Shown: piece by piece, positions 1-64,000 of the stretch
Layout of the letters: each line of letters opens with the position of its first letter
Numbering within the stretch: position 1 is the first letter of the stretch
Origin: Sulfurifustis variabilis
GTDB taxonomy: Bacteria > Pseudomonadota > Gammaproteobacteria > Acidiferrobacterales > Sulfurifustaceae
Direction: 5' to 3'
Assembly (NCBI RefSeq): GCF_002355415.1
Contig: NZ_AP014936.1
Span: 744,001-808,000 of the forward strand
DNA: 64,000 nt
Made by a program: the position numbers and the translations under genes
The notes under the pieces: generated by a model
Told to the model about the DNA's origin: nothing
The model's database searches: none
Seen by the model: only the letters and a program-made list of their open reading frames with translations

Positions 1-957
1 GGCGCGCTCTTCAAGGCGCTCGCTCCTCTTCCGCTCGCCTGCCTCGGGCTCGATGCCGGGCGCGAGGCGCTGCTCGCCGGCATGGGGCTGCGCAGCCTCG
101 CCGATTGCCTGCGGCTCCCGCGCGACGGTCTCGCCCGTCGGGTCGGCCCCGAGGTCCTGCTCGCGCTCGACCGCGCCTTCGGCCGGCTTCCCGATCCGCG
201 CGAGCCTTACGTGCCGCCCTCGCGCTTCAGCGCGCGCCTGCCGCTCCCTTCGCCGGTCGCGACGAGCGAGGCGCTGCTTTTCCCCCTCCGCCGTCTGCTG
301 CTCGAGCTGGCGGGCTTCCTCGAGGCGCGCGCCCTCGGCGCGCGGCGGCTCGATTTCGTGCTGCAGCACCATCGCTCGCGCGCCACCGGCATGACGTTCG
401 ATTTCGTCGCGCCCTCGCGCGACGCGCGGCACTGGCTCCTTCTCGTGCGCGAGCGGCTGGAGCGGCTCGAGCTCGGGGCGCCGATCGAGGAGATCGAGCT
501 GCGCGTGGAGAATCCGGAGGACCTCGGCTCCCGCAACCTCGATCTGCTCGCCGGTGAGCAGACCCCCGAGGAAGGCCGCGCGAGCATCGTCGAGCGGCTG
601 CAGGCGCGCCTCGGCCGGGATGCGGTGCGGGGGCTTGCCAGCTGCCCCGAGCACCGGCCCGAGCGGGCATGGCGCTACGGCGAGCCGGGCGAGGAGGGCA
701 GAGCCGCCGCCCGCGCACGGCGGCCGCTCTGGCTCCTGCCGGAACCGATTCCGCTCGAGATGCGCGAAGACGCGCCCTGGCTCGACGGCGCGCTCGCGCT
801 CGAGCCCGAGCCCGAGCGCATCGAGAGCGGCTGGTGGGACGGCCGTGACGTCGCGCGCGATTACTATGTCGCACGCGACGGCGGCGGGCGGCGGCTCTGG
901 GTGTTCCGGGAATTGCGGGCGCCGGGGAGATGGTTCCTGCAGGGCGTGTTCGGATAG
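1..957 (+). CDS. imuB: ImuB-like Y-family DNA polymerase homologue, 3' part
   Basis: The frame is open from base 1, so the N-terminal polymerase domain lies outside the window. The visible 318 residues begin in the helix-hairpin-helix and thumb region (GMGLRSLADCLRLPRD), continue into the little-finger-like region and end in the typical ImuB tail (CPEHRPERAW, then LWLLPEP and WWDGRDVARDYY near the end). ImuB is the inactive Y-family subunit that links DnaE2 to the beta clamp in SOS mutagenesis. In the usual imuA-imuB-dnaE2 cassette dnaE2 follows directly. Here it starts only at 17648, so the cassette has been split. The family assignment is firm; the state of the missing N-terminus is unknown. 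Confidence 0.88.
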   Translation, partial: GALFKALAPLPLACLGLDAGREALLAGMGLRSLADCLRLPRDGLARRVGPEVLLALDRAFGRLPDPREPYVPPSRFSARLPLPSPVATSEALLFPLRRLLLELAGFLEARALGARRLDFVLQHHRSRATGMTFDFVAPSRDARHWLLLVRERLERLELGAPIEEIELRVENPEDLGSRNLDLLAGEQTPEEGRASIVERLQARLGRDAVRGLASCPEHRPERAWRYGEPGEEGRAAARARRPLWLLPEPIPLEMREDAPWLDGALALEPEPERIESGWWDGRDVARDYYVARDGGGRRLWVFRELRAPGRWFLQGVFG

Positions 958-1040
958 CGCGAGCGGGCGCGGGCGCCTGCGTCCACTCTGCCGGACCTCG
1001 GGCGTGCGCAAGGAGCGGACCCCTTGCCGCGCCGGGATGG

Positions 1041-2030
1041 TTACTCCACGACGCCCAGCCGCCCGTTGTGGCTTCCCATGTACCACAGCCGCCCGCTCGC
1101 ATCCGTCACCATCTTCCGGATGCCGACGTTCGAGGAGGGCAGGCGCACCACCCGCATCCGCTCGGTCTTCGGGTCGAGGCGCACGACCGTGTCGGTATTG
1201 ATCTCGTTCACCCACACCATGCCGGCCCCGTCCACGGTTACCGCATAGGGCCCGCCGTCGCCGGCCGGAAGCGCATACGTCTTCACCACTTTCATCGCCT
1301 CCGGATCGAGCTTCGCGAGCTTTCCGTTGCCGTACAGCGTGACCCAGAGCATCCCGTCCCGGTCCGCCGCGACGCGACGCGGCCGGGAGCCCGGGCCCGT
1401 ATCCACTTCGCTCATCTTCCCGGTACGCGGATCGAGCTTGCCCATCCGGTCGTCGCCCATGCGGCAGAACCAGACGTTGCCGGCCTTGTCGAGCGCAAGC
1501 CCGTAGGGCCCGCCCGAAGTCTCGTACTCCGTGATCCTGCCGGTCTTCGTGTCGAGACTCGCCACCTTGTCGCCGCTCTGCAGGGTGAACCAGATCGTGC
1601 CCTGGTCGTCGGTGATGACAAGCGTGTGCGGGCCGCCGCCCCCGGACGGTGTTTTGTACTCCACGATCTTCCCGGTCGCGGGATCGAGCCGGCCGATCGT
1701 GCCGTTGCCGTTACCCGTCGTCCAGACGACGCCGCTCCGGTCCACGAGCAGGCCGTGCGGGCGGTGTCCCTTCGGCAGATCCCATTCCTCGAACCTCTCG
1801 GTGTTCGGATCGAAGCGGGCGACCTTGTTGCCCGTCATGACGGCGATGTAGACGCTGCCGTCCGGCGCGATGGCGGGGTCCCGCGCGAAGCGCGGCGTCG
1901 GTACCGGCCATTCGCTCACCTTGCCGGCGAGGTTCGGCCGCGCGCCGGGCGCGATGCCGTAATTCGAGCCGCCGGCAAGGACCGCACCGAGGGGCAGCGC
2001 GGCGAGGATGATCAGGAGAGCCGGTTTCAT
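1041..2030 (-). CDS. Secreted virginiamycin B lyase-like (Vgb/NHL-type) beta-propeller protein
   Basis: The product is 329 aa with an N-terminal signal peptide (MKPALLIILAALPLGAVLAG), so it is probably periplasmic. It then has repeated blades of the type GxxWFT and KLDPxTGK, as in streptogramin lyase (Vgb) propellers. Vgb linearises streptogramin B in some bacteria, but most environmental homologues have no tested substrate, so resistance should not be assumed. I chose the start at 2030 because it gives the signal peptide; an in-frame ATG at 2090 would bury it. It is the last gene of the leftward run and is separated from the methyltransferase by 137 bp. Confidence 0.8.
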   Translation of the reverse strand: MKPALLIILAALPLGAVLAGGSNYGIAPGARPNLAGKVSEWPVPTPRFARDPAIAPDGSVYIAVMTGNKVARFDPNTERFEEWDLPKGHRPHGLLVDRSGVVWTTGNGNGTIGRLDPATGKIVEYKTPSGGGGPHTLVITDDQGTIWFTLQSGDKVASLDTKTGRITEYETSGGPYGLALDKAGNVWFCRMGDDRMGKLDPRTGKMSEVDTGPGSRPRRVAADRDGMLWVTLYGNGKLAKLDPEAMKVVKTYALPAGDGGPYAVTVDGAGMVWVNEINTDTVVRLDPKTERMRVVRLPSSNVGIRKMVTDASGRLWYMGSHNGRLGVVE

Positions 2031-2167
2031 AACGCCTCTTCGTCGGATCAGTGGGGATACCGGGGAGGGCGGGATCTCCGCGTCGTCCACCTCCGCCCGT
2101 GGTGGTCCAGTCTAGCGAACCGGGGAGCGCGACGTGAACCCGCCCCGGCGACGGCTCGACCCGACGC

Positions 2168-2920
2168 TCAAGCGGCCGGCTTTTCGAGAACCCAGATCAT
2201 CACGGGGCTTCGTTCGGCGAATGGCCCGCGGTCGTAGTCACCGTAGAGGGCCACGATGCGGAATCCCGCGTCCCGCGCCAGGCGCTCGAACGCCTCCTTC
2301 TCGACAAACGCGAACTCCATCGGCAGCACCTGCTTCTCGCGCAGGCGCCCGTCGGGCCCGAAGAACTCGAAGAACTGGAGCCGGGAAACCACCGGGCACC
2401 CGCCCTGCTCGACGCCGGAGACGACAAGCGTCCCGTCTCCGCTCGGGAACCGGCCGACCAGGCGAAGCACGCCATCGACCTGCGCGCGACGGACGGCGGG
2501 ATTGTGCATCGTGCAGACGAACCGCCCGCCGGGCACGAGGCAGTCGCTCACGCGGGCGAGCGCCTTGCGCTGCTTGTCCTCGCCCACGATCTCCATGAAC
2601 GACTGGAACGGCAGTATCGCGAGCGCGAAGCGCGCGGGCAGGCTCAGCTCCGAGACGTCCGCACGATGGAGGTCCGCGTGCAGGCCGCGCTGCTGCAGCT
2701 TGCGGGCGAGCACGTCCAGCATGCCGCGGGACGCGTCGACGCACGCGAGCTCGATTCCGGCCTCGATCAATGGCAGCGACAGGCGACCGGTGCCCGCGGT
2801 GAGCTCGAGGACAGGGCCGCGCGCGGCACGGCCTTCCGCGATAAAGAACGGAACGTCGTAGTCCGCCGTGACGTACAGATCGTAGATGCCGGCGATGCGG
2901 TCGTACTCGATCGGGGGCAT
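2168..2920 (-). CDS. Class I SAM-dependent methyltransferase
   Basis: The product is 250 aa with a Rossmann SAM-binding motif I (VLELTAGTGRLSLPL, about residue 38), an acidic residue at the end of strand 2 (CVDASRGML) and motif LPFQSFMEI after strand 4. It resembles the small-molecule methyltransferases of the type-11/25 families. The substrate is unknown. It lies 28 bp downstream of the sigma-factor gene on the same strand and may be the distal gene of that operon. Confidence 0.85.
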   Translation of the reverse strand: MPPIEYDRIAGIYDLYVTADYDVPFFIAEGRAARGPVLELTAGTGRLSLPLIEAGIELACVDASRGMLDVLARKLQQRGLHADLHRADVSELSLPARFALAILPFQSFMEIVGEDKQRKALARVSDCLVPGGRFVCTMHNPAVRRAQVDGVLRLVGRFPSGDGTLVVSGVEQGGCPVVSRLQFFEFFGPDGRLREKQVLPMEFAFVEKEAFERLARDAGFRIVALYGDYDRGPFAERSPVMIWVLEKPAA

Positions 2921-2948
2921 GTCGGTCAGCGCACCGGACAGGCGTACG

Positions 2949-4232
2949 TCAACGCCCGTCGCGCCCGGCCGATCCGCGTGCGCACGCGTCCGCCCGTCCG
3001 AGGAGCAGCTCGCGTTCGCGCGTGTTTCGCGTGAGCGAGGCGGCGCGCACGAACTCTGCGCGCGCTTCCTCCAGGCGGCCGAGCCTGGAGAGCAGATCCC
3101 CGCGCACGCTCGGCAGGAGATGGTAGCTCTTGAGGGACGGCTCGGCGGTCAGGGCATCGACCAGCTCGAGGCCGGCCGCCGGCCCGAACGCCATGGCGAG
3201 CGCTACCGCGCGGTTGAGCTCGACGACCGGGGAGGGCGCCAGCTCCGCGAGCGCGTCGTAGAGCGCCGAGATCCGCGCCCAGTCGGTCTCCGCCGGGGTA
3301 CGGGCCCGCGCATGGCAGGCGGCGATGGCCGCCTGCAGCGCATAGGGACCGAGCGCGCCGCCGAGCGACTCGGCGCGCTCGAGCGCCGCGAGGCCGCGGC
3401 GTATGAGCAGTTGATCCCAGCGTCCGCGGTCCTGATCGAGCAGCAGGATCGGCTCGCCCGACGGCCCGGTGCGCGCGCCGGCGCGCGACGCCTGGATCTC
3501 CATCAGCGCGACGAGGCCGTGGACCTCCGGCTCTCCCGGCGCCAGCTCGGCGAGGATGCGTCCCAGGCGCAATGCCTCCTCGCACAATGCCGGCCGCATC
3601 CAGTCGGCTCCCGCGGTCGCCGAGTAGCCCTCGTTGAACACGAGGTAGATCACCTCGAGCACGGACGAGAGGCGGTCGGCGAGCTCTTCGCGCGGGGGGA
3701 GCTCGAAGGGCACGCGCGCCTCGGAAAGCGTGCGCTTGGCGCGCACGATGCGCTGTGCGACGGTCGGCTCGGAGACGAGGAACGCGCGCGCGATCTCCTC
3801 GGTCGTGAGACCGCCGAGCAGGCGCAGGGTCAGGGCGACGCGCGCGTCGGTCGAGAGCACCGGGTGGCAGGCCGTGAAGATGAGGCGGAGCAGGTCGTCC
3901 CCGATGTCCTCGTCCAGCGCTTCGTCGAGCCGCGGAGCGATCTCCTGCCGGACCTCCAGCTCGCGGCCCAGCTCCTCGTGCTTCCGCGCGAGGAGCTTGT
4001 TGCGCCGGAAGTGGTCGAGAGCGCGGTTCTTCGCCGTGGCCATGAGCCACGCGCCCGGGTTGTCCGGGATGCCCGACGCCGGCCAGTGCTCCAGCGCGGC
4101 GACCAGCGCGTCCTGCGCGAGCTCCTCGGCGAGGCCCACGTCGCGCACCATGCGCGCGAGGCCGGCGATCAGCCTCGCGGATTCGATCCGCCAGACCGCT
4201 TCGATCGTTCGGTGGACGTCGGGGGTCGTCAC
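2949..4232 (-). CDS. ECF42-type extracytoplasmic-function RNA polymerase sigma factor
   Basis: The product is 427 aa, much longer than a plain ECF sigma factor. Region 2 is visible at the N-terminus (residues about 25-85, with GAWLMATAKNRALDHFRR) and region 4 at about 130-185 (LRLLGGLTTEEIARAFLVSE). These are followed by a roughly 230-residue helical, TPR-like C-terminal extension, which is the hallmark of group ECF42. ECF42 factors lie beside DGPF (YCII) proteins, and two such genes are upstream here. No anti-sigma factor is visible, as expected for the group; the extension probably regulates activity. The target promoter was not identified. Confidence 0.88.
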   Translation of the reverse strand: MTTPDVHRTIEAVWRIESARLIAGLARMVRDVGLAEELAQDALVAALEHWPASGIPDNPGAWLMATAKNRALDHFRRNKLLARKHEELGRELEVRQEIAPRLDEALDEDIGDDLLRLIFTACHPVLSTDARVALTLRLLGGLTTEEIARAFLVSEPTVAQRIVRAKRTLSEARVPFELPPREELADRLSSVLEVIYLVFNEGYSATAGADWMRPALCEEALRLGRILAELAPGEPEVHGLVALMEIQASRAGARTGPSGEPILLLDQDRGRWDQLLIRRGLAALERAESLGGALGPYALQAAIAACHARARTPAETDWARISALYDALAELAPSPVVELNRAVALAMAFGPAAGLELVDALTAEPSLKSYHLLPSVRGDLLSRLGRLEEARAEFVRAASLTRNTRERELLLGRADACARGSAGRDGR

Positions 4233-4284
4233 GGGGGAGCGGGTATGCGGTGGCGTCCGGGCCGGCGGGCGCCGGGCGAGGTTT

Positions 4285-4644
4285 TCAGACGTCGACCATC
4301 GCCCGGAACCCGCCCCAGAACATTCGCTTGCCGTCGAAGGGCAGCGCCCGGGGGTCCATCATGTCCGCCAGTCGCGGGTCCTTCATGACCCTGGCGTTGA
4401 CGCGGTCGCGGTCCTTGCGCGACTTGTATCGGATCCAGGCGAACACGACCGTCTCGCCCCGCTTCAACTTCACGCTCTGCGGGAAGGACGTGTGCTTGCC
4501 CGGTTTCACGTCGTCCGCCACGCACTCGATGTACTCGAGCGCGCCGTGGTCGCGCCAGACCTTCCCCGCCTTGCGGGCCAAGCGACGGTACGCCGCGAGG
4601 TTCCGGGTGGGTACGGGCAGGACAAAGCCGTCTACGTAGCTCAT
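4285..4644 (-). CDS. DUF1428 family protein (YbaA-like)
   Basis: The product is 119 aa and matches the DUF1428 dimeric alpha/beta-barrel family from its opening MSYVDGFVLPVP to the MFWGGF motif near the end. The family has a ferredoxin-like fold and no established biochemical role. The gene lies 52 bp upstream of the ECF42 sigma gene in a compact leftward operon of small cytoplasmic proteins that typically travel with this sigma group. Confidence 0.9.
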   Translation of the reverse strand: MSYVDGFVLPVPTRNLAAYRRLARKAGKVWRDHGALEYIECVADDVKPGKHTSFPQSVKLKRGETVVFAWIRYKSRKDRDRVNARVMKDPRLADMMDPRALPFDGKRMFWGGFRAMVDV

Positions 4645-4677
4645 GCATCCTCCACGGAAAGGCGTCCGTCGTCGGGA

Positions 4678-5034
4678 TCAATCGGCATAGCAGGGAGCGA
4701 TCTCGCGCACCTCGACGGTCGCCCAGGCGGCCGCCGGGCACTCGGCGGCGATCGCGATCGCCTGCTCTTTGGTTTCGCAGTCGACGAGGAAGAATCCTCC
4801 GACCATTTCCTTGGCTTCGGCGAACGGGCCGTCGAGCAGCTTGCGCTTGCCGCCGCGCACCGAGACCCGCACGCCGTCGGTGTCCGAGCGCAATGATTCG
4901 GACGCCCGGAGGAGCCCCCGGGCCTTGAGGCCGTCGCCGAAGCGGACCATCTCCTCGTAGGCGCGCTTTCCCTCTTCCGGTGTCCGACCGCGTCTCTGGT
5001 CCCGCGGTTCGACGATCAAGAGCAGGTAGGCCAT
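4678..5034 (-). CDS. YCII-related DGPF-domain protein (ECF42 partner), copy 1
   Basis: The product is 118 aa with a YCII-like ferredoxin fold. It carries the diagnostic DGPF tetrapeptide in LLDGPFAEAKEMVGGFFLVD (about residues 66-85). DGPF proteins are the conserved genetic partners of ECF42 sigma factors; their biochemical role is not settled. The ATG at 5034 gives the usual MAYLLLIV opening. A second, diverged copy lies at 6617-7033 in the same run. Confidence 0.9.
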   Translation of the reverse strand: MAYLLLIVEPRDQRRGRTPEEGKRAYEEMVRFGDGLKARGLLRASESLRSDTDGVRVSVRGGKRKLLDGPFAEAKEMVGGFFLVDCETKEQAIAIAAECPAAAWATVEVREIAPCYAD

Positions 5035-5051
5035 GCGTGCATCCTTCGTAG

Positions 5052-5543
5052 CTATGGGTTTTCGTAAGCGTCCTCGAGAGCGGCGACGTCGAGCTTCTTC
5101 ATCCCAAGCAGCGCCTTCATGACGTTCTGCGATTTCGCGGAGTGGGGGTCCGTCAACATCGCCGGCAGCATCGCGGGCACGATCTGCCACGACACCCCGT
5201 ACCGGTCCTTGAGCCAGCCGCACTGCTGCGCCCTTTCGTCGCCGCCGTCGGACAGCTTCTCCCAATAATAATCCAGCTCCTCCTGGGTCTCGCAATGCAC
5301 CTGGAAGGATACCGCCTCGTTGAACGTGAACGCGGGGCCGCCGTTGAGCGCCGTGAAGGGCTGGCCGTCGAGCTCGAATTCCACGGTCATCACCGAGCCT
5401 TCGGGCCTGCCGTGTATCTCCCGGCCTTCCTTTCCGTACCGGGTGACGCGACCGATCTTCGAATTCCGGAAGATCGACGTGTAGAGGCGAGCCGCTTCTT
5501 CGGCCCGGTCGTCGAACCACAGGCATGGCGTAATCCGTTTCAT
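5052..5543 (-). CDS. VOC-superfamily PhnB-like protein, larger type
   Basis: The product is 163 aa and belongs to the vicinal-oxygen-chelate fold, in the group often labelled 3-demethylubiquinone-9 methyltransferase-like. It opens with MKRITPCLWFDDRAEEAARLY, has the FTALNGGP strand and ends with the conserved MLTDP..AKSQNVMKALLGMKKLDV tail. No enzymatic activity is proven for this subgroup. It sits 17 bp upstream of the DGPF gene in the same operon. Confidence 0.88.
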   Translation of the reverse strand: MKRITPCLWFDDRAEEAARLYTSIFRNSKIGRVTRYGKEGREIHGRPEGSVMTVEFELDGQPFTALNGGPAFTFNEAVSFQVHCETQEELDYYWEKLSDGGDERAQQCGWLKDRYGVSWQIVPAMLPAMLTDPHSAKSQNVMKALLGMKKLDVAALEDAYENP

Positions 5544-5574
5544 ATCGTCCTTTCTCCTTCCGGCGGCGCCGGGT

Positions 5575-5985
5575 TCAGGCCACGACGACGATCATCCACG
5601 GCACGCCGAAGCGGTCGGCCACCATGCCGAAGCGCGGGGAAAAGAAGGTCTTCGCCAGCGGCATCTGCACCTGCCCGCCGTCGGCGAGCGCCGCGAACAT
5701 TTTTTCGGCCTCGGTCTCGTTCGCCGCGGAGAGCGAGAGCGAAAAGCCGCGGAAGTCGGACGCCTCCCCGCAGCCGTCGGAGGCCATGACCTCCGTATCG
5801 CCGATGCGAAAGCTGGCGTGCATGATCTTGTCTTCGGAGCCCGGCGGCACCTTGTCGGGCGGCAGGGGTTCGGGGCTGTCCTTGAAGCGCATGAGCGCCG
5901 TCACCTCGGCGCCCAGCGCCCGTCGATAGAATTCCACCGCCTCCCGGCAGCGGCCGTTGTAGAAGAGGTAGGGTTGGATCTGCAT
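5575..5985 (-). CDS. VOC-superfamily PhnB-like protein, smaller type
   Basis: The product is 136 aa and opens with MQIQPYLFYNGRCREAVEFY, typical of the PhnB/YjdN glyoxalase-like family. It ends with FGVPWMIVVVA. The conserved DKIMHASFRIGDTEVMASD segment forms the central strands of the fold. A good ribosome site (GGAGG in the - strand just upstream) supports the ATG at 5985. It lies 31 bp upstream of the other VOC gene. The substrate is unknown. Confidence 0.88.
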   Translation of the reverse strand: MQIQPYLFYNGRCREAVEFYRRALGAEVTALMRFKDSPEPLPPDKVPPGSEDKIMHASFRIGDTEVMASDGCGEASDFRGFSLSLSAANETEAEKMFAALADGGQVQMPLAKTFFSPRFGMVADRFGVPWMIVVVA

Positions 5986-6029
5986 GGTGCCTCCTGTGGT
6001 CGGAACTCTTCCTGCTTGGGGTGTCGTGT

Positions 6030-6578
6030 TCAGGAGCCTGCGCGAGGCGGCGTGCCTTCGGCCACCGCCTTCAGGCTCGCGAGGCCGGCCTCGAAGTCCT
6101 TGCCGACCATCCGGTCCATGTCGATGAAGACGCTCAGCACCTTGGAAACGTACGGCATGGGACCGTGCATTCCCCAGGTGACGTCCGTCGCGTGTCCGTC
6201 GGGCTTGATCGTGAATTCCACGACATTGCGGGCCTCGAAGGGCTTCAGCATCTCGAGCCGCATCGCCACGCGGGACGGCGGCGAGGTGTCCGTGATCGAC
6301 AGGCGACCCTTGCCGACGTCGCCGTTGCCGTCCCATTCGAATGTCGCGCCGGTGCCGCTCGCGGCGCCGCTGTAGGTTTTCCGCATGGCGGGATCCTTCT
6401 TCTCGTACGGCGACCAGGACTCCCAGCGGTGCAGGTCGCTGATGAGCGCGAAGATCTTCTCGGGAGGCGCCTGGACGCGCGCCGTGCGCTCGACCCGGAA
6501 GGTATCCGGCCGGGTCGCGGCGTAGGCGAGGACGCCGGCGACGAGCACGACGACGATGGCGGCAATGGTCTTCAGCAT
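6030..6578 (-). CDS. Membrane-anchored SRPBCC (polyketide cyclase-like) protein
   Basis: The product is 182 aa with one N-terminal membrane anchor or signal segment (MLKTIAAIVVVLVAGVLAYA). A START-like SRPBCC lipid/ligand-binding domain follows (PPEKIFALISDLHRWESWSPY, then WGMHGPMPYVSKVLSVFIDMD). Members of this subfamily often accompany DGPF/ECF operons. The ligand is unknown. The start at 6578 fits the hydrophobic segment, with a purine-rich stretch (CGGAG) just upstream. Confidence 0.85.
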   Translation of the reverse strand: MLKTIAAIVVVLVAGVLAYAATRPDTFRVERTARVQAPPEKIFALISDLHRWESWSPYEKKDPAMRKTYSGAASGTGATFEWDGNGDVGKGRLSITDTSPPSRVAMRLEMLKPFEARNVVEFTIKPDGHATDVTWGMHGPMPYVSKVLSVFIDMDRMVGKDFEAGLASLKAVAEGTPPRAGS

Positions 6579-6616
6579 GTTTTTTCTCCGGAGCGGGGTC
6601 GTTGTGGCGACTACCG

Positions 6617-7033
6617 CTATCTCTTCTGCCCGATGCCCAGCTCGCGAAAGGGCTCCACCGCCTCGCTGGGAAAGTCCTCGAGCTCGTAGAGCTGGCGCAC
6701 CTCGATCTCGCCCTCCTTGCCGTCGACGGCGGGATTCGGAAAGCGGCGCGCCCACTCCATCGCTTCCTCCCGCGACTTCACCTCAATCAGCGTGTAGCCG
6801 GCGATGAGCTCCTTGGTCTCCGCGAACGGTCCGTCGATCACCGTGCGCTTGCCTCCCCCCGAATACCGGACGCGCCAGCCCTTCGAGCTCGGCTGCAGCC
6901 CGGACGCATCGAGCAGCACGCCGGCCTTCTGCAGCTCCTCGTGGTACCTGGCCATCTCGGCGAACAGCTTCTTCTCCGGCATCACTCCTGCCTCGGATTC
7001 CCGGGTGGCCTTCACTATGATCATGAATCGCAT
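6617..7033 (-). CDS. YCII-related DGPF-domain protein, copy 2
   Basis: The product is 138 aa and carries the DGPF motif in TVIDGPFAETKELIAGYTLIEV, with the opening MRFMIIVKATRESEAG typical of the longer DGPF proteins. It is the first gene of the leftward ECF42 run and has a ribosome site (AAGGAGG) directly before its ATG. Two different DGPF proteins beside one ECF42 factor suggest two signal inputs or subfunctionalisation. That is an inference. Confidence 0.9.
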   Translation of the reverse strand: MRFMIIVKATRESEAGVMPEKKLFAEMARYHEELQKAGVLLDASGLQPSSKGWRVRYSGGGKRTVIDGPFAETKELIAGYTLIEVKSREEAMEWARRFPNPAVDGKEGEIEVRQLYELEDFPSEAVEPFRELGIGQKR

Positions 7034-7236
7034 CGCGTTGCCTCCTTTCGTCTGGGTTGCGGGCCGGCGCCGATGGCCGGGGGGCCGCGTCTACTCTACG
7101 ACGAACGGGGCGTTGCGAAATCGACACGGTCGGCGGCGGTCGACCGGGCCGAGGTGGACCCGGCCGCCCGGCCGGCTTCCGCAGGGCGCAAACGCAGGTT
7201 TTTGAGGTCTCCCCGAGCGCCTCGGGGCAGGAGAGG

Positions 7237-7341
7237 CTACCGCTTTGTCATGTAAGCCCCGAGGCGGTCCAGGGTCTGGTCCAAGCCCGCGACGATCTCG
7301 CGGTCGACGGCGAGCGCGGCGCGCCCGTTTCCGGTCGTCAT
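7237..7341 (-). CDS. Possible 34-aa ORF overlapping the AHSA1 stop codon
   Basis: An open frame of 34 codons starts inside the AHSA1 stop (ATGA overlap at 7338-7341), which is the usual layout for translational coupling. The peptide contains AVDREIVAGLDQTLDRLGAY. I do not recognise it. It could be a remnant of a longer gene cut at its 3' end, or chance. The 203 bp between its stop and the DGPF gene hold nothing I can support. Confidence 0.3.
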   Translation of the reverse strand: MTTGNGRAALAVDREIVAGLDQTLDRLGAYMTKR

Positions 7342-7865
7342 GCCGGCGTGCTCCCCGTTCCGGCGACGGCGGCCAGGCGCGCGGCAAGCCGATCGAGCGA
7401 GTCCGCCCAGCCCTGTCGGTAGAGCTGCCGATTCTGCTCGGAGGCCTGCTCGACGCCGACATGCTCGATGGTGACTTTCGTCTTCCCGCCGTGCTCCTCG
7501 AAGGTGGCGATGACGAGCGTTTCCTTCGGCAGGCCGGGCGGAGGCTCGACCACGTTGCCCTGTTCGTCCGAGAAGTAATCGGCAAAGACCAGCCGTTCGG
7601 GTTCCACGATCTCGCGGTACACCCCCTTGCCCCAGATCACCTGGCCATCGGGCAGGTGCACGCAGTAGTGAAGGGCGCCGCCGACGCGCGGATCGACCCG
7701 GCAGTGAGGCATGGTCGCGCCGTTCGGCTGTCCCCACCAGTGCACGAGATGCTCGGGCTGCGTCCACGCCCGGAAGACGAGGTCGCGCGGCGCATCGAAC
7801 ACGCGCGTGAGGACCAGACCCTGCCGGTCCGTCTGCGACGCGGGACTATTTTCTCTTGCGGCCAT
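7338..7865 (-). CDS. AHSA1-type SRPBCC protein
   Basis: The product is 175 aa and belongs to the AHSA1-like SRPBCC family. It has LVLTRVFDAPRDLVFRAWTQ and LVHWWGQP near the N-terminus and WADSLDRLAARL near the C-terminus. Such proteins are almost always encoded with an ArsR-type repressor, as here: the coding region overlaps the repressor gene by 20 bp, so the two are co-transcribed. The start at 7865 (MAARENSPAS) was chosen for its position behind a GGAG-containing site. The ligand is unknown. Confidence 0.88.
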   Translation of the reverse strand: MAARENSPASQTDRQGLVLTRVFDAPRDLVFRAWTQPEHLVHWWGQPNGATMPHCRVDPRVGGALHYCVHLPDGQVIWGKGVYREIVEPERLVFADYFSDEQGNVVEPPPGLPKETLVIATFEEHGGKTKVTIEHVGVEQASEQNRQLYRQGWADSLDRLAARLAAVAGTGSTPA

Positions 7866-8211
7866 GTCGTTTCTCCTTTCGTTGCAGTTCCTGAAGGTAG
7901 GCATCGAGCCGGTCCAGGCGCTGTTCCCAGAACCGGCGGTAGTGCTCCACCCAGTCGGCGACCTCCTTCAGCCGGGCCGCCTCGAGCCGGCACGGGCGCC
8001 ACTGCGCCTCGCGCCCGCGGGCGATGAGCCCCGCGCGCTCGAGCACCTTCAGGTGCTTGGAGACGGCCGGCAGGCTCATGTCGAACGGTTCGGCCAGCTC
8101 CGTGACCGAGGCCTCGCCGGAGGCGAGGCGGGCGAGGATCGCGCGCCGGGTCGGATCGGCCAGGGCGGCAAAGGTCGCGCTGAGGCGGTCGGTGGGCACG
8201 GATTGCACCAT
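7846..8211 (-). CDS. ArsR-family winged-helix transcriptional repressor
   Basis: The product is 121 aa with an HTH of the ArsR/SdpR type (ALADPTRRAILARLASGEAS, then ELAEPFDMSLPAVSKHLKVLERAGLI). It has a basic C-terminus and no cysteine metal site, so it is unlikely to be a metal sensor. It is the first gene of a two-gene operon with the AHSA1 protein. A perfect palindrome 9 bp upstream of its start (8221-8236) is the probable autoregulatory operator. Confidence 0.92.
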   Translation of the reverse strand: MVQSVPTDRLSATFAALADPTRRAILARLASGEASVTELAEPFDMSLPAVSKHLKVLERAGLIARGREAQWRPCRLEAARLKEVADWVEHYRRFWEQRLDRLDAYLQELQRKEKRHGRKRK

Positions 8212-8220
8212 CCAGTAAAG

Positions 8221-8236
8221 TTAACCGAACGGTTAA
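8221..8236. promoter_or_regulatory. Probable ArsR-family operator palindrome
   Basis: The sequence TTAACCG-AA-CGGTTAA is a perfect 7-bp inverted repeat immediately upstream of the repressor gene. Its position over the start region suits autorepression of the arsR-AHSA1 operon. Binding is inferred, not shown. Confidence 0.75.
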
Positions 8237-8274
8237 ATACACCAGCATTGCCGCCGCGTCAAGGTTGCCCGCCG

Positions 8275-8772
8275 CTACCCGCCGGCGAGGTAACCTGACC
8301 GCGCCAGCCGATAAACGAAGCACTCGTCCTGGCCGAAGCGGCGCCGCTCGACGAACCGGAAACCGAGGCGCTCGTAAAACCGATGGGCGCGTACGTTGTC
8401 CGCGAGCGGATCGACGAGAACCGCGGACACCGCCGGATCCCGGAAGCACCGTGCGAGCGCCAGGCGCATCATCTCCGTCCCGTAGCCCCTTCCCAGATCG
8501 GCCTCCTCGCCGATCCAGATGTCGACGGCGCGAAGGCCGGGCGGGACGTCGCCCCAGTAGCGGCTCTCCTCGAGCGCCGGGTCGATGATCTGGACGAAAC
8601 CGACGGGCCGTCCGTCCGCCTCGGCGATCAGCTGCTCCCGCCAGCCGGGGGACCGTCCGAGCTCGACCTCCCATGCCCAGTCGTCGTTGGGATCCGCGGC
8701 GAGGACATGGGGCTTCTCGTCCCAGCGCCGCAGCAACGACAGATCCGCGGGAGCCGCGGGGCGCAGCCGCAT
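8275..8772 (-). CDS. GNAT-family N-acetyltransferase (AAC(6')-like)
   Basis: The product is 165 aa with the GNAT acetyl-CoA-binding motif A around GEEADLGRGYGTEMMRLALA (Q/RxxGxG/A as LGRGYG) and the C-terminal FYERLGFRFVERR. Homologues are often named aminoglycoside 6'-acetyltransferase-like, but the substrate cannot be predicted from sequence. Its ATG overlaps the stop of the DUF1772 gene by one base (TGATG), so translation is probably coupled. Confidence 0.87.
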   Translation of the reverse strand: MRLRPAAPADLSLLRRWDEKPHVLAADPNDDWAWEVELGRSPGWREQLIAEADGRPVGFVQIIDPALEESRYWGDVPPGLRAVDIWIGEEADLGRGYGTEMMRLALARCFRDPAVSAVLVDPLADNVRAHRFYERLGFRFVERRRFGQDECFVYRLARSGYLAGG

Positions 8773-9242
8773 CACGCGCCCAGGGCGACGGCAGCGCACG
8801 CCGTCGACGTCATCGAAGCGACGGTCCGGACGTGGTTCCAGCGCGTCCACTCGCGGACATACGTGCGCCAGTACCCGGCGGCTTCCGCCGATTCCGGGTC
8901 GAGGCGGGCGAGCCGTTCGTTCCGCGGCACGTTGAACGCCAGGGTCACGCCGAACGAACCGACGAGGTAGAGCAGCCCCGATGCCAACAGCCAGGGAGCG
9001 CGGGGCGAGCCCCAGGACAGGAGCGATGCGGCCAGACCCGCGAGCGACAACAGCGCGGTACCCATGAACAGGCCCAGGAAGAGCGGATTCAGGACAACGA
9101 CGTTGATCCGCTGCATGGCGGCAACGCCCTGGCCGGCGGAAAGCCCGGCGAGCGCGCGCATCACGAAGGCGGAGAAGGCGAAGAACACTCCGCCGATCGT
9201 GCCGGCACCGACACAAACGAGCAGCGCGAGCGCGGCGGTCAT
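8772..9242 (-). CDS. DUF1772 integral membrane protein
   Basis: The product is 156 aa with four predicted transmembrane segments (for example ALALLVCVGAGTIGGVFFAF and the segment around ASGLLYLVGSFGVTLAF). It has the NVPRNERLARLDPES motif and the YVREWTRWNHVR motif typical of DUF1772 (anthrone-oxygenase-like) proteins. The function is unknown. It forms a coupled pair with the downstream acetyltransferase gene. Confidence 0.88.
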   Translation of the reverse strand: MTAALALLVCVGAGTIGGVFFAFSAFVMRALAGLSAGQGVAAMQRINVVVLNPLFLGLFMGTALLSLAGLAASLLSWGSPRAPWLLASGLLYLVGSFGVTLAFNVPRNERLARLDPESAEAAGYWRTYVREWTRWNHVRTVASMTSTACAAVALGA

Positions 9243-9270
9243 GCCGGGAGCCCCGTTCGAATCCCAAGGC

Positions 9271-9435
9271 CTAGGTGCCGTACGTGAGGCCGACCGAGCC
9301 GGATGGCATCGGCTTCGCCCCGAGCAGCTTCAGCGGATGTCGCTCCGCGGCGATGATCTTTCGCAAGGCGCCCTCCTTCAAGTGCGTCCGCAGGGCTAGG
9401 CTGCCGGTCGGCGTGACCGGCCCGTCTCTGGTCAT
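9271..9435 (-). CDS. Possible 54-aa ORF of unknown function
   Basis: An open frame of 54 codons contains ALRKIIAAERHPLKLLGAKP. It has no clear ribosome site and I do not recognise the product. It may be a gene remnant or chance, and is listed because it is the only candidate in the 285-bp gap between the DUF1772 gene and the next membrane-protein gene. Confidence 0.25.
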   Translation of the reverse strand: MTRDGPVTPTGSLALRTHLKEGALRKIIAAERHPLKLLGAKPMPSGSVGLTYGT

Positions 9436-9527
9436 CTATCGGACGAACGAGGGCTCGCGAGATCGACAAACCGGGAGATCCGTAGAGGTTACTGTGAACA
9501 CCGCGGCCGCCCCACGCACCGCGGTCC

Positions 9528-9761
9528 CTAAATGTCATGTCGCCGTTCTCTGACTAGATACTTCAAAAATACTTTGTAGGAGAGCCAAGCCGGAACTCCG
9601 AGAACCCCGGCCCAGATTGAGAGAGCCACAGGTACGCGAAGCACCTTTGGCAGTAGATCGGAATGCGGTCCAACCAATAGCAGCCCAAGGAAAAGACCTG
9701 CTGTTGCCATCACGGCTCCTGTGCCGACAAAGACTGCAACGCTGGCGATCCACTTAGTCAA
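9528..9761 (-). CDS. Small two-span membrane protein, unknown
   Basis: The product is 77 aa with two hydrophobic segments (AVFVGTGAVMATAGLFLGLL and ALSIWAGVLGVPAWLSY) and a basic C-terminus. I do not recognise the family. It lies 36 bp downstream of the next membrane-protein gene on the same strand, so the two may be co-expressed. Codon use is less GC-biased than in the surrounding genes, which suggests acquisition. Confidence 0.6.
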   Translation of the reverse strand: MTKWIASVAVFVGTGAVMATAGLFLGLLLVGPHSDLLPKVLRVPVALSIWAGVLGVPAWLSYKVFLKYLVRERRHDI

Positions 9762-9797
9762 AGAAACAACCTGTGTTTTGCGGTCCAGATGGAAGGG

Positions 9798-10451
9798 TCA
9801 GCCGGCATACGCGCGGGCTAGCCACATGCCGCCGAATGCCAGCGAAAGCGAACCGGCGACGATTTGAAGAAGTCCCAGGAATGCTTTGATTTCGCCTGCT
9901 TGATGTCCCTCGCGCAGCACCACTCGCTGAATACGGGGAGACGTTCGAACGGCAGTCGCCAGAGCAAAAAGCGCTAACAGAGCCAGAACGGAAAATAAAC
10001 CGGGTCCCCGGGATTGAAGCGGAGCCGACCCGTCGAGCATGAACAGGACATTCCAGAGGGCGATGACGGCAATGACTACGCTCCATCGAATCGGGAAACC
10101 GGGAGCTCTTGCAGCAGGCCGGCCACTGGGTGAGAACCCGATTTGCCGAAGCTCCGCTAGAACTCTGTCCCTGTTGCCCATGCACCAGAAGACGATCTTC
10201 CCGGGGTAGTCGGCACGGTTGTGATTGATGCGAAGGCCGCTCGCCAGCAGCGGAATGGAGCCGTAGGGTTCAACGGACACGACCTGCGATGGGCTGAACT
10301 CGTAGGTGCCCAGGCTTGCGAGACTGAGTTTGTCTGCGCTCATGGTGAGCTTCGCGAATGGCCACGACGCATTGACCCACCCGATCCGTGCACCGCCCCG
10401 GAACGAGCCTCCCTGGCGGCGAACGACAAAGTTTCTTTCTGGTTTCATCAT
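9798..10451 (-). CDS. Membrane protein with N-terminal cytoplasmic domain, unknown
   Basis: The product is 217 aa. The first ~120 residues are soluble and beta-rich (WPFAKLTMSADKLSLASLGTYEF then SPSQVVSVEPY), resembling a small PH-like membrane-associated domain. Three hydrophobic segments follow (FPIRWSVVIAVIALWNVLFM, LFSVLALLALFALATAV and IVAGSLSLAFGGMWLA). The ATG at 10451 has GGGGA upstream, whereas the longer frame to 10703 lacks domain-like sequence. The function is unknown. Confidence 0.65.
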   Translation of the reverse strand: MMKPERNFVVRRQGGSFRGGARIGWVNASWPFAKLTMSADKLSLASLGTYEFSPSQVVSVEPYGSIPLLASGLRINHNRADYPGKIVFWCMGNRDRVLAELRQIGFSPSGRPAARAPGFPIRWSVVIAVIALWNVLFMLDGSAPLQSRGPGLFSVLALLALFALATAVRTSPRIQRVVLREGHQAGEIKAFLGLLQIVAGSLSLAFGGMWLARAYAG

Positions 10452-10798
10452 TCCCCGTTCGTCAACGTACTTGAGTACACCAGATCGATTCGGGAACCTG
10501 GCGCGATGCGCGGACCGCCTTCCGAGTCCAGCTTCTTTTTCTTTCAAATGCAAGGCAGAAGCGCGACTGACCCGGGAAAGGGCAACGGAATGACCGTTCC
10601 TGATCCTGACCCGCAAGCACGAACGTCCTGCCTGGGGGCAGTCTGATTTGAGCGCAGACCGAACTTTGATCGAGCGGTTTCGTTCGGGACACGTACTAAC
10701 CAAAAAAGCGGTTCAGGGATGTCGATTTAGCTCTGTCTCGAGCGTCTAGTCTGTGATCGGACCCTCAACGAGCCATACAGCAGAGGAGAAATCTTCCC
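10452..10798. other. Intergenic region without a supported gene
   Basis: This stretch separates the leftward membrane-protein genes from the rightward GST pseudogene. I see no attC, RNA gene or convincing frame. A ribosome site (AGGAG) for the GST gene lies at its right end. Confidence 0.6.
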
Positions 10799-11451
10799 AT
10801 GACCCCCACCATCACCGCCTTTGAACGGTCGCCTGATCGCGGCAGGGGACTTGCGCGTGATATGCGCGTTCGCTGGGCGTTCGAAGAAGTGGGTCGACCT
10901 TACGACGTTCGTCTCGTTTCGTTCGGTGCGATGAAAGAACCGGCGCATCGCGCGCTTCATCCTTTCGGGCAGATTCCGACCTATGAAGAAGGCGATTTTG
11001 TCCTGTTCGAGTCGGGGGCAATCGTGTTCCATATCGCAGAGCGCCATGCGGGCCTGCTGCCTGACGATGCGAATGCCCGGGCGCGCGCGATTACCTGGAT
11101 GTTCGCCGCGCTCAACACGGTCGAGCCGCCGATCCTCGATCTTCAAAACACCAGGCTCCTGGAGGGCGACGAGAGCTGGTTCGAACAGCGCCTGCCTGCG
11201 GTCGAGGATCGCATACGTGTCCGGCTGGGCGAGCTTTCCGTCCATCGAGCCAGTCGGCATCGCCGAGGCGAGTGATGATGGTGTCCGTGCTGCTGAGGTT
11301 GAAAGCGTCGGGGATGCTGGACGAGTATCCCGGGCTTTCCGCCTATGTCGCCCGCGGCGAAGCGCGCCCTGCCTACAAGCGCGCTTTCGCCGCTCAATTG
11401 GCGGTTTTCACCGGCAAGTCGCCGACGGGCCGATCATGCGGAGCGAGGTGA
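10799..11451 (+). pseudogene. Glutathione S-transferase gene broken by a short inversion and frameshift
   Basis: The first part encodes a GST N-terminal thioredoxin fold and the start of the helical domain (MRVRWAFEEVGRPYDVRLVS, then HPFGQIPTYEEGDFVLFESG). It reads to a premature stop at 11275. The GST C-terminal helices resume in another frame (MMVSVLLRLKASGMLDEYPG, then LSAYVARGEARPAYKRAF) to 11451. Between them, about 11237-11270, the + strand is nonsense, but its reverse complement encodes GDADWLDG, exactly what belongs there in this GST family. So a roughly 33-bp segment appears inverted, with a small loss beside it. Inactive unless the inversion reverts. Confidence 0.75.
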
Positions 11452-11485
11452 CGTCTTACGTGCCTAACCTTGAGGAATGCGGCCC

Positions 11486-11881
11486 ATGAGCACCGAAATC
11501 GAAGCACTCAAGCGACTTTTCGCTGCGATCAATTGCAACGACTTGCGGGCCGTCACCAAGGATTTCAATCCGGAGATCGTGCGCATTGAACCCGAGGGCT
11601 TTCCAACAGCCGGCACCTATCGCGGTATTGCGGAAGTGCAAGAGCACATCATGAAAGGACGCGGGACCTGGGCCGAAGGGACCTGCGAGCCCGAGAAGTT
11701 CCTGGAGAATGGAGATAAGGTGGTCGTGTACCTCCATGCCTGGGTCCGCCTGAAAGCCTCGACCGAATGGGTTGGCGGCCGATTCGCCGATGGCTTCGTG
11801 TTCCGTAACGGCAAGATCGTCCAATATCTCTCTTTCGGGGAACGCGCGGAGGCCCTAAAGTGGGCCGGCATCAAAGACTAA
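11486..11881 (+). CDS. SnoaL-like (NTF2-fold) protein
   Basis: The product is 131 aa with the cone-shaped NTF2/SnoaL fold. Recognisable parts are the opening helices (IEALKRLFAAINCNDL), EGFPTAGTYRGIAEVQEHI, and the final strands WVGGRFADGFVFRNGKIVQY. Members bind or isomerise small hydrophobic ligands; this one is unassigned. The ATG at 11486 has GAGGA about 9 bp upstream. It lies on the + strand, just outside the most distal recognisable attC of the integron, so it is probably not a cassette gene. Confidence 0.8.
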   Translation: MSTEIEALKRLFAAINCNDLRAVTKDFNPEIVRIEPEGFPTAGTYRGIAEVQEHIMKGRGTWAEGTCEPEKFLENGDKVVVYLHAWVRLKASTEWVGGRFADGFVFRNGKIVQYLSFGERAEALKWAGIKD

Positions 11882-11918
11882 AAGGCGGTTTGCGTCAAAT
11901 TGCACGGTGTGTCTCCTC

Positions 11919-11982
11919 GCCTCGCAATCGTTGAGCGGCGCGCTGCCGTTTAGCGCGCCCGCTCTCGAATGCTTTGTCAGGC
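11919..11982 (-). other. attC site 6 (degenerate, distal)
   Basis: On the - strand the 64-bp site begins GCCTGAC and ends GCGAGGC, with the inner GCCGCTCAACG typical of attC. Both end boxes carry one or two mismatches to RYYYAAC and GTTRRRY. It follows the stop of the 79-aa cassette gene. Confidence 0.6.
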
Positions 11983-11989
11983 ATCTGAT

Positions 11990-12229
11990 TCACGATGAGC
12001 TCGAAGGCGGGCGGTCGTCGTGAACATTACGCCAAATCGCCACAGATGCAGCGACCGCCCCCGCGATGATTGTTGAATAGACGACAGCGACAAAAAAGGT
12101 GTACCAGACGCCATATGAGTCGCACTTGTTGGCAATCTCGCAGTACCGCTCGACCCCAAACGTTGGCAACAAGCTGACACCAAATATCAGCCAGAACAGC
12201 GTCGCCAAACGTTTCCGAGCAGTTGTCAT
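11990..12229 (-). CDS. Cassette gene: small two-span membrane protein
   Basis: The product is 79 aa with two hydrophobic segments (LATLFWLIFGVSLLPTF and FFVAVVYSTIIAGAVAASVA) separated by a cysteine-containing loop (ERYCEIANKCDSYG). I do not recognise the family; the two cysteines could form a periplasmic disulphide. The attC begins a few bases after the stop codon, the usual compact layout of a gene cassette. Confidence 0.65.
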   Translation of the reverse strand: MTTARKRLATLFWLIFGVSLLPTFGVERYCEIANKCDSYGVWYTFFVAVVYSTIIAGAVAASVAIWRNVHDDRPPSSSS

Positions 12230-12233
12230 AGAT

Positions 12234-12311
12234 GCCTACCGTTGGCGCGAAGCGGAGGGCGAAAGCGGACGAAGCCAGCTTTTGACCATGCGCTCCAGCA
12301 ACGGGTTGGAC
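12234..12311 (-). other. attC site 5
   Basis: On the - strand this 78-bp site starts GTCCAAC and ends GGTAGGC, with an inner arm containing CTTCGTCCGC. It lies directly after the glyoxalase-like cassette gene. The terminal boxes fit with one mismatch. Confidence 0.7.
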
Positions 12312-12327
12312 ACCAATGCTTCAGTTC

Positions 12328-12804
12328 TCAATGCTTACGGCTCATGGGATTCGCTCGGGAAGCCTGCTGCCCGAGCTGTTGGGCGAGCCCGATGAGTATT
12401 CCTTCGGGACCCCGGATGTAGCAGAGCCGATACATGTCTTCATACTGGACCACTTTGCCGACGAGCGTCGCGCCGCGTTTGCCGAGTCGGGCGAGCGTAT
12501 CGTCGATGTCCTCCACGGTGAACATGACGCGCAGGTAGCCGAGAGCGTTCACCGGCGCGCTGCGGTGATCGGCGACGACGGTCGGCGCGAGGAAGCGGGA
12601 GAGCTCGATTCGGCTGTGACCGTCCGGCGTACGCATCATCGCAATCTCGACGCGCATGTCGCGCAATCCGGTGACGCCATCCGCCCAGTCTCCTTCGACC
12701 GGGACGCGCCCCTCGAGCTCTAGACCCAGTTCGGTGAAGAACTCAATGGCGGCATCGATGTCTTCCACCACGATGCCGACGTTGTCCATGCGTTTGACCG
12801 TCAT
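12328..12804 (-). CDS. Cassette gene: VOC/glyoxalase-like protein
   Basis: The product is 158 aa in the glyoxalase/bleomycin-resistance (VOC) fold. It has MDNVGIVVEDIDAAIEFFTE, LELEGRVPVEGDW and the second half GYLRVMFTVEDIDDTLARL. Metal-ligand-like H/E residues are present, but the substrate is unknown. VOC proteins are among the more common recognisable integron cassette products. It is followed immediately by attC site 5. Confidence 0.88.
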   Translation of the reverse strand: MTVKRMDNVGIVVEDIDAAIEFFTELGLELEGRVPVEGDWADGVTGLRDMRVEIAMMRTPDGHSRIELSRFLAPTVVADHRSAPVNALGYLRVMFTVEDIDDTLARLGKRGATLVGKVVQYEDMYRLCYIRGPEGILIGLAQQLGQQASRANPMSRKH

Positions 12805-12818
12805 CAGGTCTCCTTGGC

Positions 12819-12885
12819 GTCTGTCGGTCCGGTTGAGCTGCCGAAGGGCAGCGACCGCGAGGTCAGCTCGAACCTGTGGTTATGC
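12819..12885 (-). other. attC site 4 (degenerate)
   Basis: On the - strand the site begins GCATAAC and ends GACAGAC, enclosing a palindromic stretch with GAGCTGACC and GGCAGCTCAACC. Both ends deviate slightly from consensus. It bounds the cassette containing the reversed 93-aa gene. Confidence 0.55.
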
Positions 12886-13136
12886 GGGTCAGGACTAACA
12901 GCGGCAATTTCCTCGATAGTGCCCACAAAGACCATCCCTCGTAAAGTGATTTGAATCACAAACACCAGTCATTTGATCTTGACGATTCGAAGGTAAACCA
13001 GAAGGACTTCCGACCGACAATTGAGGCACTCAATGCCATGCAGTAAGCTACTATTCACTTGGACCGAAGTGTCGGGTGAGTCACAGCGGCCCGGAAAACC
13101 GGCCCCAAATACGACGCAGGAGATGGGTGGGCAGTC

Positions 13137-13418
13137 ATGAGCAAGCGCTTCCTGAGGTGGGCTGAGACCTGGATCGAAGAAAACATCCCGCCCGGCGCCA
13201 ATCCCGACATCGAGAGCCACGAAGCGCGGGCAAAGCGGCTGATGGAGAAAATGTTCGCCGAGGCGGCCGCGGCCAACTTCTCGGACGTCGAGACCAAAGA
13301 GGAGCGGGAGCGCATTGCGCCCCTGGTGCTGGCCGCGGTCTCGGACACCACCGATTTCGACTACGATAGCTATACGCTCAAGTATCTACTGGCGCAGGAG
13401 AATGAAGACGGCGACTGA
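13137..13418 (+). CDS. Cassette gene in reverse orientation: 93-aa acidic protein, possibly DUF768-like
   Basis: The product is 93 aa, soluble and rich in E and A (MSKRFLRWAETWIEENIPPG, then EARAKRLMEKMFAEAAAANF). It resembles small DUF768-type proteins of rhizobia, but only weakly. It lies between attC sites 4 and 3 yet reads opposite to the array, so it would need its own promoter, as reversed cassette genes usually do. A GGAG site is found about 15 bp upstream of the ATG. The 219 bp on its right, up to attC 3, show no convincing gene. Confidence 0.6.
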   Translation: MSKRFLRWAETWIEENIPPGANPDIESHEARAKRLMEKMFAEAAAANFSDVETKEERERIAPLVLAAVSDTTDFDYDSYTLKYLLAQENEDGD

Positions 13419-13637
13419 GGCCTGCCGTCCGACTCACTCACACCGGCTCACCAACGCTTCAGCATGGTCCATGGAAAACTCGGGCCAGAGACCAATTTCT
13501 TCGAATTGACGGTACGGCTCTGAAATCCGCGAGATTCCTTAGCGGATCGGAATTGAGCTTTTTCGTCGTGGATGTTCGCCTCGCGGCCAAGGGCAGAACA
13601 GCAACGATGTGGTGGCTCGGTTCTTCATGTTTGTTAC

Positions 13638-13727
13638 GTATAACGCAGAGTTGAGCGGCGCGGGCCGCCGGCATAACAGGAAACAATGTACCGTCTCACC
13701 GCGTCCGCCTCGAACGACGTGTTAGAC
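13638..13727 (-). other. attC site 3
   Basis: On the - strand this 90-bp site starts GTCTAAC and ends GTTATAC, with CACGTCGTTCGAGGCGGACGC on one arm answered by GCGCCGCTCAACTCTGCG on the other. Both end boxes are near-perfect. It overlaps the 3' end of the split cassette gene. Confidence 0.88.
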
Positions 13728-14063
13728 CTGTTTTTGTTTTTTTCTTTTTCATGCCCTTCTTTGCCTTAGCCCATGCTTTTGCTGCCAGTTGCTTGAGCCG
13801 CTTTTGCTCTTTTGGGTCCTTGGGTTTTCTTTCTTGCGGAGGAACCCCGGCCCGATCCGTGGCCTCAACAAGCCGGAAAGAAATTGTTTCCCCTTCCTTT
13901 ACGTCAGGAAGTTGCCAGAACCAGTCTTCGGTTCTATTTCCCGAAGTGACATGAGCTCGCATATATGTGCGCGGGACATTGGCGAGCATGACTGACCTGA
14001 GTCGCTAATTTGTAGCCATTCCGCCCGTGAGTCCCCATCATAACGCCCCAATGGGAGGACTCG

Positions 14064-14327
14064 ATGAAGAAGCGGCACAACGAAGAACAGATCATCCGCA
14101 TCCTGCGGGAGGCCGAGACGACCGGTGTGCAGATCCGCGAGCTCTGCCGGCGGCACAACATCACCGAGCAGACCTTTTTCCGCTGGCGCAACAAGTACGG
14201 CGGGATGGAGGTGTCGGAAGCCCGGCGGCTCAAGACCCTCGAGAGCGAGAATGCCAAGCTCAAGAAACTCGTGGCCGAGCAGCTCCTGGTCATCGAGGGA
14301 CTCAGGGAGTTCTCAGGAAAAAAATGA
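14064..14327 (+). CDS. IS3-family transposase OrfA
   Basis: The product is 87 aa with an N-terminal helix-turn-helix ([36 protein letters not shown]) and a leucine-zipper-like C-terminus ([20 protein letters not shown]). This is standard for OrfA of the IS407 group, which binds the terminal repeats. It ends in GGA AAA AAA TGA; the seven A residues (14318-14324) form a -1 slippery site feeding orfB. Confidence 0.93.
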
Positions 14328-15154
14328 CGTCCCCGGCCGGCCGGCGCGAGGCATTGGCGGCGCTTACGAGCCGGGGCGTCTCGAGCCGTGCCGCCTGCCG
14401 TTATCTCGGCTTCAGTCGCCGGGTGCCGCACTACGCGCTCCGGCAACCCGCCAAGGACCGGCTCCTGACGCAGGCGCTGCTCGTGAGCGCCCAGCAGCAT
14501 CCGCGCTTTGGTTATCGGCGCACGTCCGCCTGGCTCGATCTCGGGCTCTGGCGCGTCCGGCGCCTGTGGCGAGAGCTCAAGCTCGCCCTGCCGCGCCGGC
14601 GTCCGCGGCGACGGCGCTGCGGGACCGATATCCGCCTGCCCGGGGCGACCCGGCCGAACCACGTCTGGAGCTACGACTTCGTGCACGACCGCTTGGCGAG
14701 CCAGAAAGCCATACGGCTCCTCTGCGTGATCGACGAGCACACTCGGGAGTGCCTGGCAATCGAGGTAGCGCGCTCCCTCACCTCGCGCGATGTGATCCTG
14801 ACCCTCGGAAGACTCATGCGCCTCTACGGCAAGCCCGAGTTCATCCGCTCCGACCAGGGCGCGGAGTTCACCGCCACTGCCGTGATGCGCTGGCTGCGCG
14901 ATCAGAACGTCGGCCCGGCCTTCATCCCGCCGGGCAAGCCCTGGCGCAACGGCTTCGTGGAGAGCTTCAACGGGAAGCTCCGGGACGAGTGCTTGAACCG
15001 CGAATGGTTCCGGGATCTCGCGGAGGCGAGAACCGTGATCGAGAGCTGGCGCCAGTTCTACAACCACCGCCGCCCGCACAGTGCGCTCGGGTATCGGCCA
15101 CCGGCCGAGGTGCGCGCGGAGCAAGCTAAACTCGTGCTTGGACTCACAGGGTGA
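14324..15154 (+). CDS. IS3-family transposase OrfB (DDE integrase domain)
   Basis: The product is 276 aa, in the -1 frame relative to orfA. Its ATG overlaps the orfA stop (ATGA), so it can be made by frameshifting at A7 as an OrfAB fusion or by coupled restart. The rve-type DDE residues are visible in [21 protein letters not shown] and [16 protein letters not shown], and the C-terminal [16 protein letters not shown] is diagnostic. The gene appears intact. Confidence 0.95.
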
Positions 15155-15376
15155 GTGGCAACAAAAAAGCGACTCAGGTCAGTACGCCGAATTGCCGCTG
15201 TCCCACGCAGTAAAGGGTTCAATCTCAATTCTGTCGGATGATTTTCCGCACAATATTCTTAGAGCGGGGTCGCCATTGTCGGATATGGCTGCATCTGAAA
15301 GAGGCAGCAAGACGGCGACAGCTAGAGAGACGACTCGCAACGGGTTTCGTTTCGCCATGCGCTTAGTGTGGAAGCA

Positions 15377-15442
15377 ATCTAACGCAAAGTTAACCGGCGT
15401 GCGCCGTCGTTGCGCACGTCCCGGTTAAACGACGTGTTATGG
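15377..15442 (-). other. attC site 2
   Basis: On the - strand this 66-bp site begins CCATAAC and ends GTTAGAT. The arms CGTTTAACCGG and CCGGTTAACTTTGCG surround a GCGCAACG/CGGCGCACGC centre. It follows the 126-aa secreted cassette protein. Confidence 0.85.
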
Positions 15443-15452
15443 TGCTCGATCA

Positions 15453-15833
15453 CTACTGTGTCCTGTTAAGAACGCCCCAGGAACACATACGTTGCCCTGG
15501 CTCTTTGTCGAGTTCCGTGCGTTCGTGGCAAATTGTTACTTCGAGTTCAGTGGCACTCTTGAGCTTCATGATTAAGAAGGAGGCTGGACGACGAAGTGAG
15601 CATGGACGCGAAGGAGAGAGCTCGAGGTAGTCACCGTCTCCGTCTCTCTTAAATATGGAATACGGTACCTCTTTGCATTTCCCCCAGCTAAGTTTGTCGG
15701 AACTCACGTTAAGGTCACCGAATTCCCAGTAGCCTTTGGAATAGGGTGTCCAAGTGCCGATAAATGCACCGTCCTCCGACGCTTCAACGGTAAGGACACC
15801 GAAGACGATCAAGATAACCAGTAGTCTATGCAT
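15453..15833 (-). CDS. Cassette gene: secreted 126-aa protein, unknown
   Basis: The product begins with a signal peptide (MHRLLVILIVFGVLTVEAS) followed by a small beta-rich domain (DGAFIGTWTPYSKGYWEFGD, LSWGKCKEVPYSIFKRDGDG). Four cysteines in the mature part could form disulphides. The pattern resembles small lipocalin-like or stress-related periplasmic proteins, but I cannot assign a family. It lies directly before attC 2 and has lower GC than the chromosome, as is common for cassettes. Confidence 0.7.
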   Translation of the reverse strand: MHRLLVILIVFGVLTVEASEDGAFIGTWTPYSKGYWEFGDLNVSSDKLSWGKCKEVPYSIFKRDGDGDYLELSPSRPCSLRRPASFLIMKLKSATELEVTICHERTELDKEPGQRMCSWGVLNRTQ

Positions 15834-15846
15834 ATTGCTTCATGCA

Positions 15847-15936
15847 CCATAACGCGCTGCTGTGCCGCGCCGGCCACGGACACGGCAGGAAACATGGTGC
15901 GCGGTCCCCGGCGTCGGCACGAGCTGCTTGTTATGG
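15847..15936 (-). other. attC site 1 (first in array)
   Basis: On the - strand this 90-bp site begins CCATAAC and ends GTTATGG. AAGCAGCTCGTGCCGACGCC on one arm pairs with GGCGCGGCACAGCAGCGCG on the other. It is the best-preserved site of the array, as expected for the most recently gained cassette. Confidence 0.9.
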
Positions 15937-15937
15937 T

Positions 15938-16276
15938 TCATGGAAAACGAAGCAGCGCTTGCACCCGTCCCCACCATGTCGGTTTGTTCTTTCTTTGGTC
16001 GAGTGGGAGATAGACGTAAATCGTATTCACATCTATCTCCTCGCCATGTTCCCGCTTGATTGGCGGAGGTTCGATTGTTGGGTCCCAAGCGACCAACTTG
16101 ATAGGGTCCCCGTTGATTCCTCTCTTGGCCTCGATTCGCATCATGATGTCGGAATGCGATTCCATTGCCCCGGTTAGCCACGCGATACGTTCGTAGACTT
16201 TCCACACGAGGTAGGTGAAGAACGCGATGATGACCGTAAGAATGACCATTATCCAATTCGTCACGCACTCCTCCAT
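15938..16276 (-). CDS. Cassette gene (first position): single-span membrane protein, unknown
   Basis: The product is 112 aa with one N-terminal transmembrane segment (WIMVILTVIIAFFTYLVWKV). A soluble part follows (ERIAWLTGAMESHSDIMMRI, then VAWDPTIEPPPIKREHGEEI). No family is recognised. It is the attI-proximal cassette, so it would be the most strongly expressed if a Pc promoter lies in attI. Its stop codon lies two bases before attC 1. Confidence 0.7.
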   Translation of the reverse strand: MEECVTNWIMVILTVIIAFFTYLVWKVYERIAWLTGAMESHSDIMMRIEAKRGINGDPIKLVAWDPTIEPPPIKREHGEEIDVNTIYVYLPLDQRKNKPTWWGRVQALLRFP

Positions 16277-16295
16277 TTTGTTATTGCCTCATGAA

Positions 16296-16475
16296 CCATA
16301 ACGATAAATATACGGCCCATCCACAGGATATGGGTTATCCACTCAGGGCCAAGTGGGTGGGAAGGGCTTCATAAACATTCCGTTGCGGACCGGTTCTTGG
16401 GTCCTTTGCGAAGAAGTATATACGGCAGTTTGCCGGTATATCGGCCTTAACCCGCGATTTGCCCGGATAACAGTT
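16296..16475 (-). promoter_or_regulatory. attI recombination region of the integron
   Basis: The crossover box CCATAAC (+ strand, 16296-16302; GTTATGG on the - strand) joins the first cassette. Beyond it lie ATACGGCCCATC (16309-16320) and a near-perfect palindrome at 16419-16440 (TATACGGCA and TGCCGGTATA arms), then CGCGATTTGCCCGGATAACAG. The same blocks recur in the same order at 42556-42664. In known attI sites, extra integrase-binding repeats flank the core, which these could be. A Pc promoter for the cassettes is expected here but I cannot pinpoint it. Confidence 0.75.
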
Positions 16476-16559
16476 ATCCGGGACGTAATGGCGCGATTTT
16501 CCTTTGGCTGCAAGCCCTGCAATCGTCTGCCCCTTGGTTCTTGCGTCGGCGTTCGATAG

Positions 16560-16575
16560 CTGTATAAATATACAG
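16560..16575. promoter_or_regulatory. LexA (SOS) box upstream of intI
   Basis: CTGTATAAATATACAG is a perfect match to the LexA consensus CTGT-N8-ACAG and fully palindromic. It lies 42 bp before the intI start and contains a TATAAA that could serve as the -10 element. LexA control of integron integrases is well established for other integrons. Because dnaE2 starts 22 bp after intI, this box may control both. Confidence 0.92.
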
Positions 16576-16617
16576 TAAAGCAGCTAAAGGGAGACCATCC
16601 CAGGCAGGGGGTACTGA

Positions 16618-17625
16618 ATGGCAGGGTCCACGTCCGCGTCCGCGACACAGTCACCGCGGCTGCTCGAACAGTTGCGTGATGCCGTCCGGCGGCGCCACTA
16701 CAGCTATCGTACGGAAAAGGCCTATCTGCACTGGGCGCGTCGGTACATCCTGTTTCACCACAAGCGCCACCCGGCCGAGATGGGAGAACCCGAGGTGGGG
16801 ATGTTTTTGACCCATTTGGCCGTGGAGCGGCGAGTGTCCGCCTCGACTCAGAACCAGGCGCTCAACGCGATCCTGTTTCTCTACAAGCAGGTGCTGAACC
16901 GCGACATCGGTTTGATCGAGGGCGTAACGCGCGCCAAGCGCTCGCAGCACCTGCCGGCGGTGCTCTCGCGGGACGAGGTGCAGGCAGTGCTGACCCGGCT
17001 GTCAGGTCGGGCGTGGTTGATGGCGGGACTCATGTATGGAGCCGGTTTGCGCGTCACGGAGTGTCTGCGCCTCAGAATCAAAGATGTGGATTTCGGTTTC
17101 CGTCAGATTCTGGTGCGGGACGGCAAAGGCAAGAAGGACCGAGCGGTTCCCTTGCCGCAAGCGACGACAGCCGCGTTACGCCTGCAGATCGAAGCGGTCA
17201 GCCGCATCCATGCAGCAGATCTGGCGGATGGCTTCGGCGACGTCTCATTACCCTATGCCATCGATCGCAAGTATCCGAACGCCTCGCGGGAGCTGGGCTG
17301 GTGGTACTTGTTTCCCGCCTCGCATCGTAGTCGCGACCCTTACACCGGCCGGATAAAGCGACATCATCTAGATGAATCGGTGATCCAACGGGCGGTGAAA
17401 CGGGCTGTAGCGGCGGCGAACATTCGCAAACCCGTTTCGTGCCACGCGTTTCGTCATTCATTTGCCACACACTTGCTCGCTGGCGGGCAGGACATTCGCA
17501 CCATCCAGGAATTGCTGGGCCATAAGGATGTGAGCACGACGATGATTTACACCCATGTCCTCGGGGTAGGCGCGCGAGGTGTCGCGAGCCCGTTTGACAG
17601 TTTGTTTGTCGTGACGCAGGGCTGA
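16618..17625 (+). CDS. intI: Integron integrase (tyrosine recombinase IntI)
   Basis: The product is 335 aa. The catalytic set is intact: R145 (GAGLRVTECLRL), H276 and R279 (CHAFRHSFATHLL), H302 (LLGHKDVSTT) and Y311 (MIYTHV). The IntI-specific insert is present at about residues 201-235 (DVSLPYAIDRKYPNASRELG then WWYLFPA), which separates integron integrases from XerC/D. It recombines attC with attI and so captures and shuffles cassettes. GGGGG lies 6 bp before the ATG. The cassette array reads the opposite way, as is typical. Confidence 0.96.
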   Translation: MAGSTSASATQSPRLLEQLRDAVRRRHYSYRTEKAYLHWARRYILFHHKRHPAEMGEPEVGMFLTHLAVERRVSASTQNQALNAILFLYKQVLNRDIGLIEGVTRAKRSQHLPAVLSRDEVQAVLTRLSGRAWLMAGLMYGAGLRVTECLRLRIKDVDFGFRQILVRDGKGKKDRAVPLPQATTAALRLQIEAVSRIHAADLADGFGDVSLPYAIDRKYPNASRELGWWYLFPASHRSRDPYTGRIKRHHLDESVIQRAVKRAVAAANIRKPVSCHAFRHSFATHLLAGGQDIRTIQELLGHKDVSTTMIYTHVLGVGARGVASPFDSLFVVTQG

Positions 17626-17647
17626 TGCCGCACTCTAGGTTTGAATC

Positions 17648-20600
17648 ATGGCCGCTTCATCCGCCTACGCCGAGCTCCATTGTCTTTCCAACTTCAGCTT
17701 CCTGCGCGGAGCATCGCACCCGGAGGAGCTGGTCGCGCGGGCGAAGCAGCTCGGGTACTCGGCGCTCGCGCTGACGGACGAGTGCTCGCTCGCGGGGGTG
17801 GTGCGGGCACATCTGGCGGCGCGGGAGTATGAGCTTAAGTTACTTATCGGGGCGGAATTTCGGCTTTCTGAAGAACAAACTGTCATCCCCTCACCCCAAC
17901 CCTCTCCCGCTAAAGCGGGAGAGGGTGAATTATCGACGCCCTCACCCCAGCCCTCTCCCGGTATGGCGGGAGAGGGAGAAGAGCACTGGCGGCTCGTGCT
18001 GCTTGCGCCCGATCGGGCGGCGTACGGGGATCTTTCCGAGCTCATCACCCTCGGGCGGCGGTCGGCGGAGAAGGGGACGTATCGGCTGACGCGCGACGAC
18101 ATCGCAGCATACTCCGGGCGCTGCCTCGCGCTCTGGTTGCCCGGCGATCCGGCCGATCCACAGGAGCTCCAGTGGATGCGGGAGGTGTTCGGGGATCGCC
18201 TGTGGATCGCAGTCGAGCTGCTGCGCACCGGGCGCGACCGCGAGCGGCTCGCCGCGTTGCGCGGGCTGGGCGAACGCTACGGCGTGCCGCTCGTGGCGGC
18301 GGGCGGCGTGCAGATGCACGCGCGCAAGCGCCGGCGGCTGCACGATGTGCTCGCCGCGACGCGCCTCGGCACGACGGCCGCGCAGGCGGGGCTCGCGCTC
18401 GCGGGAAATGCCGAGCGGCGGCTGCGGCTCCGTTCCGAGCTCGCGGAGATCTACCCGGCGGAGCTCCTCGCGGAGACGCTGCGCGTCGCCGAGCGCTGCA
18501 CGTTCTCGCTCGACGAGCTGCGCTACGAGTACCCGGAGGAGCTCGTGCCCGCGGGCGAGACGCCGGCGAGTCATCTTCGCAAGCTCACCGAGGAGGGGCT
18601 GAAGCGGCGCTGGCCGGAAGGCGAGCCGGCCAAGGTGCGGGCGCTCGTCGAGCGCGAGCTGGCGCTCATCCGCGAGCTTTCCTACGAGCCGTACTTCCTC
18701 ACGGTGCACGACATCGTCCGCTACGCGCGTTCGAAGGGCATCCTCTGCCAGGGACGCGGGAGCGCGGCGAACTCGGCGGTCTGCTTCTGCCTCGGCATCA
18801 CCGAGGTCGACCCGGCGCGGATCGAGACGCTCTTCGAGCGCTTCATCTCCAAGGAGCGCAACGAGCCGCCCGACATCGACGTCGACTTCGAGCACGAGCG
18901 GCGCGAGGAGGTCATCCAGTACGTCTACGACAAGTACGGCCGCGACCGCGCGGCACTCGCGGCGACGGTGATCACCTACCGCATGAAGAGCGCCGTGCGC
19001 GACGCGGGCAAGGCGCTCGGCCTCACGCTCGAGCAGGTCGACCGGCTCGCGAAGAACTTCCAGTGGTGGGACTCTCCCTCACCCCCATCCCCTCTCCCCG
19101 ATCATTCAAGCCTCCCTCCAACTCCCCCTCTCCCGCAAAGCGGGGCGAGCCGGGGAAGTGCAAACGGTCCGGTGGACCGTTTGCCCGGCGAGCGGGCAGC
19201 CAAGGATGGTTGCCCTGGACTTTCCTGTGAAGCAGGAGGCGCAACAGGAAAGCGGCAAGGGGTGAGGGACCCTCATCCCCATCCCTTCTCCCAGAGGGAG
19301 AAGGGAGCGAGCCGAGCGCGCTCGACGCGCGATTCGGTTCACTCCGTGGGCGAGCCGTTGCGCGAAAAGCGCGCGCGCCTACCCTCACCCCCATCCCCTC
19401 TCCCGTCGGGGACGGGAGAGGGGGGCGAGCCGAGGCGCGAAAAGCACGCGCACTCTATATTATCGGAGCGCCTGCGCGAGGTCGGTTTCGATCCCGACAA
19501 CCCGCTCATGCGCCGTGTGCTCGAGCTCGCGCGCGAGCTTCTCGGGTTCCCGCGCCATCTCTCGCAGCACGTCGGCGGCTTCGTCATCTCGCGCGGCAAG
19601 CTCTCGCGCCTGGTGCCGATCGAGAACGCGGCGATGCCCGAGCGCACCGTGATCCAGTGGGACAAGGACGATCTCGACGCGCTCGGGCTGCTCAAGGTCG
19701 ACTGCCTCGCGCTCGGCATGCTGACCGCGATCAGGAAGAGCTTCGATCTGATCGCAGGCTACCGCGGCGAGCGGCTCACGATGGCGACCGTGCCGGCCGA
19801 GGACCCGGCGGTGTACGAGATGGCGAGCCACGGCGACACGGTCGGCGTGTTCCAGATCGAGTCGCGCGCGCAGATGGCGATGCTCCCGCGCCTTCGGCCC
19901 GCTTGCTTCTACGACCTCGTGATCGAGACGGCGATCGTGCGGCCGGGGCCGATCCAGGGAAACATGGTGCATCCGTACCTTCGCCGCCGGCAGGGACTGG
20001 AGCCGGTGAGCTATCCCTCCGAGGAGGTGCGCGGGGTGCTCGAACGCACGATGGGCGTGCCGATCTTCCAGGAGCAGGTGATCAAGCTCGCCATGGTCGC
20101 GGCCGGGTTCACGCCCGGGGAGGCGGACGGGCTGCGCCGCTCGATGGCGGCCTGGCGCCGCCGCGGCGGGCTCGAGCACTACGAGCGCCGGCTCATCGAG
20201 GGCATGCGCGCGCAGGGCTATCCCGAGGCGTTCGCGCGGCAGATCTACCAGCAGATTCTCGGTTTCGGCGAGTACGGCTTCCCGGAATGCGTCGTCGGCG
20301 AGACGCGGGTCGTCGACGCCGATACCGGGCGCTGGGTGACGATCGACGAGGCCATGCGCGGCGCGGCGCGCCTCGAGCACACGCTCGCCTGCGGCGCGGA
20401 CCTGCGTCTGGCCAGGCGCCGGGTCCGCGCCGTCGTTGCGAGCGGCGTTAAACCGGTATTTCGGCTCCGCACCGCCCTGGGCCATACGCTCGTGGCGAGC
20501 GCGGAGCACCCCTTCCTCACGGCGGGCGGCTGGCGCCCATTGAGCGAGTTGCGGGAGGGCGACCATGTTGCCGCGGCCCGAGGGTTGCCGTCATTGGGCC

Positions 20601-22789
20601 GCCGTCGCTGGCCGCGCCATCGGCTGGTCGTGCTCGCGGGCCTGATTGCCGAAGGAAATCTCTGCCATCCGAGCACGTTCTACTTCTATACCACCGATCC
20701 GCGGTACCGCGAGGAGTTCGTGCGCGCGGTCGAGCGGTTCCCGAACACCGAGGCGGTCGTCGAGCGTCATCGAAGCTGTTTCAGCGTGCGCGTGCGCCGG
20801 CGCGATCGGCGTCGTGTCAGTGGGGCGGTGCTCTGGGCGCAGCGGCTGGGAATCTGGGGTTGCGGTGCTCGCGAGAAGCGCCTGCCCGGGGAGGTTTTCG
20901 AGCTGTGCGAGGCCGACCTCGCCCTGCTGCTCGCCCGTCTGTGGGAAGGCGATGGCGGATTCTCGAAGGCAGGGCACGCCTCGTACGACACCGCCTCGCG
21001 CCGCCTGGCGGAGGAGGTGCAGCACCTGCTGCTGCGGCTGGGGATCGTCGCGCGCATCTATCGCCGCGTGCGCCCCTACCGTGGCCGCGAGGTCGAAAGC
21101 CATGTGGTGACGGTAACGGGAAGCGACGCCCTGCAGCGGTTCGCGCAACGCATCGCCCGGCGTTTCCTGAGCCCCGAGAAGCGCCGGCGGGCGGAGGCCG
21201 CGATCGCGGGTGGCCATGGGCGCATGTCGCGCGACGTCATTCCGGCCGACGTGCGGGAGATCATCCGCCGCGAGCGTGAGCGCCTCGGCCTCACCTGGAA
21301 CGCGATCGGCCTGATGACAGGCCTCGGCATGCGCGAAATCCAGGGGCGCACGGAAACCAAGATCGGCTTTCGCCGCTTCGTGATCGCGCGGCTCGCCACG
21401 TGCCTGGCCTCGCAGGAGCTCGCGTGCCTCGCCGCCTCGGACATCTATTGGGACCGGGTGGTGGCGATCGAGCCGCTCGGTCGCCATCCGACGTATGACC
21501 TGCAGATCGAGGGCGACCATAACTTCCTGGCCAACAATCTGGTCGTCCACAACTCCCACGCCGCCAGCTTCGCGCTACTTATATATGTCTCCGCCTGGCT
21601 CAAGCGCCACGAGCCGGCGGCCTTCCTGGCGGCGCTCCTTAATAGTCAGCCGATGGGGTTCTACGCGCCGGCCCAGCTCGTGCAGGACGCGCGCCGGCAC
21701 GGCGTCGAGGTGCGGCCGGTGGACGTGCGGTACAGCGGGTGGGATTGCACATTGGGTGAGCCGGAGCAGTCGCGGATGCACTTAACGTGCATCCCCGCCG
21801 GCGAACGCCCGGCCATGGGTGAGGCGGAGTTTTCGAGAAAGCCCGGTGGGCTTTCTCGCCGCCGAACGGCCATGCCACGGATGGCATGGCCTGGACTTGC
21901 AAGCGAAGCGGGACGCGGAGCGCTGCAAGGCCGGGCTGGGGTTAATCGAAGTGGAAGCGTATCGCCACGGATGGCAGGCACGGCGACAGCGGCGAATCCG
22001 ACTACTGCTGCCCTCACCCCTTCCCCTCTCCCGCAAGCGGGAGAGGGGGAGTCGATCGGGTTTTCTCATAAGTATCTCCAGCCGGCCGTTCGTCTCGGGC
22101 TGCGGCAGGTGAAGGGCCTGACCGAAGCCGGCGCGCGGCGCCTTGTCGCGGCAAGGGTGGAGGCGCCGTTCGCGAGCGTGGCCGATCTCGCCCGGCGCGC
22201 GGGACTCGACCGCCGCGATCTCGACGCGCTCGCGGCGGCGGGCGCGCTGCGCGCGCTCTCCGGGCACCGTCATCGCGCCCGCTGGGCTGTCGCGGGCGTC
22301 GAGCGGCCGCTGCCGCTGCTCGCCGGGGCCGAGATCGCGGAAGGCGTTCCGCTGCTCCGGCCGCCGACGGAGGCGGAGGATCTCGTCGCCGATTACGCGA
22401 GCCTTGGCCTCACGCTCGGGCGCCATCCGCTCGCGCTATTGCGCGGGGAGCTCCGGGCACGCTACCGCTGTCTCTCGGCCGCCGACCTGCGGGCCGTGCC
22501 GCACGGCCGCCGGGCACGCACCGCCGGGCTCGTCGTCTGCCGCCAGCACCCGAGCTCCGCGAGCGGAGTGATTTTCATTACCCTCGAGGACGAGACCGGC
22601 CAGACGAACCTCATCGTCTGGCCCGGCGTGGTCGAGCGCCAGCGGCGCGAGGTGCTGCATGCGCGCCTGCTCGTGGTCAGCGGCGAGGTCCAGCGCGAAG
22701 GTGAGGTGCTGCACCTCATCGCCGGCCGGCTGGAGGACCGCTCGGCCCTGCTCGGCGACCTGCTCGCGCGCTCCCGCGATTTCCACTGA
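17648..22789 (+). CDS. dnaE2: Error-prone DNA polymerase DnaE2 (ImuC) with intein and repeat insertions
   Basis: The frame encodes 1713 aa, against roughly 1050 for the family. The PHP domain opens at YAELHCLSNFSFLRGASHPE. The polymerase active-site aspartates are in PPDIDVDF (409-413). PQWW.. and QHVGGFVISRGKLSRLVPIE belong to the palm/fingers, and the OB fold is near the end. Extra length comes from an intein (881-1302) and three in-frame repeat insertions near residues 78-112, 475-602 and 1375-1473. Removing these leaves a normal-sized DnaE2. It starts 22 bp after intI on the same strand, probably under the same LexA box. It should perform SOS mutagenic bypass with ImuB if the insertions are tolerated. 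Confidence 0.92.
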   Translation: MAASSAYAELHCLSNFSFLRGASHPEELVARAKQLGYSALALTDECSLAGVVRAHLAAREYELKLLIGAEFRLSEEQTVIPSPQPSPAKAGEGELSTPSPQPSPGMAGEGEEHWRLVLLAPDRAAYGDLSELITLGRRSAEKGTYRLTRDDIAAYSGRCLALWLPGDPADPQELQWMREVFGDRLWIAVELLRTGRDRERLAALRGLGERYGVPLVAAGGVQMHARKRRRLHDVLAATRLGTTAAQAGLALAGNAERRLRLRSELAEIYPAELLAETLRVAERCTFSLDELRYEYPEELVPAGETPASHLRKLTEEGLKRRWPEGEPAKVRALVERELALIRELSYEPYFLTVHDIVRYARSKGILCQGRGSAANSAVCFCLGITEVDPARIETLFERFISKERNEPPDIDVDFEHERREEVIQYVYDKYGRDRAALAATVITYRMKSAVRDAGKALGLTLEQVDRLAKNFQWWDSPSPPSPLPDHSSLPPTPPLPQSGASRGSANGPVDRLPGERAAKDGCPGLSCEAGGATGKRQGVRDPHPHPFSQREKGASRARSTRDSVHSVGEPLREKRARLPSPPSPLPSGTGEGGEPRREKHAHSILSERLREVGFDPDNPLMRRVLELARELLGFPRHLSQHVGGFVISRGKLSRLVPIENAAMPERTVIQWDKDDLDALGLLKVDCLALGMLTAIRKSFDLIAGYRGERLTMATVPAEDPAVYEMASHGDTVGVFQIESRAQMAMLPRLRPACFYDLVIETAIVRPGPIQGNMVHPYLRRRQGLEPVSYPSEEVRGVLERTMGVPIFQEQVIKLAMVAAGFTPGEADGLRRSMAAWRRRGGLEHYERRLIEGMRAQGYPEAFARQIYQQILGFGEYGFPECVVGETRVVDADTGRWVTIDEAMRGAARLEHTLACGADLRLARRRVRAVVASGVKPVFRLRTALGHTLVASAEHPFLTAGGWRPLSELREGDHVAAARGLPSLGRRRWPRHRLVVLAGLIAEGNLCHPSTFYFYTTDPRYREEFVRAVERFPNTEAVVERHRSCFSVRVRRRDRRRVSGAVLWAQRLGIWGCGAREKRLPGEVFELCEADLALLLARLWEGDGGFSKAGHASYDTASRRLAEEVQHLLLRLGIVARIYRRVRPYRGREVESHVVTVTGSDALQRFAQRIARRFLSPEKRRRAEAAIAGGHGRMSRDVIPADVREIIRRERERLGLTWNAIGLMTGLGMREIQGRTETKIGFRRFVIARLATCLASQELACLAASDIYWDRVVAIEPLGRHPTYDLQIEGDHNFLANNLVVHNSHAASFALLIYVSAWLKRHEPAAFLAALLNSQPMGFYAPAQLVQDARRHGVEVRPVDVRYSGWDCTLGEPEQSRMHLTCIPAGERPAMGEAEFSRKPGGLSRRRTAMPRMAWPGLASEAGRGALQGRAGVNRSGSVSPRMAGTATAANPTTAALTPSPLPQAGEGESIGFSHKYLQPAVRLGLRQVKGLTEAGARRLVAARVEAPFASVADLARRAGLDRRDLDALAAAGALRALSGHRHRARWAVAGVERPLPLLAGAEIAEGVPLLRPPTEAEDLVADYASLGLTLGRHPLALLRGELRARYRCLSAADLRAVPHGRRARTAGLVVCRQHPSSASGVIFITLEDETGQTNLIVWPGVVERQRREVLHARLLVVSGEVQREGEVLHLIAGRLEDRSALLGDLLARSRDFH
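17879..17984 (+). repeat. In-frame dispersed repeat insertion 1 in dnaE2
   Basis: Two tandem copies of a palindromic unit (CTCACCCCAACCCTCTCCC, then its inverted arm GGGAGAGGG) are inserted without breaking the frame. They encode PSPQPSPAKAGEGE and PSPQPSPGMAGEGE. They lie between GAEFRLSEEQ and HWRLVLLAP, where ordinary DnaE2 has a short loop. Confidence 0.85.
19069..19448 (+). repeat. In-frame dispersed repeat insertion 2 in dnaE2
   Basis: About 127 codons of low-complexity sequence separate KNFQWWD from ILSERLREVGFD. They include three or more CTCACCCC...CTCTCCC type units (at about 19076, 19265 and 19380) and one complete copy of the two-hairpin repeat (19162-19247). Their combined length keeps the polymerase frame open. 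Confidence 0.85.
19162..19247 (+). repeat. Two-hairpin repeat R1 (inside dnaE2)
   Basis: Stem-loop 1 has arms AAACGGT and ACCGTTT around the loop CCGGTGG. After a linker ending GGCGAGCGG, stem-loop 2 has arms GGCAGCC and GGTTGCC around AAGGAT. A tail CTGGACTTTCC..GAAGCAGGAGGCG follows. Layout and loops match R2-R5 while stem bases differ in compensating pairs. Confidence 0.85.
20288..21553 (+). other. DnaE2 intein with LAGLIDADG homing endonuclease
   Basis: The 422-residue intein starts with Cys881 (CVVGETRVVDADTGRW, block A) and has a block B-like segment (VASAEHPFLTAGGWRPLSEL). Two endonuclease motifs follow (LAGLIAEGNL near 996 and LLARLWEGDGGF near 1094), then block F (HPTYDLQIEGDHNFLANNLV) and the final His-Asn. 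The next residue is Ser1303 of the extein (SHAASFA). It sits in the highly conserved FGEYGFPE/SHAASFA motif of the polymerase, a typical intein target. All splice-junction residues are intact, so self-splicing is likely. Confidence 0.93.
21772..22068 (+). repeat. In-frame dispersed repeat insertion 3 in dnaE2
   Basis: About 99 codons separate DCTLGEPEQS from YLQPAVRLGLRQVKGLTEAG, which are adjacent in ordinary DnaE2. The insert contains the two-hairpin repeat R2 and a CTCACCCCTTCCCCTCTCCC-type palindrome at about 22013-22055 encoding TPSPLPQAGEGE. The frame is maintained throughout. Confidence 0.85.
21835..21925 (+). repeat. Two-hairpin repeat R2 (inside dnaE2)
   Basis: Stem-loop 1 arms GAGAAAGC and GCTTTCTC enclose CCGGTGG. 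The linker is GCCGCCGAACGG. Stem-loop 2 arms CCATGCC and GGCATGG enclose ACGGAT. The tail reads CCTGGACTTGCAAGCGAAGC followed by GGGACGCGGAGCG. Confidence 0.87.
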
Positions 22790-23001
22790 CCCCCTGCCCG
22801 TCGGTCCTCGCCCCCGGCCCGTCGGACCTCGGTTGCTGGTTATCGACACCCCGCGGGAAAACCCTATAGACTCCTTGCCGCCTGAGGGGTTACCCCTCGG
22901 CTGCCGAGGGAAAAAAGAACAGCAAACGGGAACCGGCGGAGGCCGGTCACTGGGACTTCCGTTCCGCGGGCAGATGCCCGCCCAACCGAGAGGGCTCTCG
23001 T

Positions 23002-25857
23002 TTGCTGCGTCTCTACGCTCGGCTCTTGTGCTGTCTTGCGCTCTTCGCTCCCGCGGCCTTCGCGGGCCAGGCCGTCGATCTCGACGCGCCGCTTCCGGTC
23101 GACGAAACCATCCACTACCGCGTGCTGCCGAACGGCATGCGTTACTGGATCCGCCCGAACACGCCGCCCGCGGGCAAGGTGTCCATGTGGCTGCGCGTCG
23201 GTTCCGGCTCGCTCAACGAGTCCGACGAGCAGCGCGGCCTCGCGCACCTGCTCGAGCATCTCGCGTTCAACGGAAGCAAGAACTTCCCCGCCGGCACGCT
23301 CATCAAGCGCTTCGAGGCCGCCGGCCTCACCTTCGGCGCCCACCAGAACGCGACCACGGGTTTCCTCGACACGGTGTACAAGCTCACCGTGCCGAACAAC
23401 CCGGAGACCCTCGACCTCGGGCTGACGTATTTCTCCGACGTCGCCCACCGCCTGACGATCGACGAAAAGGAAGTCGAGCGCGAGCGCAACGTCGTCCTCG
23501 CGGAGCGCACCGCGCGCGACAACGCCGCGAGCCGCGCCTTCAACAAGCAGCTCCTCGCGCTCGTGCCGGGCTCGCGCTTCGGCGAGCGCATGCCGCTCGG
23601 CGATACCGAGACCATCGCCAGGGCCACGGCGGCGCAGCTGCGCGCGTACTACGAGAAGTGGTACCGCCCGGACAACACCGTCCTGCTCGTCGCCGGGGAC
23701 CTCGACGTCGAGGCGCTCGACAAGCTGGTCCGCAAGCATTTCTCGGACTGGCAGCCGGTCGCGTCCCCCGCGCCGAACCATGACCCCGGCATCAAGCCCT
23801 ATTCCGCCGACCGCGCCGAGGTGATCAGCGAGTACGGGCTGTTCAACGCCGATCTGAACGTCGCGCGGCTCGAACCGCCCCGCGACTTCCGCAACGCGCG
23901 CGGCTACCGCGAGTGGCTGGTCCACCGCATCGGCCGGCAGATCGTCAACGCGCGCCTGCGCGACCTGATCCTCGAGGGACGCACCCGCTTCGGCTCGGCC
24001 TGGGCGGCGGGCGACAGCTCGTTCGGCACCACGCTCGTCGAGGTCCACGCGCGCAGCGCGCCCGAGGACTGGAAGACCGCGCTGCGCGAGCTGCTGGTCG
24101 AGATCAAGCGGGCCCGCGTGCACGGCTTCGGCGACGCCGAGTTCGCCTACGCGCGCGACGTGATCCGCACCGAGGTCGAGGGCGACGCCTTCGAGGAGGC
24201 CGACACCGAGGCCCTGCGCTGGCTCAAGGTCATGGAGGCGGCCCTCGACGAGGGGCGCCGCCCGATGGGCGCAGGCCAGGAGCTCGCGCTGTTCCGGCGC
24301 CTGATGCCGACGATCACCCGCGCCGAGGTCGAGGCGGCCGCGGCCGCGCGCCACGCGCCGGAGCGGCGCACGTTCACGCTCGCGCTCCCGCGCTGGGACG
24401 GTCATCCGGCCCCGACGGCGGACGAGCTGCTCGCCATCGTGCGCGCGGCCGACGCCGAAACGGTGGCGCGCCTGCCCGACCGCCAGCGCGCGACGACGCT
24501 GCTCGCGAAGGATCCCGCGCCGGGCGCCGTCGCCGAGCGCTCGCACGACCCGGACCTCGACGTCGTTTCGGTCACCCTCGAAAACGGCGTGCGCGTGCAC
24601 GTGAGGCCGTTGAAGTACAAGAACGAGCAGGTGAGCGTGCGCATCACGCTGGCCGGCGGGCGCGTGGCGGAGACGCCGGCGAACCACGGCATCAGCGAGG
24701 TCGCCGCGCTGCCGTTCAAGGTGCCGTCGAGCGAGAGCCTCGGGTCGGTGGACCTGCGCCGCATCCTCGCGACGAAGCATTTCGAGCTCTCCGGCCGCGA
24801 CACGGCCGGCGGGATCGAGCTCGATCTCACGAGCCCGCGCCACGATCTCGAGGACGGCTTCCGTCTCGCGCACCTGCTGCTCACGCAGGCGCGCATCGAG
24901 CCGGCGGTGTTCGACATGTGGAAGCGCCAGGCCTCCGAGCGCCAGGCCAACCGCGAAGGGAGCGTCGACGCGCAGCTCAACGACCGCGTGGACGCGCTGC
25001 TGACCAGCAACGACGCGCGCTTCCAGGTGTTGACGCCGAAGGAGGTCGAGCGGCTGACGCTCGAGGCCGGGCAGGCCTGGCTCGACGGCATGCTCAGGCA
25101 TTCGCCCATCGAGGTCGCGATCGTCGGCGATCTCACCCACGAGCAGGCCGTTGCCCTCGCGGCTAAGTACCTCGGCTCCCTGCCCGAGCGCGGCTCGATC
25201 AAGAACGCCTACGCGCTCGCGCGCACGCTGAACGCGCCCGCCGGCCCGCATCAGGCCCTGGTCAAGGTGGACACGGCGACGCCCCGGGCGATGGTCTACG
25301 TCGGCTGGCGCGGGCCGGACTGGCAGGACGTGCACGACTGGCAGGTCCTCGACCTCGCCGGCCGCATCCTCTCGAGCCGGCTGCTCAAGGAGGTGCGGGA
25401 GCAGCGCGGCCTCGCCTACTCGCTGCGCGCGCGGGCTTCGGCCAACACGCTCTACCGCGGCAACGGGCGGTTCCGGGTGTCGTTCGCGACCGATCCGCTG
25501 AAGGCGGAGGAGGCCGCGGACGTGGTGCAGCGGGTCATCGACGAGTTCGTGACGAAGGGCCCGACGCCGGAGGAGCTGACGACCGCCCGCGAGCAGGCGA
25601 GCCTCAGCTTCCGCAGCGGCACGCGCGCGCCCGCGTTCTGGCTCGACGTGCTCGGCGACCTCGAGTACATGGGCGCCGACCTCACGTGGGTGAAGCGGTA
25701 CGTCGAGAACGTGGAGAAGTACACCCGCGAGGACCTCATCGTCGTGCTCAAGAAGTACATCCGCCCCGACCGGATGGTGCGCGTCATCGGCGCGCCGATG
25801 GAGCTGCCGAGCGCCGCGAACGAGCCGGCGCAGAACCCGGTCGCGACCATCAACTGA
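23002..25857 (+). CDS. Secreted M16-family zinc metallopeptidase (double-domain, PqqL-like)
   Basis: The product is 951 aa with a signal peptide (LLCCLALFAPAAFAGQA). The first M16 domain holds the inverted zinc motif HLLEH (82-86) and the downstream glutamate region (KEVERERNVVLAER). The second half is an inactive M16 domain from about residue 520 (VTLENGVRVHVRPLKYKNEQ). It probably degrades peptides in the periplasm. The start is a TTG at 23002 behind GAGAGGG, chosen because it gives a full signal peptide. Confidence 0.9.
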   Translation: MLRLYARLLCCLALFAPAAFAGQAVDLDAPLPVDETIHYRVLPNGMRYWIRPNTPPAGKVSMWLRVGSGSLNESDEQRGLAHLLEHLAFNGSKNFPAGTLIKRFEAAGLTFGAHQNATTGFLDTVYKLTVPNNPETLDLGLTYFSDVAHRLTIDEKEVERERNVVLAERTARDNAASRAFNKQLLALVPGSRFGERMPLGDTETIARATAAQLRAYYEKWYRPDNTVLLVAGDLDVEALDKLVRKHFSDWQPVASPAPNHDPGIKPYSADRAEVISEYGLFNADLNVARLEPPRDFRNARGYREWLVHRIGRQIVNARLRDLILEGRTRFGSAWAAGDSSFGTTLVEVHARSAPEDWKTALRELLVEIKRARVHGFGDAEFAYARDVIRTEVEGDAFEEADTEALRWLKVMEAALDEGRRPMGAGQELALFRRLMPTITRAEVEAAAAARHAPERRTFTLALPRWDGHPAPTADELLAIVRAADAETVARLPDRQRATTLLAKDPAPGAVAERSHDPDLDVVSVTLENGVRVHVRPLKYKNEQVSVRITLAGGRVAETPANHGISEVAALPFKVPSSESLGSVDLRRILATKHFELSGRDTAGGIELDLTSPRHDLEDGFRLAHLLLTQARIEPAVFDMWKRQASERQANREGSVDAQLNDRVDALLTSNDARFQVLTPKEVERLTLEAGQAWLDGMLRHSPIEVAIVGDLTHEQAVALAAKYLGSLPERGSIKNAYALARTLNAPAGPHQALVKVDTATPRAMVYVGWRGPDWQDVHDWQVLDLAGRILSSRLLKEVREQRGLAYSLRARASANTLYRGNGRFRVSFATDPLKAEEAADVVQRVIDEFVTKGPTPEELTTAREQASLSFRSGTRAPAFWLDVLGDLEYMGADLTWVKRYVENVEKYTREDLIVVLKKYIRPDRMVRVIGAPMELPSAANEPAQNPVATIN

Positions 25858-25862
25858 GCCGG

Positions 25863-25892
25863 ATGCGAGGCGTGGGTCTCCGCGCCTCGCAT
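25863..25892 (+). terminator. Hairpin after the M16 gene
   Basis: ATGCGAGGCG at 25863-25872 pairs perfectly with CGCCTCGCAT at 25883-25892. It starts five bases after the stop codon. There is no strong T run, so it may end transcription poorly or only protect the mRNA 3' end. Confidence 0.6.
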
Positions 25893-26003
25893 TGACTCCC
25901 CTCAAGACGCCCCGGCGCCTTGCATGTTAGCGTAGCCCTTCGCCGGCGCACCGATCGCGATACGCGACCGGTCCGCGCGAGACCCGGTTCCAATCGAAGG
26001 GCC

Positions 26004-27110
26004 ATGTCCATGTTATTGCGCATGCTGCGCATCCTGGCGCTGATCGCCGCGGTGCTCGCCGCGCCGCCGGTGCTCGCGGCGGACGACCCGCAGGTCGCCG
26101 ACGACCCGCAGGGCGACGCGTTCCTCGCGGGTTACATCCAGTCGATTCTCGAGCGCCAGCTCGGCTGGGAGCGCGGCACCTACCGCCTCGAGGTCCGGGA
26201 TCGCGCGGCGACGCTGCTCCTGCTGGTCGACGACCCCGAGCGCCGGGCGGCCGCGGAGGACGCGCTGGGGCAGATCGACGCGCTCCAGTCGCTCACGATC
26301 ACCGTGGCGGTCACTGGCGACGCGAGCCTTCCGGAGCCGCGCCCGGGGCCGATCCTATTCCCGGTAGGCGATTTCTTCCGGCCGCTGATCGCCGATCCCA
26401 AGGAGCCGCGGTTCTTCATGAGCCTGCTCGAGATGGACACGCCGACCGACCGCGTCACCGCGGCATCCGTAGGCTACGGCGAGAGCTTCGGCCTGTGGCG
26501 CGCCCCGGGCGACCGGGCCGGCGACGGCTGGCAGTTGAGTTTCGTCGGCGGGCTGTTCGCGCAGTTCAACCTGTCGGCGCCCTCGAGCGACCTCGTGAAC
26601 GCCGACTACAACATCGGGTTCCGGCTGTCGCAGCGCACCGGGCGGTTTTCGACCCGCTGGCGCCTGTACCACCAGAGCTCGCACCTCGGCGACGAGTTCC
26701 TGCTGAGCCAGCCCGACATCGAGCGGATGAACCTCAGCATCGAGGTCGTCGACGTGACGTTCTCCTACGAGCGCTCGCGCTGGCGCGCGTACGGCGGCGT
26801 CGGTTACATGATTGGGCGCGACCCTTCGGATCTCGAGCCGGGCATGGCGCAGGCGGGGGCGGAGTACCGCAGCACCCGGGTCCACCACATCGGGCGCTTC
26901 CTCGCCGGACTCGACGTGCGCATCCTCGAGGAGGAGGACTGGGAGACGGGCGTGAGCCTCAAGGCCGGCTTCGAGCTGGGCCCGCCCGACCCGGGCCGGC
27001 GCAACGTGCGCCTCATGCTCGAGGCCTACGACGGCTTCGCGCCGTTCGGCCAGTTCTTCCGCACCGACGACATCCGCTACTACGGCGCCGGCATCTACTT
27101 CGGGTTCTAG
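26004..27110 (+). CDS. Outer-membrane DUF1207 protein with N-terminal BON-like domain
   Basis: The product is 368 aa. A signal peptide (MSMLLRMLRILALIAAVLAA) is followed by a BON-like segment (residues about 35-95, YRLEVRDRAATLLLLVDDPE). Then comes the DUF1207 beta-barrel-like domain (FRPLIADPKEPRFFMSLLEM, SVGYGESFGLWR, YHQSSHLGDEFLL) ending in the C-terminal aromatic residue F typical of outer-membrane proteins (YYGAGIYFGF). The function is unknown. The BON-like domain ahead of DUF1207 is an uncommon arrangement as far as I know. Confidence 0.82.
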   Translation: MSMLLRMLRILALIAAVLAAPPVLAADDPQVADDPQGDAFLAGYIQSILERQLGWERGTYRLEVRDRAATLLLLVDDPERRAAAEDALGQIDALQSLTITVAVTGDASLPEPRPGPILFPVGDFFRPLIADPKEPRFFMSLLEMDTPTDRVTAASVGYGESFGLWRAPGDRAGDGWQLSFVGGLFAQFNLSAPSSDLVNADYNIGFRLSQRTGRFSTRWRLYHQSSHLGDEFLLSQPDIERMNLSIEVVDVTFSYERSRWRAYGGVGYMIGRDPSDLEPGMAQAGAEYRSTRVHHIGRFLAGLDVRILEEEDWETGVSLKAGFELGPPDPGRRNVRLMLEAYDGFAPFGQFFRTDDIRYYGAGIYFGF

Positions 27111-31742
<4,632 letters not shown>

Positions 31743-31927
31743 GCGGGCAGGTTAATCCGGCGCTCCTCCCCCGTCCACGGGCATAAAAAAGGAGAAACGT
31801 ATGAGCGGGTTGTCATGGCGAGGCGCAAAGCGACGAAGGATCCCGCGACGGAAGACCGTGCGCAACATGGGATTGCTTCGCCGCGCGCTCGCAATGACCC
31901 GAACCGCTGGATTCGGCCTGCCGCGCG

Positions 31928-33187
31928 TCAACCCCGCCCGAAACGTGCCAGCGTGAGCCCGTCGAGGTCGATCGCCGTCTTCTTCCCGCTAATGATATCG
32001 GCGAGGAGTCGCGCCGAACCGTTGCTCATCGTCCAGCCGAGGGTGCCGTGGCCGGTATTGAGGTAGAGATTGCGGTAGGGCGTGGGGCCGATCACCGGAA
32101 GGTTGTCGGGGGTCATCGGGCGCAGGCCCGTCCAGTACTCGGCGCGCGAGAGGTCGCCGGCCCTGGGGAACAGCTCGCCGATCACGTGCGCGAGCGCGCG
32201 CAGGCGCGCGGGCCGCAGGGTGAGGTCGTAACCCGCGAGCTCGGCGGTGCCGGCGGCGCGCAGGCGATTGCCGAGGCGCGTGATGGCGACCTTGTAGCGC
32301 TCGTCGGTGAGGGTCGAGCCCGGCGCCGCGTCCGCATTTTCGATCGGCACGGTGGCCGAGTATCCCTTGACCGGATAGACGGGCAGGCGTATGCCGAGCG
32401 GGCGCGCGAGCAGCGGCGTGTAGCTGCCCGCGGCGAGCACGTACACTTCCCCGGTGATCTGCCCGCCGTCCGTGTGCACCGCGCGCACGCGGTCGCCTTC
32501 CGCTTCGAGCGTGCGCACCGCGGTCACGGTGCGGAACACCACGCCCTGCGCCTCCGCGCGCCGGGCGAGCTCGCTCGTGTAGGCGTGGCAGTCGCCGGTC
32601 TCGTCGTCCGGATAGTGCACGCCGCCCGCGAACTTCACGGTGCTGAAGCGCAGCCCCGGCTCGACCGAGAGACAGCCGGCGGCATCGAGCACGCGATGGG
32701 GAACCTGCAGGCGCTCGAGGATCGGCCGCTCGCGCTCCGCCGCCGCGACGCCGGCCTCGTCGCGAAAGAGCTGCAGCGTCCCCCGGGTGGCGTGGTCGTA
32801 GACGATACCCGTCTGCTCGCGCAGCTCGACGAGCGTCTCATGGCTGTAGCGCGCGATCCGCAGCATGCGTTCGAGATTCCGCAGGTAGCGCGGCTCGCGG
32901 CAGTTGGCGAGCATGCGCAGCAGCCACGACCACATCGCCAGGTCGAGGCGCGGTCGCAGCACGAGCGGGGCATGCTCCTGCAGCATCCACTTGAGCGCGT
33001 TGCGGGGAACGCCGGGAGCCGCCCACGGTTTGGCGAAGGTCCACGACACCTGGCCCGCGTTCGCGAAGCTGGTCTCGAGGGCCGGACCCGACTGGCGATC
33101 GATCACCGTGACGTCGTGGCCCGCCTGCCTGAGGAACCAGGCGCTGGTCACGCCGATGACCCCACCGCCCACGATGACGACGTTCAT
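31928..33187 (-). CDS. dadA: D-amino-acid dehydrogenase (FAD-dependent)
   Basis: The product is 419 aa with an N-terminal FAD-binding GxGxxG motif (MNVVIVGGGVIGVTSAWFLR). It has the DadA signatures YPVKGYSATVPI and YWTGLRPMTPDNLPVIGPT, and the FAD-binding C-terminal LNTGHGTLGWTMSNGSARLL. It oxidatively deaminates D-amino acids at the membrane. The start at 33187 places the dinucleotide motif at the N-terminus. Intergenic DNA on either side (31743-31927 and 33188-33436) shows no gene. Confidence 0.95.
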   Translation of the reverse strand: MNVVIVGGGVIGVTSAWFLRQAGHDVTVIDRQSGPALETSFANAGQVSWTFAKPWAAPGVPRNALKWMLQEHAPLVLRPRLDLAMWSWLLRMLANCREPRYLRNLERMLRIARYSHETLVELREQTGIVYDHATRGTLQLFRDEAGVAAAERERPILERLQVPHRVLDAAGCLSVEPGLRFSTVKFAGGVHYPDDETGDCHAYTSELARRAEAQGVVFRTVTAVRTLEAEGDRVRAVHTDGGQITGEVYVLAAGSYTPLLARPLGIRLPVYPVKGYSATVPIENADAAPGSTLTDERYKVAITRLGNRLRAAGTAELAGYDLTLRPARLRALAHVIGELFPRAGDLSRAEYWTGLRPMTPDNLPVIGPTPYRNLYLNTGHGTLGWTMSNGSARLLADIISGKKTAIDLDGLTLARFGRG

Positions 33188-33436
33188 GCGCGCTCGAAAA
33201 AGGTTGAAGGCCCCGGCGCGAGGGCGCGCGAGGGCCTGCGAGATTACCGGGCGGGGCGCCCGGCGTCCACGATCAGACGCCGGCCGCGCCGGGCGTCCGG
33301 CCGACGCCCCCGGAGTCGCGGTGGGGAGGACGGCGCTCGACCGGTGTTTCGATTGCGGCGACGCGTGTTCGTCGTTGCAGGGCAGGCTGAAGGACGCGGC
33401 CGTGGCGGCGGGTTTCAACTCAGTAATGCGGTGTCT

Positions 33437-34417
33437 TTACTGCGGCAGGTCCTCGGGAAAGAGCAGCGGCCGCAGGGCGACGTAAGCGATGTAGGCGAGA
33501 ATCAACGCGACCGCCTCGGGACGGCCCAGCCCGTTGCGGCGACGGAGAAAAAAGTAGAGGAGAACGCCGGTCGCGACCTTGACCGGCAGGTCGTAGTACA
33601 CCGTGACCGTCGGCGCGGTGTAGCCCGAGATCAGGGCGCCCAGCCCCACGCCGAGCAGAGGATTCGTGATGTTGCTGCCGATCAGGATGCCGGCCGAGAT
33701 GTCGCGCTGGCCCCTGGCGATCGAGACGAGCGCGGTCATCAGCTCGGGAAGCGTCGCGGCGACGCCGAGCACGATCACGCCGAAGAACGAAGCGCTGAGG
33801 GGCAGGCGCGCGACCAGGCGCGTCGCGGCCAGAAGCACCGGATCGGCGACCCACGCCATGGCGGCGAAGGCGAGGGCGACGACGGCCATGGCGCGATAGC
33901 GGCGCGGGCGCCCGAGGCGCCGGGCATGCGCCACCCGGCCGGTGTGCGCGCCCGTGCGCGCCACGTACGTCAGATAACCGGCGTAGGCGAGCACGAGGAG
34001 CAGGCCTTCGACGCGCGTGACCGCGCCGCCCGCGCATGCGAGCCACAGCAGGCAGGAGGCGGCGATCAGCCCGCCGACCTCGACCACGAGCAGCCGCCGC
34101 ACGACGACCACGCTGCCGATGAGGCCTGCGAGCGGGAGCACGAAGTTCTGCTGGAGGATGTCCGAACCGATGTTGCTCCCGATGAGCAGGCCCGAGAGCG
34201 TGTCCATCGATTCCGGCGCGTGCAGGATCTGTACGCTGCCGATCACGTGCGTGACGATCTCGAGCAGGCTGGTGCCGATTGACAGCACCGTGAGGCCGAC
34301 GAAGCTCGCGGAGACGCGATAGTGCGCCATGAGCGCGAGCGTCTCCCGCAGGACGATCTCCGCCAGGACCAGGATGAGGAGCGCGCCGCCGACGACGATG
34401 AGCAGGTCGGGCAGCAC
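33437..34417 (-). CDS. CaCA-family cation (Ca2+/Na+ or Ca2+/H+) antiporter
   Basis: The product is 326 aa with about ten transmembrane helices and the two alpha repeats of the family, visible as VLSIGTSLLEIVTHVIGS and VLGVAATLPELMTALVSIA, each with the GTS/AAT-L-x-E ion-binding core. GSNIGSDI and GSNITNPL are the matching downstream motifs. The GTG at 34417 is the best start; it lies 8 bp after the stop of the 116-aa gene, so the two are co-transcribed. Confidence 0.9.
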   Translation of the reverse strand: MLPDLLIVVGGALLILVLAEIVLRETLALMAHYRVSASFVGLTVLSIGTSLLEIVTHVIGSVQILHAPESMDTLSGLLIGSNIGSDILQQNFVLPLAGLIGSVVVVRRLLVVEVGGLIAASCLLWLACAGGAVTRVEGLLLVLAYAGYLTYVARTGAHTGRVAHARRLGRPRRYRAMAVVALAFAAMAWVADPVLLAATRLVARLPLSASFFGVIVLGVAATLPELMTALVSIARGQRDISAGILIGSNITNPLLGVGLGALISGYTAPTVTVYYDLPVKVATGVLLYFFLRRRNGLGRPEAVALILAYIAYVALRPLLFPEDLPQ

Positions 34418-34425
34418 GCGTGCCG

Positions 34426-34776
34426 TCAGGGCGTGGCGCCGTATCGCCGCGCGATGGCCTCGACGAGCGGGCGGGGCGGATAGTCGTTCGCGTTCGCGGC
34501 GAGATAGTGCCGCCACGCCTCGAAGGCCGACGCGAGCGCGGCATCGGTGCCGTGGCAGCCGAGCACGTTGACCACGGCGTCGCCGACCTTCCACGGCCCT
34601 TCGCCTCGAATCGCGCCTTCGGTCAGATGGATGGTCTTGTCCGGATCGCCGAGATGCCAGTAGGGCTCGAACCAGAGCAGCCCCTTCGGATGCGGGAAAT
34701 GCTCGGCCATGACGTGCCTCGTGCCGTCGGGGAACCGGATCGACAGGGGAGCGGTGAGGGAGTGGAGGTCGGGCAT
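34426..34776 (-). CDS. Conserved 116-aa protein of unknown function
   Basis: The product contains the aromatic, histidine-rich segment HVMAEHFPHPKGLLWFEPYW followed by HLGDP and GPWKVGDAVVNVLGCHGTD. It looks like a compact soluble protein. I recognise it only as a conserved hypothetical and cannot name a domain. It lies 8 bp upstream of the antiporter gene in the same operon. Confidence 0.78.
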   Translation of the reverse strand: MPDLHSLTAPLSIRFPDGTRHVMAEHFPHPKGLLWFEPYWHLGDPDKTIHLTEGAIRGEGPWKVGDAVVNVLGCHGTDAALASAFEAWRHYLAANANDYPPRPLVEAIARRYGATP

Positions 34777-35131
34777 GGTGGGAAATTCTATCGGTAATGT
34801 ACGACGCTGTTCATGCCTTTGGCGCTAGTGTTCTCGTTTGGATCGGAGCCAATTAAGGGCTCGACCGCCCTCCGGGCGAATAGTCGAAGTACTAAATGTA
34901 CTTGTGGGTGGCTGACCCACGGCACCAAAAGAAAGGAAGTTATATACTTGACGTACCCTAGTCGCCGGGCCCAGAATCCGGGCGCGTGACAGGCCGGTTT
35001 TGGAAAGATGGTTTTTTGAGTGCAGAACTGCTTTACTGGTTTGGCGGGCACGCGCCGGAACAACTCATGGCCATACTCCGTATGGCAGCGCCTTTAACCG
35101 GGCGTGGGATCCTTGAGCCGGGGGCCCGCCC

Positions 35132-35914
35132 TTATTTCTTCTTGAAGATGCCGAGCAGTTTCGCCTGCTCTCCATTTAGAGCTTCTGGATTGGGTAGTAT
35201 CTTCAAGCCGTATCCGATGTATTTCCCCTTTCTGCTGTACGTCGTAGGCTTCAGTATCTCTGCGTACCGTGGCTCATAATCGCCATAGCGCGTTGGTTCT
35301 ACCGCCGCCGCAAAACCACTTGCAATACAGTCAGCCAATTGAAGCCCAGCGAGTTGAGTATGCGGCTTGGAATCTACTTCATCGATATCGATGACATTCC
35401 ATCGGATCGAAGTTTCGCACTGGGTCTTGAGAACAGTTAGGTATTCTCGGAACTTTTCGTAGGATAGACCAGACCGATTCGAGAATATGATCTTTACTCG
35501 CTTGGTATTCTCTCGGTTATCCTCATCGCACAGCCACGATACGCGCTCAACGAGGTGCCTGGCCAAATACCAATACAGCTTGCCTTTCTCGCCCGCAAAG
35601 GCAAGTTCCTTGGGAACAGTTTTTTTGTTTGACAGGACGGATATGGCCCGAATTGGAGCTTGTGAAACGACTCTACATGCTGCAATTTTCTGATGGTGAT
35701 CCAGATCACAGAAATGAACATGGCGCAGTTTCGTCTTTCCGATCTCTGCCAATATCGAATCGCGGTGCTTAACTAGTGAGAGATCGTTGGATTGGCGAAC
35801 TACGCAGCATCCAAGAGCAAGCCATTGACTCGACCCGTCTTGCTTTTTATCGCGAAATTTTTTGAGCCCGTCATCGCCAGACTCGTCAATGTAGGCAAGG
35901 AAGGTATGGCTCAT
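35132..35914 (-). CDS. DUF3800 protein (RNase H-like fold), transposon passenger
   Basis: The product is 260 aa and opens MSHTFLAYIDESGDDG, the acidic DUF3800 N-terminal motif. The C-terminal LAGLQLADCIASGFAAAVEP is the second conserved block. The family is predicted to adopt an RNase H-like nuclease fold and is often found on mobile elements and beside defence genes; no activity is established. The ATG at 35914 overlaps, on the opposite strand, the ATG of the small basic ORF. GC content is well below the chromosome. Confidence 0.85.
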   Translation of the reverse strand: MSHTFLAYIDESGDDGLKKFRDKKQDGSSQWLALGCCVVRQSNDLSLVKHRDSILAEIGKTKLRHVHFCDLDHHQKIAACRVVSQAPIRAISVLSNKKTVPKELAFAGEKGKLYWYLARHLVERVSWLCDEDNRENTKRVKIIFSNRSGLSYEKFREYLTVLKTQCETSIRWNVIDIDEVDSKPHTQLAGLQLADCIASGFAAAVEPTRYGDYEPRYAEILKPTTYSRKGKYIGYGLKILPNPEALNGEQAKLLGIFKKK

Positions 35915-36050
35915 GCCAGATAAGAAACAAAAGAAGAAACAGGACAACGATCGGCCACCGATCCCATTCGACGAGGCCCTTAAACGTCTATGGGGCTCGC
36001 CACCGCAACACAAGAAAGCGAAGAAGAAATCAAAGAAGAAACCGGCCTAA
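35913..36050 (+). CDS. 45-aa lysine-rich protein divergent from DUF3800
   Basis: The product starts MPDKKQKKKQDNDRPP, has a middle FDEALKRLWGSPPQ and ends in AKKKSKKKPA. Fifteen of its 45 residues are lysine, so nucleic-acid or partner binding is plausible. AAGGAAGG upstream is a good ribosome site. A strong terminator hairpin overlaps its stop codon, which supports a real transcript. A partner or antitoxin-like role to DUF3800 is only a guess. Confidence 0.65.
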   Translation: MPDKKQKKKQDNDRPPIPFDEALKRLWGSPPQHKKAKKKSKKKPA

Positions 36051-36067
36051 TGGCCGGTTCTCTTTTT
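36041..36067 (+). terminator. Rho-independent terminator after the 45-aa gene
   Basis: ACCGGCC and GGCCGGT form a perfect 7-bp stem around TAAT, followed by TCTCTTTTT. The stop codon of the small gene lies in the loop. Confidence 0.85.
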
Positions 36068-36132
36068 ACGGAGAACCAGAATGCTCAAGTCTCTCAGGGC
36101 AATCATTGCAAAGCGTTTCGCCTCGCTGTTGG

Positions 36133-36169
36133 GCGTTCCAGTATCCATCAGAACAGGATACTGGAACGC
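36133..36169. other. Perfect 14-bp hairpin between the passenger genes
   Basis: GCGTTCCAGTATCC (36133-36146) is repeated exactly inverted at 36156-36169 with a 9-base loop. It lies just after the stop of the Cas2-like gene (- strand). It could be a terminator or mRNA-stabilising stem, or part of a small RNA; no T run follows. A 43-codon frame on the + strand spans it but I do not regard it as supported. Confidence 0.6.
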
Positions 36170-36171
36170 GC

Positions 36172-36441
36172 CTACAGGTTGTTCTTCAGCCAGCTCGCGC
36201 AATTGTCCTTGAACCCATGCCAAGCACCGATATTCGCGGATTGAACGACCAGCAGAGCATCGCTAGCGTCCATTCTTGCTTTTAGTGCGTCACGTATTTG
36301 ACTGGCATTAAGGTTCGAGACCACGACCCATGTTGAGTCTAAGCAATGCCACCAGTTTCCGAGATTCTTGATAGCTTCAAAGAGTGACGAATAGTCTTGG
36401 CCAGGTTTGTTCAGATCGTAAGAGATTACGAATGTAGCCAT
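36172..36441 (-). CDS. Cas2/SinR-like small protein, transposon passenger
   Basis: The product is 89 aa and begins MATFVISYDLNKPGQDYSSL, with WWHCLDSTWVV and a C-terminal GFKDNCASWLKNNL. This matches the SinR-like group with a Cas2-type ferredoxin fold. No cas1, repeats or spacers are nearby, so it is not part of a CRISPR system. GGAGGG lies just before the ATG. The function is unknown; similar proteins occur with toxin-antitoxin or defence genes. Confidence 0.78.
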   Translation of the reverse strand: MATFVISYDLNKPGQDYSSLFEAIKNLGNWWHCLDSTWVVVSNLNASQIRDALKARMDASDALLVVQSANIGAWHGFKDNCASWLKNNL

Positions 36442-36523
36442 GCCTCCCTCCTTGGCTAGTTATTTGGAGTCTGCTTTAATGAAGTTAGGTGGCACCCGCC
36501 GCCTAAACTACTACATGCCTAGG

Positions 36524-36625
36524 TTAGCCGTTCCAGGCGGATTCTTGCCTCTTTAGCAGAGCCAAATAGGCAAGTTTAATCGCCGTCTGGAGCGGACTAG
36601 CCGCTTCTACAACTTCAGCCGTCAT
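36524..36625 (-). CDS. 33-aa peptide with strong ribosome site
   Basis: The peptide is MTAEVVEAASPLQTAIKLAY plus LALLKRQESAWNG. It is preceded by a textbook AAAGGAGGTG 7 bp before the ATG, which argues that it is translated. It is predicted helical and amphipathic. It lies between the transposase and the Cas2-like gene on the same strand. The function is unknown. Confidence 0.55.
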   Translation of the reverse strand: MTAEVVEAASPLQTAIKLAYLALLKRQESAWNG

Positions 36626-36746
36626 AGCTTCTACACCTCCTTTCGGGGGCCGGCTGCCCTCCGCCAAGTTCAGAGGACCGGGCCGACTGGAGGAAAAAGA
36701 GGCGGCGGATGCCGCTGGCAACTATAACGGGAAACCACGGAAGTGC

Positions 36747-37703
36747 CTACGCTTTGGGCGCTTCAGCGGTTTTCGGGTCAGTCCGCCGATACGTCAGGCG
36801 CTTCCCGACGATCCCCTGTAAGGCAATATCGGCGCGCTCCTTGTCCTCGATCCCCAAGCGGGAGCGGTTGTTGTAACGGAAATCAAACTCCGTCACGTAG
36901 CGTTGCAGATGCTTCGCGCTGCAATGGTGATACGTGCCGATCAGTCCGCGCTTGAGCAAGCTGAAATAACCTTCCACCGTGTTCGTGTGCACGTTGCCAC
37001 GGACATACTCGCCTTGGCCGTGCTTCACATGCTGGTGGCTGGCGAACAGATGGCCGAAGGCTTTGTACGACTGGTGCTCGTCGGTCATTAGGTGCGCGTC
37101 CCTCGCCATCTGTGCCTTGAGAACGGGGCGAAGGTTGGAAGCGTTCACCTCGGGAATATGGAACGAGCGCACCTGACCGCCACGCTCCACAAGAGCAAGA
37201 ATCTTCTCCTTGTGCTTGAACCCACGTCCCTTGTACTCGCGGCCTTTCTTGGAACGCTTGCTGTTAAGCCAGAAGGTTTCATCAGCCTCGACCGTGCCAC
37301 CGCCAGAACCCAAGAGGCCGGAAGGGTCGGTCTTCATCGCCTCACGGATGCGGTGCGTCATGAACCACGCCGTTTTGTACGTCACTCCTAACGTGCGGTG
37401 GAGCTGATGGCTGCTCATGCCCTTCTTGGAGGAGCAGAGGAGATAGACCGCCATGAGCCACTTGTTAAGAGGGATCTTCGAGCGCTCAAAGACAGTCCCG
37501 ACCGTGACCGTGAAGGGTTCACGGCACATGTGGCACTTGTAGAGACCGGGGCGGGTGGACTTGCCCTTTAACTCGTAGTGATCCCCGACCGTCCCACAGT
37601 GAGGGCAGACCGGACCGTAAGGCCACACGGTACGCTCAAGGTACTGGCGGGCCTTCTCGGGGTCGTGGAACTGAGGGGCGGAAAGGTTGTTGTTCTTGGC
37701 CAT
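36747..37703 (-). CDS. IS1595-family transposase
   Basis: The product is 318 aa. An N-terminal zinc ribbon (VCPHCGTVGDHY and YKCHMCREPFTVTVGTVFE) precedes the ISXO2-like catalytic domain, with GGTVEADETFWLNSKR, AHLMTDEHQSYKAFGHLF and HTNTVEGYFSLLKRGLIGTY carrying the acidic and N/K-type residues. The ATG at 37703 was chosen because it opens the zinc-ribbon protein normally. The gene looks intact and lies 62 bp inside the right terminal repeat. Confidence 0.95.
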   Translation of the reverse strand: MAKNNNLSAPQFHDPEKARQYLERTVWPYGPVCPHCGTVGDHYELKGKSTRPGLYKCHMCREPFTVTVGTVFERSKIPLNKWLMAVYLLCSSKKGMSSHQLHRTLGVTYKTAWFMTHRIREAMKTDPSGLLGSGGGTVEADETFWLNSKRSKKGREYKGRGFKHKEKILALVERGGQVRSFHIPEVNASNLRPVLKAQMARDAHLMTDEHQSYKAFGHLFASHQHVKHGQGEYVRGNVHTNTVEGYFSLLKRGLIGTYHHCSAKHLQRYVTEFDFRYNNRSRLGIEDKERADIALQGIVGKRLTYRRTDPKTAEAPKA

Positions 37704-37805
37704 GGCTGTCTCCTTATGGCCTAAACGATACCCGCGAGCCGTGGGTATGTCAAGTACATAACTTCCAAAAGAAAGCACGCCCCGAATGGCGCGACTTTGC
37801 CGTTA

Positions 37806-37876
37806 CGCATCCCGCTCCGCGGCAAAGCCCAGGGCGCACCTCCCTGTGCGCCCGTTCGCGCTGCCACCGGCAGCGC
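37806..37876 (-). repeat. Two-hairpin repeat R4 (reverse orientation)
   Basis: On the + strand, stem-loop 2 comes first: arms GGGCGCAC and GTGCGCCC around CTCCCT (37832-37853). The linker CGTTCGC and stem-loop 1 follow, with arms GCGCTG and CAGCGC around CCACCGG (37858-37876), the complement of CCGGTGG. The tail lies to the left. Confidence 0.8.
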
Positions 37877-37929
37877 TCACCCCCCGCCCCTCGCTGCCTC
37901 GCGCTAGGAGGTCGCCAGACGGCGCTTTT

Positions 37930-38019
37930 GGGCTGCGCAATCCCTGCTTCGCGCAAAAGCCCAGGGCGCACTTCCCTGTGCGCCCGCTCGGCGGGGCGAA
38001 CGTCCACCGGACGTTCGCC
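37930..38019 (-). repeat. Two-hairpin repeat R5 (reverse orientation)
   Basis: Tail complement CGCAATCCCTGCTTCGCGC lies at the left. Stem-loop 2 arms GGGCGCAC and GTGCGCCC enclose TTCCCT (37964-37985). The linker is CGCTCGGCGG, and stem-loop 1 arms GGCGAACGT and ACGTTCGCC enclose CCACCGG (37995-38019). Confidence 0.85.
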
Positions 38020-38314
38020 ACCTCCCCGCCTCGCCCATGCGCCGGCTGGCGACCGACCGGCATCCCTGCCGGTCGCCCTTCGGGCTCGCGGCGCTCGGAG
38101 CGCTCGGTGCGGGCGCGCCAGACGGGGACCCCACTGCAACAGCACTTCCGTTTCAGGGCGGAGGTGGTTTGGGGTGAGTCCCCGTTGAGCTCGCCGAGCA
38201 CCGGAGCCTGTCCCGGGGGTAGTACGCGAGAGATGTTCGAGCCCGAGGCGCGTTTTTCAGCGCCCGGCGAGTTATCGAGCGTCCCGGGACGGGCGAGGGC
38301 GAGGCGGTTACTTC

Positions 38315-38405
38315 ACGACCGTCCGGTGGACGGTCGTGCCGCCGAGCGGGCCGGCCACGGAAGGCCGGCCCTGGTTTCAAGCGAAGCAGGGACTGCGTAG
38401 CGCAG
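38315..38405 (+). repeat. Two-hairpin repeat R3 (forward orientation)
   Basis: Stem-loop 1 arms ACGACCGT and ACGGTCGT enclose CCGGTGG (38315-38337). The linker is GCCGCCGAGCG. Stem-loop 2 arms GGCCGGCC and GGCCGGCC enclose ACGGAA (38349-38370). The tail reads CTGGTTTCAAGCGAAGCAGG then GACTGCG. Confidence 0.87.
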
Positions 38406-38620
38406 AAACCGCAGGGGACCGCCCGCTCATTTTGCGGGCGGCGAGCGATCCGGGGCGCGTTTTCTTTCGTCCCTTTCTTTGCGCGAACAAAGAAAGGGAC
38501 CCGTCGCGCGGGGGCGGAACCCCGCGTATTACACGTCGCGGAGCGACTCGAGTACTTGAGGGCCAGGAACCGGTAGCCTAATTCAGTAGAATTGCCTCCA
38601 GACCGAAGTGGAGAGCACGC

Positions 38621-39145
38621 GTGAACGAAGAGAAGCTGATCTACCGCGGTCGCATCGTCGACCTGGTGCTCGAGTCGACGACGCTGCCGAACGGCCGCGC
38701 GATGCAGCTCGAGGTCGTGCGTCACCCGGGCGGCGCCGCGGTCGTGGCGCTGGACGCGGACGGGCGCGTGTGTCTGCTGCGCCAGTATCGGCACGCGCAC
38801 CGCGACTGGATCTGGGAGCTGCCGGCCGGCAAGCTCGATCCCGGCGAGCCGCCGCTCGAGACGGCGCGGCGGGAGTTGATCGAGGAGGCGGGCCGGCGCG
38901 CCGGACGCTGGTCGCCACTCGGGCGCATCATCACCTCGCCGGGCGTGTTCACCGAGATCATTCATCTCTATCTCGCCGAAGATCTCGAGGAAGCCCCTGC
39001 CGCTCCCGAGGAGCACGAGCTCTTCGAGCTCCATTGGGTGCCGCTCCGTGAGGCGATCGAGCGCGCGCTGACGGGCGCGATCGAGGACAGCAAGACGATC
39101 GTGGGTCTCGCGCGCGCGGCGCGGTTTCTCGAGGGCAGGGAATAA
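38621..39145 (+). CDS. Nudix hydrolase, ADP-ribose pyrophosphatase type
   Basis: The product is 174 aa. The Nudix box is complete: GKLDPGEPPLETARRELIEE followed by AG (pattern GX5EX7REUXEEXGU). IWELPAGKLDPGE ahead of it and the later GRIITSPGVFTEIIHLYLAE place it with NudF/ADP-ribose pyrophosphatases. It should hydrolyse ADP-ribose or related nucleoside diphosphate derivatives. The start is GTG at 38621. Confidence 0.9.
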   Translation: MNEEKLIYRGRIVDLVLESTTLPNGRAMQLEVVRHPGGAAVVALDADGRVCLLRQYRHAHRDWIWELPAGKLDPGEPPLETARRELIEEAGRRAGRWSPLGRIITSPGVFTEIIHLYLAEDLEEAPAAPEEHELFELHWVPLREAIERALTGAIEDSKTIVGLARAARFLEGRE

Positions 39146-39249
39146 AGAAGCCGGTGTGCTGTTCAACCGCTACCGGCGCCTGCGTTCGTCTTGAACGGTG
39201 GGCCGGGCGGTTTCAGAATTGGCGAGTCCATCGAAAAGGAGGAATGCGC

Positions 39250-39720
39250 ATGAGGTCGTCCAAGAACAAGAAGGCGTGGTCGTGCTTCGCCGTCGCGGCT
39301 CTGCTCTCGCTTCCCGTCGTCGCGGGCGCCGAGAGCGAACCGGAGGACATCATCAAGTACCGCCAGAACGTGATGAAGGCGAACGGCGCGAACATGGGGG
39401 CGATCGCCGCCATCCTCCAGGGCAAGGTGCCCGAGTACAAGGACCGTCTCGGCGATCACGCGCGCGGCGTGCAGGCCGGGACGAAGAACATCCCGGCGCT
39501 ATTCCCCGACGGATCGGATTTCGGGGACACGGAGGCGCTCGAGTCGGTCTGGAAGGACAGGGCCGGGTTCAAGAAGCGCTCGGACGACACGAGCAAGAAG
39601 GCGGATGCGCTCGCAAAGGCGGTGGCGGGCGGGGACGCCAAGGCGATACAGGCGCGCTTCCGGGAGCTCTCGGACAGCTGCAAGGCGTGCCACAAGGACT
39701 TTCGCAAGGAGCAGCAATAA
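39250..39720 (+). CDS. Cytochrome c' (class II c-type cytochrome)
   Basis: The product is 156 aa with a signal peptide (AWSCFAVAALLSLPVVAGAES). A four-helix bundle ends in the heme-binding CKACHKDFR, which is the C-terminal CxxCH position of class II cytochromes. It is a periplasmic heme protein, probably in gas binding or electron transfer. I prefer the ATG at 39250 because AAGGAGG lies 7 bp upstream; an ATG at 39244 is too close to that site. Confidence 0.88.
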   Translation: MRSSKNKKAWSCFAVAALLSLPVVAGAESEPEDIIKYRQNVMKANGANMGAIAAILQGKVPEYKDRLGDHARGVQAGTKNIPALFPDGSDFGDTEALESVWKDRAGFKKRSDDTSKKADALAKAVAGGDAKAIQARFRELSDSCKACHKDFRKEQQ

Positions 39721-39734
39721 TCCGTCGGTCGCCG

Positions 39735-40646
39735 GTGCTCGCAGGCGCGGCGCTCCTGACCGCCGCGCTCGTCCTGCCCGCGCCGCCGGCGGCCGCGTCG
39801 GAGCTCGCGAAGCGCGGCGAGTATGTGTACCGCGCCTCGGGCTGCGGCAACTGCCATACCGATCGCGAGGCCGGGGGCGCCGAGCTCGCGGGCGGCGCGG
39901 CGCTCGAGACGCCCTTCGGCGTGTTCTACGCGCCGAACATCACGCCCGATCGCGAGCACGGCATCGGTGCGTGGAGCGACGAGGACTTCCTGCGCGCGAT
40001 GCGCGAGGGCGTGAGCCCGCAAGGCAGCCACTACTACCCGGCTTTTCCGTATACCTCGTACACGAGGCTGACAGACGAGGACCTGCGCGCGCTCAAGGCC
40101 TACCTCTTCACGGTTTCCCCGGCCGCCCGACCCGACCGCCCCCACGAGCTGCCCTGGTACGCGCGGCTCCGGCCGCTGCTCTATTTCTGGAAGTGGCTCT
40201 ACTTCGAGCCCGGGCCGTATCGGCCCGACCCGCAGCAGTCCCCCGCCTGGAATCGCGGCGCGTACCTCGCGACCGCCGCCGCGCACTGCGGCGAGTGTCA
40301 CACGCCGCGCGACCGCTTCGGCGGCTTCGACCGGGAGCGCCGGTTCGCCGGCACGAAGGACGGGCCCGAAGGGGCCGTCGTGCCCAACATCACGCCCGAC
40401 AGGAAAACCGGCATCGGCCGCTGGAGCGAGCGCGACATCGCGTACTACCTCGAGACGGGCATGACGCCCGACGGCGACTTCGCGGGAGACGTCATGGCCG
40501 ACGTCATCGACAACGGCCTGAGCCACCTGGCGAAGGACGATTTGCGGGCGATCGCCCACTACCTGAAATCGTTGCCGGCGATCGAGCACGCGGTGAGCAA
40601 GCGCAAGAAGGACAAGCCGGGGAAGCGGGACGAATTCGAGTATTAG
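39735..40646 (+). CDS. Diheme class I cytochrome c
   Basis: The product has two heme sites (CGNCH and CGECH), each followed by a NITPD segment (FYAPNITPDREHGIGAWSDE, VVPNITPDRKTGIGRWSERD) typical of alcohol- or sugar-dehydrogenase-type diheme cytochromes c. A signal peptide is visible (LLTAALVLPAPPAAAS). No ATG is available. GTG at 39735 is the conventional start, but AAGGAG at 39706 is ideally placed for ATA/ATC at 39717-39722, overlapping the preceding stop. It is translationally close to the cytochrome c' gene and likely shares its operon. Confidence 0.82.
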   Translation: MLAGAALLTAALVLPAPPAAASELAKRGEYVYRASGCGNCHTDREAGGAELAGGAALETPFGVFYAPNITPDREHGIGAWSDEDFLRAMREGVSPQGSHYYPAFPYTSYTRLTDEDLRALKAYLFTVSPAARPDRPHELPWYARLRPLLYFWKWLYFEPGPYRPDPQQSPAWNRGAYLATAAAHCGECHTPRDRFGGFDRERRFAGTKDGPEGAVVPNITPDRKTGIGRWSERDIAYYLETGMTPDGDFAGDVMADVIDNGLSHLAKDDLRAIAHYLKSLPAIEHAVSKRKKDKPGKRDEFEY

Positions 40647-40783
40647 TCGGCCGCGACGGAGCCGACCCAAGGCCGCGACACGCAGGAGGGTTCTCCCGCG
40701 CACGTGGTGCGCGACGTTCGATTCTGAAATGATGTAGCGACGCGCGCGAGGCCGCATCGCGCGGATCGAACCGACCACCGACC

Positions 40784-42469
40784 ATGTCGCCCGGCGCCTA
40801 CATCGCCTACTTCTCGATGGAAATCGGGCTGGCCCCCGGCGTCCCGACCTATGCCGGGGGGCTCGGCATGCTCGCGGGCGATACGCTGCGCACCGCTGCC
40901 GATCTCGGCGTGCCGATGGTCGGCGTCAGCCTGGTCCATCGCAAGGGCTATTTCCACCAGCGCGTCGATCCGACCGGCTGGCAGACCGAGGAGCCGGTCG
41001 CGTGGTCGCTCGACGATCACCTCACGGAGCTGCCGGCCCGCGCGAGCGTCGAGATCGAGGGCCGCCCGGTGCAGATCCGCGCCTGGAGGTACGACATCCG
41101 CGGCACCGGCGGCGCGAGCGTGCCCGTCTTCCTGCTCGACACCGATCTCGACGGGAACGCGGCAGCGGATCGGCTGCTCACGCACTTCCTCTACGGCGGC
41201 GACAGCCACTACCGCCTGTGTCAGGAAATCGTGCTCGGCATCGGGGGCGCCCGCATGCTCGACGCCCTCGGCTACGCGGACATCGACCGCTACCACATGA
41301 ACGAGGGGCACGCGGCCCTGCTCGTGCTCGAGCTGCTGAAGCGCCAGGCCCGGGCCAACGGCCACGAGCGCCCGCGTCCGGAGGACATCGAGGCGCTGCG
41401 CCCGCGCTGCGTCTTCACCACCCACACACCGGTGCCCGCCGGCCACGACCAGTTCCCGCTCGCAATGGCCGAGAAGGCGCTCGGCGCCGGGATGTACGTC
41501 TGCCTCCTCGACGAGTTCTGCTACGAGCAGAAGCTCAACCTCACGTATCTCGCGCTCGCGGCGAGCCACTACGTGAACGGCGTGGCGAAGAAGCACGGGG
41601 AGGTGGCCCGGCACCTCTACGCCAAGTACCGCGTCGAGTCGATCACCAACGGGGTGCACGTGGCGACCTGGGCGTCGGAACCGATGCGCGCGCTCTTCGA
41701 CCGGCACGTGCCCGACTGGCGCACCGACAACCCGGGCCTTCGCTACGCGATCGGCGTGCCGCTCGGGGAGATTCGCGAGGCCCATCGCGCGGCGAAGCGC
41801 GAGCTCCTCGCCTACGTGAATCACGTCACGAACAAGGGTTTCGATCTCGACGTCTTCACCATCGGGTACGCGCGCCGCGCCACCGCCTACAAGCGGCCCA
41901 CGCTCGTCTTCCGCGACATCGAGCGGCTGCGCGGCATCGCGCGCAGGCGGGCCGTGCAGCTCGTGTTCGCCGGCAAGGCCCACCCGCACGACCTCCCGGG
42001 CAAGGAGCTGATCCAGGAGGTCCATCGCGCGATGGGGCTGCTCGATACGGACGTGAAGATCGCGTTCCTTCCGGAGTACGACATGACGCTCGCGCGCCTC
42101 CTCGTTGCCGGGACCGATCTCTGGCTCAACACGCCGCAGCCGCCGCTCGAGGCCTCGGGGACCAGCGGGATGAAGGCCGCCGTCAACGGCGTGCCCTCGC
42201 TCAGCGTGCTCGACGGCTGGTGGATCGAAGGCTGGATCGAGGGCGTGACCGGCTGGGCGATCGGCGAGCCCGGCGCCGCGGCCTCGGACGATCGCGCCGC
42301 GGAGGCGGCGTCGCTCTACGACAAGCTCGAGCGCGTCATCCTGCCGCTGTACTACGACGAGCCGGACCGCTACGTGGACGTCATGCGCCGCGCCATCGCG
42401 CTGAACGGGTCGTTCTTCAACACCGAGCGCATGCTCAACCAGTACGTCACGCGGGCGTATTTCAGATAG
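40784..42469 (+). CDS. glgP: Alpha-glucan phosphorylase, short form
   Basis: The product is 561 aa. It opens with IAYFSMEIGLAPGVPTYAGG, lacks the N-terminal DUF3417 extension of longer forms, and has RYHMNEGHAAL, VFTTHTPVPAGHDQFP, and the pyridoxal-phosphate lysine motif EASGTSGMKAAVNG. It should release glucose-1-phosphate from glycogen or maltodextrins. A debranching enzyme and a GT4 enzyme lie at 47-50 kb, so glucan metabolism genes bracket the second cassette array. Confidence 0.92.
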   Translation: MSPGAYIAYFSMEIGLAPGVPTYAGGLGMLAGDTLRTAADLGVPMVGVSLVHRKGYFHQRVDPTGWQTEEPVAWSLDDHLTELPARASVEIEGRPVQIRAWRYDIRGTGGASVPVFLLDTDLDGNAAADRLLTHFLYGGDSHYRLCQEIVLGIGGARMLDALGYADIDRYHMNEGHAALLVLELLKRQARANGHERPRPEDIEALRPRCVFTTHTPVPAGHDQFPLAMAEKALGAGMYVCLLDEFCYEQKLNLTYLALAASHYVNGVAKKHGEVARHLYAKYRVESITNGVHVATWASEPMRALFDRHVPDWRTDNPGLRYAIGVPLGEIREAHRAAKRELLAYVNHVTNKGFDLDVFTIGYARRATAYKRPTLVFRDIERLRGIARRRAVQLVFAGKAHPHDLPGKELIQEVHRAMGLLDTDVKIAFLPEYDMTLARLLVAGTDLWLNTPQPPLEASGTSGMKAAVNGVPSLSVLDGWWIEGWIEGVTGWAIGEPGAAASDDRAAEAASLYDKLERVILPLYYDEPDRYVDVMRRAIALNGSFFNTERMLNQYVTRAYFR

Positions 42470-42555
42470 CGCCGATCGCTTCACCGGCGCACAGGACCGC
42501 GCGCGAGAGCGTCGCCAGGCAGACGCAACAAGCGCCGAACATCCCCGGCTCAGTC

Positions 42556-42664
42556 TGTTATCCGCTTAGATCGCGGGTCAAGCCGCATATACGGGCAGAC
42601 TGCCGTATATACTTCTTCATAAAGCGCAAAAAAGTGTTCCGATGGGCCGTATTTATTTATCGTT
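42556..42664 (+). promoter_or_regulatory. attI-like region, second copy
   Basis: TGTTATCCG, ATCGCGGGT, the palindrome TATACGGGCA/TGCCGTATA, TATACTTCTTC and GATGGGCCGTAT..TTTATCGTT occur in the same order and nearly the same sequence as on the - strand at 16302-16475. The stretch between TACTTCTTC and GATGGGCC is about 28 bp here against about 115 bp there. The first cassette joins at GTTGGCC (42662). Confidence 0.8.
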
Positions 42665-42675
42665 GGCCGCAAGCA

Positions 42676-42948
42676 ATGACTAAGAAAGAAATGCCTGCCG
42701 GTTTTCCCCTGAGCCCACGCGATGCTGGCGGCAATGTCCTTGTCCTTGGGGTTCTGGTAACAGTCCGTTCCGTTGAATCGTGTAAGAATGGGTTGCCCGT
42801 AGAAGACCAAGAAAGACTCATGGCGCTCGTAGGGCAGAAACGCAAGATCGTTCAGTTTGATCGTTTCGGTTTTGTCTGGCTGTCATTCGCTGAAACTGAA
42901 AACAGCGAAGACTTTTGTTTGTTTCCATCGGAGGTTTCGCTTGCTTAA
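42676..42948 (+). CDS. Cassette gene: 90-aa soluble protein, unknown
   Basis: The product contains DAGGNVLVLGVLVTVRSVES, EDQERLMALVGQKRKIVQFD and FGFVWLSFAE. The mixed alpha/beta pattern suggests a small globular domain. I do not recognise it. It is the attI-proximal gene of the second array and ends 24 bp before the next attC. Confidence 0.65.
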   Translation: MTKKEMPAGFPLSPRDAGGNVLVLGVLVTVRSVESCKNGLPVEDQERLMALVGQKRKIVQFDRFGFVWLSFAETENSEDFCLFPSEVSLA

Positions 42949-42972
42949 CCTTGCCCAGGTGTTGTGGTTCGC

Positions 42973-43059
42973 GGCTAACACGTTGTTCGTGCCGACGCCC
43001 GAGACGACGCACCGTTTTCCGCTGCTTGGGCAGCGGCGCGGCACAACAACACGTTGGGC
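42973..43059 (+). other. attC site, second array, cassette 1
   Basis: The 87-bp site begins GGCTAAC and ends GTTGGGC. The arms AACACGTTGTTCGTGCCG and CGGCACAACAACACGTT pair closely with the usual extra bases. Confidence 0.92.
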
Positions 43060-43067
43060 GTAACCGA

Positions 43068-43385
43068 ATGAATCAAGATCGCGCCACCCGACCTCAGCTA
43101 CTTCTTGCCTTCATCGGGGTCTGGTTTCTAATAGCCGGTCTTTTTGCCTTGTTGGCATGGCCTGAACTACCGAAAAGCAAATTTGGATGGTTTCTCCTAT
43201 TTGTAGTTGGTCCGCCTGTCTATATTGCCGCGGATTGGTTTTTCGAGTGGCTCCTATCTCAGAAACACGGCAACAGAATCTCATCGAAGAGCTTTTCTTG
43301 GATTCGAGTCGCGATCGCGTTTGCCGTGGCGGTCGTTTTTGTCGGTCTAAGCCTCTTTATATTTTCTGCTGCTTTCGAGCAGTGA
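43068..43385 (+). CDS. Cassette gene: three-span membrane protein, unknown
   Basis: The product is 105 aa with three hydrophobic helices (LLLAFIGVWFLIAGLFALLA, FGWFLLFVVGPPVYIAAD, VAIAFAVAVVFVGLSLFIFS). No family is recognised. It starts 8 bp after the preceding attC and ends 8 bp before the next. Confidence 0.7.
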   Translation: MNQDRATRPQLLLAFIGVWFLIAGLFALLAWPELPKSKFGWFLLFVVGPPVYIAADWFFEWLLSQKHGNRISSKSFSWIRVAIAFAVAVVFVGLSLFIFSAAFEQ

Positions 43386-43393
43386 AAATTCGT

Positions 43394-43491
43394 GCCCAAC
43401 AAGCGCTTCGAAATGGACGCAGCTCGCCCAAGCATGCGCTCAACCGGGAGGCGCGCATAGAAGGCGCGTGCCGGTTAGCTTGGCGTTAGGC
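43394..43491 (+). other. attC site, second array, cassette 2
   Basis: The 98-bp site begins GCCCAAC and ends GTTAGGC, with AAGCGCTTCGAAATGGACGC on the left arm and GGTTAGCTTGGC on the right. Both boxes match consensus exactly. Confidence 0.95.
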
Positions 43492-43498
43492 GTATCGA

Positions 43499-43882
43499 AT
43501 GCTCGACATAGTCCTGTTTGTATTCTTTGTGGTCGCATCTGCTCGGATTGTTAAACTGGTCCGGCAAGAATCCGCCATCTTCCGGGAGTTTCAACAACCT
43601 CGGTCTCTCGCTATTGCAGTTTTGTTTTTGCCACTCGGCCCGGTTGCGATGTTTCTTTTTAAGTCGACGCCACTGCTCGCTTTTACAGCTGGCGTCGCTT
43701 GTTATCTTCCTGCTTTGCTTATGTCTCGACGTCTGAGCTTCGCTTTTGAACGCGCTGGAACTGACAGGGTGAAGAAGGCGCAAGGTGCCGCATCTCAGGC
43801 TTTCGGTGCTGCGCTCGTCGGTTTTATCTATGTGGCGGTCGTGCTTGTTTTCGTGGTCGTTATTAGCACTGCGGATGCCTAA
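43499..43882 (+). CDS. Cassette gene: membrane protein, unknown
   Basis: The product is 127 aa with about four hydrophobic segments (IVLFVFFVVASARIVKLV, SLAIAVLFLPLGPVAMFLF, LLAFTAGVACYLPALLM and ALVGFIYVAVVLVFVVVI). I do not recognise the family. The ATG lies 7 bp after the attC crossover, so translation may depend on a cassette leader. Its stop lies inside the collapsed attC. Confidence 0.7.
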   Translation: MLDIVLFVFFVVASARIVKLVRQESAIFREFQQPRSLAIAVLFLPLGPVAMFLFKSTPLLAFTAGVACYLPALLMSRRLSFAFERAGTDRVKKAQGAASQAFGAALVGFIYVAVVLVFVVVISTADA

Positions 43883-43906
43883 GCGCGGCTCAACGCGGCG
43901 TCATAC
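43877..43906 (+). other. Collapsed attC remnant
   Basis: GCCTAAG and GTCATAC lie only 30 bp apart and enclose CGCGGCTCAACGCGGC, which is the inner right arm of a typical attC. The left arm and loop appear deleted. This would have fused two cassettes into one mobile unit. Confidence 0.6.
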
Positions 43907-43909
43907 CCA

Positions 43910-44248
43910 ATGAACCGATACAAAGCGCTAAGCATAGTTCTCGGTTTTGCGACCGTTCTAGGAATTTATGCAGGGTACTGGATCGGAGCCTCAAAGGCAC
44001 AGGTAGTATTCGACACTATGAATTTCCTTCTGACTTCCGAACGAAATACGGAGGCGATCCAAAACATCAAGGCGCTCAACGGGCTCCGGGAAAAGCAGAT
44101 TGACGCGACACTGCAGTTCATGGAGGTGCGCGTGAAAGGTGCGCTTGGTTATAAAGGGATAAAACCGGACGCAATCACCTTGGCCAAAGATTATCAGCGC
44201 AAGTATTGCAAGACAGGGTGCCTTGGGGTCGACAACGAAGCCAGGTGA
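43910..44248 (+). CDS. Cassette gene: 112-aa protein with membrane anchor, unknown
   Basis: One N-terminal hydrophobic helix (ALSIVLGFATVLGIYAGYWI) precedes a helical soluble part (LLTSERNTEAIQNIKALNGL, REKQIDATLQFMEVRVKGAL) with a C-terminal YCKTGCLG cysteine pair. No family is recognised. No attC was found between it and the methyltransferase gene. Confidence 0.68.
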   Translation: MNRYKALSIVLGFATVLGIYAGYWIGASKAQVVFDTMNFLLTSERNTEAIQNIKALNGLREKQIDATLQFMEVRVKGALGYKGIKPDAITLAKDYQRKYCKTGCLGVDNEAR

Positions 44249-44346
44249 AAAACAGGTGACAGAGTTATTTTCCGACAAACACCAAAAATAGATCTTCCTA
44301 AGCGCCGCCAACTTCTGATCGACGCACCCATAGGGAAATTTCCACA

Positions 44347-45093
44347 GTGGACATCCCACGGATATTCAACATCAGTGAGAGTGCTCACCGCATTCACAAC
44401 CCGATCACACCCGAAAAGCTTGCTACTCTCGGCGCGGCGCTGCGCCTGGAAGCGGGGGCCCGAGTGCTCGACCTCGGCAGCGGTTCGGGGGAGATGCTGT
44501 GCACCTGGGCACGCGATCACGGCGTCAGCGGCACCGGCATCGACATGAGCCGGTTGTTCACCGAGCAGGCGAAACGCCGTGCTGAAGAACTCGGCGTCGC
44601 CGATCGAGTCAAGTTCATCCATGGCGATGCTGCGGGCTACGTCTCTGGCGAGAAGGTCGATGTTGCAGCCTGTCTCGGCGCCACGTGGATCGCCGGGGGA
44701 GTCGCCGGCACTATCGAGCTTCTGGCGCGGAGCCTGCGCCCCGGGGGGATCATCCTCGTCGGCGAGCCCTACTGGCGGCAGTTACCGCCGACGGAAGATG
44801 TGGCCAAGGGATGTCTTGCCCACTCAATTTCCGACTTTCTCATGCTTCCAGAACTTCTCGCGTCTTTCGGCCGACTTGGCTACGACGTCGTTGAAATGGT
44901 GCTGGCTGACCAGGACGGCTGGGACAGATACGAGGCGGCCAAATGGCTCACCATGCGCCGATGGCTTGAAGCCAATCCCGACGACGAGTTAGCGAAAGAG
45001 GTTCGAGCCAAACTGACCGTGGAACCCGAGCGTTACGCCGCTTACACGCGTGAATACCTGGGTTGGGGTGTGTTCGCGCTGATGCCGCGGTGA
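44347..45093 (+). CDS. Cassette gene: class I SAM-dependent methyltransferase
   Basis: The product is 248 aa with motif I VLDLGSGSGEMLCTWA, motif II GIDMSRLFTEQAKRRA and LRPGGIILVGEPYW, placing it among UbiE/type-11-like small-molecule methyltransferases. The substrate is unknown. The start is GTG at 44347. The long attC at 45206 lies 113 bp after its stop, and no own attC divides it from the previous gene. Confidence 0.88.
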   Translation: MDIPRIFNISESAHRIHNPITPEKLATLGAALRLEAGARVLDLGSGSGEMLCTWARDHGVSGTGIDMSRLFTEQAKRRAEELGVADRVKFIHGDAAGYVSGEKVDVAACLGATWIAGGVAGTIELLARSLRPGGIILVGEPYWRQLPPTEDVAKGCLAHSISDFLMLPELLASFGRLGYDVVEMVLADQDGWDRYEAAKWLTMRRWLEANPDDELAKEVRAKLTVEPERYAAYTREYLGWGVFALMPR

Positions 45094-45205
45094 TGCGTGG
45101 GCGCATCCGGCGGATCGTCAACGACTGTGCGGCGCAACAGCCGGTAGCTCGTCAAATTGCTTTCTTATGGTCCGTTATCCGTGCAGAAAGCTCTGCCTCA
45201 CGCAG

Positions 45206-45289
45206 CCCTAACAACGCCATGATGGACAGCCAAAAGCGCCCCTCCTTCGTCGCGTCACTTTCGGCTGCCGGTTATGGCGAGCGTTAGGC
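45206..45289 (+). other. attC site, second array, terminal
   Basis: The 84-bp site begins CCCTAAC and ends GTTAGGC, with AACGCCATGATGGACAGCC on one arm and GGCTGCCGGTTATGGCGAGC on the other. It closes the array; the next gene is chromosomal and on the opposite strand. Confidence 0.92.
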
Positions 45290-45348
45290 ACTAAAGCGAG
45301 GCGGGCGAGCCGGCGTCGGGCTCGGCCCGCCTTCCGCTTCTACGCACC

Positions 45349-45945
45349 TCACGCCCTCGGACGGGCCTCGGGCTTCTCGCCCGGTTTCGCCCGCGTTTCC
45401 TTCTGCTCGGCGCGGCCGAACAGCGCGATCATCTCGCGGTTGAACGCGGGGATGTCGTCGGGTTTGCGGCTGGAGACGAGGTTGCCGTCCACGACGACGT
45501 CCTGATCCACCCATTCGGCGCCGGCGTTGCGCAAATCGGTCTTGAGCGAGGGCCAGGAGGCGATGCGCCGGCCGCGTGCCTGGCCGGCTTCGATGATCGT
45601 CCACGGCCCGTGGCAGATCGCAGCGACCGGCTTGCCGGCGTCGAAGAAGGCCTTCACGAACTCGACCGCCTTCGGTTTCATCCGCAGGAAATCGGGATTC
45701 ATCACGCCGCCCGGCAGCAGCAACGCGTCGAACTCCTCCGCCCGCGCCTGCGGGAGCGGGACGTCCACCGGCACGTGTTCGCCCCACTCGGTGTGCTTCC
45801 ATCCGCGCACCTTTCCCTCCTGCGGCGACACGATGCTCGTCGCGGCGCCGGCCTCCTCGAGCGCCTGTTTCGGCCTGGCCAGCTCCACCTGCTCGAAGCC
45901 GTTGTCGACCAGAATCGCGACCCGCAATCCATCGAGTTCTGCCAT
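45349..45945 (-). CDS. DJ-1/PfpI-family glutamine-amidotransferase-like protein
   Basis: The product is 198 aa with the nucleophile elbow AAICHGPW (catalytic Cys) and an acidic residue in ILVDNGFEQVEL. The C-terminal region RKPDDIPAFNREMIALF is typical of the YhbO/PfpI group. These proteins act as general stress proteins, proposed deglycases or chaperones. The ATG at 45945 has AGGAGGG upstream. Confidence 0.92.
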   Translation of the reverse strand: MAELDGLRVAILVDNGFEQVELARPKQALEEAGAATSIVSPQEGKVRGWKHTEWGEHVPVDVPLPQARAEEFDALLLPGGVMNPDFLRMKPKAVEFVKAFFDAGKPVAAICHGPWTIIEAGQARGRRIASWPSLKTDLRNAGAEWVDQDVVVDGNLVSSRKPDDIPAFNREMIALFGRAEQKETRAKPGEKPEARPRA

Positions 45946-46112
45946 GGTATCCCTCCTGCTTCGGTGTCTCGGGAAAACCGGTTGGGCCAAGCGGGAGGGC
46001 GGAGGTTCGGATCCGGTTTCCGTCTTCAGTGCCCGCAGACGAGACGTGCTTGTCATCGTGCCGGGACGGTGCTGTCATGGTCCGCGGCCGATCGAAGAAG
46101 GGTCCGCAAATC

Positions 46113-46928
46113 ATGCCCGAGCTGCCGGACGTCGAGGTCTATCGCCGCGAGCTGCAATCGAAGGCGCTCAACCAGCGCATCGCGGCCGTCGACGTGAAGA
46201 GCCCGCGCATCCTCGGGCGCTTCCCCGCCAAACGCTTCATCGACGGCCTGCGGGGACGGCGCCTCACCGGGACGCAACGGCACGGCAAGCGGCTCTACGC
46301 GACGCTCGACGGCGGCGGCGTGCTCGCGCTGCATTTCGGCATGACGGGCGGGCTGCGCTACTTCGCCGGCGAGGATCCGGAGCCGGCGTTCGATCGCGTG
46401 CGCATCGACTTCGAGAACGGCAGACACCTCGGCTACTACAACCGCCGGATGATCGGTCGCGTGGCGCTGCTCGACGACGCGCAGGCGGACATCGCGGCGC
46501 GCGAGCTCGGTCCGGACGCGCTCGACCTCGATCCTGAGACGTTCCGCGAGCGCCTGGCGGGCAGCCGCGGAGCGATCAAGTCCGTGCTCATGGACCAGAC
46601 GGCGATCGCGGGCATCGGCAACATCTACGCGGACGAAATCCTGTTCCAGGCGCGCGTGCACCCGCAGGCGCGGACGGCCGAGCTCGACGCGGCGACGATC
46701 CGGCGCATTCACAAGACCATGCAGGCGGTATTGAAGAAGGCGATCGAGCGGGGCGCCGAGCCGGAACGCCTTCCGCGGAATTTCCTGATCCCCCGCCGCG
46801 AGGCCGGCGAGACGTGTCCCGCCTGCGGCGGCAGGATCGCGCGCGTCGCCGTCGGCGGACGCTCGACCTACTTCTGTCCGCGCTGTCAGCCGAAGCCGAA
46901 GTCGCCAGGGAGGAGCCGCAAACGGTAG
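46113..46928 (+). CDS. Fpg/Nei-family DNA glycosylase
   Basis: The product is 271 aa with the N-terminal catalytic PELPDVEVYRR (after removal of Met), the lysine region RHGKRLYATL, the H2TH segment IAGIGNIYADEILFQARVHP and a C-terminal zinc finger with CPACGG and CPRCQ. It should excise oxidised bases such as 8-oxoguanine or oxidised pyrimidines. PELPDVE is a little unusual next to PELPEVE, so Fpg versus Nei cannot be decided. Confidence 0.92.
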   Translation: MPELPDVEVYRRELQSKALNQRIAAVDVKSPRILGRFPAKRFIDGLRGRRLTGTQRHGKRLYATLDGGGVLALHFGMTGGLRYFAGEDPEPAFDRVRIDFENGRHLGYYNRRMIGRVALLDDAQADIAARELGPDALDLDPETFRERLAGSRGAIKSVLMDQTAIAGIGNIYADEILFQARVHPQARTAELDAATIRRIHKTMQAVLKKAIERGAEPERLPRNFLIPRREAGETCPACGGRIARVAVGGRSTYFCPRCQPKPKSPGRSRKR

Positions 46929-47002
46929 GCAGGAACGGTTCCCGTCCCGCTTTGTCCCATCAGACAAGGCCGGAGCGGCCGAAACACGGGAAGGAGCCAT
47001 TC

Positions 47003-47295
47003 ATGGAGGGGAAGGAGCGCCAGCAGATCGCCGGCCAGCCGCAGTCCAACCACTTCGAGCAGATCGACCCGCATCGGGCAGATCAGCACGAGCCCGCGGG
47101 GAACAGCCCCGACCGCGACGACCTCAATCTCGAGGGGGCAAAGCGGCACCCAACCCGATCCCCGAAAATCCCGACACGACCGATCCTGGTCTCACGCCCC
47201 AGCCGCCCAATCCCGGCCTGGTCCCGGCGGGCGGATACCCGGAGCCGTCCGGCGGCAAGAAGCACGCCGGGTCGGGCAGCCGGTCGGAAGACTAG
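47003..47295 (+). pseudogene. Small hydrophilic protein gene with a frameshift
   Basis: From ATG 47003 (GGAG upstream) the frame reads MEGKERQQIAGQPQSNHFEQ and on to DDLNLEGAKR. At about 47141-47156 coherent protein sequence moves to the -1 frame: NPIPENPDTTDPGLTPQPPN, PGLVPAGGYPEPSGG, ending at 47295. The second part is proline-rich and disordered. A one-base indel would restore a 97-residue protein that I do not recognise. It could also be a sequencing error. Confidence 0.55.
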
Positions 47296-47422
47296 CGCGG
47301 AGTAACCACGGCCGGCCGCGGGTTGATTCCCGCCGAGCCGGCCCTTACCTATCCGGCGCGGCGGCTCGCCGGTCGGAAATCGGCGCCCGCCTCCGCTTCA
47401 TGCCATCCAGGGAAGCGACGAC

Positions 47423-48472
47423 ATGAGGATCGCGCAGGTTGCCCCGCTCTACGAGAGTGTCCCGCCGAAGACCTACGGGGGGACCGAACGGGTGGTCTCC
47501 TATCTCGTGGAGGAGCTGGTGCGGCAGGGCCACGAGGTGACCCTCTACGCGTCCGGCGACTCCACGACGAGCGCGCGGCTCGAACCGATCGTGCCGCGGG
47601 CGCTCCGCCTCGAACCGTCGTGCATCGATCCCCTCGCGCATCACGTGCGGATGATGGAGAAGGTGATGCAGCGCGCGGCCGAGTTCGACGTGGTGCACTT
47701 CCACTGCGACTACCTGCACTTTCCCCTGGTCCGGCTGCTCGACGTTCCCCACGTGACGACGCTTCACGGCCGGCTCGACATCCCCGATCTCGCGCCCCTG
47801 TACCGGGAGTTCAGCGACATGCCGGTGGTCTCGATCGGCCACCATCAGCGCGCGCCGCTGCCGTTCGCGAACTGGGTGGCGACCGTGCACCACGGCATAC
47901 CCGATCACCTCTACCGCGTGCATCCGAAACCGGGCAAGTACCTGGCCTTCCTCGGCCGCATCTCTCCGGAAAAGCGGGTCGACCGCGCGATCGAGATCGC
48001 CGCGCGCGCGGGCATGGAGCTGCGGATCGCCGCGAAGGTGGACCGGGTCGATCGCGAGTACTTCGAGAGCCGCATCCGGCCGCTCCTGCAGGAACGGTTC
48101 GTCCGCTTTGTCGGGGAGATCGGCGAAAGCGAAAAGGAACGGTTCCTCGGCGAGGCGTACGCGCTGCTCTTTCCCATCGATTGGCCCGAGCCGTTCGGGC
48201 TCGTCACCATCGAGGCGATAGCGTGCGGCACGCCGGTGATCGCCTGGCGGCGCGGCTCGGTGCCGGAAATCCTGCGCGACGGCGAGACGGGGTACATCGT
48301 CGACAGCCTCGAGCAGGCGGTGGCCGCCGTGGAGCGTGTCTCCCGGATCGACCGCAATCGCTGCCGGCGCGTCTTCGAGGAGCGTTTCTCGGCCCGCCGC
48401 ATGGCGCGCGACTATCTCGCGGTCTACCAGGCGGTCCGCGCCGCCTCGCCGGTGCGCCAGTCCGTGGCCTGA
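47423..48472 (+). CDS. Family 4 glycosyltransferase
   Basis: The product is 349 aa with a GT-B fold. The N-terminal PPKTYGGTERVVSYLVEELV and the C-terminal donor-binding motif EPFGLVTIEAIACGTPVIAW (E-x7-E) are clear. It lies 5 bp before the debranching-enzyme gene, so the pair is one operon, probably in alpha-glucan or trehalose-like sugar metabolism under stress. The acceptor is unknown. Confidence 0.9.
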   Translation: MRIAQVAPLYESVPPKTYGGTERVVSYLVEELVRQGHEVTLYASGDSTTSARLEPIVPRALRLEPSCIDPLAHHVRMMEKVMQRAAEFDVVHFHCDYLHFPLVRLLDVPHVTTLHGRLDIPDLAPLYREFSDMPVVSIGHHQRAPLPFANWVATVHHGIPDHLYRVHPKPGKYLAFLGRISPEKRVDRAIEIAARAGMELRIAAKVDRVDREYFESRIRPLLQERFVRFVGEIGESEKERFLGEAYALLFPIDWPEPFGLVTIEAIACGTPVIAWRRGSVPEILRDGETGYIVDSLEQAVAAVERVSRIDRNRCRRVFEERFSARRMARDYLAVYQAVRAASPVRQSVA

Positions 48473-48477
48473 CCTCG

Positions 48478-50640
48478 ATGGAGGAAATCCTCCAGATCGG
48501 CGACCGCTGGTACGTCCTGGCCACGACGGCGCGCGCCGGCGACCGCACGCGCGTGCTCAAGCACGGCGATACCTTCGCGGTCTTCGACCGGAACGGCGAC
48601 ATCCATCCCTACGGCGCCGGCGACCTGGGCGTCTACCACGACGGCACGCGCTTCCTCTCGCATTTCGAGCTGCGCGTCAACGGCGAGCGGCCGATGCTGC
48701 TGCACTCGACGCTCAAGCAGGACAACAGCCTGCTGGTCGTCGACCTCACCACGCCCGATCTCTACGAGGCGGACCGGATCCTCATCCGAAAGGGAACGCT
48801 GCATCTCTTCCGCGGCAAGCTCCTGCACGAGGGGGTGCACTACGAGCACGTGCGCGTGGTGAACTACGGGCAGGAGCCGATCGACGTCGGGCTCGACCTG
48901 CGCTTCGGCTGCGACTACGCGGACATCTTCGAGGTCCGCGGCGTGCGGCGGGAGCGGCGCGGGGAACCGCTCCCGGTCGAGCACCGCGAGCGGGCGCTCG
49001 TCCTCGGCTATCGCGGGCTCGACGGGGTGGTGCGCCGCACCCGCATTACGCTGAGCGACGCGCCGGACGGCCACGCCGACGGAAGCGTGCACTACGCGCT
49101 GCGCCTCGCGCCGCGCGCGCAGCGGGACCTGTACGCGTCGGTCGCCTGCGAGTACGAGGAACGGGCGCCGGCCGTCATCAGCTACGACCGCGCGCTCGCG
49201 AAGGTCGAGGAGGAGCTCGCCGCGTCGGCGGCGGCGGCGCGGGTGTACACGTCGAACGAGCAGTTCAACGACTGGACGAACCGCTCGTTCGCCGACATGC
49301 GCATGCTGATCAGCCATACGCCGGAGGGCCGGTATCCCTATGCCGGCGTACCGTGGTACAGCACGCCCTTCGGGCGCGACGGCATCCTCGCGGCGATGCA
49401 GATGCTCCTCCTCGACCCGGATCTCGCGCGCGGCGTGCTGGCGTACCTCGGCGCGCGGCAGGCCGAGGCGATGGACCCCGCGTGCGACGCCGAGCCCGGG
49501 AAGGTCCTGCACGAGACCCGGCGCGGGGAGATGGCCGCGCTCCGGGAAGTGCCGTTCGGGCGCTACTACGGGAGCGTGGATGCCACGCCGCTGTACGTGG
49601 TGCTCGCCGGCGCCTACTACGAGCGCACCGGCGACCGGGATTTCATCGAACAGATTCGCGGCCCGATCGAGCGCGCGCTCGCCTGGATCGACTGGTACGG
49701 CGATGCGGACGGCGACGGTTTTGTCGAGTACGTGCGCCACAGCGCGAACGGGCTCGTGCAGCAGGGGTGGAAGGACTCCGAGGACTCTGTGTTCCACGCC
49801 GACGGGAGCATGGCGCGCGGCCCGATCGCGCTGTGCGAGGTGCAGGGCTACGTGTACGCGGCGAAGCTCGCGGCCGCGCGCCTTTTCGGTCTGCTCGGCG
49901 AGAAGAAAACGGCCCGCGCGCTCGCGGAAGCGGCCGCGGTGCTCAAGAGCCGGTTCGGGCAGGCGTTCTGGTGCGAGGACATCGACACCTACGCGCTCGC
50001 CCTCGACGGCGACAAGACCCCGTGCCGGGTCCAGGCCTCGAACGCCGGGCACGCGCTCGCCATGGGGATCGCGACGCCCGAGCACGCGAGCCGCATCGGT
50101 CCGCTGCTCCTGTCGGAGGCGTTCTACAGCGGCTGGGGCGTGCGGACGCTGGCGCACGGCGAGCGGCGCTACAATCCGATGTCGTACCACAACGGCTCGA
50201 TCTGGCCCCACGACAACGCGCTCATCGCGCTCGGGCTCGCGCGTTACGGCCTCAAGGACCTCGCGCTCGAGGTCCTGACCGGGCTCTTCGACGCCACCAT
50301 CGTGATGGACCTGCACCGTCTGCCCGAGCTGTTCTGCGGCTTCGAGCGCCTGCCCGGGCAGGCGCCGACGCTCTACCCGGTCGCGTGCTCGCCGCAGGCG
50401 TGGGCGAGCGGCGCGGTGTTCCAGCTGCTGCAGGCCTGCCTCGGCATCAGCTTCTCGGCCGAAAAGCCGCAGCTGCGATTCGACCACCCGGTCCTGCCCG
50501 AATACCTGCACTGGGTCGAGCTCCACAACGTGCCGGTCGGCGACGGGCAGCTGGATCTGGTGGTGCGGCGCCATGCCCAGGACGTGTCGGTGAGCGTGCT
50601 GCGGAAGGACGGGGATATCGAGGTGGCGGTGATCGTGTAG
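48478..50640 (+). CDS. Amylo-alpha-1,6-glucosidase (glycogen debranching-type) protein
   Basis: The product is 720 aa. The N-terminal domain (HPYGAGDLGVYHDGTRFLSH) is the GDE N-terminal beta-sandwich. The C-terminal (alpha/alpha)6 barrel has WYSTPFGRDGILAAMQMLL, GWKDSEDSVFHADG with the catalytic acidic pair, and YHNGSIWPHDNALIALGL. Such proteins debranch glycogen or act on related glucosides. It is co-transcribed with the GT4 gene and complements the phosphorylase at 40784. Confidence 0.9.
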   Translation: MEEILQIGDRWYVLATTARAGDRTRVLKHGDTFAVFDRNGDIHPYGAGDLGVYHDGTRFLSHFELRVNGERPMLLHSTLKQDNSLLVVDLTTPDLYEADRILIRKGTLHLFRGKLLHEGVHYEHVRVVNYGQEPIDVGLDLRFGCDYADIFEVRGVRRERRGEPLPVEHRERALVLGYRGLDGVVRRTRITLSDAPDGHADGSVHYALRLAPRAQRDLYASVACEYEERAPAVISYDRALAKVEEELAASAAAARVYTSNEQFNDWTNRSFADMRMLISHTPEGRYPYAGVPWYSTPFGRDGILAAMQMLLLDPDLARGVLAYLGARQAEAMDPACDAEPGKVLHETRRGEMAALREVPFGRYYGSVDATPLYVVLAGAYYERTGDRDFIEQIRGPIERALAWIDWYGDADGDGFVEYVRHSANGLVQQGWKDSEDSVFHADGSMARGPIALCEVQGYVYAAKLAAARLFGLLGEKKTARALAEAAAVLKSRFGQAFWCEDIDTYALALDGDKTPCRVQASNAGHALAMGIATPEHASRIGPLLLSEAFYSGWGVRTLAHGERRYNPMSYHNGSIWPHDNALIALGLARYGLKDLALEVLTGLFDATIVMDLHRLPELFCGFERLPGQAPTLYPVACSPQAWASGAVFQLLQACLGISFSAEKPQLRFDHPVLPEYLHWVELHNVPVGDGQLDLVVRRHAQDVSVSVLRKDGDIEVAVIV

Positions 50641-50702
50641 GGAATAGAACCGCGGCGTCGCCAGTCTTGTTACCATCATTCGCGCTTTATGCGGGGTGCC
50701 CG

Positions 50703-51509
50703 ATGAAGACGCGCTGTGCGGTATTCGCCATCGCCGGGTGGCTGCTTCCGGCAGCCGCCATCGGCGCGCCGGCCTTCGACGTCTCGCGCCTCGATGAGCC
50801 GGCCGAGGCGGGACCGCTCGTCCGGGAGGCGGAGGAGTACACGCGGGGTCTCCGGCACGAGCCGAAGAGCGCGGTGCTGCATGCCCGGCGGGGCGCGACG
50901 TACTTCAGGCTGCGGGAGTTCGACCGGGCGATCGAGGACTTCACGCGCGCGATCGCGCTCGACGCGCGCCTCGACGAGGCCTGGTTCGGCCGGGGCATGG
51001 CGCGCGGGCGCAGCGGCGACCTGGAAGGCGCCGTGGCGGATCTCGGCGTCTACATCGAGCGGCATCCGCGCAGCTCCGTCGCCTACACCAAGCGCGGCAT
51101 ACGCCACCTCTGGAACGGCGATCTCGACCGGGCGGAAGCGGATTTCGAGCGCGCGATCGAGATCGATCCGCGCAACGCCGAGGCGCACGACGATCTCGGC
51201 GTCATCCACGCGCAGCGCGGCGACTATGCCGGCGCCGAGCGGCACTTTCGGGCGACGATCGAGCACGACCCGAGCTACCAGAAAGCGCACCACAACCTGG
51301 CGATGGTGCACTACATCCAGGATCGCAACCTGCCGGCTTTGCAGGCGGTCGAGCGGTCGCTTCGGCTGAGGCCCGACGCGCGCGACTCGCTGCTCCTGAA
51401 GAGCGCGATACTCGAGGCGCTCGGCCGGCCGCGCGAGGCCCAGGCGGCGCGCGAAGAGGCGGAGTTCCTGCCGCCGGGAGACAGTTCCGAGCGCATGTCC
51501 GTGCGTTGA
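50703..51509 (+). CDS. Secreted tetratricopeptide-repeat protein
   Basis: The product is 268 aa with a signal peptide (CAVFAIAGWLLPAAAIGAPA) and about five TPR units (FRLREFDRAIEDFTRAIALD, WNGDLDRAEADFERAIEIDP, AQRGDYAGAERHFRATIEHD). It should be a periplasmic protein-interaction scaffold. The partner is unknown. Confidence 0.88.
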   Translation: MKTRCAVFAIAGWLLPAAAIGAPAFDVSRLDEPAEAGPLVREAEEYTRGLRHEPKSAVLHARRGATYFRLREFDRAIEDFTRAIALDARLDEAWFGRGMARGRSGDLEGAVADLGVYIERHPRSSVAYTKRGIRHLWNGDLDRAEADFERAIEIDPRNAEAHDDLGVIHAQRGDYAGAERHFRATIEHDPSYQKAHHNLAMVHYIQDRNLPALQAVERSLRLRPDARDSLLLKSAILEALGRPREAQAAREEAEFLPPGDSSERMSVR

Positions 51510-51528
51510 ACCGTCCGAAGGAGGAGCC

Positions 51529-52158
51529 GTGAAAAGAACGCGATGGGGTCTGGCGGCCGTGCTGCTCGCCGCCGCGGGAGGCGTGTCCGCGCAAGGAGTG
51601 AGCGTGCAGGTCGACGACGAGCGGGTGAGGCGATCGAACGACTTCGTGGACAAGCTGCTGCACCTGCACGAACAGGCCCTCGCCGGCCGATCCTGGGAGA
51701 GCAGCGAGCGGCTCGGCGGCTACAAGGACCTGCCCGAGTTCTACCGCGAGGTCACCTACCGCGACGCGCGGAGCGGCCGCGTTCTGAGCCGGGTGCAACG
51801 CGAGCGCGCCCATCCCGAGCGCGTGCACGGCGTGGAGGTCTACGTGTACGACGGGGACGGGCGGCTCGTGCGCGACTACTTCGCGTGGTACCTGCCGCTT
51901 TATCGCAACGCCCCGCGCCAGACCCACATCAACCTGTACACGCACGCCGACGACCTGCGGGGCTGGCGACAGTTCGACGGCTCGGGACTCCGCGTCTACG
52001 AAAAGTGCACGGCGGGCGAGAAGGTCCTGGTCGAGTACTGGGACGACGAGATCAGCCGGGCGGAGGACGACCCGGCGAGCGTCATGCACACGCCGATCTA
52101 CGCGCGCTGCTTCGCCGGGCTGCCGGAGAGCGTGGCGGCGTTCGAGCTGCTCGACTGA
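51529..52158 (+). CDS. Secreted protein of unknown function
   Basis: The product is 209 aa with a signal peptide (WGLAAVLLAAAGGVSAQG). The mature part is charged and aromatic (VEVYVYDGDGRLVRDYFAWY, LPLYRNAPRQTHINLYTHAD) with two cysteines. I do not recognise a domain. It lies 19 bp after the TPR gene with GGAGGAG before the ATG, so the two are likely co-expressed. Confidence 0.75.
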   Translation: MKRTRWGLAAVLLAAAGGVSAQGVSVQVDDERVRRSNDFVDKLLHLHEQALAGRSWESSERLGGYKDLPEFYREVTYRDARSGRVLSRVQRERAHPERVHGVEVYVYDGDGRLVRDYFAWYLPLYRNAPRQTHINLYTHADDLRGWRQFDGSGLRVYEKCTAGEKVLVEYWDDEISRAEDDPASVMHTPIYARCFAGLPESVAAFELLD

Positions 52159-52174
52159 GGGCTCGACTGCGCCT

Positions 52175-52693
52175 CTAGCGGTTGGTCAGGTGCGGCCAGG
52201 CGAAGCGATGCAGGATGCCGATGAACATGGTGTCGACATCCTCGTCGGCCTCCCGCAGGAAGTGCCTGGTGTACTCGAGCGTGATGGCGGTGTTGGGCGA
52301 CCCGTAAAGCGCCATGCCGAGGCCGGCGGCAGGCCCGTCGTCGTTGTCGATGGTTCCGAGATCCACCAGGTCGCCGCTGTACTTGAAGTAGGAATAGCCG
52401 CCCAGCGCGTAGAGCTCGAAGTTCCCGTAGCGCAGGTGCGCGCGCAGGTGCGCCGCCGCGTGGTAGTCGACCTGGAAGAGCTCGTCTTTCTCGCCCGCCG
52501 CGATACGCGCCTGAAACGCCAGCCACCTGCCGAGGGTGTGGCCGAGATCGATGCCCAGCCCGGTCTGGTCCTCGCCCTCGAACTTCCACAGGTGCAGGTT
52601 GTAGTACCAGGGGCGCGCCTCCTGCGCCTGCGCGGCGCAGGCGACCGCGAGGAAGCCCGTCGCGACCAGAGCTCTTGTTATTCTGCCGAACAT
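52175..52693 (-). CDS. Predicted outer-membrane beta-barrel protein
   Basis: The product is 172 aa with a signal peptide (ALVATGFLAVACAAQAQE). Alternating-residue strands follow (GIDLGHTLGRWLAFQARIAA, FELYALGGYSYFKYSGDLVD, ITLEYTRHFL), a pattern of small eight-stranded porin-like barrels. The function is unknown. It converges on the secreted-protein gene to its left. Confidence 0.78.
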   Translation of the reverse strand: MFGRITRALVATGFLAVACAAQAQEARPWYYNLHLWKFEGEDQTGLGIDLGHTLGRWLAFQARIAAGEKDELFQVDYHAAAHLRAHLRYGNFELYALGGYSYFKYSGDLVDLGTIDNDDGPAAGLGMALYGSPNTAITLEYTRHFLREADEDVDTMFIGILHRFAWPHLTNR

Positions 52694-52777
52694 CAATCGT
52701 CCTCCCGTAAAGGTGTGGGGCTCCCCGAGCCCGTGAGCCAAGCATAGACGACGGCCGGAGCACGGCAAAAGCGCGGT

Positions 52778-53449
52778 TCAGGTCCCCGGGTCGGCCGGGC
52801 GAGCGGCGCTGAGCGTCGCGACCCCCTCGGCCGCCACCTCGCGCACGCCGGGGTCGGCGTCCCGGGCGAGGCGCGCGAGTATCGGCGGCACGCGCGGGTC
52901 GCGGGTGAGGGCGAGGAAGTGCGCGGCGTCTCCGCGGATGCGCGCCTCCGGGCTCTCCGCGAGCCGGGCGAGCGGCTCGACGAGCCGGGCGAGCACCGGG
53001 CTGCCCTGCATGCCCTCGAGGAGGGCGCCGATGCCGAGGCGCACGTGCAGGTCCGTCTCCGTGTCGCCGAGCAGGAGCGCGAGCGCGTCCAGGTGCACGC
53101 TGTCCTGGTTCACAAGGTCCGTCACCTTCGCGAGCTCCCCGGTCGCGAGCAGCTCGCTCAGGTACGCCGCCGCGCCTTCCGGCGTGCCGGTACGCTCGGC
53201 CCATTGCTTCAGCTCGGCTTCGGAGCGCAGCCCGTCGAGCTCGTACGGGCCGAGCCGGACCCACGGCACCGAGCGCACCTTGTGACGAGCCGCGGCCTCG
53301 GGGTGCTGGTCGAGGTTGATCACCTCGAGGCGGCCGATCTCTCCCGTCTTCACGAGCTCGCTCAGTCCCTTCAGGACGGTGGGGCAGAAGGGGCAGGCCG
53401 AGGTGAGCAGCAGCAAGGCGTCGGGCGCGCGGCGCGGGGAGGCGGTCAT
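52778..53449 (-). CDS. Thioredoxin-fold protein fused to HEAT repeats
   Basis: The product is 223 aa. Residues 10-85 form a glutaredoxin/thioredoxin-3-like domain with SACPFCPTVLKGL (C19, C22) and the cis-Pro loop VRSVPWVRLG. Residues 130-223 are HEAT/PBS-type helical repeats (PLARLAESPEARIRGDAAHF, LARLARDADPGVREVAAEGV). It could reduce specific partners captured by the HEAT part. The start at 53449 excludes a non-domain extension. Confidence 0.82.
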   Translation of the reverse strand: MTASPRRAPDALLLLTSACPFCPTVLKGLSELVKTGEIGRLEVINLDQHPEAAARHKVRSVPWVRLGPYELDGLRSEAELKQWAERTGTPEGAAAYLSELLATGELAKVTDLVNQDSVHLDALALLLGDTETDLHVRLGIGALLEGMQGSPVLARLVEPLARLAESPEARIRGDAAHFLALTRDPRVPPILARLARDADPGVREVAAEGVATLSAARPADPGT

Positions 53450-53507
53450 CGTGGCGTTCCTTTCGAAGTCCGGAGAGTGTCGGCCGGTGTCGCGGGAAGT
53501 GCAACCC

Positions 53508-53536
53508 AAAAAAAAAGGCCGGGAAAGCCCGGCCCG
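53508..53536 (-). terminator. Rho-independent terminator of the fasciclin gene
   Basis: On the - strand CGGGCCGGG and CCCGGCC pair around CTTT, followed by a run of nine T. It lies 22 bp after the fasciclin stop. Confidence 0.9.
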
Positions 53537-53557
53537 AATCACCACAGGGAAGGATGG

Positions 53558-54079
53558 TTACTTCGGAAGAATGACGCTGTCGATCACGTGGATGACACCG
53601 TTGCTCGCGACGATGTCCGTCTGGACGACCTTCGCCTCATCCACCTTCACGCCTTCGCGTGTGTCGATCGTCACGGACTGACCCTGGACGGTCTTCGCCG
53701 AGTTCAGCTTCGCCACGTCCGATGCCATGACCCGTCCCGGCACCACGTGGTAGGTCAGCACCTTGGTCAGCGCCTCCTTGTCCTTGAGGAGGGCGTCGAG
53801 CTGCTCGGGCGGGATCTTGGCGAACGCCGCATCCGTCGGAGCGAATACCGTGAACGGGCCTTCGCCCCGGAGTGTCTCCTCGAGCCCGGCTGCCTGCACG
53901 GCGGTTACCAGCGTGGTGAAGCCGCCGGCCGCCGCCGTATCGACGATGTTCTTTTCGGGCTTGGGTGCGGTGGACATGGCAAAGCCCGGGCTCGTCAGCA
54001 TGGCCAGCAGCAACAGGCCGGTGATCAGAGTCGGGAGAACGAGGGATTCCTTGAGTCGGGCAACTGCGCGCGATGTCAT
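53558..54079 (-). CDS. Secreted fasciclin (FAS1) domain protein
   Basis: The product is 173 aa with a signal or anchor segment ([20 protein letters not shown]) and one FAS1 domain ([30 protein letters not shown], and the closing [16 protein letters not shown]). Such proteins mediate adhesion or act as periplasmic stress proteins. It is divergent from a LitR/CarH-like photoregulator, and two operator-like palindromes lie between them. FAS1 genes often belong to such light-response sets (from general knowledge). Confidence 0.93.
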
Positions 54080-54146
54080 GACAAAGCTCCTTTCGGTTGA
54101 GTGGCTGAGAGCGATTGCTCCTTTCGCTGCGGACGGTGTCCAACAG

Positions 54147-54201
54147 TTGTCCAGGACAATACGCCACTGGTTTCATGTCGTCAAGCCTTTGTCATGGACA
54201 A
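54147..54201. promoter_or_regulatory. Two operator-like palindromes between fasciclin and litR-like genes
   Basis: TTGTCCAGGACAA (54147-54159) and TTGTCATGGACAA (54189-54201) are both palindromic, differ at two positions and are centred 42 bp apart, four helical turns. This is the arrangement expected for a dimer- or tetramer-binding MerR/CarH-type repressor. Binding is inferred. Confidence 0.75.
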
Positions 54202-54222
54202 TGTGAAAGGCTCTGCTACCCT

Positions 54223-55185
54223 ATGCCCATGCGCAAATCGGCCCCGGAAGACCAGCCCAAGCACCCGATCCAGGTCGTTGCCCGGCGGACGGGGCTCAGT
54301 GTCGACGTCATCCGGGTTTGGGAGCGCCGCTACCAGGCGGTGTCGCCAGGCCGGACCGAGGCGCGCCGGCGGCTTTACTCCGATGCCGAGGTGAACCGGC
54401 TGCTGCTGTTGCGGCGCGCGACCGAGGCGGGACGTCGGATCGGCGACGTGGCCGCCCTCCCGACGGATGAGCTGGCGCGCCTGGTGGCAGCCGATCGCGG
54501 AGCGGAGCCCGGCACGGCGGCCGGGCCCGAGGACTTCGTCGAAAGCTGTCTCGAAGCGGCAGAACGCATGGACTCGGTCGGGCTGGAAGGCGAGCTGGCG
54601 CGCGCCGCGGTCAACTTCAGCGTCCCCGTGCTCCTCGAGCGCGTGGTCGCCGCGCTCATGCGCGAGGTGGGCGAACGCTGGCACCGCGGCGAGCTCCGCG
54701 TCGGGCAGGAGCATCTGGTGAGCGCAGCCGTGCGCTCGTTTCTCGGCGGGCTCTACGGCACGAGCAACATGGGCGGGACCGGACCCGTCCTGCTCGTCAC
54801 CACGCCGCTCGGCCAGAACCACGAGCTCGGGGCACTGATGGCGGCGGTGCTCGCGGCGGCGGACGGCTGGCACGTGGTGCATCTGGCGCCGAACACACCG
54901 GCCGCCGACATCGCGGCGGCTGCCCGGCAGGTCGACGCGCGCGCGGTGGCGCTCGCCCTCGCTTATCCGCAGGACGACCCCCGGCTCGTCCAGGAGCTGC
55001 GGCTGCTGCGACAGCAGCTCGAACCGCGCGTGGCGCTGCTCGTCGGCGGTCGGGCGAGCGACGGCTACACGGAGGTCCTTAGCGAGATCGGCGCGCGGCA
55101 ACTCGCCTCGCTCGCGGAGTTTCGCGCGGCGCTCGCCGAGCTGCGCACCGCTAGCGCGGCGGCGCCGTCGCCGCGTAGCCGGTGA
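54223..55185 (+). CDS. LitR/CarH-like MerR-family regulator with B12-binding domain
   Basis: The product is 320 aa. A MerR HTH (HPIQVVARRTGLSVDVIRVW, ERRYQAVSPGRTEA) is followed by the cobalamin-binding helical cap (VGERWHRGELRVGQEHLVSA, with W and EH) and the Rossmann B12 fold (VLLVTTPLGQNHELGALMAA, VAALL..GGRASDGY). The classic DxHxxG is replaced by GQNHELG, keeping the His. CarH-type proteins use adenosylcobalamin as a light sensor. The coding end overlaps the convergent lipocalin gene by 35 bp. Confidence 0.9.
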   Translation: MPMRKSAPEDQPKHPIQVVARRTGLSVDVIRVWERRYQAVSPGRTEARRRLYSDAEVNRLLLLRRATEAGRRIGDVAALPTDELARLVAADRGAEPGTAAGPEDFVESCLEAAERMDSVGLEGELARAAVNFSVPVLLERVVAALMREVGERWHRGELRVGQEHLVSAAVRSFLGGLYGTSNMGGTGPVLLVTTPLGQNHELGALMAAVLAAADGWHVVHLAPNTPAADIAAAARQVDARAVALALAYPQDDPRLVQELRLLRQQLEPRVALLVGGRASDGYTEVLSEIGARQLASLAEFRAALAELRTASAAAPSPRSR

Positions 55186-56302
55186 GCTCCACGTAGCCGC
55201 GGCCCGTGATGCGCTGCCCCTTGCGCTCGCCCCGGATCTCGACCGCGCCTTCCCAGTAGCGCGGCGTGACGTCGAGCTCCTGATCGTCGAGCACGGGCTC
55301 GATCTCGAGGGTGAGGTCGACCGCAGGTACGGCGAATCGCCAGCGCGCCGGGTACGTGCCGCCGCGCGGGCTCGTCCAGCTCTCCAGCACGTCGACGCGC
55401 ACATCGGTATCGCTTAGCGGAAGCGGGGTGCCGTCCGGAGCGATGAGCGTGCCCGCGCTGTGCGGATCCACCGAGCCGTCGCGACGCCGCAGGCGGTAGA
55501 CCATGAGCTCGTGGCCGTCGTCGAGCTGCAGACCGAACCAGTCCCAGCCGGCCTGCCCCTCTTCGAGCGCGCTGGTGCTCCATTCCCGGTCGAGCCACGA
55601 CTCGCCTCTTACGGTGTGAGCGACGCTGCCGACGGTGATCGTTCCTTCCGTGGCGAGCCGCGGGATCGAGTAATAATAAGAAGCGTTGCCGGCGCCCGCG
55701 CCCTTGCGGCTCAAACCATTGTCGCCCTGGAGCACCACGGGCTTGAGCGGGTCGAGCGCGAGATCGAGCGCGAAGCCCTCGCCCGCCGCCGCGAGCCGCC
55801 AGGGAAATCCGTCCCCTTCGACCGACCAGTCTTCGATCCAGACACGGAAGGGCGCGCCCCGCGCGCCGGCGAGCCCGAGCGCCGCGCGGGCGAATCGCTC
55901 TTCGTACTGGAAGCGCTGCGCGCCCGCGTCGGTGAGCGCCAGGTGTCCCATGTAGACCTGCCGCGCGGCCCAGCGCGAGGAGCGCTGCGCCTCGCCGGGC
56001 GCGAGCGCGAAGCGAAAGAGGGCGAGCTCGTAGCCGAAGCGCCGCCCGCCGGCGTCGGCGAGGTTGCCGGTGAAGTACCACCACTCGCTGCGGTACCCGG
56101 GATGCGGACCGTGATCGACGGGGAAGCGGAACGGGCGCGGCTGCTCGGCGCGCGCGTAGCCGTCCGTGTCCGTGCCGCCGAGCACGCGCGCGAGCTCGAG
56201 CGGTTCCTCCGCGGGCGCCGGCACCGGCGCAGGCCACAGCCACCACACCGACGTGCCCAGGCCGGCCAGCGCCAGCACGAGGATTGCGGGGCGGATGCTC
56301 AT
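55151..56302 (-). CDS. AttH/CrtC-like lipocalin-fold protein
   Basis: The product is 383 aa with one N-terminal membrane segment ([20 protein letters not shown]). The core has [40 protein letters not shown] and [20 protein letters not shown], the signatures of the carotenoid 1,2-hydratase/AttH family. Its start overlaps the permease stop by four bases (ATGA). In many proteobacteria this gene trails an ABC exporter of the LolCD type; the substrate is unknown. Confidence 0.9.
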
Positions 56303-58815
56303 TCCTCGCGCAGTCCGCGCGCCGGCAGCGCGCGCGCCAGCCGGAAGGCCGGGTAGAGGCCGGCGGCGAGGGCCGCGAGCACCGCGAGGCCGACGGCTCC
56401 GGCGAGCACGCCGGGCGAGACGATCGGCTGCATGCTCCAGCCGAAGGCGCGCCGGTTGATGACCTCGATCAGCATGACCGCGAGCGCGAGGCCGACGGGG
56501 ACGGCGAGGATCCCCGCGGCGAGACCCATGAGCGCGGTCTGGACGCTCACCATCCACCGTACCTGCCCGGGCGTGAAGCCGATCGCGCGCAGCACCGCGT
56601 ACTCGCGCGCGCGCTCGAGCTCGAGCGCCATGAGCGCGCTCAGCGTGCCGACGAAGGCGACCGCGACGGCGAGAAGCCTGAGGACTTCGGTGATCGTGAA
56701 GGTGCGGTCGAAGATGGCGAGCGAGAGCGCGCGCAGCTCGCGGTTGGAGCGCACCTGCACCGCCTGGACGCCGTCCGCCTGCCGGCGCACCGCGTCGGCC
56801 ACGACCGCCGCGTCGGCGCCGGGCGCGAGGTACAGCCGCAGCGCGGAGTAATGCGGGTCGCCGTAGAGGCGCGCGTAGAGCGGGTGCGCGAGGACGACCA
56901 GGCCGTTCTCGGAGCTGTAGTCGAGGAGCACGCCGGCCACCGGCAGCTCATGCGCGCCGCCGGTCGTGCGCAGCACGATCCGGTCGCCGGGGGCGACCGC
57001 GTGCCGGTAGGCGTAGGGCTCGGTCACGAGGACCGCGCGGCCCTCGGCGAACGCGGCCCAGGCGCCGGGCGTCGCGTCCTTGAAGCGGTAGGGCGGGGCC
57101 CACGAAGCGGGAAAGTCGAGCGCGAGCATTTCGGTCAGGCGGCCTTCGGACTCGAGGGTGACGTAGCGCGCGCCGACCACGGTTTCGAGCCCCGGGAGGG
57201 ACCGCACGCCGGCGACGATCGCGGGATCGAGGTGCGCCGGCATGCGCGTGCCGCCCGCGCCGGGGATCGCCACGTACAGATCCGCGCGCAGCGTGGAGTC
57301 GAGCCAGGTCTCGACCGAGGCGCGGAAGCTCCCGATCATCACGCCGACGCCGACCACGGTCGCGACGGCGAGCATGAGCGCGGCGATGGCGACGCCCGTG
57401 CGGCTCAGCGACGCGGCGATGGCGCGGATCGCGAGGCGGACGACCACGCCGGCGCGCCGCGCCAGCGGTTCGGCGAGGCGCACCATCGCCGCCACCGCCA
57501 GCGGGACGAGCAGCGTGAGGCCGAGGATCAGCAGGAAGAGGGCGACGAACCCGGCGATCAGCCCGCGGTCGGCGAGGCCGAGGACGAGCAGCGCGGCGCC
57601 GATCATCGCGAGGCCGGTCGCGGCCAGGCGCGGCGAGGCGCGGCGCACGCGCGCCTCGAGCGTCGAGCGCAGGAGCGCGAGGCGGGGGGCGGTCGAGGCC
57701 GCCTCGAAGGCGGCCGGCAGGGTCGCCAGCATCGTCGCGGCCAGGCCGAGGGCGAGACCTTTGACGAACGGCGCGACGGCGAGGCCGGCCTCGCGCACGG
57801 TGACGACGAAGTACAGGTCGGTCATCGTGCGCGTGACGAGCCGCACGAGACCGAGCCCGAGCCCGGCGCCGAGGGCGAGGCCGAGCACCGTACCGGCGAG
57901 ACCGATCGCGAGCGCTTCGGCGAGCACGAGGCGAAAGAGCTCGCCGCGCGTCACGCCCAGCGCGCGCAGGACGGCGAGCAGCGGCCGGCGCTGGAGCACC
58001 GCGAAGGTCATGGTGTTGTAGATGAGGAAGCTGCCGACGACGAGCGCGAGCAGGCTCATCGCCGTGAGGTTCGTGCGGAAGGCGCGCGTCATCTGCGCGA
58101 GCGCCTCGCCGCGCGCCTCCGCGCGCACGAGCGCGGCCTCGGGCGGCAGCATGCGTTCGATGTCCGCCGCCCGCGCCTTGCCGGTCGCGCCCTCGGGCAG
58201 CACGAGATCGATCGCGGAGAGCCGGCCGAGCGCGCCCGCGATCTCCTGCGCGGTGCCGATATCGGCGAGCAGGAGGCCGTCGATCGCCGCCCGGTTCTCG
58301 CCGTCCAGCAGTCCGACGAGCGTGACGGCGTGTCGCCGGCCGCCGATGCTCAGTTCCAGGCCGTCTCCGGCGCGAAGCCCGAGGCGTTCGGCAGTGGGCG
58401 CCGCGAGGAGCGCGGTTCCCGGTTCGGTCAGCAGGCGCACGATCGCATCGCCGTCGACGGCGCCCAGGTGACCCCGGATGCCGGACTCGGCGAACGGATC
58501 GACGCCGAGCAGGCGCAGCGTCTCGCCCCGCGCGGTGGCGTAGGCCTCGACGAGGGGCGCCGCGCCGCGCACGCCGGAAAGACGCAGGCGCGCGTAAACA
58601 CGTTCGTCGAGCCCGGTCGGACCGCCCACGATCCGGTGCGTCGCGCGGCCGCCGACGTTCTCGAGCGAGACGGCGAAGGCGCGGCGCGCGCTCTCGTTCG
58701 CGATATCGACGGCGACGACCACCGCGACGCCGATGGCGATGCCGATCACGACCAGCGCGAGCAGCCACCACCGGCGCGCGAGCGCCCGCCGGCTCGCGCG
58801 GCGCAGCAGCCTCAC
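56299..58815 (-). CDS. FtsX-family ABC transporter permease (double MacB-like unit)
   Basis: The product is 838 aa with one N-terminal transmembrane helix ([20 protein letters not shown]), periplasmic domain, three or more helices near 250-420 and a second FtsX block near the C-terminus ([20 protein letters not shown] then [20 protein letters not shown]). This is the long AttG/YbbP-like form. Start codon GTG at 58815 overlaps the ATPase stop (GTGA). It should export or move a lipid-like substrate with the ATPase and the lipocalin. Confidence 0.9.
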
Positions 58816-59516
58816 CACGCCAGGTCCTCGCCGCGCTCGACGAGCCGGCCGCGGTCGAGCGTGAGCACGCGGTCGGCGGACTCGGCCACCTGCTTCGAGT
58901 GCGTCGCGAGGAGCAGCGTGGCGCCCTCGCGGCGCGCGAGCCCCGTGAGCAGCGCGAGCACCCGCCGCCCCGTTTCGGCGTCGAGATTGCCCGTGGGTTC
59001 GTCCGCGAGCAGCAGCCCGGGCTTGTGGATCAGGGCGCGCGCGATGGCGACGCGCTGCTGCTCGCCGGCCGAGAGCCGGTCCGGAAAGCTCGCCAGCCGG
59101 TCGCCCAGCCCGACCGCTTCCAGCCATCCGGACACCCGCCCGCCGTCGGGCTCCCCGTTGAGCTCGAGCGGCAGCCGGACGTTTTCCTCGACCGTGAGGG
59201 TCGGGATCAGGTGGAAGAACTGGTAGACGAAGCCGATGTGCCGCCGGCGGAAGAGCGTGCGCTCGCGCTCGTCGAGCGCGGTGAGCGGAACCCCGTCGAG
59301 CGCGACGGTGCCTTCGTCGGGAAGATCGATGCCGCTGATGAGGTTGAGGAGCGTCGACTTGCCGGAGCCGCTGCGTCCGAGGAGCGCCACGCATTCGCCG
59401 TGGCGGACGTCCAGGTCGAGGCCGTCGAGGACGGCGCGCGTGCGGCCGCCTTCCTCGAACCGGCGTCCGAGCCCGCGGACCTCGAGCAGCGTGTCGCCCA
59501 TCGTGCCAGGGGACAT
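58812..59516 (-). CDS. ABC transporter ATP-binding protein (LolD/MacB-like)
   Basis: The product is about 234 aa. Walker [18 protein letters not shown], signature [15 protein letters not shown], Walker [13 protein letters not shown] and the H-loop [10 protein letters not shown] are intact. [20 protein letters not shown] is typical of the LolD/MacB group. The start is uncertain: ATG at 59516 or 59501 ([12 protein letters not shown]), neither with a clear ribosome site, so the shorter one is equally possible. Confidence 0.93.
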
Positions 59517-59552
59517 TAAATATTGAATGTTGAATTTTGAATGTTGAATTGT
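59513..59552. repeat. AT-rich direct repeat block
   Basis: The block is built from TTGAATGTTGAATT and TTGAATGTTGAAT units and is very AT-rich in a GC-rich neighbourhood. A GCGCGCTGCGCGCGC hairpin follows at about 59556-59570. It separates the ABC operon from the oxidase gene. No gene is supported here. Confidence 0.7.
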
Positions 59553-59610
59553 GGAGCGCGCTGCGCGCGCACCATTAAGACATTCGACAATCAAGCATTC
59601 GACATGTCTT

Positions 59611-61389
59611 CTACTTGACCCGATACGGCCGCATCATCTCGTGGTCTTCGTGCTCGAGGATGTGGCAGTGCCAGGCGTAGAGCCCCGGCAGGTCGAAGCG
59701 GGCGATCACGCGGGTGATCTCCCCGGGCTGCATGACGGCCGTGTCTTTCCAGCCCGCGTCGCCCTTCGGCGGCGGCGTGCGTTGCCCCGTCGGCTTCACC
59801 GTCTTCGGCTTGCCGGGCTCGAAGGCCTCGCGGTCGAAGGGCTGGCGATCGAGGATCAGGAATTGCACGAGGTGCAGGTGGATCGGGTGCGCGTCCCCGG
59901 TCGCGTTGATCACGCTCCAGATCTCCGTGTCGCCGACGCGCGGCGTCTCCGTGATCGCGTCGTCCCAGCGCAACCCGCCCTGCGCCGCCGTGCCGAGGAG
60001 CGGGAGCACGCGTCCGTAGTCGTCCTTTTCCTCGACGAGCGTGAGTTGGCGCGTCGTTGCGCCCGCCGTGTCGTGCCGCGGGATCGGCGCCCGCAGACGC
60101 GCGGGGAGGACCGCGTCGCGCGCGTCCGAGCGCGCGAGCGTCACGCGGAAGGCCATCACGACGCCGGTCGTCTGCGGGTCGACCGGGTCGCCGTCGGGGA
60201 AGGGCGTGGGCGCGTCGTTCCGGAGCACGACGGTGCGGCCGCCGAGCGCGGGATCGCCGAAATCCACGACGACGTCCGCGCGCTCGGCCGGCGACAGCAG
60301 CAGTTGCCGCCGGGGCACGGGCGCGTCGAGCAGTCCGCCGTCCGTGCCGATCTGGTGGAACGGCTGTCCCGAGCTCAACGTGAGTCGGTAGAAGCGGGCA
60401 TTCGACCCGTTGAGCAGGCGCAGGCGGTAGCGTCGAGGCTCGACCTCGAGCACGGGCCAGATCTTCCCGTTCACCAGGATCGTCTCGCCGAAGAACTCCG
60501 GTTCGATGGAAGGCACGCGGTCTTCCGTGATCGGGTCGCGCACCTCGCGGCGCTTCTCGGCGGGACCTTCCGCTTCCTCGATGTCGCCCGCGTACGCGAG
60601 CGAGCCGTCGCGCCTGAAGCTCCGGTCCTGGATGAGCAGCGGGATGTCGTAGCGGCGCGCCGGCAGCGCGCCGTCGCGCACGAGCCGCTCCTCGTTCTCG
60701 TCCGTGACGAGGTAGAACCCCGCGAGCCCGGCGTAGACGTTGAGGCGCGTGATGCCCATCGCATGGTCGTGGTACCAGAGGGTCGCCGCCTCCTGGTCGT
60801 TGGGGTAGTCGTAGACCTCGCGCGTCCAGTGCGGACCCGTCTCCGCGAAGCCGGGCGTGAACCAGGCCTCGGGATAACCGTCGCTGTGGTCGGGGACGTG
60901 GCCCCCGTGCAGGTGCACCACGGTCCGCACGTACGGCCGGCAGTGCGACTCGTGCCCTCCCTTGTACGGTCCGCAGTGCACCGAGGTGTCGACCGGCAGG
61001 AGATGGTCGCGGGGGAGGGCGCTTTCCCAGCGGACCCTGGCCGGCCGCCCCTGGCGGGCGAGGAACGTGGGACCGGGGTAGGTGGGCGACTCGCCCGCGG
61101 CGCCGTAGCCCCACACGGTGGTCAGCAGCGGCCGGCCGGTCTCCGGGTCGCGCAGGCCGAGGTCCTGCCGCGTCTCGCCCATGCGCACCTCGTAGTAATC
61201 CGCCCCCGGATGTCGGTCGACGTCGGGCACGAGGGTATGCGCGAGCGGGTTCGGCAGGGCGTGAACGAACTTCGGCTGCGTCGCCGGATCGAGCCGTTCC
61301 CCTGCCCCGGGCGGGGGAGCGAGGTGCGTGCAACCGGCGAGCGCGAGACCGACGACCGCGGCGCGCGACAGCAGGCGGGAATGCGCCAT
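59611..61389 (-). CDS. Multicopper oxidase (CotA/bilirubin-oxidase-like lipoprotein)
   Basis: The product is 592 aa. The signal peptide ends in a lipobox ([11 protein letters not shown]), so it is probably a lipoprotein. All copper motifs are present: [25 protein letters not shown] and [14 protein letters not shown] with the type-1 Cys and Met ligands. It resembles CotA-like laccases. It should oxidise phenolic or metal substrates in the periplasm. The ATG at 61389 has GGAGGAA upstream. Confidence 0.93.
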
Positions 61390-61504
61390 GGTTCCTCCGG
61401 AACGCGGTGTTTCGCGTAGAGTACCGGATTGCGCGCGCCCTCGCGCCCGGTATCCACCCGGGGACGTCTGTCGGCGCCGCTCGAAATCGCTTACGGTTGA
61501 ACCG

Positions 61505-62668
61505 ATGTCGCGCAAACCGAACAGCCGTTTCCTCTACCCGTGGCGCGAGGGGAATGCGTTCGAGCTCCTCGTCGACGGCGAACGCTTCTACCCGCGCATG
61601 CTCGAGGCGATCGAACGGGCGACGACGTACGTCCTGCTCGAAATGTACCTCGTCGAATCGGGCGCCGTGAGCGGGCGGTTCATCGACGCCCTGGCGCGCG
61701 CCGCGCGCCGCGGCGTGCAGGTGAAGGTGCTGCTCGACGCCTTCGGCGGGCTCGGCCTCGAGGACGCCGACCGCGCGCGGCTGACCGAAGCCGGCGTCGC
61801 GATGGTGATCTTCAACCCGATCAAGGCCGCCAAGCGGGCGCACAACCTCGCGCGCGATCACCGGAAGCTCCTGCTCGTCGACGGCGAGGTGGCCTACACG
61901 GGCGGGGCCGGGCTCACCGACGAGTTCGATCCGCCGCGCGCCGCGGAGCACCGCTGGCGCGAGACCATGATCGAGATCCACGGCCCGGTGGTCGCCGACT
62001 GGCAGCGCCTGTTCGCGCGCGTCTGGGGACGCGAGGGCCGCCGCCCGCTCGATCTGCCGCTGCCGTCGCCGCCCGTTCACCCGGACGGCATGTACGGACG
62101 GGTCGAGGTGTCGCAGACATCCGTGCGCCAGGAGATCACGCGCTCGCTGCTCAAGCGCATCGGCGCGGCGGAGCACCGCGTGTGGATCTCGACGGCGTAC
62201 TTCATACCTTCGTGGCGGATCCGCCGCGCGCTGCGCCGGGCCGCCCGGCGCGGCGTGGACGTGCGCGTCGTGGTGCCCGGCCCGTGCACCGACCATCCCG
62301 CGGTGCGCCACGCGGGGCGGCGCTTCTACGGCCGGCTGCTGCTCGCGGGCGTACGCATCCTCGAGTACCAGCCCCGCTTCCTGCACAGCAAGGTGGCGCT
62401 GTGCGATCAATGGGCCTCCATCGGCTCGAGCAACTTCGATCGCTGGAACCTGCGCTGGAACCTCGAAGCGAACCAGGCGGTCGACGACCCGCGCTTCGCC
62501 GCGGCGGTCGCGCGCATGCTCGAGGGCGACTTCGCGGCGGCGCGCGAGTGGGGATACAGGGACTGGAGCCGCCGGCCGCTGCTGGCCCGGCTGCGCGAGT
62601 ACCTTTGGGGCAAGGTGGACCTCTGGCTCAACACGCTCGACCGCAAGCGGGCGCCGCGCGACGGATGA
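61505..62668 (+). CDS. Phospholipase D-family cardiolipin synthase (ClsB-like)
   Basis: The product is 387 aa with two HKD motifs: DHRKLLLVDGEVAYTGGAG and LHSKVALCDQWASIGSSNFD. LLEMYLVESGAVSGRFIDAL and AYFIPSWRIRRALRRAARRG are the accompanying blocks. No N-terminal membrane helices are seen, as in ClsB. It should join phospholipids to form cardiolipin. It is divergent from the oxidase gene. The 275 bp after it hold no supported gene. Confidence 0.92.
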   Translation: MSRKPNSRFLYPWREGNAFELLVDGERFYPRMLEAIERATTYVLLEMYLVESGAVSGRFIDALARAARRGVQVKVLLDAFGGLGLEDADRARLTEAGVAMVIFNPIKAAKRAHNLARDHRKLLLVDGEVAYTGGAGLTDEFDPPRAAEHRWRETMIEIHGPVVADWQRLFARVWGREGRRPLDLPLPSPPVHPDGMYGRVEVSQTSVRQEITRSLLKRIGAAEHRVWISTAYFIPSWRIRRALRRAARRGVDVRVVVPGPCTDHPAVRHAGRRFYGRLLLAGVRILEYQPRFLHSKVALCDQWASIGSSNFDRWNLRWNLEANQAVDDPRFAAAVARMLEGDFAAAREWGYRDWSRRPLLARLREYLWGKVDLWLNTLDRKRAPRDG

Positions 62669-62943
62669 CCGCGCGGGAGGCGTGCCCGTGCCGCGGATCG
62701 AGGGAAACAATCGGGTTCCGCGCACCCGGGTGGTGCGCCCCGTGCCCGCGGAAGGCCGTCCGGGTGCAGGGCCGGCGGCCGGACGCCGGCGCTCCCGCCC
62801 TTGGACGCGCGAAGCGTCGTGCGATCGGCGCGGCGGCGCTCGTGCCGCGAAGTGGCATGTCGATTGCTCGGTTCCGGTCGGAGCGCATCGACGGCGGTCG
62901 TCGGTCGCCTGATTGAGCACGAACGTTCGAGCATGACGGGGAC

Positions 62944-64000
62944 ATGAGCGTCGCGCACGCCACGCACGGAATCGTCGTCGCCCCCCATGCGGAGGCCGCG
63001 GCCGACGGCGCCGGGATCCTCCGCGAGGGCGGCAACGCGATCGAGGCGGCGATCGCGATGGCCGCCTCGCTCTCGGTGCTCTACCCGCACATGACGGGTC
63101 TCGGCGGCGATGCATTCTGGCTCTGCCGTCCCGCGGAAGGCGGGCTGTTCGGGATCGACGGGAGCGGGGCCGCGGCGCGGCGCGCGGACGCGGCGTACTA
63201 CCGCACGGCCGGGCTCGACGCGGTACCGGTGCGCGGCCCGCTCGCCGCGCTCACCGTCGCCGGCGCCGTGTCGAGCTGGACGCTCGCGCAGGACGAAAGC
63301 CGGCGGCGTTGGGCGGGGCGCATGCCGCTCGCGCGCCTGCTCGCGCCCGCGATCGCGCATGCCGAGCGGGGCGTCGCGCCGAGCGCGAGCCAGTGCGCGG
63401 CGACCGCGCGCAAGCGCGACGAGCTCATCGGCCAGCCGGGTTTCGCCCGGGCGTACCTCGACGACGGCGCTCCGCCGCGCGCCGGCGCGCCGCGCCGCCA
63501 CGCCTCGCTCGCGACCGCGCTCCGGCGGTTGAGCGCCGCCGGGCTGGACGATTTCTATCGCGGCGAGGTCGCCGCGTCGCTCGCCGCGGATCTCGCGCGG
63601 GCGGGAAGCCCGCTCGCGGCCGGCGACCTCCGGCGGCAGCGGGCGACGCGCATGCCGCCGCTGGTGCTGGCGCACGGGGCCGGGACCGTCTATAACCTCG
63701 GCGCGCCGACGCAGGGCATCGCCTCCCTCATGATCCTCGGACTCTACGACCGGCTGCGGCCGCACCCCGACGTCGATTCGGCGGCGTACGTGCATCTCCT
63801 CGTCGAGGCCACCAAGCAGGCGTTTCGCGTGCGCGACCGCTGGGTGCGCGATCCGCGCGATCTCGACGTCGACCTGCGATCGTTCCTCGACGGTTCGGCG
63901 CTCGCCGAACGCGCCGGGCGCATCGATCCAACCCGGGCTTCGCCCTGGCGTCCGGGCGAGACCGGCGACACGACCTGGTTCGGCGCCATCGATCGCGCGG
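62944..64000 (+). CDS. Gamma-glutamyltransferase family protein, 5' part
   Basis: The frame starts at ATG 62944 and runs off the window, giving 352 residues. It opens HGIVVAPHAEAAADGAGILR and has EGGNAIEAAIAMAASLSVLY, PHMTGLGGDAFWL and NLGAPTQGIASLMILGLYDR. The nucleophilic threonine region is at GETGDTTWFGAID near the end of the window. It lacks a clear signal peptide. It probably hydrolyses or transfers gamma-glutamyl groups; the small subunit is outside. Confidence 0.9.
   Translation, partial: MSVAHATHGIVVAPHAEAAADGAGILREGGNAIEAAIAMAASLSVLYPHMTGLGGDAFWLCRPAEGGLFGIDGSGAAARRADAAYYRTAGLDAVPVRGPLAALTVAGAVSSWTLAQDESRRRWAGRMPLARLLAPAIAHAERGVAPSASQCAATARKRDELIGQPGFARAYLDDGAPPRAGAPRRHASLATALRRLSAAGLDDFYRGEVAASLAADLARAGSPLAAGDLRRQRATRMPPLVLAHGAGTVYNLGAPTQGIASLMILGLYDRLRPHPDVDSAAYVHLLVEATKQAFRVRDRWVRDPRDLDVDLRSFLDGSALAERAGRIDPTRASPWRPGETGDTTWFGAIDRA

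Follow-up and report, generated by a model that had tools for sequence, protein, structure and literature searches.

In the sulfur-oxidising bacterium Sulfurifustis variabilis, an integron integrase gene (intI) and a gene for an error-prone polymerase (dnaE2) probably form one LexA-repressed transcription unit in the window, by which we mean the whole 64 kb stretch of DNA that was analysed. The pair would exemplify an arrangement, met repeatedly, where intI is the leading gene and an SOS gene follows. The first-pass annotation had proposed a single SOS-controlled unit, and the comparison of genomes supports this reading, as order, short gap and lack of a second box are repeated in relatives. 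Its description of the locus was accurate: a perfect LexA box precedes intI by 42 bp, and dnaE2 starts 22 bp after the intI stop on the same strand (Table 1). Motif and terminator scans bore out the further claim that nothing separates the two genes. There is no LexA box (up to one mismatch) between them and no terminator-like site in the gap, where junction RNA folding is no better than that of shuffles (z 0.56).

Table 1. Features of the intI-dnaE2 locus and its surroundings (positions within the window).
Feature	Position	Strand	Remarks
imuB, 3' part	1-957	+	last gene of lexA-imuA-imuB operon; operon start left of window
attC-like site, core CCATAAC / GTTATGG	15847-15936	-	behind first cassette ORF; z -4.6 vs shuffles
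First-cassette ORF, 112 aa	15938-16276	-	reading direction away from intI
LexA box CTGTATAAATATACAG	16560-16575	+	42 bases 5' of intI; AT-rich, perfect
intI, integron integrase, 335 aa	16618-17625	+	TIGR02249; Pfam Phage_integrase and SAM-like domain
intI-dnaE2 gap, 22 bases	17626-17647	+	no LexA box, no terminator-like site
dnaE2, error-prone C-family DNA polymerase, 1713 codons	17648-22789	+	PDIDVDF and KVD segments present
In-frame intein within dnaE2, 422 codons, LAGLIDADG domain	20288-21553	+	Pfam Intein_splicing, LAGLIDADG_3

The case for the LexA box stands on its being perfect, AT-rich, rightly positioned and kept in relatives. It lies in the intI promoter region, as in LexA-controlled integrases, and the full 16-mer occurs only once in the 3.96 Mb genome. 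Like boxes are found before intI in relatives and, as CTGTATACATATACAG, before lexA of the same genome, which has a single LexA match. The CTGT-N8-ACAG core has two perfect matches in the window, the second of which (at 45125) has a GC-rich middle. Looser matches carry no meaning, as 11 with one mismatch were found vs 10.9 expected from shuffles. Upstream of recA, a box of this type was not found in the genome of the window, so that the regulon of its LexA may be small, nor was it found there in G002, G004, G013, G175 and G360; recA of three genomes of another gammaproteobacterial family (G198, G310, G405) has such a box.

IntI scores 466 bits against the integron integrase model TIGR02249 (cut-off 265), as expected for the integrase of a chromosomal integron, and one strong attC-like site (-51.7 kcal/mol) lies on the cassette side of the gene. 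Two weaker candidates (at 13638 and 15335) are comparable to the output for a 40 kb control (4 sites, best -44.6), and the first-cassette ORF had no match in Pfam. DnaE2 scores 1439 bits against the error-prone DNA polymerase model NF004225 (cut-off 939). Its ORF is long because it contains REP-like inserts and the intein, which is situated between GFPE and SHAASFA; the DnaE2 alignments of G002 and G008 cross this site without an intein.

The genome possesses all parts of a mutasome, a DnaE2-type polymerase together with ImuA and ImuB, under LexA boxes. The lexA-imuA-imuB operon has its own box and is found ca. 16 kb from intI, with ImuA named from its operon position and from alignment to relatives. 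As three outgroup genomes (G020, G026 and G008, which belongs to the genus of G012) keep a contiguous lexA-imuA-imuB-dnaE2 order, the position of dnaE2 behind intI is probably derived. As imuB and intI are on the same strand, we also considered whether an integron had inserted into a contiguous operon, separating imuB from dnaE2. The first genes after imuB are, by our own reading, lyase-like, methyltransferase-like and sigma-factor-like, and as an attC scan over them gave no site, such an insertion is indistinguishable from a relocation of dnaE2.

A survey of intI-dnaE2 adjacency in related genomes showed that the arrangement recurs and is not a one-off. The order LexA box-intI-dnaE2 is found in three genera of Sulfurifustaceae and also in another family of the Gammaproteobacteria, with three genomes. 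Within the former, G002 and G012 keep the order, the short gap and the lack of a second box, with dnaE2 running off the contig end in both. In the genomes of the other family (G198, G310 and G405), the DnaE2 alignments begin 27, 42 and 4 bases past the end of the IntI alignment, respectively.

The partner gene may also be lexA, which replaces dnaE2 after intI in three other genomes of the Sulfurifustaceae and in three further families; G004, G013, G015 and G360 have lexA in this place, and one of the three further families has additional boxes belonging to lexA itself. In G175, lexA-imuA-imuB follows intI, all behind a single box, and dnaE2 is located separately, outside the intI unit and with its own box. 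In the Desulfobacterota, all 8 related integrases, which form one IntI group, are followed by a LexA of one subfamily and preceded by GAACAAA(T/C)GTTC, and the putative site of this LexA is GAACAAATGTTC. In genus g5, the integron carries a LexA2 behind CTGT-N8-ACAG and appears to bring its own repressor, as the host lexA1 gene has an operator of another type (GAAC-N7-GAAC). The absence of LexA2 from other g5 genomes is judged in part from incomplete genomes (G016, G017 and G019 are 77–82% complete).

Coupling to an SOS gene is the exception among gammaproteobacterial intI loci. In the sample examined, intI is followed by lexA or dnaE2 at 9 of 145 loci (8 of 144 without the window), against about 0.1 expected if the next gene were random (assuming 2 targets in 3000 genes); the remaining 136 are uncoupled, including three with less than 600 bases downstream. 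In the 200 bases before intI, all 9 coupled loci have a box (one mismatch allowed) vs 28 of 127 uncoupled ones (Fisher p 4e-6; 9 loci with too short an upstream sequence were dropped). In a tree built from 234 IntI proteins, 19 rows are coupled, including two in which lexA has boxes to itself and one with a CI-like repressor. They require 8 changes vs 15–19 in 100 label shuffles; these figures count L218 as coupled, and 18 rows with 9 changes result if it is taken as uncoupled. The GTDB set comprises 80 loci retained from at least 573 relatives. In a further set, the intI loci among the matches listed were used except for three (G390:C46, G227:C2 and G088:C86). Pfam was run on the next genes of 61 of 62 loci (without L108), 34 of 35 (without L204) and all 66 in the three sets. 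In L108, from Competibacter, a replicative-type dnaE lies 1.3 kb downstream of intI, and this locus was not counted as coupled. Other next genes also recur, namely those for endonuclease III (3/61, GTDB set), UvrD (3/66) and a RecG wedge domain (2/34), none of which was counted as SOS coupling.

It is conceivable, but in our view the less probable course of events, that the SOS gene merely captured a promoter: an integron became fixed upstream of it, the gene's own promoter was then lost, and the gene is kept with intI as a tolerated leader, without any joint function. An in-frame deletion has removed about 185 internal codons from the intI of G012, with a perfect box retained and dnaE2 starting 24 bases after the stop, and intI of the Desulfobacterota locus L226 likewise has an in-frame internal deletion with box and partner kept. 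Both cases fit a tolerated leader, as does the lack of the arrangement at most intI loci; the persistence of box and dnaE2 in G012 speaks for the single unit as well. Promoter capture alone, however, explains neither why lexA and dnaE2 are partners more often than by chance nor the intI-lexA clade in the Desulfobacterota. The low dN of intI, against a saturated dS, among G000, G002 and G013 also argues against it. Compared with G002, intI has a dN of 0.21 and a saturated dS of 2.2 (NG86), and dnaE2 has a dN of 0.19 and a dS of 0.79 over conserved blocks.

We consider it unlikely that there are two units, such that dnaE2 is transcribed from a promoter of its own within the 3' region of intI and the two genes are neighbours by coincidence. 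A sigma-70 scan of 15500–23500 returned a single promoter-like site, at 22843, and is weak evidence because the expected intI promoter was also missed; its insensitivity leaves room for an internal promoter, and where lexA stands behind intI in G199 and G311, two boxes belong to lexA itself. Against this, neither intI nor the gap contains a LexA box in G000, G002, G012, G004, G013 and G360, and there is none between intI and dnaE2 in G198, G310 and G405, while mutasome genes are described, in the available text of PMC3323433, as persistently LexA-regulated. It is most improbable that DnaE2 serves integron recombination itself by extending or resolving the single-stranded attC x attI junction: it would be produced together with IntI, and a replicative pathway is needed to resolve integron reactions (PMC4792948, in the part available), but the 136 uncoupled loci have no linked SOS gene.

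We thus return to intI and dnaE2 as one LexA-repressed unit. LexA would bind the box before intI, and upon induction its RecA-stimulated cleavage would allow the promoter to fire. Read-through transcription would then give a single message for a cassette-shuffling integrase and an error-prone polymerase, and ImuA and ImuB would be supplied from the separately boxed lexA-imuA-imuB operon. Whatever benefit the coupling may confer, in integrons with dnaE2 a single switch would govern both cassette shuffling and point mutation. As the organism carrying intI-dnaE2 is cultured, co-induction is directly testable. In other lineages, where lexA stands behind intI, one message would encode the integrase and also the repressor by which it is turned off. 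Our reading of these cases, predicted from the genome sequences of certain related as well as distant bacteria, is that cassette shuffling has repeatedly been coupled to the SOS switch. We lean, by a modest degree, towards a class of self-regulating integrons with their own SOS repressor, in which intI and a dedicated LexA come from one message under an operator whose recognition by the host repressor is not required; intI-dnaE2 units would be a sister form that adds a mutagenic polymerase. The prevailing view is that SOS control of integrons depends on recognition of the intI box by the host LexA. If our reading is true, an integron-borne LexA frees the integron from the SOS motif of its host, and a matching repressor carried along would explain how SOS control persists in other hosts.

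The rulAB genes are an SOS mutagenesis locus. Integron-like elements that insert into rulB (PMC4542609, available text) resemble the present case in that an integrase-bearing element is found at such a locus, but here intI precedes an intact SOS gene and the LexA box is common to both. That LexA controls intI and, separately, dnaE2 had been taken as known, in agreement with the literature available, where such control is known for intI and for the imuA-imuB-dnaE2 genes. The fusion of intI and dnaE2 had been called non-standard and, in keeping with this, no published description of intI-dnaE2 or intI-lexA coupling was found in the accessible literature on integrons with mutasome or lexA2 genes. 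In the integrons of PMC3108266, both chromosomal and mobile, LexA-controlled intI lies behind a beta/gamma-type LexA box, as it does here. The available text mentions no SOS gene within the intI unit, the words operon, polymerase and dnaE being absent from the main text, whereas the integrases described here are followed by dnaE2 or lexA. It also ties the upkeep of SOS control to a compatible host lexA gene, in contrast to the integrases of g5 and the Desulfobacterota, which are accompanied by a repressor gene. The imuA-imuB-dnaE2 mutagenesis cassette is described as LexA-regulated and either contiguous or split (PMC3919608, PMC3323433, available parts). The genome of the window conforms to the split form, with a DnaE2 of the same family, ImuA, ImuB and LexA boxes, but differs from known examples in that an integron integrase gene precedes the separated dnaE2.

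The positions that the first-pass annotation gave for the LexA box, intI and dnaE2 agree with the sequence and its open reading frames, as do the 42 bases it counted from the box to the intI ATG and the 22 bases from the intI stop to the dnaE2 ATG. Its description of a unit with neither a second LexA box nor an internal terminator also held, as a scan allowing up to one mismatch found no other box in the unit and no terminator-like site was found in the gap; RNA of the junction folds no better than shuffles. Both proteins are clear members of their families in profile searches. The window has 11 boxes at one mismatch and shuffled sequence gives practically the same number (10.9), so weight can be given only to the box that is both perfect and conserved. 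Gene order, boxes, recurrence and conservation are direct observations; the inference is that cleavage of LexA would release one message for IntI and DnaE2 and that, where lexA is the partner, this message would carry its own brake by bringing repression back.

Features in and around the integron (window positions)
Feature	Position	Remarks
imuB, end	957	
Inverted repeats	13991-15183	44 bases, 84% complementary, 1.1 kb between, cassette side; perhaps an insertion element
attC-like site	15847-15936	the one strong site; cassette side of intI
LexA box	16560-16575	+ strand
intI	16618-17625	+ strand
dnaE2	17648-22789	+ strand
REP-like palindromic repeats	17888-17980, 19076-19404, 22010-22051	in frame in dnaE2
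Intein with LAGLIDADG domain	20288-21553	422 codons; first residue Cys, HN at end, before Ser
DUF3800-VII RNA	35043-35135	78 bits, cut-off 36

The arrangement recurs within the family (f1, 20 genomes including that of Sulfurifustis, G000), where dnaE2 is next after intI in G000, G002 and G012, and lexA in G004, G013 and G015. Ahead of intI, G000, G004, G012 and G013 carry a perfect box and G002 a box with a single mismatch; the G015 contig starts inside intI. No LexA box was found by scanning between intI and the next gene in these coupled loci. In G012, about 185 internal intI codons are deleted in frame, the perfect box is kept, and dnaE2 starts 24 bases past the stop of the deleted gene. 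Between G000 and G002, dN is 0.21 for intI (dS 2.2, saturated) and 0.19 for dnaE2 (dS 0.79). Long IntI matches without a dnaE2 or lexA partner in the flanks examined occur in G006, G007, G008 and G017, and a contiguous lexA-imuA-imuB-dnaE2 is present in G008, G020 and G026.

In a class-wide draw of Gammaproteobacteria, IntI was found at E 1e-60 or better in 138 of 369 genomes, and lexA or dnaE2 is next after intI in 9 of the 145 loci examined: dnaE2 in G000, G198, G310 and G405, lexA in G004 and G360, lexA-imuA in G199 and G311, and lexA-imuA-imuB in G175. Assuming two targets in 3000 genes, 0.1 coupled loci would be expected, giving a Poisson chance of 2e-15 for nine loci with relatedness ignored and of 6e-8 for the five family codes that they span. 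With 9 loci of short upstream sequence left out, a LexA box at zero or one mismatch precedes intI in 9/9 coupled vs 28/127 uncoupled loci (p 4e-6), and a perfect box in 7/9 vs 18/127 (p 9e-5). Three loci count against a clean picture: in G199 and G311 the lexA behind intI is preceded by two boxes of its own, and in G175, where intI-lexA-imuA-imuB has one box, dnaE2 lies apart under a separate box, at a distance of 6.7 kb behind intI.

Coupling to a repressor was also found in the Desulfobacterota. Among 80 intI loci kept from at least 573 relatives in GTDB, the gene directly behind intI is lexA in six and an S24/CI-like repressor in one, S24 being the commonest Pfam family among the next genes scanned (7/61); the same genomes contain a seventh (L218) and an eighth (L226) intI-lexA locus, the latter with an in-frame internal deletion in intI. 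Seven of these IntI form one clade (FastTree support 97), that of L226 being too short for inclusion, and all eight intI-linked LexAs fall in another (SH-aLRT 99). The LexA of one locus, L046, is 50-76% identical to the other seven and 28-34% identical to five further LexAs of these genomes; in G425 and G427 the intI-linked LexA is the sole LexA match found. The palindrome GAACN4GTTC lies upstream of intI in 8/8 of these loci vs 1/228 other intI loci scanned and, read by eye, is situated between TTGACA and a -10-like sequence in L218 and L226. Past lexA the ORF layout varies among the five loci whose sequence extends far enough, so intI-lexA looks to be a two-gene unit. At L225 (genome G423), a partial intI directly precedes one of the five further LexAs; this LexA groups with those not linked to intI, and an upstream scan found no GAACN4GTTC site.

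On an IntI tree (FastTree, 234 proteins), the 19 coupled rows need 8 state changes vs 15-19 in 100 shuffles, by which coupling runs in lineages and has changed several times, the count being blind to gains versus losses. Other DNA repair genes follow intI at some loci: a RecG wedge domain in 2/34 next genes (L199 is RecG-type), endonuclease III in 3/61 (L032, L036, L064) and UvrD in 3/66 (three loci among L231-L329).

The reading frame of the Sulfurifustis dnaE2 is still open, and its 1713 codons are explained by the intein and the in-frame repeats. The intein is absent from DnaE2 of G002 and G008, and a 44% relative sits in a replicative-type dnaE at a Competibacter locus (L108). If its splicing were conditional, it would be a second switch on DnaE2, an SOS-type polymerase. 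The genome (3,958,814 bases, one contig) yielded a single LexA match and a single IMS (ImuB) match, both just left of the window in lexA-imuA-imuB (L145), with the box CTGTATACATATACAG before lexA. A second intI (L154, G000:C1:2985773-2986636) is 59% identical to that of the window, and no LexA box was found in the upstream stretch scanned.

The open-licence literature yielded no paper that pairs an integron integrase with lexA2, the intI-linked repressor of genus g5 within f1, which does not imply absence from print; background comes from portions of PMC3108266, PMC8876359, PMC2426708, PMC13114513, PMC3323433 and PMC3919608.

In a quick tree, the intI-linked LexAs of G004, G013 and G015 group with mutasome LexAs, the three forming a single clade (SH-aLRT 100). 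Strong full-length matches of this type were confined to these three among nine g5 genomes searched, of which G014 has a partial second LexA match and some others are incomplete. In the tree very little separates the intI-linked LexA of G004 from that of G013, whereas the identity of the G004 IntI to the G013, G002 and G000 integrases is no more than 56-58%; a nearly identical repressor is thus found behind different integrases. The other LexA (LexA1) is present in all nine. GAAC-N7-GAAC or its complement occurs near the LexA1 match start in 12 of 13 loci scanned (nine from g5, four from other f1 genera), the G013 locus having no exact match. Judged by these loci, the host and integron repressors of g5 appear to use different operators, and the spacing at the host gene is that of the alphaproteobacterial LexA motif.
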